Source: Collibacillus ludicampi (lineage in GTDB: Bacteria > Bacillota > Bacilli > Tumebacillales > BOQE01). Taken from it: a stretch of 64,000 nucleotides of DNA. The position numbers and the translations under genes are program-made. Positions within the stretch are counted from its first letter, which is position 1; every line of letters begins with the position of its first letter. Location: the NCBI RefSeq assembly GCF_023705585.1, contig NZ_BOQE01000001.1, positions 3,380,710 through 3,444,709 of the forward strand, given 5' to 3'. This document shows, one piece after another, positions 1 to 64,000 of the stretch. The notes below the pieces were generated by a model, which did no database searches, was not told the DNA's origin, and was given only the letters and a program-made list of their open reading frames with translations.

Positions 1-36
1 GATTTGTCACAGATCGAGTCGGTGGATCGGGCATAG
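1..36 (+). CDS. C-terminal end of a flagellar-operon protein, possibly FlgD (partial)
   Basis: The first reading frame encodes eleven residues (DLSQIESVDRA) and stops with TAG at 34-36, so the window opens inside a gene. The gene normally upstream of flgG in this operon type is the hook-cap protein flgD, or a small flagellar operon protein. The visible tail resembles the short hydrophobic/acidic ending seen in some FlgD proteins. Eleven residues are too few for a firm identification, so the name is inferred mainly from position. Confidence 0.35.
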   Translation, partial: DLSQIESVDRA

Positions 37-112
37 TCGTAAGAAAAAAGCGGTCTATGAAGTATCACTAAAATAAAATTCAATATTAAAAATGAAAGAG
101 AGGGGCTAAATT

Positions 113-913
113 ATGTTACGTGCAATGTATTCCGCTATTTCAGGAATGCGGGGTTTTCAAACAAAATTAGATGTCATCGGTAACAATATTGCGAATGTAA
201 ATACACCTGGTTTTAAAGCTGGAAGGGTAATGTTTTCAGATTTATTAAGTCAAACAATTTCAGGTGCATCCGCACCTTCAGCAAATTTAGGAGGAATAAA
301 CCCCAAACAAGTCGGATTGGGTAGCAAGATTTCTAGCATCGATACAATCTTTACCGACGGAAGTATTCAATCTACATCAAATCCAACTGATCTTGCCATT
401 CAAGGCAATGGATTTTTTATATTGAAAGATTCGGCTAATAATACTTATTATACAAGATCTGGTAATTTTCAAATTGATAAGAATGGTTACTTAGTCGCTT
501 CAAACGGTATGTACGTACAAGGTGCGGGTGGAAAAATTCAGATACCTGCAAATGCAACTTCGTTTTCTATTGGAAACGACGGTACAGTCAGTTACATCAG
601 TAACGGTAATTCAACACCAACAACAATCGATACCATTCAACTAGCCACTTTTTCTAATCCCGCGGGTTTAGAGAAGGTAGGTGATAGTATGTATCAACAA
701 AGTAATAACTCCGGAACTGCGCAGGTTGGTAACCCTGGAGGAGCAGCGGGACAAGGTACGATTGTTTCAGGTGCACTCGAAATGTCCAACGTCGATTTGG
801 CGAATGAATTTACGGAAATGATCGTGGCCCAACGCGGCTTCCAGGCAAACTCGCGGATTATCACGACGTCGGATGATATCCTACAAGAGCTTGTCAATCT
901 GAAGAGAAGCTAA
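113..913 (+). CDS. flgG: Flagellar distal rod / hook protein, FlgG family
   Basis: This is an axial flagellar protein of 266 residues, the length usual for FlgG. It is exported through the flagellar secretion system and polymerises in the rod or hook. The N-terminal Flg_bb_rod motif is clear (residues 1-35, with NNIANVNTPGFK), followed by a FlgE/F/G-like core (IQGNGFF near residue 98) and the C-terminal rod motif (VDLANEFTEMIVAQRGFQAN, then TTSDDILQELVNL). The ATG at 113 follows a GAGAGGGG ribosome site. In Bacillus operons the protein at this position is variously labelled FlgE or FlgG. The first ~650 bases are visibly richer in A+T than the last ~130 bases and than all following flagellar genes, suggesting a mosaic allele. 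Confidence 0.9.
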   Translation: MLRAMYSAISGMRGFQTKLDVIGNNIANVNTPGFKAGRVMFSDLLSQTISGASAPSANLGGINPKQVGLGSKISSIDTIFTDGSIQSTSNPTDLAIQGNGFFILKDSANNTYYTRSGNFQIDKNGYLVASNGMYVQGAGGKIQIPANATSFSIGNDGTVSYISNGNSTPTTIDTIQLATFSNPAGLEKVGDSMYQQSNNSGTAQVGNPGGAAGQGTIVSGALEMSNVDLANEFTEMIVAQRGFQANSRIITTSDDILQELVNLKRS

Positions 914-964
914 TGAGATTTTCGCGTAATAACACGGATACATCCGCTTAAGCTAAGACTTTGA

Positions 965-999
965 TGGCAGGTTCGAGCCTGGTTCGCTTGAGCCTGCCA
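965..999 (+). other. RNA hairpin between flgG and swrD
   Basis: Bases 965-976 (TGGCAGGTTCGA) pair with 988-999 (TTGAGCCTGCCA) over 12 positions, with two G-U wobbles, around an 11-base loop. No T run follows, so it is not an intrinsic terminator. It ends just before the GGGAGG ribosome site of swrD. A role in mRNA processing, stability or translation control of swrD is possible but is inference. Confidence 0.5.
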
Positions 1000-1026
1000 G
1001 CCTTACAGGGAGGTCTGCAATTTCGC

Positions 1027-1242
1027 ATGATCCCGGTCACTCGTTTTAACGGGAGTGAATTTTTCATCAACGCTGTTCTCGTCGAAAGTGTGGAAGCCAC
1101 TCCGGATACTTTGATCACGTTGGTCAACGGAAAGAAACTGGTCGTGAAGGAACCGGTCGAAGTGATACTCGAACGGATCGAAACGTATCACAGAAAGGTG
1201 GGGCTTGTGGCGATTCAAGCGAAACAACTAATGGAGGGGTAG
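1027..1242 (+). CDS. swrD: SwrD/FlbD-family flagellar protein
   Basis: This 71-residue protein has the family hallmarks: it starts MIPVTRFNG, followed by a small beta-rich core (ITLVNGKKLVVKEPVEVILERI). In B. subtilis SwrD lies between flgE and fliL and raises flagellar power, supporting swarming. Gene order here matches exactly. The frame stays open upstream to a TTG at 961, but that extension would read through an RNA hairpin and add residues not found in the family. The ATG at 1027, with GGGAGG at 1008-1013, is preferred although the spacing is long at about 13 bases. The gene ends 2 bases before fliL. Confidence 0.85.
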   Translation: MIPVTRFNGSEFFINAVLVESVEATPDTLITLVNGKKLVVKEPVEVILERIETYHRKVGLVAIQAKQLMEG

Positions 1243-1244
1243 GG

Positions 1245-1682
1245 GTGTTGAAGAATAAACCATTTCGTCTAACCTTGATTGTCACGATTGCATTCATTTT
1301 ATTGGTTGGGATCGCATTGCTTTCATTTACGTATTTAAACAAATCGGCCAATGCAAACCAAGCCACTGCCATGTCGGCGAAAGATATGGCCGCCACCCAA
1401 TATACAATGGATAAAATCACCACTAATTTACAGGGGGCCAGTTTTGTGCAGATCGGGCTTACGCTACAAGCCGATAGCAAAGATGCCCGGGATGAATTGG
1501 AACAACGAAAAGTTCAGGTGAAGGATACGGTCAATGAAATCTTACATACGACGACAAAGGTGGATCTCGATAAGCCGGATGGTCATGATAAGTTGAAAAA
1601 AGAGATTATGAACAGTGTGAACAAATTCATGACAAAAGGGAGAGTCATAGACGTATACATCACGGAAATTGTCGTTCAATAA
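1245..1682 (+). CDS. fliL: Flagellar basal body-associated protein FliL
   Basis: FliL of 145 residues is a single-pass membrane protein around the stator that supports motor torque. A hydrophobic segment spans about residues 8-30, followed by a periplasmic-type domain ending in the family's typical VIDVYITEIVVQ strand. The GTG at 1245 starts right after the swrD stop, with GGAGGGG at 1233-1239 inside the swrD end, so the two are translationally linked. The gene lies between swrD and fliM as in B. subtilis. Identification rests on topology, C-terminal motif and position, because FliL sequences vary widely. Confidence 0.88.
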   Translation: MLKNKPFRLTLIVTIAFILLVGIALLSFTYLNKSANANQATAMSAKDMAATQYTMDKITTNLQGASFVQIGLTLQADSKDARDELEQRKVQVKDTVNEILHTTTKVDLDKPDGHDKLKKEIMNSVNKFMTKGRVIDVYITEIVVQ

Positions 1683-1716
1683 CGGTCGCACAAATGGAAG
1701 AGAGGAGGTGAACGCC

Positions 1717-2712
1717 ATGTCGGATATCTTGTCGCAGAGCGAAATCGATGCATTATTATCCGCGTTAAAATCGGGAGAAGTTAGCCCTGAGGAGATTCGC
1801 AGGGACGATGAAGAGAAAAGGGTCAAAACGTATGATTTTAAACGAGCGATGCGTTTTTCCAAAGATCAGATCCGTAGTCTCTCGCGAATCTTTGAGAATT
1901 TTTCCCGTTCGTTGACAACTTACTTCTCGGGGCAACTGCGGACATTCGTGCAGATTCAAGTGATCTCTGTCGAACAACTGCCTTATGAAGAGTTTATCCG
2001 CTCGATACCGAAAATGACGATTTTGAATGTCCTTCATGTTCATCCGCTCGATGGAAAGTTTATTATGGAATTTAACCCCAATATCGCATATGCCATGTTG
2101 GAACGGTTGTTGGGGGGAACGGGTACTGGAACGAGTGAAGCGAGGGCCTTGACGGAAATTGAAAGCACCATTTTGGAGAGGGTTTTTTCAGGGTGCCTCC
2201 CCAGTTTCCAAGAAGCGTGGAAAGGCATAGCGGAGATCGTACTGGAAATGGAACAGTTGGAGGTAAATCCCCAGTTCTTGCAGATCGTTACACCCAATGA
2301 AACCGTGGCCGTCGTTTCTTTATCGATGAAAATCGGTGATACGAGTGGGATGATCAATATCTGTATGCCGCATGTCGTTCTCGAACCGATCATGCCGAAA
2401 CTCTCTGCCCATTACTGGCTGGATACAAAACGTTCAGAAATCGACATGAATCAGGTACGCTCATTGCGGTCAAATGTTGCCCGTGCCCCCGTTCCCATCA
2501 TCGCCGAATTAGGAACATCCACCATTACCGTGGGAGAATTGCTCGGCCTTGCCGTCGGTGATGTAATTACATTGGATCAGAGCGTGGGAACAAAGATTCA
2601 AGTGAAAGTAGGAGGACGAGTGAAATTTTTAGGTCAGCCTGGTACATATAAAGGAAGAATCGCTGTGCAGATTGCCAAGATTGTAGAGGAAGGGGATAAC
2701 GTGAGTGAATGA
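1717..2712 (+). CDS. fliM: Flagellar motor switch protein FliM
   Basis: FliM has 331 residues, the usual size. It forms the middle of the C-ring, binds phosphorylated CheY and sets rotation direction. The N-terminal CheY-P-binding peptide is present (ILSQSEIDALLSAL, residues 4-17), then the CheC-like middle domain with GGTGTG near residue 129, and the SpoA (FliN-like) C-terminal domain. The start is the ATG at 1717, preceded by GAGGAGGTG. An upstream in-frame ATG at 1669 lies within fliL and lacks a ribosome site. The 3' end overlaps fliY by 8 bases. Confidence 0.96.
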   Translation: MSDILSQSEIDALLSALKSGEVSPEEIRRDDEEKRVKTYDFKRAMRFSKDQIRSLSRIFENFSRSLTTYFSGQLRTFVQIQVISVEQLPYEEFIRSIPKMTILNVLHVHPLDGKFIMEFNPNIAYAMLERLLGGTGTGTSEARALTEIESTILERVFSGCLPSFQEAWKGIAEIVLEMEQLEVNPQFLQIVTPNETVAVVSLSMKIGDTSGMINICMPHVVLEPIMPKLSAHYWLDTKRSEIDMNQVRSLRSNVARAPVPIIAELGTSTITVGELLGLAVGDVITLDQSVGTKIQVKVGGRVKFLGQPGTYKGRIAVQIAKIVEEGDNVSE

Positions 2713-3940
2713 GAACGACATCTTGTCACAACAGGAAATCGATGCTCTCCTCAAACAGACGCAAATGAAAGCCGACCTCTTGCACACCGAGGATTATTTA
2801 AATGAATTGGAGCAGGATGCTCTCGGCGAGATTGGAAATATATCATTCGGGACGGCTGCTACCGCTCTCTCTACTCTTTTGCGGCAGAAAGTGGAGATTA
2901 CCACGCCAACGGTCAGTGTCGTGAGCAAACAATCACTACACGCAGATTTTCCTTTGCCGCATGTTGCCATTAAGGTCGAGTATACGGACGGATTCGTCGG
3001 AGCGAATGTGTTGGTGATACGGACACGGGATGCGAAAATCATTGCCGATCTGATGATGGGAGGCGATGGTACTGTCGACGACGACGCGGAACTGAACGAA
3101 CTGCATTTAAGCGCTGTGGCGGAAGCGATGAACCAAATGATGGGCTCCGCTTCTACTTCGATGTCAACAGTTTTTGATATGTTTGTAAATATTACGCCGC
3201 CTCGCGTAGATATCGTAGACTTTGCAAATCCGCAAGCTTCCGACTTGTTTTCCGATGAGGATATTCTTGTGAAAGTATCGTTCCGCTTGATTGTCGGCAG
3301 TCTCATCGATTCGAGTATCATGCAGCTGATTCCGATCTCTTTCGCGCGTACCATGCTCGCGAAATTGAACATGGGAAGCATGGTGGAAACGAGTGACGCG
3401 GCTAGCCAGATTGCAAAGGTGGAAGAACAGGTGGCGGTCGCTTCCGAAGCGACGTTGTCAAACGCCGCTCAGGCTGTCCACGTCGAAACGGTGTCAAGTC
3501 CGTCAACTTCGTTTGTGGCTCAATCCGCGAACCAGAATGTAAAAGGAACTCCAGCGACACAAGCGTATTCAGGATCTATCCATGAGCCAAAAGTATCTTC
3601 GCAAAGCGTAAATGCTGTTCGCGTACAGCCAGTACAGTTTGCGGCATTCGATCATCAAGAACAGCCGGATACGGGAGCGGGCAATTTGGATTTATTGCTC
3701 GATATTCCATTGAGCGTAACGGTTGAATTGGGAAGGACAAAAAAACAGATCCGCGATATTTTGCAGCTGGCACCAGGTTCCATTCTTGAGCTCGAAAAAG
3801 TCGCCGGCGAACCGGTCGATATTCTTGTCAATCAAAAGTTGATCGCCAAAGGTGAAGTCGTCGTCATTGACGAGAATTTTGGCGTCCGCGTAACGGATAT
3901 CATCAGTCCCTTTGAGCGCGTGCAGAAACTGAACAACTGA
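2705..3940 (+). CDS. fliY: Flagellar motor switch phosphatase FliY
   Basis: FliY, 411 residues, combines three parts. Residues 6-17 are a FliM-like CheY-P-binding peptide (ILSQQEIDALLK). Residues ~30-225 form a CheC-like phosphatase domain with two D/S-x3-E-x2-N active motifs (D38-E42-N45, and SAVAEAMN further on). A low-complexity Ser/Ala/Gln/Val linker leads to a FliN/SpoA domain in the last ~85 residues. FliY both builds the C-ring and dephosphorylates CheY-P. It starts with GTG and overlaps fliM by 8 bases, implying coupled translation. Both phosphatase motifs are intact, which matters because the separate cheC gene in this operon is frameshifted. Confidence 0.96.
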   Translation: MNENDILSQQEIDALLKQTQMKADLLHTEDYLNELEQDALGEIGNISFGTAATALSTLLRQKVEITTPTVSVVSKQSLHADFPLPHVAIKVEYTDGFVGANVLVIRTRDAKIIADLMMGGDGTVDDDAELNELHLSAVAEAMNQMMGSASTSMSTVFDMFVNITPPRVDIVDFANPQASDLFSDEDILVKVSFRLIVGSLIDSSIMQLIPISFARTMLAKLNMGSMVETSDAASQIAKVEEQVAVASEATLSNAAQAVHVETVSSPSTSFVAQSANQNVKGTPATQAYSGSIHEPKVSSQSVNAVRVQPVQFAAFDHQEQPDTGAGNLDLLLDIPLSVTVELGRTKKQIRDILQLAPGSILELEKVAGEPVDILVNQKLIAKGEVVVIDENFGVRVTDIISPFERVQKLNN

Positions 3941-3954
3941 GAGGAGATGGTCAT

Positions 3955-4317
3955 ATGGCAAAAAGAATTTTGATTGTTGATGATGCTGCTTTCATGAGAA
4001 TGATGATCAAAGAAATCCTCACGAAAAACGGGTACGAGGTCGTCGGCGAAGCCCAGGACGGCGCTCAAGCGGTAGAAAAGTACAAAGAATTGCGTCCAGA
4101 TCTTGTAACGATGGATATTACCATGCCGGAGATGGATGGGGTCAATGCTTTAAAGCAAATTCGTGCATTTGATCCGAATGCGAATGTGATCATGTGTTCC
4201 GCGATGGGACAGCAGGCGATGGTGATCGACGCGATTCAGGCCGGAGCGAAAGACTTCATCGTCAAGCCGTTTCAAGCTGAACGGGTCATCGAAGCGATCA
4301 AAAAAATCCTTGGGTAA
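3955..4317 (+). CDS. cheY: Chemotaxis response regulator CheY
   Basis: This is a single receiver domain of 120 residues. The acidic pair D9-D10, the phosphorylated Asp D54, S82 at the Thr/Ser switch position and Lys104 (VKPF) are all in place. CheY-P binds FliM and FliY to control rotation. The ribosome site AGAGGAG lies just upstream of the ATG at 3955. The stop overlaps the next start by one base (TAATG). Its position between fliY and fliO is that of B. subtilis cheY. The partner kinase gene cheA is not in this window. Confidence 0.97.
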   Translation: MAKRILIVDDAAFMRMMIKEILTKNGYEVVGEAQDGAQAVEKYKELRPDLVTMDITMPEMDGVNALKQIRAFDPNANVIMCSAMGQQAMVIDAIQAGAKDFIVKPFQAERVIEAIKKILG

Positions 4318-4916
4318 TGAGCGGTAAGGCTATGTTGAAATTGAGGAAACGAATAGGCATCATTCTCATGGCCATCTTGTTTTTATTGGTTGTGCAGCCT
4401 CCTTTCCGGGTACATGCGGTTGAGGGAAGCGTAGAAGATGCAATAAAAACACATGAAACCCAGGGGATACAAAAGCAACAGAATGAGAATGCAACGGGCC
4501 GAAATGGACAAGGCCCTTCTTTCCTGTGGTCCTTCATTCAATTGATCGTCGTCATGATCGTTCTCATCGGAGTCATCTATTTGTTGATCCGTTTTCTTTC
4601 CTCGCGCAGAGGACACATGCAAGCGCTTGGAATGAGAACGATCGGCATTCATCCGTTGACTTCCAATCGCAGCATCCACGTGGTTGCCATGGAAGATCGC
4701 ATCCTCATTTTGGGGGTCGGAGATGATGTGACTCTCCTTCAGGTGGTCGACCAGCCAGAGAAAGTAGAACAGTGGAAACAACTGATTCCGGAGAAGACTG
4801 CTCAAAGGATGTTTCGGAAGGACGGCCAGCCATTTGATGTCATGTTGCGCAAGAAACTGGAAGAATTGAAGCGACAACGGCAGAACATAGAACGTTGGGA
4901 TGAGGAAAACCGATGA
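4317..4916 (+). CDS. fliO: Flagellar export apparatus protein FliO (FliZ of Bacillus)
   Basis: This 199-residue protein has a signal-peptide-like N-terminus (hydrophobic ~residues 14-27), a second hydrophobic segment near 70-93 (LIVVMIVLIGVIYLLIRF) and a cytoplasmic FliO domain with the typical LTSNRSIHVVAMEDRILILGVGDDVTLL motif region. FliO helps assemble the FliP ring of the flagellar export gate. ATG 4317 overlaps the cheY stop, and an alternative ATG at 4332 would shorten the protein by five residues. It overlaps fliP by 4 bases. In B. subtilis the gene at this position is called fliZ or fliO. Confidence 0.85.
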   Translation: MSGKAMLKLRKRIGIILMAILFLLVVQPPFRVHAVEGSVEDAIKTHETQGIQKQQNENATGRNGQGPSFLWSFIQLIVVMIVLIGVIYLLIRFLSSRRGHMQALGMRTIGIHPLTSNRSIHVVAMEDRILILGVGDDVTLLQVVDQPEKVEQWKQLIPEKTAQRMFRKDGQPFDVMLRKKLEELKRQRQNIERWDEENR

Positions 4917-5680
4917 AATCTGTAAAATTGTTCATACCCGTCGTTTGTTTTTGGATAGCGTTACTCATCCCCTTCCATTCGTTTGCAGAAGGGAATACGG
5001 TCATCGGCGTTCCCGGTGTCAATGTGGGGATCCAAACATCGAGCAATCCGCAAGATGTGGCAGCCAGCCTGCAAATTTTGCTCTTGTTGACCGTTTTGAC
5101 ACTCGCTCCTGCCATTCTCATCATGATGACCTGTTTTACGCGTATCATCGTTGTACTTTCCTTTGTTCGGAATGCGTTATCGACACAACAGATTCCGCCG
5201 AATCAAGTGTTGATCGGCCTGGCCTTGTTTATGACTTTGTTTGTCATGTCACCCACTTTATCACAAGTGAATCAGCAGGCGCTTCAGCCGTACTTGGCCG
5301 GTCAGATCAGCCAGACGGAAGCGATGCAGAAAGCGGCCATTCCCTTTAAACACTTTATGGCCAAGCAGACGCGAGAACAAGATTTGCGCCTGTTTCTTGA
5401 TTACCGAAAGCAACCGATGCCAAAGTCGGTTGAAGAGATTCCTTTATCCACTCTCGTACCTGCTTATGCGATCAGTGAATTGAAGACGGCGTTTCAAATC
5501 GGTTTTATGCTCTTCATTCCCTTTCTTATCATCGATCTGGTTGTGACCACAACACTGATGTCGATGGGAATGATGTTTTTACCGCCCGTTACGATCTCAT
5601 TGCCTTTTAAAATCCTTTTGTTCGTGATGGTGGACGGATGGTATCTCGTCGTCAAATCGTTGTTGCAGGGATATCAGTAA
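4913..5680 (+). CDS. fliP: Flagellar type III export gate protein FliP
   Basis: FliP, 255 residues, forms the core ring of the export gate in the inner membrane. It has a cleavable-looking signal peptide (residues 1-25, ending near SFAEG) and the conserved blocks MMTCFTRIIVVLSFVRNALSTQ, PNQVLIGLALFMTLFVM and the C-terminal LPFKILLFVMVDGWYLV. It begins inside the end of fliO (ATGA overlap). Conservation along the whole length leaves no doubt about the family. Confidence 0.97.
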   Translation: MKSVKLFIPVVCFWIALLIPFHSFAEGNTVIGVPGVNVGIQTSSNPQDVAASLQILLLLTVLTLAPAILIMMTCFTRIIVVLSFVRNALSTQQIPPNQVLIGLALFMTLFVMSPTLSQVNQQALQPYLAGQISQTEAMQKAAIPFKHFMAKQTREQDLRLFLDYRKQPMPKSVEEIPLSTLVPAYAISELKTAFQIGFMLFIPFLIIDLVVTTTLMSMGMMFLPPVTISLPFKILLFVMVDGWYLVVKSLLQGYQ

Positions 5681-5712
5681 GCGTGCGGTGAGGAAAGGCA
5701 GGTGTAAAGGCA

Positions 5713-5982
5713 ATGAGTGAAGAGTTTGTCATTCAATTGGGCGAGCAGGCGATATGGGTCGCATTGAAAGTATGCGGGCCGATCCTTGCATTGGGACTGG
5801 TGGTTGGACTGCTTGTCAGCATTTTTCAAGCGGCGACGCAAATTCAGGAACAGTCTCTCGCCTTCATCCCGAAGATTCTGGCTGTCATCGTGGCACTCAT
5901 CTTCTTCGGGCCTTGGATGCTCACCGTAGTCCTCGAATTTGCACGCAGAATCCTCGGTGATCTGTCTTCGTTTGTAAAGTGA
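5713..5982 (+). CDS. fliQ: Flagellar export gate protein FliQ
   Basis: FliQ, 89 residues, has two hydrophobic hairpin segments. Family motifs are present: GPILALGLVVGLLVSIFQA and TQIQEQSLAFIPKI. Together with FliP and FliR it forms the helical export gate core. The start ATG follows a GAAAGGCAGG-type ribosome site. It is separated from fliP by 32 bases and from fliR by about 10 bases. Confidence 0.96.
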   Translation: MSEEFVIQLGEQAIWVALKVCGPILALGLVVGLLVSIFQAATQIQEQSLAFIPKILAVIVALIFFGPWMLTVVLEFARRILGDLSSFVK

Positions 5983-5992
5983 GTGTAGAGTG

Positions 5993-6787
5993 ATGGAGAT
6001 TCCTTTCACGTATTCACAGCTTTTGTCGTTCTTTCTCGTCTTCGTTCGGATCGGCAGCATGTTGTTGGTCGCACCTGTGTTTAGCGTGCGTTTTGTGCCT
6101 GTTCGCTTTCGTGTGGGGCTCGCTTTCTTTTTGAGTGTTGTCTCATATCCCATGATTATTACAAACGCGAACGATCCCGCACTCGCGCAGGGGAGTACAG
6201 GAATGTGGTTCATTTTGGTTGTCAAAGAAGCTTTGACCGGTACCGCTCTGGGGATGGTCGGTGCGTTTATGTTTGCCGTGTTTCAAATCGCCGGTCAGCT
6301 CATGGATACACAAATCGGCTTTTCCTTGTCCAGCGTCCTCGATCCGATAACGGGTGTGCAGAGTTCGCTATTCAGCAACTTCAAACAATTGCTCGCCATC
6401 CTCTTGTTTTTGGGGATGGACGGACATCATGCGTTGATTATGGGGATATTGCAGAGTTTTCACTACGTGCCGTTGGGGACGTTTACAATCACGGGGAATT
6501 TTCTCGCTCTTTTCGTCCAGATATTTACAGCGGCGATTCTTTTGGGCATCAAGATGGCGGCACCGGTCGTTGTCGCTCTGTTTCTTACCGATGTGGCGAT
6601 TGCCGTTCTCTCCAAAAGTGTGCCGCAGCTGAATATTTTTGTCGTGGGTCTTCCATTTAAAATCGCCGCCGGCTTGTTGATATTGATTCTTTGTATGACT
6701 GCTCTTGTTGTCATGTTTTCCGAAATGTTTCATTTCATGTTTGATCGTATGGAAGAATTGTTGCGGGTGATGGTGAACCAATCATGA
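5993..6787 (+). CDS. fliR: Flagellar export gate protein FliR
   Basis: FliR, about 264 residues, is a polytopic membrane protein of the export gate. Visible family blocks include FVRIGSMLLVAPVFS (near residue 20), the amphipathic GQLMDTQIGFSLSSVLDP and the C-terminal LPFKIAAGLLIL segment. The start may be GTG 5990 or ATG 5993, which differ by one residue; ATG is chosen. The end overlaps flhB by 4 bases, so translation is probably coupled. Confidence 0.95.
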   Translation: MEIPFTYSQLLSFFLVFVRIGSMLLVAPVFSVRFVPVRFRVGLAFFLSVVSYPMIITNANDPALAQGSTGMWFILVVKEALTGTALGMVGAFMFAVFQIAGQLMDTQIGFSLSSVLDPITGVQSSLFSNFKQLLAILLFLGMDGHHALIMGILQSFHYVPLGTFTITGNFLALFVQIFTAAILLGIKMAAPVVVALFLTDVAIAVLSKSVPQLNIFVVGLPFKIAAGLLILILCMTALVVMFSEMFHFMFDRMEELLRVMVNQS

Positions 6788-7860
6788 TTCGATGGAATCT
6801 GCAACAATTTGCCGGTGAAAAGACGGAAAAAGCCACACCCAAAAAACGTCAGGAAGCCAGAAAGAAAGGACAGGTGGTCAAGAGTCAAGAAATCAACACG
6901 GCGGTCACACTGTTTATGGCATTGCTTGCATTCAAACTATTTTCGGGGATGATCGTACAAAGTTTTCTTTCGTTTTTGCGAACGGATCTGACGGAGTATG
7001 TATCCCTATCCATGACTCCTGGAAATCTGCATGTGCTTTTTATGGAAGGAATTCTTTTATTTGCGAGAATGGGTCTTCCTGTTTCTGGAATCGTTCTTCT
7101 TTCCGGATTGGCGATCTCCTATTTGCAGGTCGGAAGCATATTGACACTTGAGCCGTTAAAACCGGACTTGCAGAAGCTCAACCCGATTGTCGGCATCAAG
7201 CGGATGTGGTCCATGCGCTCTCTCGTCGATTTGCTGAAAGCGATACTCAAAATTAGCTTGATCGGCTATGTTGCTTACGATGCGCTCGTATCGAACGTTC
7301 GCAGTTTCGACCATCTGGTTGACATGGATGTATTTTCTATTTTGAGCTTCATCGGAGATAACGCTTTATCTTTGATGTGGAAGATGGTTTTGATGTTCAT
7401 GGGACTTGCTGTATTGGATTACGCGTATCGATGGTATGAGTACGAAAAGGAACTGCGCATGAGTAAACAGGAAGTGAAAGAGGAGTTTAAAAGTATCGAA
7501 GGCAATCCGATGATCAAAAGAAAGATCAAGGAACGGCAGCGAGCGATCGCGATGCGCCGCATGATGCAAGATTTGAAGAAAGCGGATGTCGTTATCACCA
7601 ATCCGACCCATTACGCGGTGGCCCTGCAGTACGACGCCAAGTCGATGAATGCGCCGGTCGTATTGGCAAAGGGGATGAATGAGCTCGCTTTGCGTATAAA
7701 AAAATTGGCAAGAGAACATGATATCGTGCTTGTGGAAAATCGTCCGCTTGCACAAACCCTCTATAAAACGACGGATATCGGTGAAACGATTCCTCCCGAA
7801 TTGTTTCAAGCGGTTGCGGAAGTATTGGCATATGTCTATCGATTGAAGAGGAAAGTGTAA
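6784..7860 (+). CDS. flhB: Flagellar export switch protein FlhB
   Basis: FlhB, 358 residues, has an N-terminal family signature (EKTEKATPKKRQEARKKGQV), four hydrophobic segments and a cytoplasmic domain with the NPTH autocleavage motif at residues 273-276. Self-cleavage between N and P switches the export apparatus from rod/hook to filament substrates. The motif and the following HYAVALQY strand are intact. The gene overlaps fliR and precedes flhA by 16 bases. Confidence 0.97.
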   Translation: MIRWNLQQFAGEKTEKATPKKRQEARKKGQVVKSQEINTAVTLFMALLAFKLFSGMIVQSFLSFLRTDLTEYVSLSMTPGNLHVLFMEGILLFARMGLPVSGIVLLSGLAISYLQVGSILTLEPLKPDLQKLNPIVGIKRMWSMRSLVDLLKAILKISLIGYVAYDALVSNVRSFDHLVDMDVFSILSFIGDNALSLMWKMVLMFMGLAVLDYAYRWYEYEKELRMSKQEVKEEFKSIEGNPMIKRKIKERQRAIAMRRMMQDLKKADVVITNPTHYAVALQYDAKSMNAPVVLAKGMNELALRIKKLAREHDIVLVENRPLAQTLYKTTDIGETIPPELFQAVAEVLAYVYRLKRKV

Positions 7861-7876
7861 AGGAGGGGGCAGAAAT

Positions 7877-9913
7877 ATGAAAGCATCCGACTTTTCGGTC
7901 ATCGTCGGTGTGATCTGTATCGTAGTCATGATGGTCATTCCCCTTCCGACCTGGTTGCTGGATTTCTTGCTCATTATCAATCTTTCTTTGTCGTTGACGA
8001 TCCTTTTGGTTTCCATGAATACTCGTGAACCTTTGCAGTTTGCCGTGTTTCCGTCACTACTCCTGATTACGACTTTATTCCGTCTTGCGTTAAACGTTTC
8101 TTCCACTCGATTGATCTTGTCTCAAGGGGATGCGGGAAGGGTTATTGAAACATTTGGAAACTTTGTAATCGGAGGAAATGCAGTTGTCGGATTTATCGTC
8201 TTTCTCATTCTTGTCGTCATTCAATTTATCGTGATCACAAAAGGGGCGGAACGTGTGGCGGAAGTGGCGGCACGTTTCACTTTGGATGCGATGCCGGGAA
8301 AACAAATGAGCATCGATGCGGATCTCAATTCCGGAATGATAACGGAGAAAGAAGCGAGGGAACGGCGGAAAGCGATTGAGAAGGAAGCCGATTTCTATGG
8401 AGCCATGGACGGGGCTTCCAAGTTCGTGAAAGGGGATGCGATCGCTGCGATCATCATCGTCATTATCAATGTCATCGGCGGTTTTATTATCGGTGTGGCG
8501 ATGAACGGAGAAAGCCTATCGCAAGCGTTGCAACGTTACACCTTGTTATCTGTAGGTGACGGACTGGTCAGCCAGATTCCTGCGCTGCTTATATCGACGG
8601 CTACCGGTCTGGTTGTCACCCGTTCCGCGTCGGAGAATCACTTGAGTCGAGATGTGATTCAGCAGATTCTCGCATATCCGCGTATGCTCTATGTGGTTGC
8701 CGCTGCATTATCCGCTTTGGGATTATTCACACCGATCGGTTTGCTAAAAACATTGCCGATCGCCGCGATCGTCGCTTTCGGCGGATCGCGCATGCAGCAG
8801 ATGTTGCAAGAAGATTCCCTGCGTAAAAAGGAAGAAGTCGTTCAACAGGAAGAAGCGCAGGTGAGAAGTCCCGAAAATGTTATCAACCTGATTCATGTCG
8901 ATCCCATCGAGTTTGAATTCGGATATGCATTGATCCCGTTGGCCGATGTGAACCAGGGGGGAGACCTTCTCGACCGCGTGATCATGATCCGTCGCCAATG
9001 CGCACTGGAACTCGGGATCGTCATTCCCGTGATTCGCATTCGCGACAATATTCAATTGCGCCCCAATGAGTATGTCATCAAAATCAAAGGGAACGAAGTG
9101 GCGCGCGGAGAGCTGCTTTTGGATCACTATCTCGCTATGAGTCCGGGTGTCGATGATAGCCGGGTAGTCGGAATCGAGACGAGGGAACCCGCTTTTGGAC
9201 TTCCGGCGTTATGGATTACTGAAGAGATGCGCGAAACGGCCGAGTTTTCCGGATATACGGTCGTCGATCCGCCGTCGGTTGTCGCGACGCACTTAACAGA
9301 AGTATTAAAACGTCATGCGCACGAACTTCTCGGCCGTCAAGAAACGAAAACATTGATCGACTCCTTGAAGGAACAATATCCAGCTTTGGTGGAAGAAGTC
9401 GTACCCAACCTGTTTTCAATTGGGGAAGTGCAAAAAGTACTTGTAAACTTGCTGCGCGAAAAAGTTTCGATCCGTGATCTTGTGACGATTTTAGAGACGA
9501 TGGCTGATTACGCGTCGTATACGAAAGACCCCGATCTGTTGACAGAATATGTGCGCGCGGCTTTATCCCGACAAATTACACAGTCCCTCAAGCAGGAAGG
9601 GGATCAGCCTCTTCGCGTGATCACTCTTTCACCGAGTGTCGAGAAGGAGATTCTCGACCACATTCAACATACGGAGCACGGCGCGTATCTTGCGCTGGAT
9701 CCGCGCGTGTCGCAACGAATCTATCGGTCGATTCAAGAACAAATGCAAGTCCTCTCGGCGAGCGGGACTCAACCGGTCATGGTGGTCTCTCCGAGCGTGC
9801 GCATGCATCTGCGCAAATTGATCGAACGCGTGTTACCCGATCTGCCGGTGCTTTCTTACAATGAAATTGATCCGACGATTGAAATTCAAAGCGGTGGGGT
9901 GGTGAGCCTCTGA
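7877..9913 (+). CDS. flhA: Flagellar export protein FlhA
   Basis: FlhA, 678 residues, is the largest export gate subunit. It forms a nonameric ring that receives chaperone-substrate complexes and helps use the proton motive force. Eight hydrophobic segments in residues ~1-310 enclose the family FHIPEP-like region (FAVFPSLLLITTLFRLALNVSSTR; KGAERVAEVAARFTLDAMPGKQ). A cytoplasmic domain runs to the C-terminus. AAAGGAGGGGGC before the ATG at 7877 is a strong ribosome site. Its stop overlaps the flhF start (TGATG). Confidence 0.97.
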   Translation: MKASDFSVIVGVICIVVMMVIPLPTWLLDFLLIINLSLSLTILLVSMNTREPLQFAVFPSLLLITTLFRLALNVSSTRLILSQGDAGRVIETFGNFVIGGNAVVGFIVFLILVVIQFIVITKGAERVAEVAARFTLDAMPGKQMSIDADLNSGMITEKEARERRKAIEKEADFYGAMDGASKFVKGDAIAAIIIVIINVIGGFIIGVAMNGESLSQALQRYTLLSVGDGLVSQIPALLISTATGLVVTRSASENHLSRDVIQQILAYPRMLYVVAAALSALGLFTPIGLLKTLPIAAIVAFGGSRMQQMLQEDSLRKKEEVVQQEEAQVRSPENVINLIHVDPIEFEFGYALIPLADVNQGGDLLDRVIMIRRQCALELGIVIPVIRIRDNIQLRPNEYVIKIKGNEVARGELLLDHYLAMSPGVDDSRVVGIETREPAFGLPALWITEEMRETAEFSGYTVVDPPSVVATHLTEVLKRHAHELLGRQETKTLIDSLKEQYPALVEEVVPNLFSIGEVQKVLVNLLREKVSIRDLVTILETMADYASYTKDPDLLTEYVRAALSRQITQSLKQEGDQPLRVITLSPSVEKEILDHIQHTEHGAYLALDPRVSQRIYRSIQEQMQVLSASGTQPVMVVSPSVRMHLRKLIERVLPDLPVLSYNEIDPTIEIQSGGVVSL

Positions 9914-11100
9914 TGATCGTAAAGCGTTACGTGGTGCAAGAGATGCCTGAAGCGATAGCAAAAATCAGAAAAGATTTGGGGAAAAATGCGATCATCATCA
10001 GTACGAAAAAAATCAAGACGAGAGGATTTCTCGGTTTTTTTGGCAGAACCGCTTTCGAAGTGATCGCGGCTGCTGAAGAGGAAGAGAAAAAAGCGAATGA
10101 TCACTTCAAAGGGGGTCAAGCGTTCACGGAAAGTGTGCAGGAAGAAGCGATTCGTATGAAGAAACCTGAAGCTTTCTCCGCACGCGGTGGCACTGAGAGA
10201 CACGAAGAGGGACAGGTTGAACCGGAGAAAGAACGATTGCTCCAAGAGGTACAACAATTGCGCTCCATGTTTCAATCCTTCCTTTTGGCAGAGCCGTCGG
10301 GTGTGCCAGCCGTCGCTCGCCGTATGCAGAAAACCCTCCTGGCAAATGGAGTGGATGAGTCGTTCGCGTTGCGATTGATACATAAAGGAATGCAGCATAT
10401 CGATGATATCGAAAACATGTCCGAACAAGCGTTTCGCGAAGTCGTACAAGCCATCATTCAAAATGAAATGGGCGGTCGACTGGCCCCGTCTCCGATCACA
10501 GGAGACAGCCGTGTGGTATCCATAATCGGGCCGACGGGCGTTGGAAAAACAACGACGATTGCAAAACTGGCAGCTCACCAAGTGTTACATGAGAGGAAGA
10601 AGGTCGGTTTGATCACATCCGATACGTACCGTATCGCGGCAGTCGAACAATTGAAAACGTATGCGGATATCCTGAACATTCCCTTGGAGATTGTATACAC
10701 GCCGGATGATTGTGTACAAGCATTACAAAAATTCTCAGAAAAAGACCTGATTCTGATGGATACAGCCGGCCGCAACTATACACAGAAAATGCCCGTTGCG
10801 GAATTACATCCGCTTTTACATGCGATCGATCCCGATGAAATCTATTTGGTCTTGTCATTGACGAGTAAAACGTCAGATCTTGAAACGATCATCGCCAATT
10901 TTTGCGAGATCAAGATCGACAAATTGTTATTCACAAAGTTGGATGAAACATCGACATACGGTGCGATGTACAACCTTGTACAAAAGTTTCAGTTACCGGC
11001 TTCCTACGCCACGACCGGACAAAACGTTCCGGATGATATCGAAGTCCTTACGCCTGAATCTATTGCTAAGTTGATTGTAGGGGAGAACCAGTATGTTTGA
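9913..11100 (+). CDS. flhF: Flagellar placement SRP-type GTPase FlhF
   Basis: FlhF, 395 residues, is an SRP-family GTPase that places flagella at their cellular site. The N-terminal basic/variable region (residues ~1-120) is followed by the NG domain: G1 loop GPTGVGKT (206-213), DTYRIAAVEQLKTYA, G3 DTAGRN and G4 TKLDET. It overlaps flhA by one base and flhG by 8 bases. FlhG, its ATPase partner, follows directly, as in B. subtilis. Confidence 0.96.
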   Translation: MIVKRYVVQEMPEAIAKIRKDLGKNAIIISTKKIKTRGFLGFFGRTAFEVIAAAEEEEKKANDHFKGGQAFTESVQEEAIRMKKPEAFSARGGTERHEEGQVEPEKERLLQEVQQLRSMFQSFLLAEPSGVPAVARRMQKTLLANGVDESFALRLIHKGMQHIDDIENMSEQAFREVVQAIIQNEMGGRLAPSPITGDSRVVSIIGPTGVGKTTTIAKLAAHQVLHERKKVGLITSDTYRIAAVEQLKTYADILNIPLEIVYTPDDCVQALQKFSEKDLILMDTAGRNYTQKMPVAELHPLLHAIDPDEIYLVLSLTSKTSDLETIIANFCEIKIDKLLFTKLDETSTYGAMYNLVQKFQLPASYATTGQNVPDDIEVLTPESIAKLIVGENQYV

Positions 11101-11959
11101 CCAAGCGCATCGATTACGTCAAATCGTTTCCTCGATTCGGACGGATGAGGAGAAAACCCGTGTCCTTGCGATCACGAGTGGTAAAGGCGGGGTTGGAAAG
11201 TCAAATTGCACGCTAAACCTTGCAATCGCATTGTGCCGAGCGGGAAAAAAGGTGATCGTTATCGATGCGGACGTTGGATTTGCCAACATCGACGTTTTGC
11301 TTGGAATGACATCACAGAAATCGTTAGTCAACTTGTTTGATTGTCGCACAAAAATTTGGGATATTTTGCAAAACGGGCCGGATGGATTGAAATTTATTGC
11401 TGGAGGATCCGGTTTACAGGATCTTCTGACTCTTGATGATACACAAATTCGATATGTTGTCTCTCAGTTACAAGAATTGCAAGGATACGCTGACTATATT
11501 TTGATCGATACGGGTGCAGGGTTGAACGCGCAAACCCTTCGATTTATTTTGAGCGCAGATGAAGCGGTCGTCGTGACGACACCTGAACCGACGTCGATAA
11601 CGGATGCGTATGCTTTAATTAAGCTCGTGTCGAACCGGAACAAGGAGCTGCCCATTCGACTGATTGTAAACCGCGTGGCGACTCGTGACGAAGGGGAACA
11701 GACGGCGGAGAAAATCAGGCTGGTAGCCGAACGATTTCTGCAAGTAAAAGTTGAAACATTAGGTTCAATTATCGATGATCCTTCGGTTGTCAAGGCAGTC
11801 AAACTGCAGGTTCCATTTGTTACCTGTTATCCTGATGCAAAAGCGAGCCGATGCATTCAACAGGTGGCCGCACACTTGTTGAACGTGCCCTATATCCGCG
11901 GAGAGAAAAAAGGGGTACGTTCCTTTTTGCAACGGATGGTCTCTCTATTACGAAGTTAA
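11093..11959 (+). CDS. flhG: Flagellum number/placement ATPase FlhG (MinD-like)
   Basis: FlhG (YlxH), 288 residues, is a MinD/ParA-type ATPase that stimulates the FlhF GTPase and regulates flagellar pattern. The N-terminal activator helix (HRLRQIVSSIR) precedes the deviant Walker A motif KGGVGKS (31-37). DADVGFANIDVLLG and the C-terminal amphipathic region also fit. It starts with ATG inside the end of flhF. cheB follows after 20 bases. Confidence 0.95.
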   Translation: MFDQAHRLRQIVSSIRTDEEKTRVLAITSGKGGVGKSNCTLNLAIALCRAGKKVIVIDADVGFANIDVLLGMTSQKSLVNLFDCRTKIWDILQNGPDGLKFIAGGSGLQDLLTLDDTQIRYVVSQLQELQGYADYILIDTGAGLNAQTLRFILSADEAVVVTTPEPTSITDAYALIKLVSNRNKELPIRLIVNRVATRDEGEQTAEKIRLVAERFLQVKVETLGSIIDDPSVVKAVKLQVPFVTCYPDAKASRCIQQVAAHLLNVPYIRGEKKGVRSFLQRMVSLLRS

Positions 11960-11979
11960 AACAGAATCGAGGGAATTTC

Positions 11980-12573
11980 ATGGTTTCAACTTCGATGAGC
12001 GCAATCATCGCTGTCGGTGCGTCAACGGGAGGGCCACGTGCTTTGCAAACGTTGCTCTCCCACTTCTCCCCCGATGTTCCGGCGAGCATTGTTGTTGTCC
12101 AACATATGCCTCCCCGTTTTACCAAGTCACTCGCGAAACGTCTGGATGGACTGTGTTCGTTGCATGTAACGGAAGCGGAAGACGGACAACCGCTGCAAAA
12201 CGGATCGGTATATATCGCGCCCGGGGATTTTCACATGCGTGTCGTTTCTTCACCGAAAGGAGGTTTTCAGATTTCTTTACGGAAGGATCCTCCTTATGGC
12301 GGACATCGCCCTTCCGTCGATGTACTGTTCCATTCTCTTGTCGTTTTGCCCAGTCCCCCACGTTTGTTTGGCGTGCTTTTAACGGGCATGGGAAGGGATG
12401 GGGCGGAAGGATTAGCGGCGATCAAAGCGTCAGGAGGGACAACCATTGCGGAAGCGGAAGAATCTTGTATCGTTTTCGGCATGCCGAAAGCGGCGATCGA
12501 AAAGGGATGTGTCGATTGGGTACTCCCGGTTGATCAAATTGCAGAACGCTTAAAGGAGTTGATCGAATGGTAG
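11980..12573 (+). CDS. cheB: CheB methylesterase catalytic domain only (no receiver domain)
   Basis: The protein is about 197 residues and covers only the CheB methylesterase/deamidase domain. The catalytic triad is visible: S15 in GASTGGP, H42 in QHMPP and D140 in GMGRDG. Full CheB proteins are about 350 residues, with an N-terminal receiver domain and linker. Here the upstream sequence is flhG, and the open frame back to 11851 has no receiver motifs. Either this is a phosphorylation-independent CheB or the receiver part was lost. ATG 11980 (GAGGG upstream) was chosen; ATG 11995 is possible. The gene overlaps cheW by 7 bases. Confidence 0.9.
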   Translation: MVSTSMSAIIAVGASTGGPRALQTLLSHFSPDVPASIVVVQHMPPRFTKSLAKRLDGLCSLHVTEAEDGQPLQNGSVYIAPGDFHMRVVSSPKGGFQISLRKDPPYGGHRPSVDVLFHSLVVLPSPPRLFGVLLTGMGRDGAEGLAAIKASGGTTIAEAEESCIVFGMPKAAIEKGCVDWVLPVDQIAERLKELIEW

Positions 12574-13049
12574 AGAGAAAGGATGCGGAAAAAGAAACGA
12601 AAGTGATTGTTTTTCGCCTGAACGAAGAAGAGTATGGGGCGGAAGTCCGTGTGATCCGCTCGATTGAAAGGATGCAGCCGGTCACTCGCATGCCACAAAT
12701 GCCAGCGTTTGTCAAAGGGGTAATCAACCTGCGTGGCGTAATCACGCCTGTGATCGATCTGAAAACCCGTTTATCTTTAGGGGATACTGTCCAAGATCAG
12801 CAAACCCGCATCATCATCGTTTCTGTCCATGATATGCAAGTGGGGCTCATTGTCGACGCAGCGACAGATGTGATTGACATACCTGTTCATGCGATTGAGC
12901 CTCCGCCAATGCTTTTGGAAGGGATTCATTCTTCTTTTATCCGCGGCGTGGCTAAACTGCCGGAGCGTCTCCTGATCCTTTTGAATCTGGATCAAGTGCT
13001 CAGTCAGGAAGAATTTCAACAGTTACAACAAATGGAGAGGTCTTTATGA
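12567..13049 (+). CDS. cheW: Chemotaxis coupling protein CheW
   Basis: CheW, 160 residues, links chemoreceptors to the CheA kinase. The family pattern is clear: VFRLNEEEYGAEVRVIRSIER, then FVKGVINLRGVITPVIDLKTRL and the later VGLIVDAATDVIDI. In B. subtilis cheA lies between cheB and cheW. Here cheW starts inside the end of cheB, so cheA is absent from this position. The stop overlaps the cheC start (ATGA). Confidence 0.96.
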   Translation: MVERKDAEKETKVIVFRLNEEEYGAEVRVIRSIERMQPVTRMPQMPAFVKGVINLRGVITPVIDLKTRLSLGDTVQDQQTRIIIVSVHDMQVGLIVDAATDVIDIPVHAIEPPPMLLEGIHSSFIRGVAKLPERLLILLNLDQVLSQEEFQQLQQMERSL

Positions 13050-13664
13050 CGGAATTACTGAATTTAAACGAATTTCATTTGGATGTCCTGAGGGAAATCG
13101 GCAATATCGGAGCAGGTCATGCCGCCACGGCTCTTTCGACGTTGCTTCAACAGGAAATTCAAATGAAGGTTCCCTGTGTACGTATCGCTTCCTTCGATGA
13201 AATCGCTGATATCCTCGGAGGGGCCGAACAGATCGTCATCGGTGTTTTTCTTCGTACGGTCGGTGAGATTCCCGGGAATATTTTTTTTTCTACTGACATT
13301 GGATAGTGCAAAGCGTTTGCTCGTTTCGATTTTGGGCGATAACGAACACTCCGATTCATTCTCGGACATGGAGATTTCCGCAATTTCCGAAGTAGGGAAC
13401 ATACTCGCAAGTTCATATGTTTCCTCCATGTCAGATTTCATAAAAAAAGAGATTCAAGTAACTGTCCCTGCCGTTTCCATCGACATGGCGGGGGCGATTC
13501 TCAGCGTGGGACTGATACCGATGGGAGAGATCGGCGATCTGGCACTCGTAGTAGAGACGGAACTCCTCTATGAAAACCGTGAAATCGAGGGGTATCTTTT
13601 CATGTTGCCTGATCCTGGGACGATAGAAACGATATTTCAAGCATTAGGAGTGGAGTATTCATGA
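13046..13664 (+). pseudogene. cheC: CheC phosphatase gene, interrupted by a frameshift in a T9 run
   Basis: Two adjacent frames together encode a CheC-like CheY-P phosphatase of normal size (~205 residues). The first frame, from ATG 13046, has the first active motif (D-x3-E-x2-N in LDVLREIGNIGAGHAA) and ends with TAG at 13304-13306. The second frame continues the homology (LLTLDSAKRLLVSILGD) and carries the second motif (SAISEVGN) to the stop at 13662-13664. The break is at nine T (13281-13289); eight T would give one continuous protein. This could be a true null mutation, reversible slipped-strand variation, RNA polymerase slippage restoring some full product, or a sequencing error. The 3' end still overlaps cheD by 4 bases, as in an intact gene. 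Confidence 0.88.
13281..13289 (+). repeat. Nine-T homopolymer at the cheC frameshift
   Basis: The run of nine T lies exactly where the two cheC frames join. Loss of one T restores a single open frame through the second catalytic motif. Such runs are prone to replication and transcription slippage. Confidence 0.9.
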
Positions 13665-14143
13665 ACGTAGTGAAGGTAGGCATTGCCGATCTGAATGTGG
13701 TAGACACTCCTGATGTGATTCGCACGACCGGTCTTGGATCATGTGTCGGCGTCGTCCTGTATGATCCAACTTGCAAAATGGCCGGGATGGCACACGTGAT
13801 GTTGCCCGAGTCGCCCTCAACGGAAAATAACGTGAACCGGGGAAAATACGCGAATACTGCGGTCCCTTATCTGGTTGAATGGATGGAAAAAAGAGGAGCA
13901 CGAAAAAGAAACATGTGGGCGAAATTGGCGGGAGGGGCACAAATGTTCACGTTCGCAGGACAAAGTGATTTGATGCGCATTGGCCCACGCAATGTAGAAG
14001 CGGTGAAAATGGCGCTTTCCCGATTGGGGATTCCTGTTATGGGGGAAGACACGGGGGGGAATTATGGCAGGACGATCGAATTTTCCACGGTCGATGGAAT
14101 TTTGACCGTCCGAACAGCAAGGAGAGGGATCATTTCGGTGTGA
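13661..14143 (+). CDS. cheD: Chemoreceptor glutamine deamidase CheD
   Basis: CheD, 160 residues, deamidates chemoreceptor glutamines and, in B. subtilis, binds CheC and stimulates its phosphatase activity. The catalytic Cys28 (GLGSCVGV) and His45 (AHVMLPES) are in place, as are GGAQM and the C-terminal GRTIEF strand. It starts in the cheC stop (ATGA). Because cheC is frameshifted, CheD may lack its usual partner or depend on slippage-derived CheC. Confidence 0.95.
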   Translation: MNVVKVGIADLNVVDTPDVIRTTGLGSCVGVVLYDPTCKMAGMAHVMLPESPSTENNVNRGKYANTAVPYLVEWMEKRGARKRNMWAKLAGGAQMFTFAGQSDLMRIGPRNVEAVKMALSRLGIPVMGEDTGGNYGRTIEFSTVDGILTVRTARRGIISV

Positions 14144-14526
14144 AGAGGAAAACGTCGGTGTTGCGCTTGGTTTTGATTTGTGGGTTCGTGGGATTTTCCT
14201 TGACCTTTATCTTGAGTCTGGTCTTCACTGGAAATTCATGGGGTACAAGCGTTTTTCGCGGTATAGTTGGTTTTCTCGTATTATTTGTGTCAGGAATGGT
14301 TGTGAACTTTCTTTTGAATACTGCCGTAAAGCGTGATGGAAGTGAACGGGGAACTCAGATCGATTTGACGCTTCCGCCGGAAAAACCGCAGCCGAATCAA
14401 GGCTTTCATCGGAGCGATGATACATTCATTCCTATGACGTTTACGAAACTTCCCACCAATCATTCCGATAGCGATGATGAGCAAGCCCGCAAAATCGCCG
14501 AGGCTTTGCGTCAGTTGAAAGATTGA
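14140..14526 (+). CDS. Unknown two-segment membrane protein between cheD and sigD
   Basis: This is a 128-residue protein that I do not recognise. It has two hydrophobic segments (about residues 8-29 and 40-60) followed by a hydrophilic, acidic C-terminal tail of ~65 residues ending in a predicted short helix (QARKIAEALRQLKD). The GTG start at 14140 overlaps the cheD stop and sigD follows after 13 bases, so it is clearly part of the operon. Its coding usage looks like its neighbours. B. subtilis has no gene here. A role linked to motility or SigD control is a guess from position only. Confidence 0.8.
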   Translation: MKRKTSVLRLVLICGFVGFSLTFILSLVFTGNSWGTSVFRGIVGFLVLFVSGMVVNFLLNTAVKRDGSERGTQIDLTLPPEKPQPNQGFHRSDDTFIPMTFTKLPTNHSDSDDEQARKIAEALRQLKD

Positions 14527-14539
14527 CAGGTGGTGACGC

Positions 14540-15292
14540 ATGATGCAGAGCAGACCGATTCAACAAGACAGGCCCGCGGATCGTCAGACAAAGATCGTGC
14601 TTGAGGATTATCTTCCGTTAGTGCATCGTGTGGTCAAGCATCTCGCTTCATCTCTCCCTTCATTCATTCAGACGGATGAGCTTGTAAGTTTGGGAATTCT
14701 CGGTCTTATGGAAGCGGTGAAACGATATCGAGATGATGAAGGGGTAAAATTTGAAACGTTTGCCGTTTGGCGCATTCGAGGCGCCATACTCGATGGGTTG
14801 CGTGAGAATGATTGGATTCCCCGGCAATTACGGAAACAGGCGCGGGAGATCGATCGAGCGTATGCGGTTGTTGAGGGAAGGGAAGGGCGGGCAGCGAGAG
14901 ACGAAGAAATCTGTGAGTATTTGGGGATTTCCCTCGATGAACTCCATCGCCGGCTTGCAGAAATCGAGGCAGGGACGGTAATTTCTCTCGATCATACAAT
15001 CTCTTCTGATGGCGATGAAACGTCGCTCTTACATATGATAACGGATCCTCATGCGGCGGATCCTTATAATGAGGCCAGACGAAAAGAGGTTGCCCGAATT
15101 TTGACATCTGCGATCGAGCGATTGCCCGAGAAAGAAAAACTGGTCATCTCTCTGTATTATTATGAAGAACTCACTTTGAGAGAAATCGCGGATGTGCTTG
15201 AACTCACCCCTTCACGTATTTCCCAATTGCACACAAAAGCGATTTGCCGTTTGCGCGGCGCATTAAGCCGAAAGAAAGACTCATTACGCTGA
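14540..15292 (+). CDS. sigD: RNA polymerase sigma factor for flagella and motility (SigD/FliA)
   Basis: This is a sigma-28 type factor of 250 residues. Region 2 is recognisable (EDYLPLVHRVVKHLA, DELVSLGILGLMEAVKRY, then FETFAVWRIRGAILDGLRENDW), followed by region 3 and region 4 with the helix-turn-helix (LTLREIADVLELTPSRISQLHTKAICRLR). It directs late flagellar, chemotaxis and autolysin genes. The start is at ATGATG 14540, after GGTGGTG. It lies near the end of the fla/che operon, as in B. subtilis, where distal position limits expression. Confidence 0.96.
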   Translation: MMQSRPIQQDRPADRQTKIVLEDYLPLVHRVVKHLASSLPSFIQTDELVSLGILGLMEAVKRYRDDEGVKFETFAVWRIRGAILDGLRENDWIPRQLRKQAREIDRAYAVVEGREGRAARDEEICEYLGISLDELHRRLAEIEAGTVISLDHTISSDGDETSLLHMITDPHAADPYNEARRKEVARILTSAIERLPEKEKLVISLYYYEELTLREIADVLELTPSRISQLHTKAICRLRGALSRKKDSLR

Positions 15293-15309
15293 AGCGGGAG
15301 GCTGCGCGC

Positions 15310-15756
15310 GTGTACCTTGTGATCGTATTCATCGCATTGGTTGGACTTGTCATCGTTTTGTATATGTTTGCACAACGCAGGTTGAACAATGAGAACGGTT
15401 CATCGACCCTCCAAGTGGAATCAGCGCTTGAAACGTTCATGAATGAACTCACGCAAGAAAATGAACGTTTGATGGAAGCGATTCGGAACATGCAATCGGT
15501 TTGGAAAGACAAATCTGCTCAATATGAGAATCGCATCATGATATTGGAACAACGACTGACAGAACTGGAAACTCGATTGCAAGGGTTCCATCATGAACAA
15601 GAACAATTGGGAGCGCCTGTTTTCATTGTTTCTAAACGGTATCAAAAAATTCTCAGTCTTCACGAGGAAGGCTTATCAATGGAACAAATCGCCAAACAAC
15701 TGGGGATCGGTATCGGGGTTGTTCAACTTGTTCTTTCTTTGACAGAAAAAAAATAA
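15310..15756 (+). CDS. swrB: SwrB/YlxL-like single-pass membrane protein
   Basis: The protein is about 148 residues. An N-terminal membrane helix (residues ~3-21) is followed by a long coiled-coil region (EsALETFMNELTQENERLMEA and IMILEQRLTELETRLQG) and a C-terminal helix-turn-helix-like segment (LHEEGLSMEQIAKQLGIGIGVV). This layout and the place between sigD and rpsB match SwrB/YlxL, which promotes basal body maturation in B. subtilis. GTG 15310 is chosen because CGGGAGG lies 8 bases upstream; the frame is open further back into sigD. Sequence similarity in this family is low, so the name rests on topology and position. Confidence 0.72.
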   Translation: MYLVIVFIALVGLVIVLYMFAQRRLNNENGSSTLQVESALETFMNELTQENERLMEAIRNMQSVWKDKSAQYENRIMILEQRLTELETRLQGFHHEQEQLGAPVFIVSKRYQKILSLHEEGLSMEQIAKQLGIGIGVVQLVLSLTEKK

Positions 15757-15778
15757 TTCTGCCCCCCTGCTTGTTCGC

Positions 15779-15807
15779 TTGCATCGGGAAAATGGGTATG
15801 ATATAGT
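15779..15807 (+). promoter_or_regulatory. Sigma-A-type promoter for rpsB
   Basis: A -35 box TTGCAT (15779-15784), a 17-base spacer and a -10 box TATAGT (15802-15807) are present. A TG one base upstream of the -10 gives an extended -10. It lies 115 bases before rpsB and separates ribosomal protein expression from the motility operon. Confidence 0.75.
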
Positions 15808-15810
15808 ATC

Positions 15811-15922
15811 ATCTGGTGTGAATACACACGTCGTTCGATCACGAGCGAAGGTGCCGCCTAGCGGATTCGCGTGAGATGAAGACGACGGAGGAAAAAACCA
15901 TTCTGAGAGGAGGTGTGAAGAT
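15811..15922 (+). promoter_or_regulatory. Structured rpsB 5' leader
   Basis: The 5' untranslated region contains a GTGTG-AATA-CACAC hairpin and a second, larger bulged hairpin in which ATCACGAGCGAA (from ~15838) can pair with TTCGCGTGAGAT (to ~15879). It ends with the strong GAGAGGAGGTG ribosome site. In many bacteria rpsB leaders bind S2 for autoregulation. That function is inferred here from location and foldability only. Confidence 0.45.
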
Positions 15923-16618
15923 ATGGCGATCATTTCCATGAAACAACTTCTGGAGGCTGGTGTACATTTCGGTCACCAGACCCGTCGTTGGAATCCCAAA
16001 ATGGCTCGCTACATCTTCACCGAACGTAACGGCATTTATATTATTGACCTTCAGAAAACGGTAAAGAAGGTCGAAGAAGCGTATAATTTTATGCGCGATT
16101 TGGCACAAGAGGGCAAAACTGTACTTTTCGTAGGTACAAAGAAACAAGCGCAAGAGTCCGTAAAAGAAGAAGCAGAACGTTGCGGGATGTTCTATGTGAA
16201 CCAACGTTGGTTGGGTGGTACCCTGACCAACTTCAACACGATACAGAAACGGATCGCACGTTTGCGTGAACTGGAGCAAATGGAAGCGGACGGGACGTTC
16301 GATGTTTTGCCGAAGAAAGAAGTCATCGTATTGCGCAAAGAAATGGAGCGCCTTGAGAAATTCCTTGGCGGTATCAAAGGGATGAAGGAGCTCCCGGGTG
16401 CGTTGTTCATCATCGATCCCCGCAAAGAGCGCATCGCAGTAGCGGAAGCGCGTAAGCTCGGCATCCCGATCGTAGCGATCGTCGATACGAACTGTGATCC
16501 GGATGAAATCGATTATGTGATTCCCGGTAACGATGATGCGATCCGCGCGGTCAAGCTGCTCACAGCGAAAATGGCTGATGCGATTCTCGAAGGGAATCAA
16601 GGCGAACAAACAGCGTAA
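15923..16618 (+). CDS. rpsB: 30S ribosomal protein S2
   Basis: S2, 231 residues, has the full family pattern: [22 protein letters not shown] at the start, then [21 protein letters not shown] and [42 protein letters not shown]. It is needed for 30S assembly and initiation. Its own promoter and leader lie upstream and an intrinsic terminator follows, separating it partly from tsf. Confidence 0.98.
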
Positions 16619-16626
16619 TGACACGA

Positions 16627-16668
16627 AAGGGTGGCGGTAGGGTTTGCGAACCCTTTCCCGCCCTTTTT
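16627..16668 (+). terminator. Intrinsic terminator between rpsB and tsf
   Basis: A G-rich arm (from AAAGGGTGGCGG through AGGGTT) pairs with AACCC and CCCGCCC around a TGCG loop, followed by five T at 16664-16668. The hairpin is strong. As tsf is usually co-transcribed with rpsB, it may act as an attenuator that lowers tsf relative to rpsB. Confidence 0.8.
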
Positions 16669-16726
16669 GTTTGCGATTCGAATCTCTGAGAAGAATCTAA
16701 TAATATTTTTAAGGGGGCAACAATTC

Positions 16727-17377
16727 ATGGCAATCTCAGCCCAACAGGTGAAGGAATTGCGTGAAAAAACCGGCGCTGGCATGATGGATTGCAAAAAAGC
16801 GCTCACGGAAGCAAATGGCGATATGGAAAAAGCGATCGAAATTCTGCGTGAAAGAGGCCTCGCTGCCGCTGCGAAAAAATCGGGGCGCATCGCTGCGGAA
16901 GGGATCGTGGAATCGTACATTCATATGGGCGGAAAGATCGGCGTTCTGGTGGAAGTCAACTGTGAGACAGATTTCGTGGCGAAAACGGATGAGTTCAGAT
17001 CTTTCGTAAAAGATGTAGCCATGCATATTGCGGCATCGCGTCCTCAATACATACGACGTGAAGAAGTACCGGCAGAAGTTGTAGAAAAGGAAAAAGAGAT
17101 TCTTCGCGCACAAACATTAAACGAAGGAAAACCGGCTAACATCGTCGATAAAATCGTTGAAGGCCGAATCGATAAATTCTTTAAAGAAGTGTGCCTGCTT
17201 GAGCAACCATTTGTGAAAAATCCTGACATCACAATTGATGAGCTCGTCAAGGAAAAAATAGCGAAGATTGGCGAAAACATCAATATTCGCCGCTTTGCTC
17301 GTTTCGAGATGGGCGAAGGCCTGGAAAAGAAAGAGGACAACTTCGTCGCTGAGGTCATGGCTCAGGTGAAGGCGTAA
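16727..17377 (+). CDS. tsf: Translation elongation factor Ts (short form)
   Basis: EF-Ts, 216 residues, is the nucleotide exchange factor of EF-Tu. The N-terminal UBA-like domain ([27 protein letters not shown]) and the core with [13 protein letters not shown] are present. The length is about 80 residues shorter than the B. subtilis or E. coli protein, giving a single compact core as in several other Bacilli families. The ATG at 16727 follows AAGGGGG. The open frame upstream to 16631 crosses the terminator and is not coding. Confidence 0.97.
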
Positions 17378-17392
17378 TCGGTTTGTTAGACT

Positions 17393-17419
17393 GGGAACAC
17401 TCATCGTGTTCCCTTTTTT
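17393..17419 (+). terminator. Intrinsic terminator after tsf
   Basis: GGGAACAC (17393-17400) pairs perfectly with GTGTTCCC (17406-17413) around a five-base loop, followed by six T. Confidence 0.9.
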
Positions 17420-17421
17420 CC

Positions 17422-17461
17422 AATGTCCGCGGAAGAATATCAACCGGGCGGAACATTTTTT
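17422..17461 (+). terminator. Second terminator-like hairpin before pyrH
   Basis: AATGTCCGC (17422-17430) pairs with GCGGAACATT (17448-17457) with one bulged base, and the right arm runs into six T (17456-17461). It lies only a few bases after the tsf terminator and 17 bases before pyrH. It could be a tandem terminator or an attenuator for pyrH. The loop of 17 bases makes it weaker than the first. Confidence 0.45.
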
Positions 17462-17475
17462 GAAGCGGAGGATGA

Positions 17476-18761
<1,286 letters not shown>

Positions 18762-18768
18762 ACTGTCG

Positions 18769-18793
18769 ACCCCCTTTCATGGGGGTTATTTTC
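18769..18793 (+). terminator. Weak intrinsic terminator after frr
   Basis: ACCCCC (18769-18774) pairs with GGGGGT (18781-18786) around TTTCAT, followed by TATTTTC. The six-base stem and interrupted T run suggest partial termination before uppS. Confidence 0.6.
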
Positions 18794-18812
18794 TTCGTAG
18801 GGGAGAAGCGCG

Positions 18813-19583
18813 ATGTTGGAACGATTTAAGGGATTGTTCTCTCCAACAAAGGAACATGTCGATGAGTACGGAATTCAGCCCGATACAGTTCCCTATCATG
18901 TTGCGATCATCATGGACGGAAACGGCCGATGGGCGAAGAAAAGAGGACTTCCGCGCATCGCCGGACACCGCGCGGGGATGAAGACCGTAAAGGAAGTAAC
19001 GATCGCGGCCGATGATATCGGCGTAAAAGTGTTGACATTATACGCTTTCTCCACCGAGAACTGGAAACGACCTTTACAGGAAGTCGATTTTCTGATGAGA
19101 CTCCCTGAAGAGTTTCTTGCTCTCGAATTAGATGAGTTGATGGAGAAAAACGTACAGATTCGGGTGATCGGGGATTCGTCAGGGTTGCCTGCTCATACAC
19201 GAAAGACTGTTTTCGACGCGGTGGAAAAAACCAAACAGAATACAGGGTTGATACTCAATATTGCCCTCAATTATGGAGGAAGGGCAGAAATCATCGATGC
19301 GGTGCGCACGATCGTGCAAGAAGTGATCGATGGAAAACTGAGTGTCGAAGATGTCAGCGCTCATACGATTGAACAACATCTGCTGACCTCAGGATTGCCT
19401 GACCCAGACTTGTTGATTCGAACGAGCGGAGAAATCCGTTTAAGCAATTTTCTGTTATGGCAATCAGCCTATACGGAACTATGGTTTACCGATGTGTTGT
19501 GGCCCGATTTTAGAAGACATCATTTTTTCACAGCGATAAGGGACTACCAGAAAAGAGGTCGTCGCTTTGGCGGTCTTAACTAG
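18813..19583 (+). CDS. uppS: Undecaprenyl diphosphate synthase (isoprenyl transferase)
   Basis: This 256-residue cis-prenyltransferase makes the C55 lipid carrier for peptidoglycan. The catalytic Asp35 is in the signature HVAIIMDGNGRWAKKRGLPR, and the other family blocks follow (GHRAGMKTVKE, LTLYAFSTENWKRP, DLLIRTSGEIRLSNFLLWQSAYTELWF). The ribosome site GGGGAG precedes ATG 18813. It starts the uppS-cdsA-dxr lipid precursor group. Confidence 0.97.
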   Translation: MLERFKGLFSPTKEHVDEYGIQPDTVPYHVAIIMDGNGRWAKKRGLPRIAGHRAGMKTVKEVTIAADDIGVKVLTLYAFSTENWKRPLQEVDFLMRLPEEFLALELDELMEKNVQIRVIGDSSGLPAHTRKTVFDAVEKTKQNTGLILNIALNYGGRAEIIDAVRTIVQEVIDGKLSVEDVSAHTIEQHLLTSGLPDPDLLIRTSGEIRLSNFLLWQSAYTELWFTDVLWPDFRRHHFFTAIRDYQKRGRRFGGLN

Positions 19584-19598
19584 GAGTGGACATGGAAT

Positions 19599-20378
19599 AT
19601 GCTGTATCAACGGGTCCTGACGGGTATCATTGGTGGAGCGTTTTTTCTTTTGCTCGTTTATGTTGGTGGCTATGGTTTCCTGATTTTATTTTCAGTGCTC
19701 GCGTTGGTTGCGTACAGTGAATTGATCGGAATGAGAAGCGATCCTTATTTTTCTGTGCAGAGTATCATCGGTTATGCATTCGTGCTGATGTTGTTGCTTT
19801 TCGGAACAGAGACCAGTACATACTTGTTGCTGGGGCTATTTCTTCTTCTCAGCGTTCCCGTTGTCACGAAGAATCGTTTGTCGTATTCGGATATTTCCTA
19901 TTATGGGATGGGGGCGCTCTATATCGGTCTTTCCTTACATGCGGCCGTTCTCATTCGTCTTCATTTGGAGCATGGTTTGTACCTCTTTCTTTTCGTCTTG
20001 TTGTGTATTTGGGCGAGTGATACGATGGCTTATTTTGTCGGCGGTTTATTTAAAGGTCCGAAACTGTGGCCGGCGATTTCGCCAAACAAGACCTTTTCAG
20101 GCGCGCTCGGTGGCCTCTTTGGATCTTCGGCAGTCGGGTACGCTTTTTTCCTTTGGCAAGGGCTCGGGCATCCGCTGAGCCATTGGATGGTGTTGGCCAT
20201 TGGCATTTCACTCGTGGGACAAATCGGAGACTTTGTGGAATCTGCGATCAAACGTTCGCTTCATGTTAAGGATTCAGGAGTTCTTTTGCCTGGACACGGC
20301 GGGGTGCTTGACCGTTTTGACAGCTTGCTATTTGCATCCCCGTTCGCGTATCATGTATTTGTATGTTTAGGATTTTAG
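19599..20378 (+). CDS. cdsA: Phosphatidate cytidylyltransferase (CDP-diglyceride synthase)
   Basis: CdsA, 259 residues, is a polytopic membrane enzyme that forms CDP-diacylglycerol for phospholipid synthesis. It has at least six hydrophobic segments, WASDTMAYFVGGLFKG, SPNKTFSGALGG and the family signature KDSGVLLPGHGGVLDRFDSL near the C-terminus. ATG 19599 lies 15 bases after uppS. The order uppS-cdsA-dxr is conserved across Bacilli. Confidence 0.96.
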   Translation: MLYQRVLTGIIGGAFFLLLVYVGGYGFLILFSVLALVAYSELIGMRSDPYFSVQSIIGYAFVLMLLLFGTETSTYLLLGLFLLLSVPVVTKNRLSYSDISYYGMGALYIGLSLHAAVLIRLHLEHGLYLFLFVLLCIWASDTMAYFVGGLFKGPKLWPAISPNKTFSGALGGLFGSSAVGYAFFLWQGLGHPLSHWMVLAIGISLVGQIGDFVESAIKRSLHVKDSGVLLPGHGGVLDRFDSLLFASPFAYHVFVCLGF

Positions 20379-20406
20379 CCATGTACGGTTTTGATGAGGT
20401 GACAAC

Positions 20407-21567
20407 ATGTCGAAAGCGGTGGCCATACTCGGATCAACCGGTTCGATCGGGCGTCAAACGGTGGAGGTTATCAGAAGACACAGAGAACAGTTTTCTGTAT
20501 GTGCTTTGGCTGCCGGTCATAATGTCGATGAATTGGCGAATCAGATTCGAATGCTAAAACCTTCATTAGTTTCAGTGGCGACAGAAAGGGCAGCGGAAGA
20601 GCTGCGTGAACAGGTGGGCAATAGTGTCGAGATCGTCGTCGGCGATCAAGGGCTCATCGATGTCGCAACGCATCCTGATGCTGACATGGTTTTAACGGCC
20701 GTTGTAGGCACGCGAGGACTTGCTCCTACGATTGCTGCCATTCAAGCAGGAAAAACGATCGCACTCGCGAACAAAGAAACGCTGGTTGCGGCTGGCCATG
20801 TAGTTACGAAGTTGGCCGCGGAAAAGAATGTTCCGATTCTGCCTGTCGATAGCGAACATTCTGCGATCTTTCAGTGTTTGCAAGGAGAACGTATACCTAC
20901 CGTTCGTCGGATCATACTGACCGCATCCGGTGGCCCGTTTCGAGAGCATACACTTGAAGAAATGGAACATGTGAGTGTGGCTGATGCGTTGCGCCACCCC
21001 AATTGGTCGATGGGAGCGAAGATTACGCTGGATTCTGCCACTTTGATGAATAAAGGTTTGGAAGTGATCGAGGCACATTGGCTTTTTGGTTTACCTTATG
21101 AACAGGTCGATGTTATGATCCATCCACAAAGCATCATCCATTCCCTGGTTGAATTTGTTGACAGCGCACAGATCGCTCAACTCGGGATGCCGGATATGAA
21201 AGTGCCCATTCAATTTGCGTTAACGTATCCGGAAAGGGTCGCGGCTGAGTGGCCGCGATTAGATTTGACGAAAATCGCGCAACTGACATTCTCCCAGCCC
21301 GACCTGCATCGTTTTCCTTGTTTACGCCTTGCTTACGAGGCGGGCAAGACGGGCGGAAGCATGCCGGCCGTGCTCAACGCGGCGAACGAGGCGGCTGGAT
21401 CCCTGTTTTTGAACGGTACAATCGGTTTCTTGGATATCGCAAGCTTGATCGCCCGAGTGATGGAGAACCACTCGGTGGTTGCAGATCCTGATTTGGAAAC
21501 GATCGTTGCGCTCGATTCATGGGCGCGTGCAGAAGTTCTGCGGATTGCGAAGCAGTATTCCGCATAG
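20407..21567 (+). CDS. dxr: 1-deoxy-D-xylulose 5-phosphate reductoisomerase
   Basis: Dxr, 386 residues, performs the committed NADPH-dependent step of the MEP isoprenoid pathway. The N-terminal nucleotide motif [19 protein letters not shown], the metal-site region [19 protein letters not shown], and [31 protein letters not shown] are all present. It normally precedes rasP (the site-2 protease) in Bacilli. Here a terminator overlaps its stop and proS follows directly. Confidence 0.98.
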
Positions 21568-21594
21568 AGAGGTGTTTGTCTCACCTCTCTTTTT
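21566..21594 (+). terminator. Intrinsic terminator overlapping the dxr stop
   Basis: AGAGAGGTG (21566-21574) pairs perfectly with CACCTCTCT (21582-21590) and runs into a T stretch. A TACAAT box at 21597-21602, directly after it, could be the -10 of a proS promoter, but no good -35 is visible. Confidence 0.85.
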
Positions 21595-21637
21595 GCTACA
21601 ATGGACAATAGAGAGAAAAAGTAGATGGAGGATTCAT

Positions 21638-23341
21638 ATGCGTCAAAAAAAATATTTTATACCTACGCTAAGAGAGGTGCCTTCTGAGGCGGAAATCGTC
21701 AGCCACCAACTGCTTTTGCGCGCTGGTTTTATCCGTCAGTTGGCGGCCGGGATTTATACATATCTTCCGCTCGGGTATCGTTCCTTACGGAAGATCGAAG
21801 CGATTGTGCGGGAAGAAATGGATAAAAGCGGCGCACAAGAAATTCACTGTTCGTTTTTGCAGCCCATCGAATTATGGGAACAAACGGGACGTGCGGGAGC
21901 GTACGGTCCTGAGCTTGTTCGTTTGCATGATCGTCATGAGCGAGAATTTGTTCTAGGACCCACACATGAGGAAGTTTTCACGACGGTCGTTCGCAATGAT
22001 ATCAAGTCGTATCGCAAATTGCCCCTCATTTTGTATCAAATCCAAACCAAGTTTCGCGACGAACGGCGCCCCCGCTTCGGGTTGATGCGCGGACGTGAGT
22101 TTGTTATGAAAGATGCGTATTCTTTCGATTTGGATTGGGAAGGTTTGGATCGCTCCTACCGGGCCATGTATGATGCGTACAGCCGCATTTTTACTCGTTT
22201 GGGATTGAATTTCCGAGCGGTCGAAGCGGATGCGGGTGCGATTGGTGGAGAAGGCGGTACACATGAGTTCATGGTTTTGGCTGATGTGGGAGAAGATACG
22301 ATTGCGTCATGTACCCAATGCGATTATGCAGCTAATATCGAAATGGCTTCCGCCGGTCGCAAGAGAAAGGAATATAAGGAAGTTTCCGTCGCAGAGAGGG
22401 AAAAATTTCATACCCCGGATATCAAGACGATCGATCAATTGAGCAGTACACTAGGGGTTGAACCTTCCTCGTTTATCAAAACGCTCATTTATCTGGCTGA
22501 TGGTAAACCTGTTGCCGTACTCGTGCGCGGTGACCACGAAGTCAATGAAGTGAAGGTGAAAAATGTTCTTGGTGCAACAGAGGTTTCATTGGCTGATGAA
22601 GCGACGATCCGTCAGGTGACAGGTGCTCCTGTAGGTTTTGCGGGCCCTGTAGGCTTGAGTATTCCGTTGCTCGTCGATCTGGAAGTCGCAGAGATGGAAA
22701 CCGCGATCTGCGGGGCGAACGAAGTGGACATGCATGTGCGCAATGTAAAGCCGGGACGAGACTTCCCGTTGGAGCAAGTGGCAGATGTTCGCAACGTGAT
22801 CGTGGGGGATCAATGTCCTCATTGCGATGGTCATCTGGAATTTCACCGCGGAATTGAAGTGGGACATATCTTCAAATTAGGTACGAAATACAGTGAAGCG
22901 TTAGGTGCCACCTATCTTGATCAAAACGGAAAAGAGCAAGTGATGATCATGGGATGTTACGGTATCGGCGTTTCCCGCCTGCTTGCCGCGATCGTTGAAC
23001 AAAGCCATGATGACAAAGGGATCATCTGGCCGCTTGCAGTGGCTCCGTTCCAAGTTCATATCGTACCTGTGAACATGAATGATCAGAATCAAGTGCAGTT
23101 AGCCGAACAGTTGTATGACCGTCTTGTTGAGGCAGGCGTGGAAGTCTTGCTCGATGACCGCGATGAACGTCCGGGTGTGAAGTTTAAAGACGCCGATCTG
23201 ATCGGTTTGCCAATACGCATCACGATCGGCAAGCAGGCGGCTGAAGGTTTGGTCGAATTCAAAGAACGTAAGACGGAACAGGTGGAAGTTTTATCGCTTG
23301 AAGCGGTATACGAAAGAGTTCTCTCGCTGATCAAATCGTAA
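21638..23341 (+). CDS. proS: Prolyl-tRNA synthetase (bacterial type with editing domain)
   Basis: ProRS, 567 residues, is a class II synthetase with the inserted INS editing domain (about residues 225-400) characteristic of the bacterial type. Motif 2 ([25 protein letters not shown]), [18 protein letters not shown], motif 3 ([15 protein letters not shown]) and the C-terminal anticodon domain are visible. ATG 21638 follows GGAGG, and the frame upstream to 21479 lies in dxr. No T-box fold fits in the 43 bases between the dxr terminator and proS. Confidence 0.97.
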
Positions 23342-23410
23342 CGGTTTGAATGAACAGGATTGAAATGGGAGAGGATTCCTGCCGGGGGTAATTACACGGG
23401 AGGAATCGAC

Positions 23411-24034
23411 ATGCTTTCACTGATCATTCCGGCGTACAATGAATCGCAGAACATCGCGCGTGTACTTGATGTTGTTACACAGATGAACGATTTTCATGAA
23501 ATCATCGTTGTGGATGATGGATCCATGGATCATACGTATCAGGTGGCCTCAAGTTATCCCGTACGCGTCATCCGCTTGGAACAAAATCGCGGAAAAGGAG
23601 CGGCGATCGCTGAAGGACTCAAGGCCGCACAATGCCCTTTTCTCGTTTTATTAGATGCCGATTTGATCGGATTAACTCCGGAACACATACGTCGCCTGAT
23701 CCGTCCGGTTTTGGAAGGTGAAGCTGTTATGACCATGGGCTTATTTGCAAATGGGAGGTTCGCAACGGATCTGGCGCAAAAAATGACACCTTCGATTACC
23801 GGGCAACGGGCTTTCCGACGGGATGTGCTGGAGGGACTTCCGCAATTGGAAGAGACTCGTTTCGGGGTTGATTTTGTACTTACGCGTCATGTCAAACGTT
23901 TGAACTTACCTGTAAAAACCGTCTTTTTGGATGATGTCACACAACAGATAAAAGAAGAAAAGCTGGGTTTTTCCCGTGGCTTTGTCGCACGTTTAAAGAT
24001 GTACTGGGAGATCTTGCGGGTCTTGGTTCGATAA
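23411..24034 (+). CDS. Family 2 glycosyltransferase
   Basis: This 207-residue protein has a GT-A fold. LSLIIPAYNESQNIARVLD opens the domain, IIVVDDGSMDHT follows, and a metal-binding LDADLIGL motif sits where DxD is expected. GQRAFRRDVLEGL further on resembles polyprenyl-phosphate sugar transferases such as the DPM1/YkcC group. No C-terminal membrane segments are present, so it is probably a soluble or peripheral enzyme. ATG 23411 has GGGAGGA 6 bases upstream. Its place between proS and polC is unusual, as these genes are adjacent in B. subtilis. Its acceptor and sugar are unknown. Confidence 0.85.
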   Translation: MLSLIIPAYNESQNIARVLDVVTQMNDFHEIIVVDDGSMDHTYQVASSYPVRVIRLEQNRGKGAAIAEGLKAAQCPFLVLLDADLIGLTPEHIRRLIRPVLEGEAVMTMGLFANGRFATDLAQKMTPSITGQRAFRRDVLEGLPQLEETRFGVDFVLTRHVKRLNLPVKTVFLDDVTQQIKEEKLGFSRGFVARLKMYWEILRVLVR

Positions 24035-24136
24035 CCGAAAGTGGCATACGTCCGTACACCACAGACTTTCAATGGACTTTCGATGTGAAACTTTATTGAA
24101 CCAACCTCTAAAGGAGAAAGAGGAAGGGGTTTACCC

Positions 24137-27100
24137 ATGAGCTTGCTATCAACTGATGGGCAAAGTCTCTCTTTTTTTCGTGAGAAGATGGGATTCGAAG
24201 ACGAAATCATGCTGAAGTACCTGCAATTTGCGAAAGTGGAAAAAGTGGAGGTATCCCGCGCGAATCGATGCGTATGCGTTTGGCTTTTCCTCCCGGAACG
24301 AATGCCCGCGTCCCTCTTTCAACGATTGCAGGAAGCGTTTTTCCGCGTCATGCCGCAACAGGTGGACGTGAACTTGCGTTTCCGCTACCTTCAACCGCTT
24401 TCACAGATTCGAGAGGTCGTCGATGAATATTGGGAAACATGTTTGCTTGAAATCGCAGGAGATGACCGCTACATCGTCAGTTTGTTAAAGACGTATGAAT
24501 GGAACAGCGACACAGAGGTGTCTGTCCTTTTTTTGGATGATATCAGTTTGGAACGGATGCAGAAAAAACAGTTCCATTCTGCCATTGAGCGATGGTACCG
24601 GGACAAGTTGCAGATACAACTGCAAGTCACTTTTCTCGTGGATCGAAAACGAGAGGAGAAAGTGCTTGAAATCCGCAAGAAAAACCAAGAGCAGGAAGCT
24701 TCTTATTTGGAACAAATGATGCAAATGATTGCGGAAGAAGAAAAAAAGGCGAAGGAAAAAGAAGCGGAGCCGGAGGAAACGGGCCCAAGTCAACTCGTGT
24801 TTGGTCGTCCCATCGAAGAAGAGGCACAACCCATCAACATGATCCAGGATGAAATGAGAAGAATTGTCGTTGAAGGACGGGTCTTCTCGCTGGATGTCCG
24901 CGAATTGCAAAGCGGGCGCACACTCTACACCTTCAATCTTACAGACAATACCAACTCGATCATGTGCAAAGTCTTCGCGCGGGGAGACAAACAACTGGAA
25001 ACTTTGCAACTCTTAAAAGAGAATATGTGGGTGCGTGTGCAAGGATCGGTACAGTATGATACCTTTGCGAAAGAACTTGTTCTGATGATTATGGATATGC
25101 ATGAAATCGATGCCCCCAAACGCTTGGATACAGCTCCTGATAAGCGAGTGGAACTGCACCTGCATACGCCGATGAGTGCACTTGACGGCGTCACGTCTGT
25201 TAAGGATCTGATCAAACAGGCGGCAGATTGGGGACATCAAGCGATCGCCATCACCGACCACGGCGTAGTACAAGCGTTCCCAGAGGCATACGCTGCAGCA
25301 AAAAAAGCGGGCATCAAATGCTTGCTTGGCGTCGAAGCGTATGTAGTCGATGACGGGGTGCCGATCGTTTATAAACTGAATGATGTGAATGACCGGGCGC
25401 TTAATGATGAGACCACTTATGTCGTATTCGATACGGAGACCACCGGTTTAAACGCGGTCGAAAACACGTTGATCGAGATCGCTGCCGTCAAGATGAAGGG
25501 AATGGAGATCATCGATCAATGGACGACATTGATCGATCCCGAGACGACGATTTCGCCAAAGATCACCGAACTAACCGGTATTACGAACGAGATGGTTCAG
25601 GGGCAGCCGAAACTTGCCGAAGCTCTCTCGAACTTCCGTGAATTTGTCGGAGATGCCGTTCTGGTCGCTCATAATGCGGAATTCGATTTGGGGTTTATAA
25701 CCGTATGCGCCGCAAGAGTCGGCATGCCGGAATGGACCAATCCTGTTCTTGATACATTGCCTTTGGCGCGCCGCTTGTATCCAAACGAGCGAAATCACCG
25801 TTTAAAAACATTGACACAGAAGTTTAACGTGGAGTTGGTCAACCATCACCGGGCTCTCGATGATACGGTGGCAACGGCCAAAGTCTTCCAACATATGCTG
25901 AAAGATCTGAAAGACCGCGGGATTACGCGTTTATCTATGTTAAATGAAAACGACGGCGAAGTGGATTACAGCCGCATGCGTCCTTTTCATGCGACAATTC
26001 TCGTGAAAAACCGGGAAGGATTACGCAATCTGTATCAACTGGTGTCCAAGGCCCATGTGAAATATTTCTACCGGGTTCCGCGCATCCCACGCAGTGAACT
26101 TGTAAAACACCGGAACGGGTTGTTGATCGGTACCGCTTGTCAGCAAGGCGAACTGTTCAACGGCATTTTGCGAGGAAAAACACATCAGGAGTTACTGGAA
26201 ATCGCCAAGTTTTACGATTATCTCGAGATTCAGCCGCTCGCTCATTATACACCTCTCCTCCGGGATGAATCGATTTCATCTCTGGAGGCCGTCAAGAATT
26301 ATCATCAAATGATCATCGAGATCGGTAATGAACTGGAAAAGCCGGTTGTAGCGACCGGTGATGTGCATTTCCTCAATCCGGAAGACAAGATTTATCGCGA
26401 AATCTTTTTGCACGCACAGAATCCTGAGGAAGCTAGCAATCAACCGCCTTTGTATTTTATGACGACCGATGAGATGTTGGATGCTTTTTCCTATTTGGGA
26501 GAGGAGAAGGCGTACGAAGTTGTAGTTACAAATCCTAGAAAGATCGCGGATCAAATTGAAGATGTTTCTCCAATCCCGGACAAGTTGTATACACCTGTCA
26601 TTGAGGGCGCAGAAGAAGAAATGAAAAGAATGTGTTATGAAAAAGCAAAGCGCCTGTACGGTGATCCCTTGCCGGAGATCGTCGAAAAGCGGCTTGAGAA
26701 AGAATTGAACTCGATCATCACGCACGGCTTCTCCGTGATTTATCTGATCGCTCACAAACTGGTGAAAAAATCGTTGGATGACGGTTACTTGGTCGGTTCG
26801 CGCGGATCGGTCGGTTCTTCTTTTGTCGCCACCATGTCGGATATCACGGAAGTGAACCCGCTGCCGCCCCATTACCTTTGCCCGAACTGTAAACACAGTG
26901 AGTTTATTGCAGACGGCTCTGTCGGCTCGGGTTTTGACCTTCCGGACAAAAACTGTCCGAAGTGCAACACGCCATACAAGAAAGATGGCCAGGATATCCC
27001 GTTCGAAACGTTCTTGGGGTTTAAAGGAGACAAAGTGCCGGATATCGATTTGAACTTCTCCGGAGAGTATCAACCACATGCGCACAACTATACAAAAGTG

Positions 27101-28465
27101 CTGTTCGGTGAGGAACACGTGTACCGGGCCGGAACGATCGCAACTGTGGCGGAAAAAACGGCGTACGGTTATGTGCGGAAATACGCGGAAGAAAAGGGAT
27201 TGCAATTGCGCAATGCGGAAGTGACCCGTTTGGTAAACGGGTGCACGGGGATCAAACGAACAACGGGACAGCATCCTGGCGGTATCATCGTTGTGCCTAA
27301 ATACACAGATATCTATGACTTTTGCCCCATTCAATATCCGGCCGATGATAAAACGGCGGAATGGCGCACGACTCATTTCGATTTTCACTCGATCCACGAT
27401 AACCTGCTCAAGCTGGATATCCTCGGTCACGACGATCCGACGGTCATCCGTATGCTGCAAGATCTTACAGGCGTGGATCCGAAAACGATTCCGACCGACG
27501 ACCCGAAAGTGATGTCGATTTTTTCCGGAACGGAAGCTCTTGGCGTCACCCCGGAACAGATTCGATCGAAAACAGGCACGTACGGTATTCCGGAGTTCGG
27601 TACAAAATTCGTAAGACAGATGCTAGAAGATACGAAACCGAGTACGTTTGCCGAACTGGTACAGATTTCGGGATTGTCACACGGAACTGACGTTTGGTTA
27701 AACAACGCGCAAGAATTGATCCGCCAAGGAACCTGCACGTTGAAAGACGTGATCGGTTGTCGCGATGATATCATGGTGTATCTGATCTATCAGGGACTTG
27801 AACCCGGTCGCGCTTTTAAGATTATGGAGTCGGTGCGCAAAGGGAAAGGGGTCAGTCCCGAAGATGAAGAATACATGAAATCGTTTAATGTTCCCGATTG
27901 GTATATCTGGTCGTGTAAGCAGATCAAATATATGTTCCCTAAGGCGCATGCAGCCGCATATGTGCTTATGGCCGTACGGATCGCGTGGTTTAAGGTATAT
28001 TATCCACTAGAGTTTTACGCGACATATTTTACGGTTCGGGCTGACGATTTTGATATCGAGTTGATGTGCAAAGGTTACGATGCGATCGCGGCAAAAATCG
28101 ATGAAATTGAAGCAAAAGGGGTCAATGCATCGCCAAAAGAAAAATCGCTGCACACCGTGCTTGAATTGGCGATCGAAATGGTTTCGCGCGGATACCGCTT
28201 CCTCCCTCTGGACTTGTATCGTTCAGATGCGACCAAGTTCCAAGTCATCAAAGAGGAAAATGCGTTGTTGCCTCCCTTTGGAGCATTGTCCGGGGTCGGT
28301 GAATCTGCTGCGAAAGCGATCGTTGAAGCCCGCAAAGATGGAGAGTTCTTGTCGATCCAAGATTTACAAATGCGTAGCCGCGCTTCCAGAACGGTCATCG
28401 AGCTGTTGCAGAACATGGGCTGTTTAAAAGGATTACCCGAAACGAACCAGTTGACATTGTTCTAA
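24137..28465 (+). CDS. polC: DNA polymerase III alpha subunit, PolC type
   Basis: PolC, 1442 residues, is the replicative polymerase of low-GC Gram-positive bacteria. Visible parts are the N-terminal domain, an OB fold, a PHP domain (HLHTPMSALDG from residue 341) split by a DnaQ-type proofreading exonuclease (DTETTGLN from residue 432; HNAEFD; HRALDD), a zinc knuckle (CPNCKH ... CPKC), the polymerase core (DIDLNFSGEYQ; GSRGSVGSSF) and the C-terminal tail. The length is standard. ATG 24137 follows GGAAGGGG. About 100 bases without a clear promoter separate it from the glycosyltransferase gene. Confidence 0.98.
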   Translation: MSLLSTDGQSLSFFREKMGFEDEIMLKYLQFAKVEKVEVSRANRCVCVWLFLPERMPASLFQRLQEAFFRVMPQQVDVNLRFRYLQPLSQIREVVDEYWETCLLEIAGDDRYIVSLLKTYEWNSDTEVSVLFLDDISLERMQKKQFHSAIERWYRDKLQIQLQVTFLVDRKREEKVLEIRKKNQEQEASYLEQMMQMIAEEEKKAKEKEAEPEETGPSQLVFGRPIEEEAQPINMIQDEMRRIVVEGRVFSLDVRELQSGRTLYTFNLTDNTNSIMCKVFARGDKQLETLQLLKENMWVRVQGSVQYDTFAKELVLMIMDMHEIDAPKRLDTAPDKRVELHLHTPMSALDGVTSVKDLIKQAADWGHQAIAITDHGVVQAFPEAYAAAKKAGIKCLLGVEAYVVDDGVPIVYKLNDVNDRALNDETTYVVFDTETTGLNAVENTLIEIAAVKMKGMEIIDQWTTLIDPETTISPKITELTGITNEMVQGQPKLAEALSNFREFVGDAVLVAHNAEFDLGFITVCAARVGMPEWTNPVLDTLPLARRLYPNERNHRLKTLTQKFNVELVNHHRALDDTVATAKVFQHMLKDLKDRGITRLSMLNENDGEVDYSRMRPFHATILVKNREGLRNLYQLVSKAHVKYFYRVPRIPRSELVKHRNGLLIGTACQQGELFNGILRGKTHQELLEIAKFYDYLEIQPLAHYTPLLRDESISSLEAVKNYHQMIIEIGNELEKPVVATGDVHFLNPEDKIYREIFLHAQNPEEASNQPPLYFMTTDEMLDAFSYLGEEKAYEVVVTNPRKIADQIEDVSPIPDKLYTPVIEGAEEEMKRMCYEKAKRLYGDPLPEIVEKRLEKELNSIITHGFSVIYLIAHKLVKKSLDDGYLVGSRGSVGSSFVATMSDITEVNPLPPHYLCPNCKHSEFIADGSVGSGFDLPDKNCPKCNTPYKKDGQDIPFETFLGFKGDKVPDIDLNFSGEYQPHAHNYTKVLFGEEHVYRAGTIATVAEKTAYGYVRKYAEEKGLQLRNAEVTRLVNGCTGIKRTTGQHPGGIIVVPKYTDIYDFCPIQYPADDKTAEWRTTHFDFHSIHDNLLKLDILGHDDPTVIRMLQDLTGVDPKTIPTDDPKVMSIFSGTEALGVTPEQIRSKTGTYGIPEFGTKFVRQMLEDTKPSTFAELVQISGLSHGTDVWLNNAQELIRQGTCTLKDVIGCRDDIMVYLIYQGLEPGRAFKIMESVRKGKGVSPEDEEYMKSFNVPDWYIWSCKQIKYMFPKAHAAAYVLMAVRIAWFKVYYPLEFYATYFTVRADDFDIELMCKGYDAIAAKIDEIEAKGVNASPKEKSLHTVLELAIEMVSRGYRFLPLDLYRSDATKFQVIKEENALLPPFGALSGVGESAAKAIVEARKDGEFLSIQDLQMRSRASRTVIELLQNMGCLKGLPETNQLTLF

Positions 28466-28509
28466 GCAAACGCCCACAAAGTACAAAATATCAGGGCAGA
28501 ATACCCGGG

Positions 28510-28539
28510 TTGCGGTTTTATTCAAGCACATGTTATAAT
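28510..28539 (+). promoter_or_regulatory. Sigma-A-type promoter of the rimP-nusA-infB operon
   Basis: A -35-like TTGCGG (28510-28515) and a perfect -10 TATAAT (28534-28539) with an extended TG motif are separated by 18 bases. It lies 163 bases upstream of rimP and is the only strong promoter seen before this operon. Confidence 0.75.
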
Positions 28540-28573
28540 TTACATGATTTATGACTTTTATAACTCTGTCTTT

Positions 28574-28598
28574 AAAGAGTGGGGGTAACCCACTCTTT
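28574..28598 (+). other. Conserved-looking hairpin in the rimP leader
   Basis: AAAGAGTGGG (28574-28583) pairs perfectly with CCCACTCTTT (28589-28598) around a GGTAA loop. Only CCTTTAG follows, so a strong U tract is lacking. Its position between promoter and rimP suggests an attenuator or protein-binding RNA element controlling the operon. Similar GAGTGGG/CCCACTC hairpins occur before rimP (ylxS) in other Bacilli as far as I recall, which would need checking. Confidence 0.6.
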
Positions 28599-28701
28599 CC
28601 TTTAGCTTTCGATTCTTCAGGGCATTTTTATGCTTGATTCACAGAATATAGAGGAGTGGGCATTCTATGAGCAGGAGTATTTGTTCATTAGGAGGGGTTC
28701 G

Positions 28702-29163
28702 ATGTCGAAAAGAAAAGTTACGGAGATCGTAGAGGAACTTGCATTGCCGATCGTTGAAGAGGAAGGGCTTGAACTGGTGGATGTCGAGTATAAGAAAGAA
28801 GGAGCCAATTGGTTCCTGCGGATTTTCATCGACAAGCCGGGCGGAGTCGATATTGAAGATTGCGGGCGTGTGAGCGAAAAACTGTCGGATAAACTGGATG
28901 AAGTAGATCCGATCCCTGATAGTTACTTTTTGGAAGTTTCTTCTCCTGGTGCAGAAAGACCATTGAAGAAGCCTGCCGACTATCAACGGGCGATCGGTAA
29001 AAATGTGTACATAACGACTTACGAACCTTTGGACGGGAAGAAGGTTTTCGAAGGCGTTTTGAAGTCTTATGACGAAGAGGCTATCGTTGTCGAAGAGATG
29101 AATAAAGAGGTCTCGATCCCGTTGGAAAAAATCGCATCTGCACGATTGTCGATCGTCTTTTGA
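28702..29163 (+). CDS. rimP: Ribosome maturation factor RimP
   Basis: RimP (YlxS), 153 residues, is needed for late 30S assembly. The N-terminal alpha/beta domain ([48 protein letters not shown]) and the C-terminal SH3-like domain are present. ATG 28702 has GGAGGGG just upstream; the frame is open back to 28630 without a better start. It opens the conserved rimP-nusA-rnpM-ylxQ-infB operon. Confidence 0.97.
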
Positions 29164-29199
29164 TTCACGTGTGCAGAGAAAGGAGGAGAAAACCAACTT

Positions 29200-30303
29200 A
29201 TGAATACAGATTTTATGGAAGCGTTGGAGCAGTTGGAAAGAGAAAAAGGAATCAGCAAAGATGTTTTGATCGAGGCGATCGAAGCTGCGCTCATTTCCGG
29301 GTATAAACGCAATTTTAATTCCGCACAAAACGTACGTGTAGACATCAATCGACATACTGGTTTAGTGAAAGTATTTGCGCGCAAACAAGTGGTGGAAGAA
29401 GTGAATGATCCGAGACTCGAAATCTCTTTGGATGCGGCGGAACAGATCAACCCGTCGTACCAAATCGGTGATATTGTCGAAATCGAAGTGACTCCGCGTG
29501 ATTTCGGCCGTATCGCTGCACAAACGGCAAAGCAGGTCGTCACCCAGAGAATTCGTGAGGCTGAACGCGGATTGATTTACAACGTGTTCGTGGATCGTGA
29601 AGAAGACATCGTGACTGGTGTCGTACAAAGACAGGATGCGCGCAATTATTATGTGGATCTCGGTCGGGTGGAAGCGGTGTTGCCATTTACTGAGACGATG
29701 CCTACCGAAAAATTTAAACATGGCGATCGGGTGAGGACATATATTACGAAAGTGGAAAAAACGACGAAAGGACCGCAAATTCATCTGTCACGCACACATC
29801 CGGGCTTGCTGAAACGTTTGTTTGAACTGGAGGTACCGGAAATCTTTGAGGGCGTTGTCGAGATCAAATCGGTCGCTCGTGAAGCGGGGTACCGATCAAA
29901 AATCGCCGTTTATTCACGCAATGAAGATGTCGATCCGGTGGGGGCATGCGTAGGCCCGAAAGGTCAAAGGGTACAAGCGATCGTCAATGAATTGAAAGGC
30001 GAAAAAATCGATATCGTCCGTTGGTCAAGCGATATAGAAGAGTTCGTCGCGAATGCATTATCCCCTTCAAAAGTTGTGCAAGTAGACATTAGGGAAGATG
30101 AGAAGGTCGCGCGCGTGATTGTTCCCGATTATCAACTGTCGCTTGCGATCGGCAAGGAAGGCCAGAACGCGCGCTTGGCCGCAAAGCTGACAGGATGGAA
30201 AATCGATATCAAAAGCGAATCCCAAGCGAATCAAGGGATAGCGGGAACTGACTCAACCGATGATGAGCCATTGCCGCATGTGGAACACGAGGTAGAGGAA
30301 TAG
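29200..30303 (+). CDS. nusA: Transcription termination/antitermination factor NusA
   Basis: NusA, 367 residues, is the short Gram-positive form lacking the C-terminal repeat domains of E. coli. It has the RNA-polymerase-binding N-terminal domain, an S1 domain (~residues 135-200), and two KH domains (VGACVGPKGQRVQAIVNELKGEKIDIV; LAIGKEGQNARLAAKLTGWKIDI). The acidic tail is also typical. AAAGGAGGAG precedes ATG 29200. Confidence 0.98.
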   Translation: MNTDFMEALEQLEREKGISKDVLIEAIEAALISGYKRNFNSAQNVRVDINRHTGLVKVFARKQVVEEVNDPRLEISLDAAEQINPSYQIGDIVEIEVTPRDFGRIAAQTAKQVVTQRIREAERGLIYNVFVDREEDIVTGVVQRQDARNYYVDLGRVEAVLPFTETMPTEKFKHGDRVRTYITKVEKTTKGPQIHLSRTHPGLLKRLFELEVPEIFEGVVEIKSVAREAGYRSKIAVYSRNEDVDPVGACVGPKGQRVQAIVNELKGEKIDIVRWSSDIEEFVANALSPSKVVQVDIREDEKVARVIVPDYQLSLAIGKEGQNARLAAKLTGWKIDIKSESQANQGIAGTDSTDDEPLPHVEHEVEE

Positions 30304-30319
30304 CAAGGGGTGAGCGAGG

Positions 30320-30598
30320 TTGGCAGCAAAAAGGATACCGCTTCGCAAATGTACCGGTTGCCAGGAAATGAAGCCGAAAAAGGAGTTAATACGTGTCGTC
30401 TTGACACCTGAAGGGGAAATGGCCCTCGATTTGACCGGAAAGCGGGCAGGACGAGGGGCATACATCTGCAAGAACATGGATTGCTTCGTTCTGGCGCGAA
30501 AGAAGAAGGCTCTTGACCGTTCCTTGAAAAGTACAGTTTCCGAAGAAATTTATGATCACTTAATGGAAGAACTGTCCAAGGTTGATGCGCATGAATAA
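30320..30598 (+). CDS. rnpM: RNase P modulator RnpM (YlxR)
   Basis: This 92-residue protein shows the YlxR pattern: RKCTGCQEMKPKKELIRVV, GKRAGRGAYIC and ARKKKALDRSLK. YlxR binds RNase P RNA in B. subtilis and has been renamed RnpM. The family's Arg/Lys-rich surface is preserved. The start is a TTG at 30320. The 3' end overlaps ylxQ by 8 bases. It sits in the standard nusA-rnpM-ylxQ-infB order. Confidence 0.93.
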   Translation: MAAKRIPLRKCTGCQEMKPKKELIRVVLTPEGEMALDLTGKRAGRGAYICKNMDCFVLARKKKALDRSLKSTVSEEIYDHLMEELSKVDAHE

Positions 30599-30920
30599 GC
30601 AAAAAGTGGCCAATTGGCTGGGTTTGGCGTTTCGCGCAGGATCAGCCGTGACGGGAGATCAAGCGTGTTTGGCCGAAATTCGCAAGGGCAGGGCTTGTTT
30701 AGCTTTGCTCGCTCAAGATGCCGGATCGAACACGAAAAAAAAGTATCAGGATAAATGCGCATACTATCGCGTTCCGCTTATTGAAGTATTGAACAAAGAG
30801 GAATTGGGACGCGCGTTGGGCAAACATGATCGCGCTGCCGTGGTCATCACCAATCACGGATTTGCCAAGAATATCTTGCTGGAATTAGGGGAACAAATCG
30901 GGGGTGAAGCTATTGAGTAA
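30591..30920 (+). CDS. ylxQ: L7Ae-family ribosomal/K-turn-binding protein YlxQ
   Basis: The protein is about 109 residues with the L7Ae/L30e fold: [42 protein letters not shown] and [18 protein letters not shown]. Related proteins bind kink-turn RNAs. ATG 30591 is preferred because AAGG lies 9 bases upstream; an in-frame ATG at 30585 is also possible. It overlaps rnpM and infB, so the three are translationally linked. Confidence 0.92.
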
Positions 30921-33303
30921 GTTGCGGGTATATGAATACGCCAAGCAGAAAGAAATGACGAGTAAGGAAGTTATAGCCATCCTGAATCGAATGAATATCT
31001 CTGTAAACAATCATATGAGCGTGATGAATCGAGAGATGATTGAAGCCGTGGAAAATTATTTAACAGACAAGGATCATACATCTATGGAAAATTCGCAAGT
31101 TCGGAAGAAACAAGTGGATGAACAAAACCAACAAAAAAGGAAGGTAGCGGCAGCTAAAGCGGAAGATAAACCTGCCGTGAAACGGACGGCCGAAAGCAAC
31201 CAGGAGCGGAAGGGCGGCAATGAAAAAGAACGCAATCATGCAGGGAATCGCGACAATCGTCTTACGTTCGAACGAAAAATCTCAAGTATCGAGTTGTATG
31301 AAAATCTGGATGAGAAAGCTCCAATCATTCGTCATGAGCGGATTCAGAAACGGCCGAAGCAAGGGCCGAACGGAACGAAAGAATTGCGCAAACTGAATAC
31401 TCCGCCGGCGGGTGCTCGCAATGGCAGTCAGGGTGGACGCGGTGCGAAAGGAAAAGGCGGCAGTCAAGGAAATCAGCAGCGAGGCAAAGGACAAGGCAGA
31501 CCCAATTATCAGCAGCCGGCCCAAGCGGCACAGACACCCAAACAACCCGATTATCCGAAAAAGATAAAAGTCGAAGGGCCGATGACGGTCGCCGAGTTTG
31601 CCAAACAAATCAAACGTGAACCTTCCGAAGTCATCAAGAAGCTGTTGTATCTCGGCATCATGGCGACGATCAACCAGGAAATTGATCTCGACGCCATCCA
31701 ACTGGTAGCGGCCGATTTTGACGTGGAAGTTGAAGTGGTTGAACCTGTCGATGAAGAAGCGATCGATATGTTGATCGAAGAAGAAAATCCTGAAGATTTG
31801 CAGGAACGTCCGCCGATCGTTACGATCATGGGACATGTCGACCATGGAAAAACCACATTGCTCGATGCGATCCGCCATACAAAAGTGACTGAAACGGAAG
31901 CGGGCGGCATTACTCAGCATATCGGCGCATATCAAGTAGAAATCAACGGCAAGAAAATTACTTTCCTGGACACCCCGGGTCACGCGGCTTTCACATCCAT
32001 GCGTGCGCGTGGTGCACAGGTGACAGACGTTACGATCCTTGTAGTAGCAGCCGACGATGGGGTGATGCCGCAAACGGTCGAAGCGATCAACCATGCGAAG
32101 GCCGCAAATGTTCCGATCATCGTCGCCATTAACAAAATCGATAAACCGGATGCAAACCCCGACCGGGTAAAACAGGAACTGACCGAATACGGCCTGATTC
32201 CCGAAGAATGGGGAGGAGATACGATTTTCCAACCGGTTTCCGCTTTGAAAAAGACAGGTATTGACGACCTCTTGGAAATGATCCTACTCGTGGCGGAAGT
32301 TGCAGAATTAAAGGCCAACCCTGACGGCCGCCCGCGGGGAACGGTTATTGAAGCGGAGCTGGATAAAGGGCGCGGACCTGTGGCGACCGTTCTCGTACAA
32401 AACGGTACATTGCGTGTAGGGGATATCGTTGTTGCCGGTACCTCTTATGGACGCGTTCGTGCCATGATCAACGACAGAGGCAGACGTGTCAAAGAAGCGC
32501 CTCCTTCCTGTCCGGTTGAGATCTTGGGTTTAAATGAAGTTCCCAGTGCAGGGGATCTGTTTGTGGTTTATGATGACGAACGCAAAGCGCGTCAATTGGT
32601 AGAGAAAAGGCAGGCAAAACAAAAGCAGGAACTTCTTGGTGCACAAAACCGCGTAACGTTGGAAGATTTGTACAAACAGATCCAAGAAGGCGAAGTGAAA
32701 GAGCTGAATATTATCATCAAGGCTGATGTACAAGGTTCGGTCGAAGCGCTTGCCGGAGCGCTGGAAAAGATCGACATCTCAGGGGTTCGCGTCAACATTA
32801 TTCACAAGGCTGTGGGTGCGATTACCGAATCGGATATCCTGCTTGCTACTGCATCGAATGCGATCGTCATCGGCTTCAACGTGCGTCCTGAAACGAATGC
32901 TTCAAAGATGGCTGAATCGGAAAATGTTGACATCCGTTTGTACCGTGTCATTTATGATGCGATCGATGAGATTGAAAGCGCACTGAAAGGTATGTTAGAT
33001 CCTGAATATAAAGAGGTCATCGTCGGACGTGCGGAAGTTCGGCAGATCTTTAAAGTATCGAAGATCGGCACCATCGCAGGTTGCTATGTAACCGATGGAA
33101 AGATCGCGCGGAACAACGATGCGCGCGTGATTCGCGACGGAATCGTCGTCTATGAGGGTAAGTTCGACTCTCTGAAACGATATAAAGATGACGTCCGTGA
33201 AGTCGCTGCCGGTTTTGAGTGCGGTTTGACCCTTGAACGGTTTAATGACATCAAAGAAGGGGATATCATCGAAGCGTTTGTGATGGAGCCGGTGAAGATC
33301 TAA
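30913..33303 (+). CDS. infB: Translation initiation factor IF-2
   Basis: IF-2, about 796 residues, recruits initiator tRNA to the 30S subunit. The N-terminal motif [14 protein letters not shown] is followed by a long charged, Gln/Gly-rich linker, a second IF2_N motif ([21 protein letters not shown]), then the GTPase domain (G1 GHVDHGKTT from residue 307; DTPGH; NKIDK) and domains II-IV. TTG 30913 starts exactly at the conserved MSKLRVYEY and has GGGGTGA upstream; GTG 30904 would add three residues. It overlaps ylxQ by 8 bases. Confidence 0.97.
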
Positions 33304-33365
33304 GTCGCATGAAAGTGTTCATTCTCTGCTAGGACACGACGAATGATGTGGAGGTGTCTCACGGT

Positions 33366-33725
33366 ATGGCCAAGATTCGCGTGAATCGGGTCGGTGAGCA
33401 GATCAAGAAAGAGATCAGCGATATCATCCAGAATGAATTGAAAGATCCACGGATTGGATTTGTTACCGTTACGAGTGTGGAAGCTTCCGGCGATCTTCAG
33501 CATGCGCGCATTTTCATTTCGGTCATGGGTTCGGAAGAACAAAGAAGAGAAACATTACAAGCATTAGAAAGGGCGAAAGGTTTTATTCGCTCAGAGATCG
33601 GTAAGAGGATTCGCTTGCGTCTCACACCCGAACTAAGTTTCCATCTGGATACGTCGATTGATTACAGTGAAAAAATTATGGAAAAACTGCGCGAAATTCA
33701 AAGCGGAAGCGAGGAATCATCATGA
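33366..33725 (+). CDS. rbfA: Ribosome-binding factor A
   Basis: RbfA, 119 residues, acts in 16S rRNA 5'-end processing and 30S maturation. The KH-like family pattern is clear: [33 protein letters not shown], then ARIFISVMG and [24 protein letters not shown] 33366 follows GGAGGTG; an earlier in-frame GTG lies on that ribosome site. ylxP, usual between infB and rbfA in B. subtilis, is absent. It overlaps nrnA by 4 bases. Confidence 0.96.
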
Positions 33726-34696
33726 GCATCGAGGAGATGCTGGAGGATGCGGCGGAGTATATCCGCTCCCATGACGATTTTTTGATCCTTACCCATGTAA
33801 GTCCCGACGGGGATGCACTCGGTTCCAGTCTTGCAGCGGCACACATCGTTGAAAAATTGGGGAAATCGTTCACGCTCGTGAATGATGATCCGATTCCTGA
33901 GAAATTCCGTTTCTTGCCTTATGCCGACCGTTTTCGTCTTCCGGGTGAAGTGGAGCGATCGTTTGTTCATGTTCTGTCATTCGATTGCGCAGACCGTAAC
34001 CGGTTAGGGGAAAGCGGCGCCCTGATCGCTGCGGAGGCAACTCTTCTAAATGTTGATCATCATGCCACGAACGATCGGTTTGGGACATGTAATGTGGTGG
34101 ACATAGAGGCAGCCGCAACGGCACAGGTGGTCTATTATTTGGCTCATGCTTTGCAAGTGGAGATCGACGAGGCGATGGCCACCTGTCTCTATACCGGATT
34201 ACTTACCGATACGGGAGGGTTTCGTTACAATAACACCACGTCGGAGGTTCACCGCTTGGCGACCGATTTGCTTTCGCGAGGTGTTGAACCCTATCGCGTC
34301 GCAGACCGTGTCCTCGAGACGATAACTTGGCCGCGATTGCAATTGACGCGTGAAGTGCTCTCAACGATCGAGCGTGATCCAACGGGCAGAATCGCGTGGC
34401 TCACGGTTCCGTATGAGATGCTCAAAAGGACAGGTGCAATCGAGGAAGATGTTGAAGGGTTGGTCAATTACGCACGCAATGTAGAAGGTGTGGAAGTGGG
34501 GATCCTCTTTCGTGAAATCCCCGGCGGTAAAGTGAAAGTGAGTTTTCGTTCAAAATATTACGTGGATGTGGGCCGCATCGCGTTGGAGTTCGGCGGCGGC
34601 GGTCACCCCAGGGCATCTGGCTGCACCGTTGAATCTTCGTTGGATGAAATCAAGCGGAAAGTGATTTCCAGGGTAAAGGAAGTTCTCTCCACATGA
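33722..34696 (+). CDS. nrnA: Bifunctional oligoribonuclease / pAp phosphatase NrnA
   Basis: NrnA, 324 residues, is a DHH/DHHA1 phosphoesterase that degrades nano-RNAs and converts 3'-phosphoadenosine 5'-phosphate to AMP. Catalytic motifs are [15 protein letters not shown], the DHH block NVDHHATND, and the DHHA1 motif [10 protein letters not shown] near the C-terminus. It overlaps rbfA and truB by 4 bases each. Its insertion between rbfA and truB is typical of several Bacillota lineages but not of B. subtilis. Confidence 0.93.
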
Positions 34697-35613
34697 ACGG
34701 AATTCTTGTTGTAAACAAACCGAGCGGTTTCACATCCCACCAGGTGGTGGCAGCCGTCCGCCGGTTGACCGGCATCAAAAAAGTCGGGCACACCGGCACA
34801 CTGGATCCGGAGGTGCGCGGTGTGCTTCCCTTGTGTATCGGTTCAGCCACGAGAGTTGCCGAGTATATGCTTGATCAGTCGAAAGCGTATCATGCGGAGA
34901 TGACATTCGGGTTTGCGACAAATACGCAGGATTCTTCAGGCACCGTTACGGAACGGGTGGATCGAGTGGTATTGAATGAAGAGGATATCCGCCGTGTGTT
35001 TGCTCGCTTTACAGGAACGATTGTACAAACACCACCCGCTTTTTCCGCGGTCAAAATCCAAGGGAAACGTGCCTACGATTTGGCGAGACAAGGAGTCGAC
35101 GTGGAGATTCCCCAAAGGCAAGTGACGATCCACTCTCTTCAAATTGAAAAGATGGATCTTGAACGGGAAGATCCCAAAATCGTATTCACAGTCGAATGTA
35201 GCAAAGGCACATATGTTCGTACACTTTGTCACGATATCGGCAGAGCCCTCGGGGTACCCGCACATATGTCCCAATTAATACGCACTCGTTCAGGACCTTA
35301 TCGCCTTGAAGACTCATATACTTTGGAGGAGATTGACGTCGCATGTGCGGAAGGGCGTTTTGCCGAATTGCTTTTATCCGCATCGACTGCCGTTTCTTAT
35401 ATGCCGCTTTATCGTATAAAAAAATCGCAAGAACACCGCGTGGCGAATGGCATGCCCTTAAGAGTACCGTATCTTAAAGGATTTGAAGGTTTACAGATCG
35501 GTGAACGAATACGCGTGGAAGACGATTCGGCTCGTTTGCTTGCTGTGTACCGAATCGTCGCACACACAAATCATGGGATCGACACGAAACCGGAGAAGGT
35601 GTTTAGAGAGTAG
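34693..35613 (+). CDS. truB: tRNA pseudouridine(55) synthase TruB
   Basis: TruB, 306 residues, makes pseudouridine 55 in the T loop of tRNAs. The catalytic Asp is in GHTGTLDPEVRGVLPLCIG (motif II). KPSGFTSHQVV at the N-terminus, YHAEMTFGFATNTQDSSG, the PPAFSAVKIQGKRAYDLAR block and KGTYVRTLCHDIG complete the family pattern. A short C-terminal PUA-like region follows. It overlaps nrnA and is 35 bases before ribF. Confidence 0.96.
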   Translation: MNGILVVNKPSGFTSHQVVAAVRRLTGIKKVGHTGTLDPEVRGVLPLCIGSATRVAEYMLDQSKAYHAEMTFGFATNTQDSSGTVTERVDRVVLNEEDIRRVFARFTGTIVQTPPAFSAVKIQGKRAYDLARQGVDVEIPQRQVTIHSLQIEKMDLEREDPKIVFTVECSKGTYVRTLCHDIGRALGVPAHMSQLIRTRSGPYRLEDSYTLEEIDVACAEGRFAELLLSASTAVSYMPLYRIKKSQEHRVANGMPLRVPYLKGFEGLQIGERIRVEDDSARLLAVYRIVAHTNHGIDTKPEKVFRE

Positions 35614-35648
35614 TATCCGGTGCATTACTTTTCAGGGGGCGTTTGATC

Positions 35649-36596
35649 ATGGAAGTCATTCGTATAAGCGGAAAGCCGCCTATGCGTTCTTTTGAGCCAT
35701 CCGTGATGGCGCTCGGCAATTTTGATGGAGTACATATCGGCCATCAGCAAATTATAAAAAAAGCGTTCGATTTGGCGAAAACGAAGGAACTCCCTCTTGC
35801 CGTCATGACGTTTGATCCCCATCCGCGGCAGGTATTGGGAAGAGGGCATACATACGACAGTCTTCTGACCCCACTTACCGAGAAGGTTCAACTCCTGAAA
35901 GCGTTGGGCGTAGATTTTGTCTATGTCATTGAGTTCAATCGAATGTTTGCGGCGATTTCTCCGGAAGAATTTATACGCGAATACGTAAAAGGTCTGAATG
36001 CCGTAGATGTCGTCGTCGGTTTCGATTACACGTTCGGAGCCGGCGGGCTTGCGGATACGCGCGTTCTCAAAGAACTCGCGGCATCGTTTCAAATGGATTC
36101 CTACATCGTACCACCTGTCAACCGGGATGGAGAAAAAGTATCTTCTTCTCTGATCAGAGAAAAGTTGCAACTGGGCGATGTCAAGTGGGCAGCCGAATTG
36201 TTGGGGCGTCCCTATTTTCTCGCCGGTCACGTGGTTCACGGAAATAAGCGCGGTCGCCTCCTTGGTTTTCCCACAGCAAACCTGGAGCCGATCGGTTCTT
36301 TTGTGATTCCCAAAAATGGGGTTTACTTGATCCGTGCGGTGATCGATGGGGAAGAGGATTGTCTTTCGGGTGTGATGAACATTGGCTATAAACCTACCTT
36401 CGAGGGGGAACGTGTGCGTACCCTTGAAGCCCATCTCTTTGACTTTGCCCGTGAGATTTATGGGAAACAGTTGCATATTGAATTTCTTGATTTTTTACGC
36501 GAGGAAAGAAAATTTCTCTCCGCAGAAGAACTGATCGCGCAGATTCGTTGCGATATCGCTGAGGCGAAAGAGCGTTACATGAAGTATCAGTTATAG
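35649..36596 (+). CDS. ribF: Bifunctional riboflavin kinase / FAD synthetase RibF
   Basis: RibF (RibC of B. subtilis), 315 residues, converts riboflavin to FMN and FAD. The N-terminal adenylyltransferase domain has ALGNFDGVHIGHQQII and MTFDPHPRQVLG; the C-terminal kinase domain has GRPYFLAGHVVHGNKRGRLLGFPTANL and the EAHLFDF strand. ATG 35649 is chosen over TTG 35643, with CAGGGGG upstream. A new promoter lies directly after it. Confidence 0.96.
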   Translation: MEVIRISGKPPMRSFEPSVMALGNFDGVHIGHQQIIKKAFDLAKTKELPLAVMTFDPHPRQVLGRGHTYDSLLTPLTEKVQLLKALGVDFVYVIEFNRMFAAISPEEFIREYVKGLNAVDVVVGFDYTFGAGGLADTRVLKELAASFQMDSYIVPPVNRDGEKVSSSLIREKLQLGDVKWAAELLGRPYFLAGHVVHGNKRGRLLGFPTANLEPIGSFVIPKNGVYLIRAVIDGEEDCLSGVMNIGYKPTFEGERVRTLEAHLFDFAREIYGKQLHIEFLDFLREERKFLSAEELIAQIRCDIAEAKERYMKYQL

Positions 36597-36640
36597 GACA
36601 GTGAACGGGCTGCATATATGTGAATTATCAGTGCTACCCA

Positions 36641-36669
36641 TTTACTCACATAGAATCATATGTTATACT
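36641..36669 (+). promoter_or_regulatory. Sigma-A-type promoter before the unknown cassette and rpsO
   Basis: TTTACT (36641-36646) and TATACT (36664-36669) are separated by exactly 17 bases, and TG one base before the -10 gives an extended -10. It lies 67 bases upstream of the first cassette gene. Since no other promoter is visible before rpsO, it may also drive rpsO. Confidence 0.65.
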
Positions 36670-36735
36670 ATATCATGGCAATTGCGGCTGTAGCGGTCGT
36701 TCCCAGCACATGTACTGACAGTGAGGGGATGAGCC

Positions 36736-36963
36736 GTGAGATACCCGTATGTCGACAGGCGTGATGAGCGTCTTATCGAATTATGCCGTGAAGTTGCTCG
36801 TATCTGTATCAGTGACGAGTTTAAACGACTCCATCGGGAAATGGTTAAACTCTATCGCAAGAGTGGAGTTCCTGATCCGCATCTCGTCGCCTTTCAGGAC
36901 TCTCTGTTTTCCATATTTGTTGAGTCTGCCCATCCGGAAGGTTCATTTGAACCGTTTACGTAA
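36736..36963 (+). CDS. Unknown 75-residue protein, first gene of a two-gene cassette
   Basis: I do not recognise this protein. It is highly charged and mostly helical in appearance (RDERLIELCREVARIC; DEFKRLHREMVKLYRKSG), with a C-terminal acidic/aromatic tail. It starts at GTG 36736 after GAGGGGATGAG and ends two bases before the next gene. A promoter lies upstream, so the pair forms a unit. The size, order and partner are like the antitoxin position of a toxin-antitoxin pair, but no DNA-binding motif is recognisable. Function is unknown. Confidence 0.65.
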   Translation: MRYPYVDRRDERLIELCREVARICISDEFKRLHREMVKLYRKSGVPDPHLVAFQDSLFSIFVESAHPEGSFEPFT

Positions 36964-36965
36964 TC

Positions 36966-37190
36966 ATGGGACGGATCTTAGTCACTGTTCATGCTAGGCA
37001 ACGGTTGTACGAGGAACGGCAGAGGGGTATCTTGATCGAGGATATCGTGAAAGCCGCGAGAGAGATACCGGGCTATGTGCCAGTGGCTACCCGTTTCCGG
37101 GGCTTCCTCTCAACGTCTGGACGCGTGTTTGACATCGTAGCGAAGGACATCGCACATGGCCGACTGGTAATCACAGTGATTGGCAAGTAG
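36966..37190 (+). CDS. DUF4258/BrnT-like 74-residue protein, second gene of the cassette
   Basis: The protein has the pattern of small RelE/BrnT-fold or DUF4258 proteins: a His near the start (VHARQRLYEERQRGI), helix 2 (IEDIVKAAREIPG), then beta strands (VFDIVAKD; GRLVITVIG). The match is by eye and moderate. ATG 36966 has no ribosome site and lies 2 bases after the upstream stop, implying translational coupling. Its stop abuts the folded rpsO leader. Possible roles are an RNase-type toxin or an RNA-binding regulator near rpsO; neither is shown by the sequence. Confidence 0.65.
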   Translation: MGRILVTVHARQRLYEERQRGILIEDIVKAAREIPGYVPVATRFRGFLSTSGRVFDIVAKDIAHGRLVITVIGK

Positions 37191-37192
37191 AA

Positions 37193-37240
37193 CCCCGGCA
37201 CAGAAATTCGAGCGCCTCGACGGTTTCTTTGCTGGTGGGG
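37193..37240 (+). promoter_or_regulatory. Folded rpsO leader (candidate S15 autoregulatory element)
   Basis: A nested structure can form: CCCC (37193-37196) with GGGG (37237-37240), GCA with TGC, AGAAA (37202-37206) with TTTCT (37224-37228), and TCGAG (37208-37212) with CTCGA (37216-37220). It lies directly before the AGGAGGTGG ribosome site of rpsO. S15 represses its own mRNA in many bacteria through leader folds. Assignment here is by position and foldability. Confidence 0.6.
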
Positions 37241-37265
37241 ATAAAAAATGAGGAGGTGGCTTGAG

Positions 37266-37535
37266 ATGTCTTTGTCTCAAGAGCAAAAACAAGTATTGAT
37301 CACCGAATTTAAAGTTCATGAAAATGACACGGGTTCTCCCGAAGTACAAATCGCGATCTTGACGAACAAGATCAACTATTTAAACGAACACTTGCGTGTT
37401 CACAAGAAAGACCATCATTCCCGTCGCGGTCTTTTGAAAATGGTCGGACATCGCCGGAATCTGCTGAACTATTTGCGTAAGAAAGATATTAACCGTTATC
37501 GTAAAGTCGTTGAGAAATTGGGTCTGCGTAAATAA
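37266..37535 (+). CDS. rpsO: 30S ribosomal protein S15
   Basis: S15 is 89 residues, the canonical length, with [41 protein letters not shown]-type conserved blocks. It binds the central domain of 16S rRNA early in 30S assembly. ATG 37266 has AGGAGG 10 bases upstream; the longer frame from 37248 begins before that site. A strong terminator follows and pnp is next, the usual rpsO-pnp order. Confidence 0.98.
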
Positions 37536-37540
37536 CGACA

Positions 37541-37577
37541 AAAACAAGAAGCGGGTCATTCCTGCTTCTTGTTTTTT
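37541..37577 (+). terminator. Intrinsic terminator after rpsO
   Basis: AAAACAAGAAGC (37541-37552) pairs with GCTTCTTGTTTT (37564-37575), the inner GG/CC adds further pairs, and six T end the element. Confidence 0.92.
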
Positions 37578-37682
37578 GTTATTTGTTTAATAAAGCAGGA
37601 AATACTAACCTTGTAACGAATTTATTATGGATGGATACCTTTTGGAAAACGCTAAGGGTAAAAGGAGGCATTTTTTAGTTGT

Positions 37683-39902
37683 ATGTATAAAGTATTCGAG
37701 ACAACATTAGCGGGCCGTCCTCTGAAAATCGAGACGGGGAAGTTAGCCAAACAGGCGAATGGAGCCGTTTTGGTTCACTACGGAGAAACAGTTGTATTAG
37801 CGACGGTGACCGCATCCAAAGAACCGAGAGAACTTGATTTCTTTCCTTTAACTGTGAATTACGAAGAACGATTGTACGCGGTAGGTAAGATTCCGGGAGG
37901 ATTTATCAAGCGGGAGGGCCGTCCGAGCGAAAAAGCGATCCTTGCAAGCCGCTTGATTGACCGTCCGATTCGTCCTTTGTTTCACGAAGGATTTCGCAAT
38001 GAAGTGCAAGTGGTCGATATCGTGATGTCGGTCGATCAGGACTGCGCACCTGAAATTGCCGCCATGATCGGTACGTCCGCCGCACTGACACTGTCAGATA
38101 TTCCTTTTGACGGGCCGATCGCCGGAGTCATCGTAGGGCGTGTCGACGGGGAATTCGTGATCAACCCGACGGTGGAGCAAGCGGAGAAAAGCGATATGCA
38201 CCTGGTAGTAGCCGGAACGAAAGATGCGATCGTCATGGTGGAAGCGGGTGCAAAAGAAGTTCCGGAGAGCGTCATGCTGGAAGCGATCATGTTTGGCCAT
38301 GAAGAGATTAAGCGTCTGGTCGCATGGCAGGAAGAGATGCGTGCGGAAGCTGGCAAACCCAAGATGGAAGTTCAGTACCATGAGGTAGATCCGGAGATTG
38401 ACCGCATCGTCCGTGAATATGCAACCGAAAAATTAAAAGCGGCGATTCGCACGGAAGAAAAACTTGCGCGCGAGGAAGCGATCGAATCGGTCAAACAGGA
38501 GACCAGAGACTACTTCCTTGCTCAGAATCCCGAACTTACGGAAGCGCAAATCAGCGATATCAATGAAGTATTGTATAACATCGTGAAAGAGGAAGTGCGT
38601 CGCGCGATCATCTTCGAAGGCATTCGCCCAGATGGACGAGCGCTTGATGAAATCCGCCCGATCTCCTGTGAAGTCGGCATTTTACCTCGTACACACGGTT
38701 CGGGACTGTTTACGCGCGGACAGACACAAGCATTGTCCATCTGTACTTTGGGGGCCTTGGGGGATGTGCAGATCCTGGATGGTCTGGAAATCGAAGAAAC
38801 GAAGCGATTCATGCACCATTATAATTTTCCGCCTTTCTCCGTCGGTGAAGCCCGTCCGTTACGCGCGCCAAGCAGGCGTGATATCGGACATGGTGCGCTT
38901 GGGGAACGTGCGCTCGAACCTGTGATTCCTTCAGAGGAAGAGTTTCCGTATACCATTCGTCTCGTTTCTGAAGTGCTCGAATCCAACGGTTCAACTTCGC
39001 AAGCGTCCATTTGCGGTTCGACGATGGCTCTGATGGATGCGGGTGTACCGATCAAGGCACCGGTTGCCGGTGTGGCGATGGGACTCGTGGCGGAAGGTGA
39101 CCGAACGGCGATCTTGACGGATATCCAAGGAATGGAAGATCATCTCGGGGATATGGACTTCAAGGTGGCTGGTACAGCCAACGGCGTGACCGCTTTGCAG
39201 ATGGATATCAAGATCAAGGGATTGAGCCGGGAAATCCTTGAGAAAGCATTGGAACAAGCGCATCGTGGACGTATGTACATTCTTAGCAAAATGCTGGAAG
39301 CGATCGATAAACCGCGGCAAGAACTCTCGAAATATGCGCCCCGTATCCTCACGATGAAGATTCATCCGGACAAGATCCGTGAAGTCATCGGACCAGGAGG
39401 GCGCGTCATCAACAAGATTATCGAAGAAACAGGAGTGAAGATCGATATCGAGCAAGATGGGCGCATTTTTATCGCCACCACCGATCAGGCTGCAGGCGAA
39501 CGGGCGCGGGAGATCATTGAAGGGATCGTACGTGAAGTGGAAGTGGGTGCGATCTATAACGGCAAAGTCGTGCGCATCGAGAAGTACGGAGCATTTGTTG
39601 AAGTGCTCCCAGGCAAGGAAGGTCTTGTGCATATCTCCCAATTGGCGGAAGAACGTGTGGAGAAGACCGAGGACGTCGTCAAAGTGGGTGACGAACTGCT
39701 TGTCAAAGTGACGGAAATCGATCCGCAAGGCCGCATCAACCTCTCGCGTAAAGAAGCTCTCCGTCAATTGAGAGGGGAGTCTACCGGTGAACCGGAAGCA
39801 AAAGCAGGACGCGAACGTTCCAACCGGGAACGCCGTGAGAAAGGGGAGCGCGGAAACCGTCCACGTCCCAACCGTGCAGAACAACCGCAAAACCATTCCT
39901 AG
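37683..39902 (+). CDS. pnp: Polyribonucleotide nucleotidyltransferase (PNPase)
   Basis: PNPase, 739 residues, is a 3'-5' phosphorolytic exoribonuclease. Two RNase PH domains (first with [26 protein letters not shown], second with [16 protein letters not shown] and [21 protein letters not shown]), a KH domain ([16 protein letters not shown], ~residues 560-615) and an S1 domain ([29 protein letters not shown], ~622-690) appear in order. The C-terminal tail is Arg/Glu-rich. ATG 37683 lies 14 bases after AAAGGAGG, a rather long spacing. Confidence 0.98.
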
Positions 39903-39915
39903 CAACTAATCCAGC

Positions 39916-39945
39916 AAAAGAGACTTGTTTCGAGGTCTCTTTTTG
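39916..39945 (+). terminator. Intrinsic terminator after pnp
   Basis: AAAAGAGAC (39916-39924) pairs with GTCTCTTTT (39935-39943) around a ten-base loop, with further T after it. Confidence 0.88.
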
Positions 39946-40009
39946 TTTTTGCGATGGTCTAGAGGCTCGCATGGTCGCATACCCATCAGTAGAAGATGGG
40001 GGGACGAGT

Positions 40010-40561
40010 ATGAACAAGCGAGACGTCATCATAAGGAAGATCGTGCTTGCGTGTATGATCGTCATGTTGACGTGGAGAGGGATCGATCAATTTCCTACCC
40101 TACATAAGTATGTTGAGCAACACAAAGTAACGGTGGGGACAGTCGCATATATTCGTACATCTTCGAAGGATGTGGCGCTCGTAATCGATGTCGATGATAT
40201 CGATGCGCCTGTGAAAGATGTTGTGGATCTACTGGATCGCGAAGATGTGAAAGCGACGTTCCTTCTCAATCGAGACTGGGCCAGTCAGTATCCTTTAACC
40301 CTACAGGAGATAGAAAAGCGCGGATATGAAGCCAGAGTGTATGAGAAACTACATGGGTGGAGTTTCAATCTTGAACAATTACTTCAAGAAAACGGTACGG
40401 TCGATCCGACTCCGCTGCGTGAACGCATGAAAAGCGGTTGGGTATTACGTTTACCGGTCAAACAAAGCTCCATTCCCATTTTGCCGATTGCCATTCAAGT
40501 CGCTCGTGAAAAAGGAATGGCCATCTGCACTCTACACCAACTGGAGAGTGAGCAGAAATGA
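40010..40561 (+). CDS. Degenerate polysaccharide deacetylase-like protein
   Basis: This 183-residue protein has an N-terminal membrane anchor (residues ~8-20) and a shortened NodB-like fold. The block VALVIDVDDIDAPVKDVVDLLDREDVKATFLLNRDW corresponds to the first half of deacetylases, and GWVLRLPVKQSSIPILPIAIQVAREKG to the last strand and helix. The metal-binding H-x3-H motif is replaced (ARVYEKLHG) and the middle of the barrel is missing, so it should be inactive as a deacetylase. ATG 40010 follows GGGGGGA. It overlaps the next gene, an intact relative, by 4 bases and may be a decayed duplicate. Confidence 0.7.
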   Translation: MNKRDVIIRKIVLACMIVMLTWRGIDQFPTLHKYVEQHKVTVGTVAYIRTSSKDVALVIDVDDIDAPVKDVVDLLDREDVKATFLLNRDWASQYPLTLQEIEKRGYEARVYEKLHGWSFNLEQLLQENGTVDPTPLRERMKSGWVLRLPVKQSSIPILPIAIQVAREKGMAICTLHQLESEQK

Positions 40562-41520
40562 AACGTAGGAAATGGATATTCGTGCAATATTTTCCTGTCA
40601 AACAAACGCTGGTCGCAGTCGCTATCCTCGTAACGACCGGATTTTTGATGTTACATGCGAAACAACCTCTGGAATTGACTGTTGCTCATGGGGATATAAA
40701 AACGCTGCGCGAACAGGTAGAACAATTGGCAAAGACGGAAAGGAAACCGCCGATCGATGCGAAAATGGATCACGTGTGGAAAGCCATACCGGAACTGAAC
40801 GGGTTGGAAGTCGATGTGGAAGCGACGATCGAACGAGCGAAAACGGCACACGGGGAGATACCGATCGTTTACCGCCAAGTGCCTCCAAAAATTAAACTGG
40901 ATGATCTCGGGCCACAACCGATCTATCGGGGAAATCCCGAGAAGAGGCAGATGGCCTTGATGATCAATGTGGCATGGGGCACGGAATACATTCCTCAGAT
41001 CTTGGACATTTTGAAGACTTATCATGTGAAGTCGACGTTCTTTTTTGATGGCTCATGGCTGCAAAAAAATCCAGATGTTGCGAAGGCGATTTTTGAAGCG
41101 GGACATGAGATTGGCAACCACGCGTACAGCCACCCGGACATGGCGAGAGTGTCGAGAGAGCGCGCACTTAGGGAAATCACCCGGACGAACGATTTGATTA
41201 AACAAACATTGGGCATTACTCCTGCCCTCTTTGCACCGCCATCCGGTTCATATACCGAAGAAACCGTCAAATTGGCAGCGAGTCAAAACATGCGAACCAT
41301 TCTCTGGACGCTCGATACGGTGGATTGGAAGAAGCCGCCCTCCGAGGTCATTTTGCGGAAAATTGTCAGCCAGGCGACGAACGGCGCTTTGGTTTTGATG
41401 CACCCGACTGCACCTACCGTAGGCGCTTTGCGTAGTATGATACCAGAATTGCAAAAGAAGGGGTATGAATTAGTGACTGTCTCTGAACTTCTCTCTCCAG
41501 TCAGACAGGTCGGTTCATAA
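40558..41520 (+). CDS. ylxY: YlxY-type polysaccharide deacetylase family protein
   Basis: This 320-residue protein has an N-terminal membrane anchor (about residues 14-33), a stalk of ~100 residues and a NodB domain. The metal site H-x3-H (NHAYSHPD), APPSGSYT and the last His in LMHPT are present. The first catalytic Asp motif is changed (ALMINVAWG in place of TFDDG), as in YlxY, so activity is uncertain. Its location after pnp and before mlpA matches B. subtilis ylxY. It probably acts on cell wall or cortex glycans outside the membrane. Confidence 0.88.
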   Translation: MKRRKWIFVQYFPVKQTLVAVAILVTTGFLMLHAKQPLELTVAHGDIKTLREQVEQLAKTERKPPIDAKMDHVWKAIPELNGLEVDVEATIERAKTAHGEIPIVYRQVPPKIKLDDLGPQPIYRGNPEKRQMALMINVAWGTEYIPQILDILKTYHVKSTFFFDGSWLQKNPDVAKAIFEAGHEIGNHAYSHPDMARVSRERALREITRTNDLIKQTLGITPALFAPPSGSYTEETVKLAASQNMRTILWTLDTVDWKKPPSEVILRKIVSQATNGALVLMHPTAPTVGALRSMIPELQKKGYELVTVSELLSPVRQVGS

Positions 41521-41614
41521 ATAGCGTCGCTGAGGATATCAAAGAAAGGTGTTCCAAAACGTAAATTTTTGTTATAGTAGAAAGTATAATTGTTTTGGTT
41601 TGAGGAGGATGTCC

Positions 41615-42862
41615 TTGATATATCGTGAGAAATTAAGCAATGGTTTGCGGATCGTAGTGGAAGAGATTCCTTTTGTCCGATCCGTATCGCTCGGGATTTG
41701 GGTAGGAACAGGTTCACGTGATGAAGAACCTGCCAACAATGGAATGTCCCATTTCCTTGAACACATGTTATTTAAGGGAACCGATACTCGTACGGCGAAA
41801 CAGATCGCCGAACTTTTTGATGGCATTGGCGGGCAGGTGAATGCATTTACTTCGAAGGAATACACCTGTTTTTACGCGAAAGTGCTCGATGAACACTTTG
41901 AACTGGCTTTATCCACTTTGGCAGATATGCTCTTTCATTCCTTATTTTTGGAAGAGGAAGTCAATAAAGAACGCAAAGTGATCATTGAAGAGATCAAAAT
42001 GTACGAAGATGCACCCGATGAACTCGTCCATGATCTTATCGGTGAAACCGTATTCCCTTCACATCCGTTGGGTTTTTCGATACTCGGTACGGAGCAAAGC
42101 CTGAATTCGTTTACCCGGAAAGACATTTTACAATACATTCAAAATCACTATACCCCGGACAACATCGTTCTCGCGGTTGCTGGTAATGTACGCATGAGTC
42201 AAGTGCTTCCGATCGCAACCAAACTGTTCGAGGGTGCTTCGGGTACATGCAAACGTTCGAAATCGCAACCGCCAAAATTCATGCGGAACACTCAGGTTCG
42301 CAACAAAGCTACAGAACAGGCTCATCTTGTGTTGGCGACAGAATGTTACGCGTTTCATGATCCGCGCGTTTACCCTTTGATCTTACTTAATAATGTTTTG
42401 GGAGGTTCCTCCAGTTCACGCTTGTTCCAGGAGATTCGTGAAGAACGCGGTATGGCCTACTCTGTATACAGTTATTATACGGCTTACAGAGATACGGGCT
42501 TGTTCGGGATTTATGCGGGAACTTCACCGGAACAGGCGCAGCAGGTCATCGACCTGTGTGTAAAGATCCTAGATGACATCGTCGAGAACGGGATCACCGG
42601 TGATGAGCTGATGAAAGCGAAAGAGCAAGTCAAAGGATCGCTCATGCTTTCATTGGAGAGCACAAGTGCGCGCATGAGCCGCCTTGGAAAAAATGAACTG
42701 CTTTTGGGCCGTCAGGTTTCTCTCGATGAAACGTTGGAAAAAATCAACAACGTCACACTTGATCATGTGAAAGATGTAGCCATCGATATGTTTGATCAAT
42801 CGTTGGCATTAGCTGCGGTTGGGCCGTTTGATCATCTCTCGGTACCGGATGATGTGTCATGA
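41615..42862 (+). CDS. mlpA: M16-family zinc peptidase MlpA (YmxG)
   Basis: This 415-residue M16 peptidase resembles mitochondrial processing peptidase. The inverted zinc motif is H46-F-L-E49-H50 ([11 protein letters not shown]), with the distal Glu in [24 protein letters not shown] 41615 is chosen because GGAGG ends 6 bases upstream and the protein then begins [16 protein letters not shown] as in relatives; an ATG at 41609 touches the ribosome site. An extended -10 (TGTTATAGT, 41570-41578) lies upstream but lacks a good -35. It overlaps dut by 4 bases. Confidence 0.94.
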
Positions 42863-43311
42863 ATGCTTCTGTACGAGTTCTTGTCAAAAGAATAGAAGGA
42901 AATGAAGATTTGCTGCTGCCCACGCAAATGACAGCCGAGAGCGCAGGATTTGATTTGCAAGCGGCGCTCAAAGAAGATTATATCCTTTTACCGGGAAAAC
43001 GTGCACTCATCCCTACAGGAATCATGCTCGCTTTGCCGGAAGGATACGAAGCGCAGGTACGTCCACGTTCGGGTCTTGCGTTAAAACACGGGATCACCCT
43101 TGTGAACACCCCAGGGACAATCGACGCGGATTACCGCGGAGAGATCGGGGTAATCATGATCAATCTTGGCGATGATCCCTATACGATCAGACGAGGGGAT
43201 CGAATTGCTCAATTGGTCATCCAAAAGCTCCCTTTCGTCGTTTGGGAAGAGGTCGCTGAATTACCTTCAACTTCCCGGGGCAGTGGAGGATTTGGTTCAA
43301 CTGGGAGATGA
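42859..43311 (+). CDS. dut: Deoxyuridine 5'-triphosphate nucleotidohydrolase
   Basis: This 150-residue trimeric dUTPase carries all five motifs: [52 protein letters not shown] and the C-terminal [10 protein letters not shown]-like arm ([10 protein letters not shown]). It hydrolyses dUTP to dUMP, preventing uracil incorporation. It starts within the mlpA stop. A terminator follows at 43390. The mlpA-dut order is common in spore formers. Confidence 0.97.
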
Positions 43312-43389
43312 CGATCTTCTTGTGACGCATGCAGAATCCCTGTGTGCAGTACATTACGCCAAAACAGGTAATATAAAGCGACTCCTGAC

Positions 43390-43420
43390 AGAGACGAGCG
43401 TTGGCCCCTCGTCTCTTTTT
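43390..43420 (+). terminator. Intrinsic terminator after dut
   Basis: AGAGACGAG (43390-43398) pairs perfectly with CTCGTCTCT (43408-43416), followed by T to 43420. The rest of the gap (43421-43526) shows no gene. Confidence 0.9.
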
Positions 43421-43526
43421 CATTTTTCACATAAGTAACTTCTACTTGGGCGCAAGCATATGATGGTGTACGTAACATCCCCAGGGGAGAAATCTTGGCG
43501 TAGCGCGCGATTTTCACTACAACGCC

Positions 43527-43554
43527 TTGAAATTTCTTAATAATGTCGTACAAT
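43527..43554 (+). promoter_or_regulatory. Sigma-A-like promoter for dpaA
   Basis: TTGAAA (43527-43532), a 16-base spacer and TACAAT (43549-43554) each match the vegetative consensus at five of six positions. In B. subtilis dpaAB (spoVF) is transcribed by the late mother-cell factor SigK; a clear SigK box was not recognised here. Confidence 0.55.
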
Positions 43555-43578
43555 GTGGTGAAAGGGGATACCCGTTCT

Positions 43579-44457
43579 ATGCTAACTGGAATTAAAATGG
43601 CGTTTGTGGGCGGTGACGCTCGTCAACTCGAAATCATCCAACATGCCATTGAATTGGATGCGACAGCCGTTCTTATCGGTTTCGATGAATGGAACTTTGA
43701 GAGTGCCTACTCGATCCGTAGTGACTTGACGGTCGATGTTTTGAAAGATATCGATGCGTTGGTGCTTCCCGTAGCGGGCTGCGACGATCAGGGAATGATC
43801 AGCGCACACTACAGCACAGACGAAATTCGTCTGACGGAAGAACATTTCGCCGCATTGCCAAGGCAATGTCAAGTCTTCACGGGAATTGCGAGAAACTGGC
43901 TGACTGATATGTGCAAAAAATACGGCTTGCGCTTGATCAAGTTAATGGAACTTGATGAAGTGGCTATTTCCAACTCTATCCCCACGGCTGAAGGTGCCAT
44001 CAAGATGGCGATGGAGCATACGGATATCACCATTCACGGATCAAAGACGGTTGTTCTCGGATTCGGGCGTTGCGGTGTAACACTCGCCCGCGTGGCAGCG
44101 GCTTTGGGTGCCAAAGTAAAAGTCGGAGCACGTAAAGACGCTGATTTGGCGCGAATTTACGAAATGGGGCTTGAACCATTCCACCTCTCCGAGATTATGA
44201 AGAATCTTCAAGAGGCGGAAGTTATTTTTAATACGATACCAGCCCCCATTTTGACGGCTGAAGTGCTCGCGCGCGTACCGAAAACGAGCGTCATAATCGA
44301 TATCGCATCAGCGCCAGGTGGAACAGACTTTCGCTATGCTGAGAAAAGAGGAATAAAAGCATTTCTCGCTCCCAGTTTGCCGGGGATCGTTGCGCCCAAG
44401 ACAGCCGGTCAGATTATTGCTCGCTCGCTCTGCCGGATGCTTTGGGAACACGCATAA
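43579..44457 (+). CDS. dpaA: Dipicolinate synthase subunit A
   Basis: DpaA (SpoVFA), 292 residues, with DpaB makes dipicolinic acid from the diaminopimelate pathway intermediate for the spore core. The N-terminal domain is followed by a Rossmann motif (VVLGFGRCGVTLARVAAALGAKVKVGAR) and the C-terminal LPGIVAPKTAGQIIA. ATG 43579 is chosen because the earlier ATG at 43543 lies inside the promoter; AAAGGGG is at 43561. It starts the dpaA-dpaB-asd-dapG-dapA run, linking sporulation and lysine synthesis. Confidence 0.95.
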   Translation: MLTGIKMAFVGGDARQLEIIQHAIELDATAVLIGFDEWNFESAYSIRSDLTVDVLKDIDALVLPVAGCDDQGMISAHYSTDEIRLTEEHFAALPRQCQVFTGIARNWLTDMCKKYGLRLIKLMELDEVAISNSIPTAEGAIKMAMEHTDITIHGSKTVVLGFGRCGVTLARVAAALGAKVKVGARKDADLARIYEMGLEPFHLSEIMKNLQEAEVIFNTIPAPILTAEVLARVPKTSVIIDIASAPGGTDFRYAEKRGIKAFLAPSLPGIVAPKTAGQIIARSLCRMLWEHA

Positions 44458-44474
44458 ACCTGGGGGTATGAGTT

Positions 44475-45077
44475 ATGCAACTGGCGGGTAAAACGATCGG
44501 ATTCGCGATAACTGGCTCTCACTGTACCTATGATGAAGTGCGTCCCGTTATGCAGAAGCTTGTGGAAATAGGAACAGATGTGATTCCTATTCTTTCATAT
44601 ACGGTAACATCGACAACTACCCGTTTTGCGGAAGCGGATGCTTGGATGCAAGAAATCGAGCAAATCTGTGGCCATAAACCGATTTCTTCCATCGTGGAAG
44701 CGGAGCCTCTGGGACCATCGAAAAAGCTTGACGCTGTCGTGATCGCCCCGTGTACGGGAAACACGATCAGCCGATTGGCAAATGCGATGACTGACAGTCC
44801 AGTATTGATGGCTGCAAAAGCCACGTTTCGTAATGATCGTCCTGTGGTGCTCGCCATCTCCACGAATGACGGTCTCGGTTTGAACATGGTCAATATCGCT
44901 CGTTTAATGGCGACGAAAAACGTATTCATGGTGCCGTTTGGCCAGGATGATCCGGAGAAGAAAATGAACAGTCTGGTCGCTCGCATGGAGATGATTATTC
45001 CGACTCTGGAACTCGCCTTGGAGAAGAAACAGATTCAACCCGTTATCATCGAAAAATTTAAAGATAAACAGAGATAG
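44475..45077 (+). CDS. dpaB: Dipicolinate synthase subunit B
   Basis: DpaB (SpoVFB), 200 residues, is a flavoprotein-fold partner of DpaA. Family features are GKTIGFAITGSHCTYDEV at the start, PSKKLDAVVIAPCTGNTISRLANAMTDSPVLMAAKA and NDGLGLNMVNIARLM. It lies 17 bases after dpaA. The pair is diagnostic for endospore formers. Confidence 0.95.
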   Translation: MQLAGKTIGFAITGSHCTYDEVRPVMQKLVEIGTDVIPILSYTVTSTTTRFAEADAWMQEIEQICGHKPISSIVEAEPLGPSKKLDAVVIAPCTGNTISRLANAMTDSPVLMAAKATFRNDRPVVLAISTNDGLGLNMVNIARLMATKNVFMVPFGQDDPEKKMNSLVARMEMIIPTLELALEKKQIQPVIIEKFKDKQR

Positions 45078-45100
45078 TTGATCAAAGGGAGATGCTGGAG

Positions 45101-46138
45101 ATGGAGAAAAAAGAGCGTTACAACGTAGCTGTGGTTGGGGCAACGGGAGCCGTGGGTCAGAAAATCATAGAAACTTTGGAAAAACGCGATTTTCCGGTTG
45201 GAGAATTACGTTTGCTGGCCTCAGCCCGCTCGGCAGGTCAGCAAGTAACGTTTAAAGGTCAGACCTATACGGTGCAAGAAGCTGTACCTGAAGCGTTTGA
45301 AGGAATCGACTTCGCGTTGTTCTCTGCCGGCGGATCCGTTTCTGAAAAATTAGCACCTGCTGCTGTAGAGCGCGGGGCCGTCGTTATCGACAACACGAAC
45401 GCTTTTCGTATGTTGCCGGAAGTCCCCCTCGTCGTTCCGGAAGTCAATCCTCACAAGATCTCGGAACATCGCGGTATTATCGCGAATCCGAACTGCTCGA
45501 CCATTCAAATGGTGGTCGCCCTTAAGCCTCTCTATGACGCATATGGGATCGAACGCATCATCGTTTCGACATACCAAGCGGTTTCCGGTTCCGGGCAAGC
45601 GGCCATCGACGAATTGAAGGAACAAACATGGAAAATTTTGAACAATGAACCGATTGAACCGAAAGTGTTGCCCGTCAAGTCGTTGCCTCGCCACCATCAG
45701 ATCGCTTTTAACGCGATCCCGCAGATCGATGTGTTTGAGGAGAACGGTTTTTCGCGTGAAGAAATGAAAATGATCAATGAAACACGCAAAATCTTGGGTG
45801 ACGACAAGATTCAGATTACGACTACGTGTGTCCGAATCCCCGTATTCTACGGACACTCGGAATCGGTTTACATCGAAACGGAAAAATCGTTTGACATGGA
45901 AGAAGCCCGTTCTTTGCTCGCGTCCGCTCCGGGCGTCGTCGTAGTGGACGATCTTAAAGAACAGGAGTATCCTATGGCCATTTCTGCAGAAGGAAGATTT
46001 GAAACGTTCGTCGGGCGTATTCGACGGGATCTTTTCCATCCGAGAGGTTTAAATATGTGGGTGGTTTCCGACAACGTCCTCAAGGGAGCGGCTTGGAATG
46101 CTGTCCAAATTGCAGAATACATGGTGAAAACCAGATAA
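45101..46138 (+). CDS. asd: Aspartate-semialdehyde dehydrogenase
   Basis: Asd, 345 residues, reduces aspartyl phosphate to aspartate semialdehyde in lysine, threonine, methionine and dipicolinate synthesis. VAVVGATGAVGQKIIETLE binds NADP, the catalytic Cys lies in NPNCSTIQMVVALKPL, and the later CVRIPVFYGHSESVYIE block has the active His. ATG 45101 is preferred, as AAAGGGAG is 10 bases upstream; ATG 45092 touches that site. dapG follows after 11 bases. Confidence 0.97.
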   Translation: MEKKERYNVAVVGATGAVGQKIIETLEKRDFPVGELRLLASARSAGQQVTFKGQTYTVQEAVPEAFEGIDFALFSAGGSVSEKLAPAAVERGAVVIDNTNAFRMLPEVPLVVPEVNPHKISEHRGIIANPNCSTIQMVVALKPLYDAYGIERIIVSTYQAVSGSGQAAIDELKEQTWKILNNEPIEPKVLPVKSLPRHHQIAFNAIPQIDVFEENGFSREEMKMINETRKILGDDKIQITTTCVRIPVFYGHSESVYIETEKSFDMEEARSLLASAPGVVVVDDLKEQEYPMAISAEGRFETFVGRIRRDLFHPRGLNMWVVSDNVLKGAAWNAVQIAEYMVKTR

Positions 46139-46149
46139 AGAGGGGTACT

Positions 46150-47361
46150 ATGCGGATACTGGTACAAAAGTTCGGGGGAACTTCCGTTGCGACACCCGAG
46201 GTGAGGGAGCAAGCGATCGAGCATATAATGGACGCGCTTCGCAACGGGTATGCTGTCGTTGTCGTCGTTTCCGCGATGGGACGAAAAGGTTCCCCCTATG
46301 CTACAGATACATTGTTACAGTTGGTTGATCATGGAGAGTGCGAAGCGCGCGAACTGGATCTCCTCATGTCTTGTGGAGAGATTATTTCCGCTGTCGTTTT
46401 GTCTTCCGCGTTGCGCGAACGAGGTTTGGATACATGTGTGTTGACAGGCGGGCAAGCGGGTATCGTTACGAATGACGAATTCACGAACGCGTCGATTCTC
46501 ACCATCCATCCGAAGCGCATTCGGAGCGAATTGGAGCGAGGCAAAATCGTGATCGTTACCGGCTTCCAAGGGATTACTGCTGAAGGTGAAATCACAACAC
46601 TCGGACGCGGCGGGAGCGATACGACGGCTACCGCGCTCGGTGTGGCATTGGATGCGGAAATCGTCGATATCTTTACTGACGTGGAAGGTATCATGACTGC
46701 CGATCCGAGAATTGTCGGTGATGCGAAACGCCTCCATCAAGTTACTTATACGGAGATCTGCAATCTCGCTTATCAAGGGGCAAAAGTGATTCATCCACGC
46801 GCCGTTGAGATTGCGATGCAAAAGAATATTCCGATTCGTGTGCGTTCCACGCTTTCAAAAGATGAGGGGACTTTGGTTACATGCCAGGCTGAGTTGGATC
46901 GTTTGGAAGCGCGAGGGCTCGCCGACCGTCTGATCACGGGTGTCACGCAAACGGTGAATATCACACAAATTAAGGTGGCGGTTTCTCCAAGCAAAGGGAA
47001 TCAACTGCAAATTTTTAAGGCGATGGCCGATCACGGGATTTCAGTCGATTTTATTTCCGTGACACCGACGGGGGTTGCCTTCACCGTAACGAATCAAGAG
47101 ATCAGCAAAGCGATACAAGTGTTACGGGAACTGGGATATGAACCGGAAACACTTGCTAATTGTGCCAAAGTTTCTGTCGTGGGCGCGGGGATCGCCGGGG
47201 TTCCTGGCGTGATGGCAAAGATTGTAGAAGCACTCACTGATGAAGGTATCGAAATCCTCCAATCAGCCGACTCGCATACGACGATTTGGTGCCTTGTGCA
47301 CGAGGAAGATATGACGCGCGCCGTACGTGCTTTGCATGCGAAATTTAACTTAAACAAATAA
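46150..47361 (+). CDS. dapG: Aspartate kinase (DapG type)
   Basis: This 403-residue aspartate kinase catalyses the first step of the aspartate pathway. It has QKFGGTSVATPE at the N-terminus, GRGGSDTTATALGVAL in the kinase domain and two C-terminal ACT domains for allosteric control. Position (asd-dapG-dapA) points to DapG, the diaminopimelate-inhibited isozyme that serves cell wall and spores in B. subtilis. ATG 46150 follows AGAGGGG. Effector specificity cannot be read from the sequence. Confidence 0.95.
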   Translation: MRILVQKFGGTSVATPEVREQAIEHIMDALRNGYAVVVVVSAMGRKGSPYATDTLLQLVDHGECEARELDLLMSCGEIISAVVLSSALRERGLDTCVLTGGQAGIVTNDEFTNASILTIHPKRIRSELERGKIVIVTGFQGITAEGEITTLGRGGSDTTATALGVALDAEIVDIFTDVEGIMTADPRIVGDAKRLHQVTYTEICNLAYQGAKVIHPRAVEIAMQKNIPIRVRSTLSKDEGTLVTCQAELDRLEARGLADRLITGVTQTVNITQIKVAVSPSKGNQLQIFKAMADHGISVDFISVTPTGVAFTVTNQEISKAIQVLRELGYEPETLANCAKVSVVGAGIAGVPGVMAKIVEALTDEGIEILQSADSHTTIWCLVHEEDMTRAVRALHAKFNLNK

Positions 47362-47414
47362 TTATGAAGCGAGTTCAACTCTTATTTACTTTTTTATCTT
47401 AGGTGGTGTAAAAA

Positions 47415-48296
47415 GTGGATTTTGGTAGAGTTTTAACGGCCATGGTCACTCCGTTTGACGATTCTGGCGAGCATATTGATTGGAATCGTTTGGAGGTATT
47501 GGTCGAACATCTGGTTGCAACAGGAACGGAAACGCTTGTAGTCGCAGGCACTACGGGCGAGTCGCCGACATTGGCGCATGAGGAGAAAATTGAATTGTTC
47601 CGTCGTGTAGTGGAACTGGCAAAAGGGAGAACCAAAGTGATCGCCGGAACCGGTTCGAATAACACGAAAGCGACCATCGCGCTGTCCAAAGAGGCAGAGG
47701 AATGCGGAGTCGACGGACTGCTTCTCGTCGCTCCGTATTATAACAAACCTTCACAAGAAGGACTGTACCAACATTTTAAAACAGTGGCCGAGTCGGTCGG
47801 GCTGCCTTGCATCCTTTATAATATTCCTGGACGCACCTCGATCAACATCGAGATCGAAACGCAATTGAAGCTCGCGGAGATTCCCAATATCATCGGTAGC
47901 AAGGAATCGAGTACGATCGAACAGGTGAGTCGTTTGCTGGCTCAAGCACCGCGGGATTTTGTCGTCTACAGTGGAGACGATAAGACCCTGCTTCCTTTGC
48001 TCGCCGTCGGCGGCCACGGAGTGATTTCCGTCGCTTCACACGTTGTAGGTCAACCCATCAAAGAGATGATCGATCATTTCTTTGCCGGTCGCATACATGA
48101 GGCGATCGGGCTGCATCAGCGTTTATTGCCGATCTTTGAAGGCCTGTTTTTGACGACGAATCCCTCGCTTGTGAAGGAAGCGCTGAATCATATTGGTGTG
48201 CCTGTAGGTCCTGTACGCTTACCGCTTGTGGCTGCGGAAGAGCCTCTCAAGCAGAAGATTCACGAACTCCTGCGCGAATGGTATCCACAAAAATGA
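47415..48296 (+). CDS. dapA: 4-hydroxy-tetrahydrodipicolinate synthase
   Basis: DapA, 293 residues, condenses pyruvate and aspartate semialdehyde. TIM-barrel motifs include GTTGESPTLAHEEK, the Tyr region VAPYYNKPSQEGLYQHF, LYNIPGRTSINI and the Schiff-base Lys in IIGSKESS. The start is GTG 47415 after AGGTGG. Its product also feeds DpaAB during sporulation. A 385-base gene-free stretch follows. Confidence 0.97.
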   Translation: MDFGRVLTAMVTPFDDSGEHIDWNRLEVLVEHLVATGTETLVVAGTTGESPTLAHEEKIELFRRVVELAKGRTKVIAGTGSNNTKATIALSKEAEECGVDGLLLVAPYYNKPSQEGLYQHFKTVAESVGLPCILYNIPGRTSINIEIETQLKLAEIPNIIGSKESSTIEQVSRLLAQAPRDFVVYSGDDKTLLPLLAVGGHGVISVASHVVGQPIKEMIDHFFAGRIHEAIGLHQRLLPIFEGLFLTTNPSLVKEALNHIGVPVGPVRLPLVAAEEPLKQKIHELLREWYPQK

Positions 48297-48300
48297 ACAA

Positions 48301-48325
48301 AGTAGCCACTCATGCCGCATGCGGC
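48301..48325 (+). repeat. Copy 1 of a 25-base dispersed motif with a 12-base palindrome
   Basis: The element begins AGTAGCC and ends with the perfect palindrome GCCGCATGCGGC (48314-48325), just after the dapA stop. A related copy is at 56332-56356, identical at 20 of 25 positions. Both lie in non-coding DNA beside the end of a gene. Confidence 0.5.
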
Positions 48326-48348
48326 ACCATCAGAGGATGAAGAGTGTC

Positions 48349-48470
48349 TTTGGGTGGGCGTAATGCTTTGCGTGAGACAGCGACTTTGGAGATCGTCTCG
48401 CGACATCTGTGCATTGTTCCGTGCGAGACGACCTCCACGGAGCTCGAACGCAAAGCATACGCCCGCCAAA
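48349..48470 (+). ncRNA. 122-base two-part palindrome, candidate structured RNA or small mobile repeat
   Basis: The gap between dapA and the RNase J gene (48297-48681) has no plausible gene but holds a large imperfect palindrome. The outer arms are 48349-48373 and 48448-48470, with 22 pairs interrupted by two small bulges. The inner arms are 48388-48401 and 48423-48436, with 13 of 14 pairs. An asymmetric internal loop (14 and 11 bases) separates the stems, and the tip is a 21-base loop. A separate terminator follows at 48488. No promoter was found right before it, so it may be a processed dapA 3' RNA, a stand-alone RNA, or a MITE-like repeat. No flanking target duplication is obvious. Confidence 0.55.
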
Positions 48471-48487
48471 CTACACATTTTCAAGAT

Positions 48488-48525
48488 AGCTCCTGACTGG
48501 CTTACGCGTCAGGAGCTCTTTTTTT
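48488..48525 (+). terminator. Strong intrinsic terminator before the RNase J gene
   Basis: AGCTCCTGAC (48488-48497) pairs perfectly with GTCAGGAGCT (48508-48517), followed by seven T. It ends the dpaA-dapA transcript and the palindrome region. Confidence 0.92.
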
Positions 48526-48572
48526 GTCGAGTATAAGGCAATCAGCTCGTACATACTAATTGTGAAGTTGTC

Positions 48573-48601
48573 TTGTGTCGGATACAACCTTGATGTATAA
48601 T
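48573..48601 (+). promoter_or_regulatory. Sigma-A-type promoter of the RNase J gene
   Basis: TTGTGT (48573-48578) and a perfect TATAAT (48596-48601) are spaced by 17 bases, 80 bases before the RNase J start. Confidence 0.72.
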
Positions 48602-48607
48602 TATGGC

Positions 48608-48635
48608 TAAGGTGACTGGTACGGGTTAAGGTGAC
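48608..48635 (+). repeat. Direct repeat TAAGGTGAC just after the promoter
   Basis: TAAGGTGAC occurs at 48608-48616 and again at 48627-48635, a 19-base period, right at and after the expected transcription start. It may be an operator or an RNA-binding site for control of the RNase J gene. Confidence 0.5.
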
Positions 48636-48681
48636 ACGAACTAGGACAATATGAAAATAAAGACCGTTTGGAGGTGTAGGT

Positions 48682-50349
48682 TTGAGCAAGACGATCAATA
48701 AGTTGTCGATCATTCCGTTGGGCGGCGTTGGAGAGATCGGCAAAAATATGACGGCGTATTGTCACGGAAACGACATCATCGTGATTGACGCCGGTCTGAA
48801 ATTCCCGGAAGAGGAGATGTTAGGAATAGACATCGTCATTCCTGATATCACGTATTTGATTGAGAATAAGCAGAAAGTTCGGGGTATCTTTCTCACTCAC
48901 GGGCATGAAGACCATATTGGCGGACTCCCTTATTTCTTGAAACACATCAATGTCCCTGTTTACGGTACCAAGCTCACTCTTGGACTCGTGGAAGCGAAGT
49001 TGCGCGAACACGGTCTTCTCGATACAGCAAACCTCAATGTCATCACCAACCGTAGTGTAATTCAATTGGGTTGTTTCGAAGTAACTCCCTTCTATAACAA
49101 TCACAGCATTCCGGACACGGTCGGTTTTGCAATCGACACACCTGAAGGGGTTGTCGTCCACACAGGCGATTTCAAATTTGATTTTACTCCTGTAGACGGG
49201 CGCACTGCAGATTATCATAAGCTTGCAGAATTAGGCGAACGCGGTGTATTAGCTTTGCTTTCAGACAGCACGAATGCGGAACGACCCGGGTATACGATGT
49301 CTGAACGTGTCGTTGGCCAAACAATTGATGAAGTGATCGCCAATGCGGAACGGCGCGTGATTTTGGCAACGTTTGCCTCTAATCTTCATCGGATTCAACA
49401 AGTATTTGAAGCGGCAGAAAGACACGGGCGTAAAGTGACGGTCGTGGGGCGCAGTATGGTTAACAACATTAACATCGCATTAGAGCTGGGCTATCTGAAG
49501 ATCAGCAAAGGAACACTGGTTGAGCCGGATGAAATCAATAAACTTCCGGCTGACAAGATCGTGATCCTTTCCACCGGAAGTCAAGGTGAACCGATGTCCG
49601 CTCTTACACGAATGGCTCGTGCAACACACAGGAAAATTGAAATTTTGCCTGATGATACCGTTATTATCGCTTCATCGCCCATTCCCGGAAATGAGAAGTT
49701 CGTCGCTCGTACCATCGATCAACTCTTCCGTATTGGCGCGAAGGTCATTTATCAGTCGGTATCCGGAGTACATGTTTCTGGACATGCCAGCCAGGAAGAA
49801 CTCAAGCTGATGTTGAATCTCGTTCGGCCGAAGTATTTTATTCCTGTCCACGGAGAATTTCGCATGTTAAAGAGACACGCCGAATTAGCGGAAATGGTCG
49901 GCGTGAATCCTGATAACATTTTTATCGTCGATATCGGGGATACAGTTGAATTCCAAAATGGACGGGGTCGACTCGGCCCGAAAGTAACTGCCGGCAATGT
50001 CTTAATCGACGGACTGGGAGTCGGCGATGTGGGAAATATTGTGTTGCGTGATCGCAAACTTCTCTCTCAAGACGGAATTCTCGTCGTGGTAGTCACCCTC
50101 TCGAAACAAGATGGTTCCATTCTCTCGGGTCCTGATATTATCTCTCGCGGATTTGTCTATGTGCGTGAATCGGAAGAGCTTCTTGAAGAAGCGAATCGTA
50201 TCGTCACACAGACGCTTTCGAAACTTGTTTCCGAAAACGTAAATGAATGGTCGTCTTTAAAAACGGGAGTGCGTGACGCACTCGGGCGTTTTCTCTATGA
50301 GCAAACACGCCGTCGCCCAATGATTCTTCCGATCATCATGGAAACCTGA
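48682..50349 (+). CDS. rnjB: Ribonuclease J
   Basis: RNase J, 555 residues, is a metallo-beta-lactamase/beta-CASP enzyme with 5'-3' exonuclease and endonuclease activity on mRNA. The zinc motif H73-G-H-E-D-H78 (FLTHGHEDHIGG), VVHTGDFKFDF, SDSTNAERPGYT, and the beta-CASP blocks TFASNLHRIQQV, STGSQGEP and HVSGHAS are visible. Its place between dapA and tepA is that of B. subtilis rnjB (ymfA); whether this lineage has another RNase J cannot be seen here. The start is TTG 48682 after GGAGGTG. Confidence 0.94.
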   Translation: MSKTINKLSIIPLGGVGEIGKNMTAYCHGNDIIVIDAGLKFPEEEMLGIDIVIPDITYLIENKQKVRGIFLTHGHEDHIGGLPYFLKHINVPVYGTKLTLGLVEAKLREHGLLDTANLNVITNRSVIQLGCFEVTPFYNNHSIPDTVGFAIDTPEGVVVHTGDFKFDFTPVDGRTADYHKLAELGERGVLALLSDSTNAERPGYTMSERVVGQTIDEVIANAERRVILATFASNLHRIQQVFEAAERHGRKVTVVGRSMVNNINIALELGYLKISKGTLVEPDEINKLPADKIVILSTGSQGEPMSALTRMARATHRKIEILPDDTVIIASSPIPGNEKFVARTIDQLFRIGAKVIYQSVSGVHVSGHASQEELKLMLNLVRPKYFIPVHGEFRMLKRHAELAEMVGVNPDNIFIVDIGDTVEFQNGRGRLGPKVTAGNVLIDGLGVGDVGNIVLRDRKLLSQDGILVVVVTLSKQDGSILSGPDIISRGFVYVRESEELLEEANRIVTQTLSKLVSENVNEWSSLKTGVRDALGRFLYEQTRRRPMILPIIMET

Positions 50350-50359
50350 ATGAAACGAT

Positions 50360-50388
50360 AAGCTCAGCCACAAAGGCTGAGCTTTTTT
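50360..50388 (+). terminator. Intrinsic terminator after the RNase J gene
   Basis: AAGCTCAGCC (50360-50369) pairs perfectly with GGCTGAGCTT (50375-50384) around a five-base loop and ends in six T. Confidence 0.93.
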
Positions 50389-50435
50389 GTATGGAATTTC
50401 CTCTCTAAAACCATACTAAGGGTGTCTAAAACAAA

Positions 50436-50447
50436 ACATGCGCATGT
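50436..50447. repeat. 12-base palindrome upstream of tepA
   Basis: ACATGCGCATGT is a perfect palindrome in the tepA upstream region. It could be an operator. No clear vegetative promoter was recognised near it. Confidence 0.35.
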
Positions 50448-50483
50448 AAGCTCCATCATATGAAGGAGAGTGAAAATGACATC

Positions 50484-51326
50484 ATGACATATTGGAATGA
50501 ATCATGGACTCGCATACAGAACCCTACCCGGGTAAATATGGAACATGGAAATGCGCCTCCTGTCGAGAATCCGCCCCATCCTCCCGGAGGCCCCCCGGCA
50601 CCCCCCTCAATTCCGCCGAGTGTACCCGAATTGACGAAAGAAGGGGTGAATCCGGCAGAGAATATCGAGTCACTAGGTACAGCGAATATAGCGACTACCG
50701 GGGAATCAAATATATACTGCATCACGGTGATCGGCCAGATTGAAGGACATTTGGTCTTGCCGCCACAAAATAAAACGACGAAATATGAGCATATCATCCC
50801 GCAATTAGTCGCAGCGGAACAGAATGAAAAGATAGAAGGTATCCTCATTATTTTAAATACGGTCGGCGGTGATGTGGAAGCAGGTCTGGCGATCGCCGAG
50901 ATGATCGCATCATTGTCAAAGCCTACCGTCACCTTAGTGTTAGGGGGCGGTCATTCGATCGGCGTCCCGATTGCCGTCAGTTCAAACTATAGTTTCATCG
51001 CCGAAACGGCGACGATGACCATACATCCGATACGTTTGACAGGACTCGTAATCGGCGTTCCTCAATCGTTTGAGTATCTGGAGAAAATGCAGGAGCGTGT
51101 CATCCGCTTTGTCATCTCCCATTCGCGTATCAGTGAACAGAAGTTCCGTGAGTTGATGCTGACTACAGGAGAGTTAGCGCGCGATATCGGTACGACGGTG
51201 GTCGGCAAAGATGCGGTCGAATTCGGTTTGATCGACGCCATCGGTGGGATCGGCGATGCGATCAAAAAGTTAAACGAACTGACCGCAGAGTATCGGCAAA
51301 AGAAAACGACAGGTGTTGTCCAATGA
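50484..51326 (+). CDS. tepA: ClpP-like serine peptidase TepA with proline-rich N-terminus
   Basis: TepA (YmfB), about 280 residues, belongs to the ClpP/SppA fold. [38 protein letters not shown]-type blocks and the nucleophile Ser in [11 protein letters not shown] are present. Residues ~25-47 form an unusual proline-rich stretch ([20 protein letters not shown]) ahead of the catalytic domain. The start is uncertain: ATG 50484 lies ~13 bases after AAGGAGAG, while in-frame ATG 50460 has no ribosome site. It was first linked to protein translocation in B. subtilis. It overlaps ylzJ by 4 bases. Confidence 0.9.
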
Positions 51327-51556
51327 TGTATTGGGCAGCGATACCTATGGAAGCCGTGTTTGATGGGTTTGAAACAATGACTTGCAATTGGAAGGAGATT
51401 GAATATCAAGGAGTCAAGTTGCTGGTCGAACCCTACGAAAACGGGTTAGGGAAAGTTGTCCGTCTGCTTTCTCCCGATCCTTACGATTATTTAAAAGCTG
51501 ATTTTGCCCCTGGTGCGGTTATACCTCTACATGACAGTAGAATTTCCCGTTACTAA
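51323..51556 (+). CDS. ylzJ: YlzJ-like small protein
   Basis: This 77-residue protein resembles YlzJ, a conserved small protein of spore formers found between tepA and spoIIIE. Visible features are [17 protein letters not shown] at the start and [33 protein letters not shown] in the second half. It overlaps tepA (ATGA), indicating co-translation. Its function is not known. A 13-base tandem repeat begins right after the stop. Confidence 0.88.
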
Positions 51557-51582
51557 TAGTGTGATCACGTAGTGTGATCGCG
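51557..51582 (+). repeat. Two 13-base tandem repeats after ylzJ
   Basis: TAGTGTGATCACG (51557-51569) is followed directly by TAGTGTGATCGCG (51570-51582), identical at 12 of 13 positions. TGATCA and CGATCG-like cores are included. They lie between the ylzJ stop and its terminator. Confidence 0.6.
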
Positions 51583-51588
51583 CAACGA

Positions 51589-51617
51589 GCCCCTCACCGC
51601 TTCGGAGAGGGGTTTTA
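51589..51617 (+). terminator. Intrinsic terminator after ylzJ
   Basis: CCCCTC (51590-51595) pairs with GAGGGG (51607-51612) around an 11-base loop that can itself form a small CCG/CGG stem, followed by TTTTATT. The rest of the gap to spoIIIE (51618-51843) holds no recognisable gene. Confidence 0.75.
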
Positions 51618-51843
51618 TTATGCACATCATGGCCATTTATCGAACGACCGGCTTTGTCTGTCCAGTCTTTGATCTTACTCGGTATTGTGGTAAAACACAT
51701 GGTAATGCAGGAATATCCTGAACGATTGACGAATGTTTTCTACGCTTGCTGTTTGCAATCCAATCGTTTCCTGTGGATGAGGCCCATAAAATTGCAGGCA
51801 CTGACTTCAGATTGGGGATTTTGCATACGATGAGGGAGGTTTT

Positions 51844-54300
51844 ATGGGAAAAAAAATCGAGCAAACGAAATCATTCATCAAATATGAAATTATCGGCTTG
51901 ATTCTTCTGGCGATTGCAGGAGTATCATTAGCCAGGGTAGGTTGGTTAGGGGAATATGTGAATTATCTGTTCCTGTTCGCAGCCGGTAACTGGTACTGGC
52001 TGTTAGGCGTTTATCTGTGCTACCTTGCTTTTTTTGTGATGGTGAAACGTACGCGGCCGCAGATCACTCGGCGTATGGCGGGAATCCTGCTTTTTCTCTT
52101 GGTTTTGCTTACATGGGATCATTTAAATCTCTACACGGTTCTGCTTCATTCCCATGGGAATGTGGAACCGGACATGTTGGATGAAACGGTCACACGGATC
52201 TATGCGCTGCATGATTACCTGGAAGGCAAGCATCAGCCGATAAGTGCGGGAGGCGGATTAATCGGCCTCTTATTCTTTCTTATTGCCCACAAACTGTTTG
52301 ATACATTGGGCTTGTTGATCGTATTAATCATCAGTGGGATCATCTCGTTGATACTCATAACCGGTAAGTCGCTTGTCGCTTTCGTCGGGAAAATAAAGAG
52401 CAAGATCGATAAACGATCAGAAAAATTAGGGCAGCGCGTAAAGTCGATAGTGGAAGAGTCTAAGAATCAACGACATTTGAAGAAAGAAGCGGTAGAGCGG
52501 GCAAGAACGGAGCAAGCGATAGAGATGGGGGAAGAGGAGCAGGCGGAAAGCCCTAGAAAAACGAATCGTTTCCGGTTCTTTACCAAGAAGAAAGGTAAGA
52601 CACAAGAGGATCATGAACGAAACCCTGAATCAGGAGAAAAGAGGGAAGAAATTCCTCTCGTCTTTCGTGATTTTACGGAAAACATCCTCTTGGAGGATAA
52701 ATCCGCTAACGGCGGCTCCGCTCTCGATGGTCAGCAGGAACTTGGACCAACTTTTGAGACCCTGAGTCAACACGCGAAGATTCGTGTGCGTTTTCCGCAT
52801 GCAGAACAGTTGTCTGAAGAAAATCCTGCTTCCTCAAATGATCCGGTTCAATGGGTGATGAATGTACCTGATGAACATTATCAGATTCCACACGTGTCAT
52901 TGTTGGATCTGCCAAAGAAAATGCGCGGGGGAAAAGACCGGCAGGATGTAATGGAAAACGCGAAAAAACTGGAAGAAACGCTCGACAGTTTCGGAGTGCA
53001 AGTGAAAGTGACAGAAGTGCATCGAGGGCCGACGGTTACTCGCTATGAAGTGACGCCCGCAGTCGGGGTGAAAGTGTCCCGTATCGTCAGTCTGACGGAC
53101 GATTTGGCGCTTGCCTTGGCTGCAAGGGATATTCGTATTGAAGCGCCGATTCCGGGCAAATCGGCGGTAGGAATCGAAGTACCGAATAAAGAGGTCGCGG
53201 TCGTAAGCTTGCGCGAAGTCCTCGAGAGCGATGAGTTTCAAAAATCCGAATCCAGGCTTACAATCGCTCTTGGCAGAGATATTTCCGGTGCCCCGATCGT
53301 TGGCAACCTCGCCAAAATGCCTCATGTTCTTGTGGCGGGAGCGACCGGATCGGGAAAATCGGTCTGTATCAACGGAATGATTACCAGTATTTTGTATAAA
53401 GCGAAGCCGCATGAAGTGAAATTCATCATGGTCGATCCGAAAATGGTCGAGTTGAACGTGTATAACGGTATCCCACACCTCATGGCCCCCGTCGTTACGG
53501 ATCCGCGGCGAGCGGCTTATGCATTGAAGAAAGTGGTTGCGGAGATGGAACACAGGTATGAGCTGTTTGCCAAAGAAGGCGCCCGAAACATGGAAGGTTA
53601 CAATGCCATGATGGCTGAACGCGGTCAGCCGCAATTGCCTTTTATCGTTGTCATCGTTGACGAGTTGGCCGATCTGATGATGGTGGCCCCTGGTGATGTC
53701 GAAGATGCGATTTGTCGCTTGGCACAGATGGCGCGTGCCGCCGGGATTCACTTGATCATCGCGACACAGCGTCCTTCCGTGGATGTGATCACGGGGGTGA
53801 TCAAAGCGAACATCCCTTCACGCATTGCTTTCGCCGTTTCTTCTCAGGTGGATTCGCGAACGATCCTCGATTCGGGCGGCGCGGAGAAATTATTGGGAAG
53901 AGGGGACATGCTGTATTTGCCGATCGGCGAATCGAAGCCGATTCGCGTTCAAGGCGCATTCCTATCAGATGCGGAGGTGGAACGAGTCGTCTCGTTTGTG
54001 AAGAATCAACAGCAAGAACCATCATATACGCTCGATTTGAGCGTTCCTCAAGAAGAAAATGCAGCAAAAGACGAAGATATCGATCCCCTCTTTTATGAAG
54101 CGCTGAAATTGGTGGTCGAATCAGAACAGGCCTCTGTTTCCATGATTCAAAGGCGATTGAAAGTCGGTTATGCGCGTGCGGCGAGATTGATTGATCAAAT
54201 GGAAGAACGGGGATATGTCGGGCCTTTTGAGGGTTCAAGACCGCGTGAAGTCTTATTGACAAAAGAACAATGGAATGCCATGAACATGAATGTGATGTAA
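51844..54300 (+). CDS. spoIIIE: DNA translocase SpoIIIE/FtsK
   Basis: This 818-residue DNA pump moves chromosomes through the division or sporulation septum. Four to five hydrophobic segments span residues ~15-180, followed by a charged linker, the alpha/beta domains and an ATPase motor with Walker A GATGSGKS (499-506), [17 protein letters not shown], Walker [12 protein letters not shown] and [14 protein letters not shown] winged-helix gamma domain at the C-terminus ([20 protein letters not shown]) recognises orienting DNA motifs. GAGGGAGG precedes ATG 51844. Position after ylzJ matches spoIIIE. Confidence 0.96.
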
Positions 54301-54325
54301 TCATTAACAGATAATGGGGTAGAAT

Positions 54326-54370
54326 AAAAAACGAAATGTTGTAAGAATCAGCATTTCGTTTTTTATTTTC
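54326..54370 (+). terminator. Intrinsic terminator after spoIIIE
   Basis: AAAAAACGAAATG (54326-54338) pairs with CATTTCGTTTTTT (54352-54364), flanked by A and T runs. The A-rich arm means it may also work on the opposite strand. Confidence 0.88.
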
Positions 54371-54382
54371 TTGAAAAGGTTC

Positions 54383-54411
54383 TTGGCATGTACAGTCGAA
54401 TTTTGTAGAAT
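54383..54411 (+). promoter_or_regulatory. Sigma-A-type promoter of the GntR regulator
   Basis: TTGGCA (54383-54388), a 17-base spacer and TAGAAT (54406-54411) lie 36 bases before the regulator start. This probably also serves the downstream transporter, for which no better promoter was seen. Confidence 0.75.
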
Positions 54412-54420
54412 AATACTCGA

Positions 54421-54434
54421 GTCAGACGTCAGAC
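54421..54434 (+). promoter_or_regulatory. Tandem GTCAGAC repeats, candidate operator
   Basis: GTCAGAC occurs twice head to tail and their junction contains the palindrome GACGTC. It lies at the predicted transcription start, where a repressor would block initiation. GntR-family regulators often bind such sites to control themselves; binding is inferred. Confidence 0.5.
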
Positions 54435-54446
54435 AAGGAGGGTATT

Positions 54447-55175
54447 GTGAATCAAATTCGATCGGATCATCGTCCTTTGTACCAACTCGTTATCGATCAT
54501 ATGAAGCAGTTAAAGGCTTCCGGTGAATGGACGGCAGGAACACGATTGCCATCCGAGAATGAGTTGGCCAAGCGCTTTGGCGTGAGTCGAGCTACTCTGC
54601 GGGAAGCGCTCCGCATCCTCGAAGAAGAAGGATTTATCATCCGCAAACACGGAATCGGTACATTTATCGCGGAGAAGCAAGTTTTTAAAGGCGGAATCGA
54701 GCAATTGTTTTCTGTGACCGAATGGATTCGGCGCACCGGATATACCCCGGGAACGAGCGGTTTTTCCATGCGTATCATCCAGGCAACCGACGAGTGGAGA
54801 GAGCGGTTCGATATGGAAGATTTGCGTTTTCTGTACGAAATCACGCGAATCCGCACAGCGAATGAACAACCTGTGGTATTTTGCCGCGATATCGTGCCTG
54901 TTCCATATCTGACAGAAGAATGGAAAGAAAAATATGAGTCATTGTTGGAAGCGCTCACAAACATCTCGGGAATCGAGATCCGGTATGCGATCGCAGATAT
55001 TCTGCCGGTTGCTTACGATCCGGAAGTGTCTCCCTTACTGCAGTTGACCCAGGGAGAGACCATGCTGTTATTGGAGCAGTTGCACTATGATGCGGCAGAC
55101 CGACCGATCATCTTCTCAACAAACTATTTTCGAGCAGACAAGTTTCATTTTCATGTGATGCGAAAAAGGCAATAA
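54447..55175 (+). CDS. ymfC: GntR-family regulator, HutC subfamily
   Basis: This 242-residue regulator has an N-terminal winged helix (LPSENELAKRFGVSRATLREALRILEEEGFIIRKHGIGTFIA, residues ~30-70) and a C-terminal UTRA ligand-binding domain ending in IFSTNYFRADKFHFHV. It lies directly after spoIIIE, as ymfC does in B. subtilis, and directly before a nucleoside-type ABC importer, which it likely regulates. The start is GTG 54447 after AAGGAGGG. The effector is unknown; a nucleoside or related compound would fit. Confidence 0.92.
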   Translation: MNQIRSDHRPLYQLVIDHMKQLKASGEWTAGTRLPSENELAKRFGVSRATLREALRILEEEGFIIRKHGIGTFIAEKQVFKGGIEQLFSVTEWIRRTGYTPGTSGFSMRIIQATDEWRERFDMEDLRFLYEITRIRTANEQPVVFCRDIVPVPYLTEEWKEKYESLLEALTNISGIEIRYAIADILPVAYDPEVSPLLQLTQGETMLLLEQLHYDAADRPIIFSTNYFRADKFHFHVMRKRQ

Positions 55176-55223
55176 TGTATTGAAGTAATGTACATTCCAA
55201 CAGATATCGAAAGGGTGTTACAT

Positions 55224-56288
55224 ATGGCCAAAAACAAAAAAATCCTGTCGATCGTAGCGACAGGGGTATTGTCAACAAGTCTCATGCTTGCTGGATGCGG
55301 AGCCGCAAAACAAGGAGAACCCGGTGCCGGCGGGGCGGCAGATGGCAAGAAACTGCGCATTGCGATGGTGACCGATGTCGGTGGTGTTAACGACAACTCG
55401 TTCAACCAGTCCGCTTGGGAAGGATTACAAAGGGCGCAAAAAGATCTGGGAATCGATGCTAAATACCAAGAGTCTCACAGCGCGGAGGACTACCAGCCGA
55501 ATTTGAACAGTTTCGTCAAAGCCAACTATGATTTGACTTGGGGCATTGGTTACGCGATGGCCAAAGATTTAACGACCGTCGCCCAGCAAAATCCGAATGC
55601 CAAATTGGCGATTGTCGACTCCAATCTGGATGGCAAGATTCCGTCTAACGTAGAAGCGGTGACCTTCAAAGAACAAGAAGGATCCTTTCTGATGGGTGTC
55701 ATCGCCGGTTTGATGACCAAATCCAACAAGGTCGGATTCATCGGAGGTGTGCAAGTTCCTCTGATTGAGAAGTTCGAATACGGTTTTCGCGCGGGCGTTC
55801 ATGCGGTGAACCCGAAAGCGACCGTCAGTGTCGCGTATGCAGGGGCGTTTAACGCATCCGATAAGGGGAAAGTGTTGGCGGCTACCATGTACGACCAGGG
55901 TGTTGACGTGATCTTCCCTGCGGCTGGTGCGACGGGTGACGGTGTTTTTAAAGAGGCAAAGGAACGCGGTGCTGGCAAATGGGTGATCGGAGTTGACCGT
56001 GATCAATCCTACCTGGCTCCGGATAACACGTTATCATCGATGGTGAAACACGTGGATGTCGCCGTCTATACTGTGGCGAAAGATTTGAAAGCGGGCAAGT
56101 GGAACGGCGGACATGAGCTGACCTTGGGATTGAAAGATGACGGGGTTGGTTATGCTCCTACGACAAATAAACACGTTCCTGCTGATGTCCTCAAAAAAGT
56201 GGATGACTTCAAGCAAAAAATCATCAATGGCGAGATCAAAGTGCCAAGTACAAAAGCGGAATTTGACGCATTCGTAGCCGGCAAATAA
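55224..56288 (+). CDS. nupN: Nucleoside-binding lipoprotein, BMP family
   Basis: This 354-residue substrate-binding lipoprotein has a signal peptide with lipobox LAGC (lipidated Cys25), then the BMP/PnrA fold: AMVTDVGGVNDNSFNQSAWEGL, GFIGGVQVPLIEKFEYGFRAGV and AAGATGDGVF. It captures nucleosides outside the membrane for the ABC importer encoded downstream. ATG 55224 follows GAAAGGG; an earlier ATG at 55188 gives a poor signal peptide start. A terminator follows, which should raise its level relative to the ATPase. The guanosine specificity of B. subtilis NupN is assumed only. Confidence 0.92.
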   Translation: MAKNKKILSIVATGVLSTSLMLAGCGAAKQGEPGAGGAADGKKLRIAMVTDVGGVNDNSFNQSAWEGLQRAQKDLGIDAKYQESHSAEDYQPNLNSFVKANYDLTWGIGYAMAKDLTTVAQQNPNAKLAIVDSNLDGKIPSNVEAVTFKEQEGSFLMGVIAGLMTKSNKVGFIGGVQVPLIEKFEYGFRAGVHAVNPKATVSVAYAGAFNASDKGKVLAATMYDQGVDVIFPAAGATGDGVFKEAKERGAGKWVIGVDRDQSYLAPDNTLSSMVKHVDVAVYTVAKDLKAGKWNGGHELTLGLKDDGVGYAPTTNKHVPADVLKKVDDFKQKIINGEIKVPSTKAEFDAFVAGK

Positions 56289-56297
56289 TTTCGGGAG

Positions 56298-56330
56298 ACA
56301 AGGCGAGTGGGACACGCTCGCCTTGTTTTT
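56298..56330 (+). terminator. Intrinsic terminator inside the transporter operon
   Basis: ACAAGGCGAG (56298-56307) pairs perfectly with CTCGCCTTGT (56317-56326), followed by T to 56330. It lies between the lipoprotein and ATPase genes and likely acts as a partial terminator. Confidence 0.9.
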
Positions 56331-56331
56331 A

Positions 56332-56356
56332 AGTAGCCCACCATGCCACATACGGC
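56332..56356 (+). repeat. Copy 2 of the 25-base dispersed motif
   Basis: It starts AGTAGCC and ends GCCACATACGGC, matching the copy at 48301-48325 at 20 of 25 positions. It lies directly after the terminator of the lipoprotein gene. Confidence 0.45.
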
Positions 56357-56385
56357 GTAACGTAAAATTACCAGGAGGTATCCAC

Positions 56386-57924
56386 GTGACTCCAGTTGTC
56401 GAAATGCTCGGTATCACAAAGCGTTTTCCCGGGATTGTCGCCAATGACCAAATTAACCTGGTCGTTAATCAGGGGGAGATTCACGCGCTGCTTGGAGAAA
56501 ACGGTGCAGGAAAATCGACGCTTATGAATATCTTGTTTGGTCTCTATCAGCCTGATGAGGGAGAGATTCACATCCGCGGAAAGCGCGTGAAGATTACCGA
56601 TCCTAACGTTGCAAATCGCCTTGGAATCGGTATGGTGCATCAACATTTCATGTTGGTTGAACCGTTTACAGTGACCGAAAATATCGTTCTCGGTTCGGAA
56701 CCGCGCAAAGGTTTATTTATCGATCTGGATAAAGCTGCACGTGAAGTACAAGAATTGTCCGACCGGTATGGATTGCAGGTTGATCCTTTTGCGAAAATTG
56801 AAAACATTTCGGTGGGGATGCAGCAACGGGTAGAAATTCTAAAGACTCTATACCGCGGGGCGGATATTATTATCTTCGACGAACCGACAGCCGTTTTGAC
56901 ACCGCAGGAAATCAAAGAGTTGCTGGAGATTATGCGTAATCTGGTACGTGAGGGCAAGTCGATCATTTTTATTACGCATAAGTTGAAAGAAATCATGGCG
57001 ATCTGTGATCGTGTGACGATCATTCGCAGAGGGCGCTACATTGATTCACTGGCAGTGAAAGATACGAACCCTCGTGAATTGGCTGCCAAGATGGTTGGGA
57101 GAGAAGTCACCTTCTCTGTCGAGAAAAAGCCCGCTCAGCAGAAGAATACGGTTCTTGAAATACAGAATGTAATGGCGGAAGGGAATCGCGGAGTCGATGC
57201 ATTGCGCGGGATTTCGCTTGAAGTGCGTGAAGGGGAAATTTTGGGGATCGCCGGTGTGGAAGGGAACGGACAATCTGAATTGATTGAAGTGATCGTCGGC
57301 CTGCGCAAAGTCAAATCCGGACGTATTCTGTTAAAAGGAAAAGAGATCACAAACAAACATCCGCGGGAGATTTATGAAGCGGGAGTTTCTCATATACCGG
57401 AAGACCGGCACAAACACGGCCTCGTACTGGACTACAGTATCGGTGAAAATATGGTACTCAATACGTATTACAAGGAACCTTTTTCACGCAAAGGCTTTTT
57501 AAATTACGCACAAATTTTTAAGCATGCGAGAAAGCTGATTCAAGCGTTTGACGTGCGTACACCGGATGAATACACGCCGGCACGCGCATTGTCCGGCGGA
57601 AATCAACAGAAAGGCATTATCGCGCGAGAGGTAGATCGCGATCCGGATCTACTGATCGCCGCTCAACCGACGCGCGGCCTCGATGTGGGAGCGATCGAAT
57701 TCATTCATAAGAAACTCATCGAACAGAGAGATAAAGGAAAAGCTGTTCTTCTGCTCTCTCTTGAACTCGATGAAATCATGAACGTGGCAGACCGTATCGC
57801 CGTCATTTATGAAGGACGCATTGTCGGTATTGTCGATCCTAAAGAAGTGAATGAAGACCAGTTGGGTCTCATGATGGCGGGCGCGACGAGCGGTCATCCG
57901 GGTGAAGAAAGGGGTGAAGAGTAG
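56386..57924 (+). CDS. nupO: Nucleoside ABC transporter, ATP-binding protein (two ATPase domains)
   Basis: This 512-residue protein has two ABC domains. The first has Walker A GENGAGKST, the LSGGQ-like ISVGMQQRVEIL and Walker B IIIFDEPTAVLT. The second has a less typical Walker A (GVEGNGQSE), ALSGGNQQKGIIAREV and LLIAAQPTRGLDVGA. This asymmetry is normal for nucleoside and sugar importers of this class. GTG 56386 follows AGGAGGT. nupP follows with no gap. Confidence 0.93.
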   Translation: MTPVVEMLGITKRFPGIVANDQINLVVNQGEIHALLGENGAGKSTLMNILFGLYQPDEGEIHIRGKRVKITDPNVANRLGIGMVHQHFMLVEPFTVTENIVLGSEPRKGLFIDLDKAAREVQELSDRYGLQVDPFAKIENISVGMQQRVEILKTLYRGADIIIFDEPTAVLTPQEIKELLEIMRNLVREGKSIIFITHKLKEIMAICDRVTIIRRGRYIDSLAVKDTNPRELAAKMVGREVTFSVEKKPAQQKNTVLEIQNVMAEGNRGVDALRGISLEVREGEILGIAGVEGNGQSELIEVIVGLRKVKSGRILLKGKEITNKHPREIYEAGVSHIPEDRHKHGLVLDYSIGENMVLNTYYKEPFSRKGFLNYAQIFKHARKLIQAFDVRTPDEYTPARALSGGNQQKGIIAREVDRDPDLLIAAQPTRGLDVGAIEFIHKKLIEQRDKGKAVLLLSLELDEIMNVADRIAVIYEGRIVGIVDPKEVNEDQLGLMMAGATSGHPGEERGEE

Positions 57925-58986
57925 ATGGATAAAACCATGCGTCCGTTTCAGGCGTTCACCGTACCCGTGGTGGCCGTGGTGCTTGGTCTCGTCGTTGGGG
58001 CGGTCTTGATGCTTATTCTTGGATACAATCCGTTCAACGGATATGTCGCTATGTTTCAAGGGATTTTTGGTAGCCTTTATAACATCGGTGAGACACTGCG
58101 CATGGTGACCCCGTTGATCTTCACGGGGCTTGCGGTCGCATTCGCTTTTCGCACAGGTCTATTCAATATCGGTGTGGAAGGACAATTTATGATCGGTCAG
58201 CTGGCTGCCCTGTACGTGGGAATCATGTGGAAGTTGCCGACAGGAATTCATGCGGCTGTAGCATTGCTCGCGGCAATGATCGCTGGCGGCCTCTGGGCAG
58301 CGATTGCAGGATTCTTGAAAGCGCGTATGCGCATCCACGAAGTGATCACCACCATCATGCTGAATTATATCGCTTTGTATACATCAAACTACGTCATCAG
58401 TCACTTTTTGAAATCGGAAACGGAACGTTCGAAAGATATTCTCCCTACCGCTTCGTTGAAAGCACCTTTGCTTTCCGTGATGTTCGATAACGCGCGCATT
58501 CATTGGGGTATACTCATCTCCTTGCTATTTGCTGTCATCGCATACTGGCTGCTGTTTAAAACGGTGCTCGGTTATGAGTTGCGTGCTGTTGGTTTCAATC
58601 CGCATGCGGCAGAATACGCCGGTATGAACGTATCGCGTAATATCGTTCTCTCAATGGCCATTTCGGGGATGATTGCCGCCGCTGGTGGTGCATGCGAAAC
58701 ACTTGGCGTTTACGGATACATGTCGATCGCCGCCGGATTTTCAGGGATCGGATTCGATGGGATTGCTGTAGCGCTCATTGGTGCAAACAACCCGTTTGGA
58801 GTCATCCTCTCCGCACTTCTTTTTGGCGGGCTGACTTACGGTTCGAACAACATGCAAATGGTCGAGAATATCCCCACAGAGATCATTCGCGTGGTCATGG
58901 CGCTGATCATTTTCTTCGTTGCGGCAGGCGGATTCGTCAAATGGTTACTTGGGGTGTTCCGTCGTCGTCAGGAGGTGCAAAAGTAG
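57925..58986 (+). CDS. nupP: Nucleoside ABC transporter, permease 1
   Basis: This 353-residue integral membrane protein has about nine or ten hydrophobic segments and the family blocks FRTGLFNIGVEGQFMIGQLAALYVG, HEVITTIMLNYIAL and ELRAVGFNPHAAEYAGMN. It is one half of the import channel. It starts directly after the ATPase stop, using the GAAAGGGGTG at the end of nupO as ribosome site. Confidence 0.92.
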   Translation: MDKTMRPFQAFTVPVVAVVLGLVVGAVLMLILGYNPFNGYVAMFQGIFGSLYNIGETLRMVTPLIFTGLAVAFAFRTGLFNIGVEGQFMIGQLAALYVGIMWKLPTGIHAAVALLAAMIAGGLWAAIAGFLKARMRIHEVITTIMLNYIALYTSNYVISHFLKSETERSKDILPTASLKAPLLSVMFDNARIHWGILISLLFAVIAYWLLFKTVLGYELRAVGFNPHAAEYAGMNVSRNIVLSMAISGMIAAAGGACETLGVYGYMSIAAGFSGIGFDGIAVALIGANNPFGVILSALLFGGLTYGSNNMQMVENIPTEIIRVVMALIIFFVAAGGFVKWLLGVFRRRQEVQK

Positions 58987-59952
58987 ATGGCAGTATCGGC
59001 TCTTGTAGAAACGGTTTTGAACAACACCATCATGTATTCAACTCCTCTGATCCTAGGGGCTTTGGGAGGAGTGGTGTCGGAACGGGCAGGTGTCGTCAAT
59101 ATCGCTTTAGAAGGACTGATGACGATCGGCGCATTTGCCGCTGCCGTTACCACCATTTTCGTAGGTGAACAATTGGGGTTGTCCGGCTTGGCACCATGGG
59201 CGGGTTTGCTCGCAGCCATGTTGTGTGGGGTGCTTTTCTCCCTTCCTCATGCTGTTGCATCGATTCATTTCAAAGCCGATCAGGTCGTCTCGGGGGTGGC
59301 GCTCAATTTTCTCGCTGCCGGATTTTCCATTTTTATGGTAAAACGTTTGTTTAATGGTTCTGCGCAAACGACTACGGTGCAGTTTCCATTTAACAAGATT
59401 ACCATTCCGGGATTGACGGACGTTCCAGTTATCGGAAAAGGGATATTCTCCTCCTACCCGACGTCTTACATCGCATTTCTGCTTGTCTTCGTCTTCTGGC
59501 TCATTCTTTATAAAACACCGTTCGGACTGCGTTTGCGGGCGATCGGAGAGCATCCGCGGGCGGCTGATACGTTAGGCGTTAATGTATATAATTATCGATA
59601 TATCGCTGTGATGATTTCCGGTGCGCTTGCAGGTTTGGGGGGAGCCGGGATGTCGATCGCGATCACAGGGGTATTTCAACAGAACACGATTTCGGGACAT
59701 GGTTTTATGGCACTTGCCGCGATGATTTTTGGAAAATGGCATCCCGTCGGTGCAATGGGAGCCGCCTTATTCTTCGGGTTTGCAACCGCATTGGCCGCAT
59801 CGGGACAAGTCTTGGGATTGACCAAATATGTGCCGAGCGAACTATTGAACATGCTTCCATACCTCTTAACAATCCTCGCGTTAGCGGGTGTAGTCGGAAA
59901 AGCGGAAGCGCCTGCAGCCGACGGAAAACCCTATGAAAAAGGGCAAAGATAA
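58987..59952 (+). CDS. nupQ: Nucleoside ABC transporter, permease 2
   Basis: This 321-residue permease has the same family pattern: LGGVVSERAGVVNIALEGLMTIGAFAA, HFKADQVVSGVALNFLAAG and GLRLRAIGEHPRAADTLGVNVYNYR. It pairs with the preceding permease. It begins directly after the nupP stop, with AGGAGGTGC upstream. A terminator follows and ends the operon. Confidence 0.92.
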   Translation: MAVSALVETVLNNTIMYSTPLILGALGGVVSERAGVVNIALEGLMTIGAFAAAVTTIFVGEQLGLSGLAPWAGLLAAMLCGVLFSLPHAVASIHFKADQVVSGVALNFLAAGFSIFMVKRLFNGSAQTTTVQFPFNKITIPGLTDVPVIGKGIFSSYPTSYIAFLLVFVFWLILYKTPFGLRLRAIGEHPRAADTLGVNVYNYRYIAVMISGALAGLGGAGMSIAITGVFQQNTISGHGFMALAAMIFGKWHPVGAMGAALFFGFATALAASGQVLGLTKYVPSELLNMLPYLLTILALAGVVGKAEAPAADGKPYEKGQR

Positions 59953-59964
59953 TCATGTTTCCTT

Positions 59965-60008
59965 GTGGATGAATCCATTATAATTTTGGGTGGGTCATCC
60001 ACTTTTTT
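59965..60008 (+). terminator. Intrinsic terminator after the nucleoside transporter operon
   Basis: GTGGATGA (59965-59972) pairs with TCATCCAC (59995-60002), followed by six T. The 22-base loop can form a small inner stem. Confidence 0.75.
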
Positions 60009-60060
60009 CATGTTCTTGCGAGTCACTGCCTGTCTTTTATAATCCTTCGAAAAACAAAAC

Positions 60061-60089
60061 TTTAATTATTCGTTTAAACCTCGTATAAT
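60061..60089 (+). promoter_or_regulatory. Promoter of the nicotinate phosphoribosyltransferase gene
   Basis: A perfect -10 TATAAT is at 60084-60089. The -35 candidate TTTAAT (60061-60066) at 17 bases is weak. The start codon lies 41 bases downstream of the -10. Confidence 0.55.
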
Positions 60090-60129
60090 GAGGACAATAA
60101 CGCGAGAGTGATTCTAAGGAGTCAGTGCT

Positions 60130-61662
60130 ATGAATGAAGTGATGAAACGCTATCATGAAGTGGCTTCTTTGCCTATATATCGCAACCGCAATTTAACGAT
60201 GATGACCGATTTGTATCAGCTGACCATGATGTACGGGTATTATAAGAGCGGTCGCATGAATCAGGAGGTGGTCTTCGATACATATTTTCGCAAACATCCT
60301 TGCGGCGGCGGTTATGTTGTGGCTGCGGGGCTTGAGCAAGCGATCATTTACCTGATGAGTTTGCGTTTCACGGAGGAGGATTTAGCTTATTTGCGATCGC
60401 TCGAACTGTTCGATGAAGGGTTCCTCGATGAACTTCGGCGTTTCCGTTTTACCGGGAGCCTCTATGCGATGCCCGAAGGCACGATCGCTTTTGCCAACGA
60501 ACCACTCTTGCGGTTTCGCGGAAGGATTTTGGAGTTGCAGTTGATCGAATCGGCCATCCTTTCGTTCGTGAATCATCAAACGCTGATCGCTACCAAAGCG
60601 TCGCGGATCGTGCACTCCGCACGCACGGAATTGGTCGATCTGAGTGCTGATACAATCATGGAATTCGGACTGCGTCGCGCACAGAACGCGGATGCAGCCA
60701 ACTTCGGGGCACGGGCAGCTTATATCGGCGGCTGTATAGGCACATCGAACGTGTATGCGGGCCAGAATTTTGGAATCCCTGTGATGGGAACGATGGCCCA
60801 CAGTTGGGTGCAAAGTTTTCCCAGTGAACTCGACGCTTTTCGCGCCTTTGCGAACGCGTTTCCTGATAAGACTGTTCTGCTCGTCGATACGTATAACACG
60901 TTGCAGAGCGGGATGGTTCACGCGATTCAAGTCGCTCGGGAAATGAGAGAGCGTGGTCAAGAACTGCTGGGGGTTCGCCTTGATTCCGGAGATCTCGCGT
61001 ACTTATCCAAGGAGGCGCGGCGCATGTTGGATGAAGCGGGATTCCCTGATGTGAAGATCGTCGCCTCCTCTGATCTGGATGAAGGAACCATCCGCGATCT
61101 CATCATTCAGGGCGCCCGGATCGATCAATGGGGTGTCGGCACTTCTTTAATCACATCCAAGGACTGTCCGTCGCTCGGAGGCGTTTATAAGCTGGTGGCA
61201 GAGGTCGATGGAGATGAATTCATTCCTCGCATCAAAGTTTCCGAGAATCCACAAAAGATCACAAATCCCGGTTATAAACGGGTGGTTCGTTTGTATGACA
61301 CGGAGGGCATGGCAACGGCCGATTTGATTTGTCTTGATGAGGAAGTAATCGATACAGCAAGTCCCCTGGAACTTTTTGATCCTGTGCATACGTACAAGCG
61401 GAAAGTGGTTCAGAATTTTACCACGGAAGAATTGTTGATTCCCATCATCGAAAATGGAGAATTGGTGTATAAGATTCCTACGATTCATGAAATCCGACAG
61501 CGTGTTACGGATCAGTTAAAAAGATTCCCGGAAGAAGTCAAACGTTTGAAAAACCCGCATGTGTATCATGTGGATCTCTCTTTAAAATTATGGACATTAA
61601 AGCAAGAGCTCCTGTTGAAGAGTCAGACCGGAGCTCAAGCGATCGAACAAGATCCCGCTTAG
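60130..61662 (+). CDS. pncB: Nicotinate phosphoribosyltransferase
   Basis: This 510-residue enzyme recycles nicotinate into NAD through nicotinate mononucleotide. Family motifs are NRNLTMMTDLYQLTMMYGYYKSGR, FDTYFRKHPCGGGYVVAAGLEQ, EFGLRRAQ (near 178), IPVMGTMAHSWVQSF and LLVDTYNTLQSGMVHAIQVA, LGVRLDSGDL. It has its own promoter and a terminator overlapping its last codons. The ATG at 60130 follows TAAGGAG. It is not part of the B. subtilis gene order here. Confidence 0.95.
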   Translation: MNEVMKRYHEVASLPIYRNRNLTMMTDLYQLTMMYGYYKSGRMNQEVVFDTYFRKHPCGGGYVVAAGLEQAIIYLMSLRFTEEDLAYLRSLELFDEGFLDELRRFRFTGSLYAMPEGTIAFANEPLLRFRGRILELQLIESAILSFVNHQTLIATKASRIVHSARTELVDLSADTIMEFGLRRAQNADAANFGARAAYIGGCIGTSNVYAGQNFGIPVMGTMAHSWVQSFPSELDAFRAFANAFPDKTVLLVDTYNTLQSGMVHAIQVAREMRERGQELLGVRLDSGDLAYLSKEARRMLDEAGFPDVKIVASSDLDEGTIRDLIIQGARIDQWGVGTSLITSKDCPSLGGVYKLVAEVDGDEFIPRIKVSENPQKITNPGYKRVVRLYDTEGMATADLICLDEEVIDTASPLELFDPVHTYKRKVVQNFTTEELLIPIIENGELVYKIPTIHEIRQRVTDQLKRFPEEVKRLKNPHVYHVDLSLKLWTLKQELLLKSQTGAQAIEQDPA

Positions 61663-61677
61663 ACGTGGGATCTTTTG
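61649..61677 (+). terminator. Intrinsic terminator overlapping the pncB end
   Basis: AAGATCCC (61649-61656) pairs with GGGATCTT (61667-61674), followed by a short T run broken by G. Confidence 0.7.
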
Positions 61678-61709
61678 TATATACTACAAAAAAATGCAGG
61701 AGGGATACG

Positions 61710-61895
61710 GTGCATTCAGAGAGCAAAAGGGTGATTTCGATATATGATATTCCCGAAGCGGATGTGAAACGTCTACTAGCTGTGCTTAAAAATGATTTGA
61801 ACGAGTATGAGGCGATCGACGAAGATTTCGAACCGGGGACGGAAGAGACGTTACAGAAGTTTGTGAAAGAATTGCAGAAACATATGAAAGAATAA
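61710..61895 (+). CDS. Small acidic protein of unknown function
   Basis: This 61-residue protein is not recognised. It has an initial short strand (RVISIYDIPEADVKRLLAVL), an acidic middle (NEYEAIDEDFEPGTEE) and a C-terminal helix. It starts at GTG 61710 with AGGAGGG seven bases upstream, which supports translation; the frame extends further upstream into pncB without a ribosome site. It lies after the pncB terminator and ends before a terminator shared with the opposite strand. Confidence 0.7.
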   Translation: MHSESKRVISIYDIPEADVKRLLAVLKNDLNEYEAIDEDFEPGTEETLQKFVKELQKHMKE

Positions 61896-61913
61896 TTGTT
61901 GAATCATGATCGA

Positions 61914-61948
61914 AAAAGTCCACCGTCATGCATTGGCGTGGACTTTAT
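61914..61948. terminator. Bidirectional terminator between convergent genes
   Basis: AAAAAGTCCAC (61914-61924) pairs with GTGGACTTTAT (61939-61949) around a 14-base loop. A and T runs on both sides allow function on both strands. It lies between the plus-strand small gene and the convergent minus-strand gene, overlapping the stop of the latter. Confidence 0.8.
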
Positions 61949-62292
61949 TGGTCATGATAGGGATTTATGCCCATAATGTACGCTTGCGTAAAACCGATTT
62001 TGCGTCGGCGCATCTCGCGCAGCAAAGCGCGAATGATCGGTTCATGTCCGGTATGCATGAGCGTTTCTACGATCGTTTGGGTCGTGAACGGCTCATGGAT
62101 GCTCTTCACCACGTCTGGGTCGGAAGATAGTTCATCGATCCATTCATCGGTATAATAATCACCGAGACGTTTTTGATACACGCGCCGATACAAGTCTTTT
62201 ACGCGAAACGGTAGATGAAGAATTTTCAAGTAGAAATCGAGTTGATAGAAAGCTTTTGCTACATCTTTATCTGGATCTGACGTATGTCCCAT
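61945..62292 (-). CDS. Unknown protein, the only minus-strand gene in the window
   Basis: This 115-residue protein is not recognised. It is largely helical and rich in charged and aromatic residues (DVAKAFYQLDFYLKILHLPFRVKDLYRRVYQKRLGD region; IIRALLREMRRRKIGF). No membrane segment or signal peptide is visible. Evidence that it is real: AAAGAGGTG before the ATG, a near-consensus promoter upstream on the same strand and a terminator at its end. It is convergent with the preceding small gene and divergent from the ymfK-like gene. Confidence 0.78.
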   Translation of the reverse strand: MGHTSDPDKDVAKAFYQLDFYLKILHLPFRVKDLYRRVYQKRLGDYYTDEWIDELSSDPDVVKSIHEPFTTQTIVETLMHTGHEPIIRALLREMRRRKIGFTQAYIMGINPYHDQ

Positions 62293-62316
62293 CAAACCAA
62301 CACCTCTTTCATTCCC

Positions 62317-62345
62317 ATTATGAGCACAGGAACGATTCTTGGCAA
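62317..62345 (-). promoter_or_regulatory. Sigma-A-type promoter of the minus-strand gene
   Basis: Read on the minus strand, TTGCCA (62345-62340), a 17-base spacer and CATAAT (62322-62317) each match the consensus at five of six positions. It lies 24 bases before the start codon. Confidence 0.7.
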
Positions 62346-62410
62346 GGGGGGCGGATCATCGCCCATAGGTAGATTTTCGAACTAGTTTGCGAACCAACGA
62401 TTTGATAATA

Positions 62411-62419
62411 TGTTATACT
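62411..62419 (+). promoter_or_regulatory. Extended -10 promoter candidate for the ymfK-like gene
   Basis: TGTTATACT (extended -10 with TATACT at 62414-62419) lies 44 bases before the start codon. No good -35 was seen at 17 bases, so support comes from the extended motif and divergent gene layout. Confidence 0.4.
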
Positions 62420-62463
62420 GTAGTGAATGGCTCGAAAACCGCTCAAAAGGAGTGGACGATAAG

Positions 62464-63225
62464 ATGGAAGATTGGTATCTCGAGTATTACATCTCAAAAG
62501 ACCGGCCTGGGTTATTGGGGGATATCGCATCCCTTTTAGGTATGCTTTCGATTAATATCGTCACGGTAAGTGGCGTCGACGAGAAAAACCGCGGATTTCT
62601 TATCCAAACGGACGATCGCCAAAAGATATCGGCGTTGCGCGGGATGTTGCGTCACGTTGAGAATATCACCGTGACCGCTTTACGCCAGCCCACTTTACTG
62701 GATCGCTTGGCATTGCGGCACGGCAAACTCATTCGCCGTGAGACGGACAACATAAAAACATATAAATTCACAAGGGATGAAGTAGGGATTTTGGTTGATT
62801 TTTTAGGGGAATTACTAAAAAAAGAAGGAAATCAAGTCATCGGTATCCGGGGAATGCCGCGTGTCGGGAAAACGGAATCGATCGTCGCGGCGAGCGTATA
62901 TGCGAATAAGCGGTGGACATTTATATCTTCCACTCTTCTCCGGCAAACCGTACGCACGCAATTGGCGGAAGACGAGTTCGCTTGCGAAAACATGGTGTAT
63001 ATCTTTGATGGCATCGTTTCCACTTTGCGTGCAAATGAACAGCATCGCCGTCTGGTACGTGAAATCATGCGTATGGAAGCGCCGAAAGTCATCGAACATC
63101 CGGATATCTTTGTGCGCGAGACGGAATTCACGTGGGATGATTTTGACAGGATCATTGAATTGAGAAATACGATGGACGAAGAAATCACTTATCAGATGGT
63201 AGATCAGGGCTTTGATATGAGTTGA
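62464..63225 (+). CDS. ymfK: YmfK-like protein: ACT domain plus P-loop (DUF3388 type)
   Basis: The protein is about 253 residues. The N-terminus (residues ~4-75) resembles an ACT ligand-binding domain (YYISKDRPGLLGDIASLLGMLSINIVTVSG). After a linker, a Walker A-like motif GMPRVGKT (130-137) opens a P-loop domain with an acidic Walker B candidate (MVYIFDGIVSTL). Location before the rodZ/ymfM gene fits B. subtilis ymfK, a DUF3388 protein of unknown function. ATG 62464 has AAAAGGAG upstream. A sensor-coupled ATPase is a reasonable inference but is not shown. Confidence 0.82.
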   Translation: MEDWYLEYYISKDRPGLLGDIASLLGMLSINIVTVSGVDEKNRGFLIQTDDRQKISALRGMLRHVENITVTALRQPTLLDRLALRHGKLIRRETDNIKTYKFTRDEVGILVDFLGELLKKEGNQVIGIRGMPRVGKTESIVAASVYANKRWTFISSTLLRQTVRTQLAEDEFACENMVYIFDGIVSTLRANEQHRRLVREIMRMEAPKVIEHPDIFVRETEFTWDDFDRIIELRNTMDEEITYQMVDQGFDMS

Positions 63226-63254
63226 TGAAAACCTGACTCCAGGGAGGTATGGAC

Positions 63255-64000
63255 GTGCAGGAGATAGGAGAGATTTTGAAAGCAAAACGGGAAGAAAAAG
63301 GATTGTCACTCGCGGATATAGAACAGGCAACGAAGATCCGCACCCGCTATCTGGAAGCGATTGAAGAGGGGGATCTTTCCGCGATTCCGGGGATGGTATA
63401 CGCCAGAGGGTTTATCAAGAGCTATGCCGAATTCCTCGGACTGGACGGACAAGCCCTCTTGGAACAATACCGAACAGATTCTCATGAGGAAGTTTCCAGG
63501 GAAAAACAGGAGATTGAGCCTGCGAAGACTGTGACGAATACTCCCCCTGGTCTAAAGAAGAGCAATCTTTGGACCCAGTTAGCTATGGGAATTGGTGTTG
63601 TGGGCATCATGATGATCGTCTACATGGCTGTGGTTCATCATTCGAGCGCAAAACCATCTCCTTCACAGCCTCAAGAAGCAACAACACAGCAAAAAGAAGA
63701 GAAGGGAGAGTCTGCATCACCGTCAGAATCAGCCCCCAAGACGGATGCGGAGAAAACGAAAACGGAAGAAAAACAAACACCTTTAGAACCGGTTTCAAAA
63801 TCGAGTGGCAATTCGTTTTATAAAGTGAAAGGCGAGAATATTACCGTTCAGGTTACGGCACCGAGAGGGGCTAACTGGATGCAGGTGGTTGCGGATGGGA
63901 AAATCATCGCGAGCGAGACTTTGCAGAAAGGGGACTCGCGTACGTACAGCGCCGGTTCGCAACTTGATTTGATTACAGGAAACTCGCCGGCAATCGACGT
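63255..64000 (+). CDS. rodZ: RodZ (YmfM)-like cytoskeletal protein, partial at window end
   Basis: The gene starts at GTG 63255 after AGGGAGGT and remains open to the window edge, giving at least 248 residues. The N-terminal helix-turn-helix (LKAKREEKGLSLADIEQATKIRTRYLEAIEEGD, residues ~8-45, then YARGFIKSYAEFLGLD) contacts MreB in RodZ proteins. A membrane helix lies near residues 107-127, followed by a Ser/Pro/Glu/Lys-rich linker and the beginning of the extracytoplasmic DUF4115 beta domain (ITVQVTAPRGANWMQVVADG). It acts in cell elongation. The C-terminus is outside the window. Confidence 0.9.
   Translation, partial: MQEIGEILKAKREEKGLSLADIEQATKIRTRYLEAIEEGDLSAIPGMVYARGFIKSYAEFLGLDGQALLEQYRTDSHEEVSREKQEIEPAKTVTNTPPGLKKSNLWTQLAMGIGVVGIMMIVYMAVVHHSSAKPSPSQPQEATTQQKEEKGESASPSESAPKTDAEKTKTEEKQTPLEPVSKSSGNSFYKVKGENITVQVTAPRGANWMQVVADGKIIASETLQKGDSRTYSAGSQLDLITGNSPAID

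Follow-up and report, generated by a model that had tools for sequence, protein, structure and literature searches.

The CheC of Thermotoga maritima, whose structure has been solved (1xkr; 2f9z), carries two active-site motifs and is encoded in a cheC-cheD gene pair. A null mutation of cheC leaves Bacillus subtilis poorly chemotactic, and residue D149 of its CheC is involved in CheD binding; the phosphatase activity of CheC is minor, FliY being the main CheY-P phosphatase (PMC3513319). CheC is not a motility master switch. Single-base, frame-disrupting changes in a mononucleotide run of a motility-affecting gene have been described for swrA of B. subtilis, which reverts with high frequency and flips at about 1e-4 (PMC3874003). 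In Shigella mxiE (a run of U) and Citrobacter tssM1 (A11), two overlapping frames are joined by a homopolymer change at the RNA level, and slippage was shown to occur and to be needed for the longer product (PMC1088944; PMC4256274). Deletion slippage of Escherichia coli RNA polymerase on T8 restores ∼10% of reporter expression, a value that rises with the length of the T run (PMC6260861). In many bacteria, long A/T runs are depleted from coding sequence, and slippage has been named as the cause (PMC1088944).

We analyzed the cheC locus of Collibacillus ludicampi in its genomic context (the window, a 64-kb stretch of DNA). As assembled, the gene is split at a run of nine T residues, the only mononucleotide run of at least nine bases in the window. 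The cheC frame opens with an ATG at position 13046, which forms part of an ATGA sequence shared with the stop codon of cheW, and proceeds through the run into a TAG codon at 13304–13306 after 86 residues; from the run onward, the coding sequence continues in the next frame as far as a stop codon at 13662–13664, which overlaps the cheD ATG at 13661 (Table 1). A coding signal was detected on either side of the run, and homology to relatives switches frame exactly at this site. Besides the one extra T, no second stop codon, second indel or further shift was seen in cheC, and the ATGA overlaps with both cheW and cheD are intact.

Table 1. Features of the cheC locus and of neighboring chemotaxis genes (positions within the window).
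Feature	Position	Strand	Description
fliY	2705–3940	+	Intact; motor-switch phosphatase with CheC-like sites
cheB	11980–12573	+	Methylesterase domain only (PF01339); receiver missing
cheW	12567–13049	+	4-base overlap with cheC start
cheC, upstream half	13046–13306	+	86 aa; first phosphatase motif; TAG closely 3' of the T run; Pfam CheC E 2.5e-13
First CheC phosphatase motif	13082–13174	+	Residues 13–43 of the joined protein
T9 run	13281–13289	+	Frame-change site; 2–7 T at the homologous I-F-F codons of relatives
cheC, downstream half	13290–13664	+	+1 frame; second phosphatase motif and predicted CheD-binding Asp (D146); Pfam CheC E 7.4e-13
Second CheC phosphatase motif	13377–13469	+	Residues 111–141 of the joined protein
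cheD	13661–14143	+	Overlaps cheC stop; own Shine-Dalgarno-like AGGAG upstream; 60–67% identity to order relatives

Shortening of the run to T8 joins the two halves into a CheC of 205 residues, and its extension by two T (T11) yields 206 residues. The joined protein is matched twice by Pfam CheC (PF04509), contains two exact motifs of the type D/S-x3-E-x2-N-x22-P and can be aligned from end to end with the CheC structure of T. maritima (E 2e-30). Like its T. maritima counterpart, the gene is adjacent to cheD, here within the fla/che operon; it differs in being split by the T9 run and in five changed near-invariant residues of the second half. Residue D146 presumably corresponds to D149 of B. 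subtilis CheC, judging by its place in a D-M-A-G segment and not by an alignment with the B. subtilis sequence. The TAG codon at 13304 breaks the single uninterrupted frame of ∼205 residues that characterizes the family; as assembled, this is a broken cheC and not a working member of the CheC family. These results bear out a sequence-only reading of the locus, which had described cheC as split by one extra T in an otherwise well-kept gene, with two CheC-like halves that are joined upon removal of one T, with both phosphatase motifs and with overlaps with cheW and cheD.

Comparison with relatives, as that reading had proposed, revealed cheC in 13 of 14 genomes of the order and a split solely in C. 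ludicampi, the only genome of its family in the comparison. None of 110 other CheC loci from this order and other Bacilli, which were taken as best matches (a choice that favours intact genes), was interrupted; at the same Ile-Phe-Phe codons these loci carry between two and seven T. As far as is visible among the compared genomes, the split thus appears to be private to this genome, whose placement in Bacilli agrees with the named CheC relatives. A search for plasmid DNA matches to the locus yielded none. Two of the relatives showed peculiarities of their own. The cheC match of Aneurinibacillus danicus (3001–3774) is ∼165 bases longer than those of the other relatives; its best aligned segment is without a stop codon, and the extra length possibly reflects an insertion or two joined segments. 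In a further genome (G002, C58:18268–18951), the CheC match falls into two segments within one open frame of 245 residues, which suggests an insertion of ∼28 codons near residue 153.

The chemotaxis pathway of C. ludicampi is alive but remodelled. The genome retains one CheA, about 17 MCP-family places, CheR, CheB, three CheW and FliY; the presence of the receptors, CheA, CheR, CheB and CheW rules out a loss of the whole pathway behind the decay of cheC. The sole CheA is encoded at C1:1300794–1303082, outside the fla/che operon and next to CheW- and CheY-like genes of its own, and its core is 47–58% identical to that of the operon CheA of relatives. The operon was read in four relatives of the order, and in each of them cheA is located between cheB and cheW; an alignment-based scan of genome contigs, which yielded 80 named Bacilli cheC loci, placed it just upstream of cheW in 78 of them. 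The genome's sole CheB is devoid of a receiver domain, and the CheB proteins of the same four relatives comprise 358–382 residues with a receiver-like N-terminus. The cheB gene is separated from flhG by ∼20 bases and has a clean overlap with cheW, and the loss of the receiver looks old because of this clean spacing and overlap. Judged by open-frame length alone, no CheW-plus-receiver protein of the size of CheV was evident in C. ludicampi or in most of the order. Phosphorylation feedback appears to be reduced independently of cheC, which would make a real loss of cheC more tolerable.

The explanation that in our view fits these observations best is that cheC, otherwise intact in the sequenced lineage, gained one T by a real but incidental mutation, whose effect is probably leaky; we hold this assignment with about as much confidence as reserve. 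It has to be weighed against an error in the assembly, in which case the true run would be T8 and cheC uninterrupted. Long homopolymers are a classic place for base-calling errors. The remainder of cheC is intact and the split is unique among relatives, as would be expected of an error, and the 3.99-Mb main contig would fit a long-read assembly. Moreover, many purported pseudogenes of public genomes are assembly errors (PMC11017572). The genome assembly as a whole (7 contigs, 4.09 Mb) has a completeness of 99.87%, which speaks against an error, and so does the behaviour of other homopolymers. We surveyed all 38 A/T runs of at least nine bases in the genome, together with a sample of 464 kb (20 stretches of 20 kb and the window). 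About ten of the 38 runs lie in frame inside long open frames that are protein-like by eye. In the 464 kb, 54–61 coding runs of seven bases and 11 of eight keep the frame, and no other convincing gene split was found at these ∼70 coding runs. Other shifts flagged in the sample looked by eye like ordinary gene borders, e.g. ftsE/ftsX and accD/accA. Given the long runs that sit in open genes and the lack of another coding-run split in the sample, a systematic homopolymer error behind the split is unlikely. The split is also more than chance, being the only clear gene split among the 38 runs. A sequencing error is less likely than an ordinary slippage mutation as the source of the extra T, and it would leave the unusual changes of the downstream half unexplained; we regard an error as possible but rather unlikely.

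These changes concern near-invariant columns, at which the downstream half departs in 5 of 32 cases (G122S, L125V, T132I, P138V and F184L), more than in any of the 110 relatives, and the upstream half in 0 of 26 (Fisher p 0.058, post hoc). By two further statistics, likewise looked at after the fact, the C. ludicampi branch share differs between the C- and N-terminal halves (bootstrap P 0.03) and the distance ratio ranks third of 111. The asymmetry gives a weak hint that the downstream half may be under relaxed constraint, which would fit a real and not brand-new frameshift; ordinary lineage divergence could also be the source of the departures. Taken further, the asymmetry would point to an older loss, in which cheC is an early pseudogene of a lineage that is dismantling its phospho-feedback and the downstream half is starting to drift. 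The missing CheB receiver and the relocated cheA are consistent with such a history. It is at odds with the absence of a further stop codon or indel and with the retention of the catalytic E/N/P residues and D146, and a wholly dead gene does not explain the fully conserved upstream half; we therefore consider an older loss improbable. The sequence-only reading had offered a change that is recent, reversible or tolerated by slippage. The lack of any other stop codon or indel fits a young or tolerated change. Tolerance by slippage is plausible in view of the behaviour of E. coli RNA polymerase on T8 (PMC6260861) and of the scarcity of coding A/T runs of at least nine bases in this genome. Reversibility gained no positive support.

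The T run may alternatively be functional. Its T8 precursor needs no special explanation, because the codon usage of this genome gives a probability of 0.13 for T8 at the Ile-Phe-Phe site. Codon shuffling of open frames of at least 200 codons revealed a depletion of coding A/T runs of at least nine bases (1 seen versus 14 expected) and a smaller number than expected of runs of eight (20 versus 33). Long coding A/T runs thus look like a liability in this genome, and their depletion argues against the genome using such runs as switches; at the same time, the avoidance of coding runs of at least nine suggests that nine-base runs do slip in this organism. This last point would suit a maintained transcriptional slippage, with T9 as the normal, established state of the lineage. 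Cells would then make mostly an N-terminal, single-site CheC fragment and a slippage-derived minority of full-length protein, the ratio would set the strength of adaptation in a pathway whose CheB receiver is already gone, and the drift of the downstream half would be its trace. As required for such a mechanism, the run consists of at least nine A/T bases at which an RNA-level indel joins both cheC frames. Slippage on T runs as long as this one occurs in E. coli (PMC6260861), and nine-base A/T runs are so used in some bacteria (PMC1088944; PMC4256274). In contrast to mxiE and tssM1, slippage at cheC is predicted, via one U lost or two gained. Neither the run nor the split is kept in any relative, and RNA structure downstream of the run is absent (z 0.46), although it is not required. 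Transcriptional slippage works without such structure. Maintained slippage is in our estimation very unlikely.

The least probable of the explanations weighed here is a phase-variable contingency locus, in which reversible T8/T9 slippage would toggle CheC within the population by analogy with swrA. At this length, a mononucleotide run is prone to mutation, and the T9 run is a coding repeat tract whose change in length alters the frame. However, the tract is not maintained among the 110 relatives, coding runs of at least nine are depleted and not enriched in the genome, and codon usage accounts for the length of the run. The cheC run is known from one assembly, in contrast to the high-frequency reversion reported for swrA (PMC3874003), and the product of cheC acts in adaptation and does not activate the flagellar operon. 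The proposal in the sequence-only reading of a reversible, swrA-like control of motility thus finds no positive support in the comparison with relatives, the ∼13% expectation for a T8 precursor and the scarcity of long coding runs.

Other routes to the downstream half were also considered. Ribosomal frameshifting at T9 is unlikely: a shift of +1 or −2 would be needed, the run carries no stop codon, and folding showed no structure behind it (fold z 0.46). A search for an internal promoter of the downstream half gave no sigma-70-like site. Translational restart at an in-frame TTG (13299) or ATG (13368), both without a clear ribosome-binding site, is a route that we do not favour, since it is within the I-F-F segment of the first half that the gene is broken.

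On the preferred reading of an incidental mutation, slippage would have added one T, most simply by a T8-to-T9 change, within ordinary Ile-Phe-Phe codons. Translation of a faithful transcript would stop at the TAG codon after 86 residues, so that the second motif and the predicted CheD-binding face would not be made; cheD should still be translatable from its own ribosome-binding site. RNA polymerase that drops one U would restore the frame in a minority of transcripts. Because slippage of RNA polymerase may rescue such a minority, cheC output is probably strongly lowered rather than fully off. By analogy, full-length CheC may reasonably be expected as a minor product, with slippage rates taken from E. 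coli and not from this organism. The loss may be tolerated through the intact FliY, possibly the reason in its own right, together with a feedback already remodelled by a CheB without receiver and a cheA outside the operon.

An annotation pipeline would label the split cheC a pseudogene, and if slippage restores the frame, this would be another wrong pseudogene label. If the extra T is real, C. ludicampi would offer a natural CheC-reduced state beside intact CheD and FliY and a CheB without receiver, in which the weight of the CheC/CheD arm could be tested once other feedback is gone.

Elsewhere in the genome, the segment C1:1500001–1502500 reads as N and is apparently masked. A YrvL-like membrane gene at C1:2558682 has an ATG codon followed by A11, another of the 38 long A/T runs; this ATG is out of frame with the gene body, and a TTG start codon is located just behind the run, which makes the gene a possible second homopolymer-affected gene.
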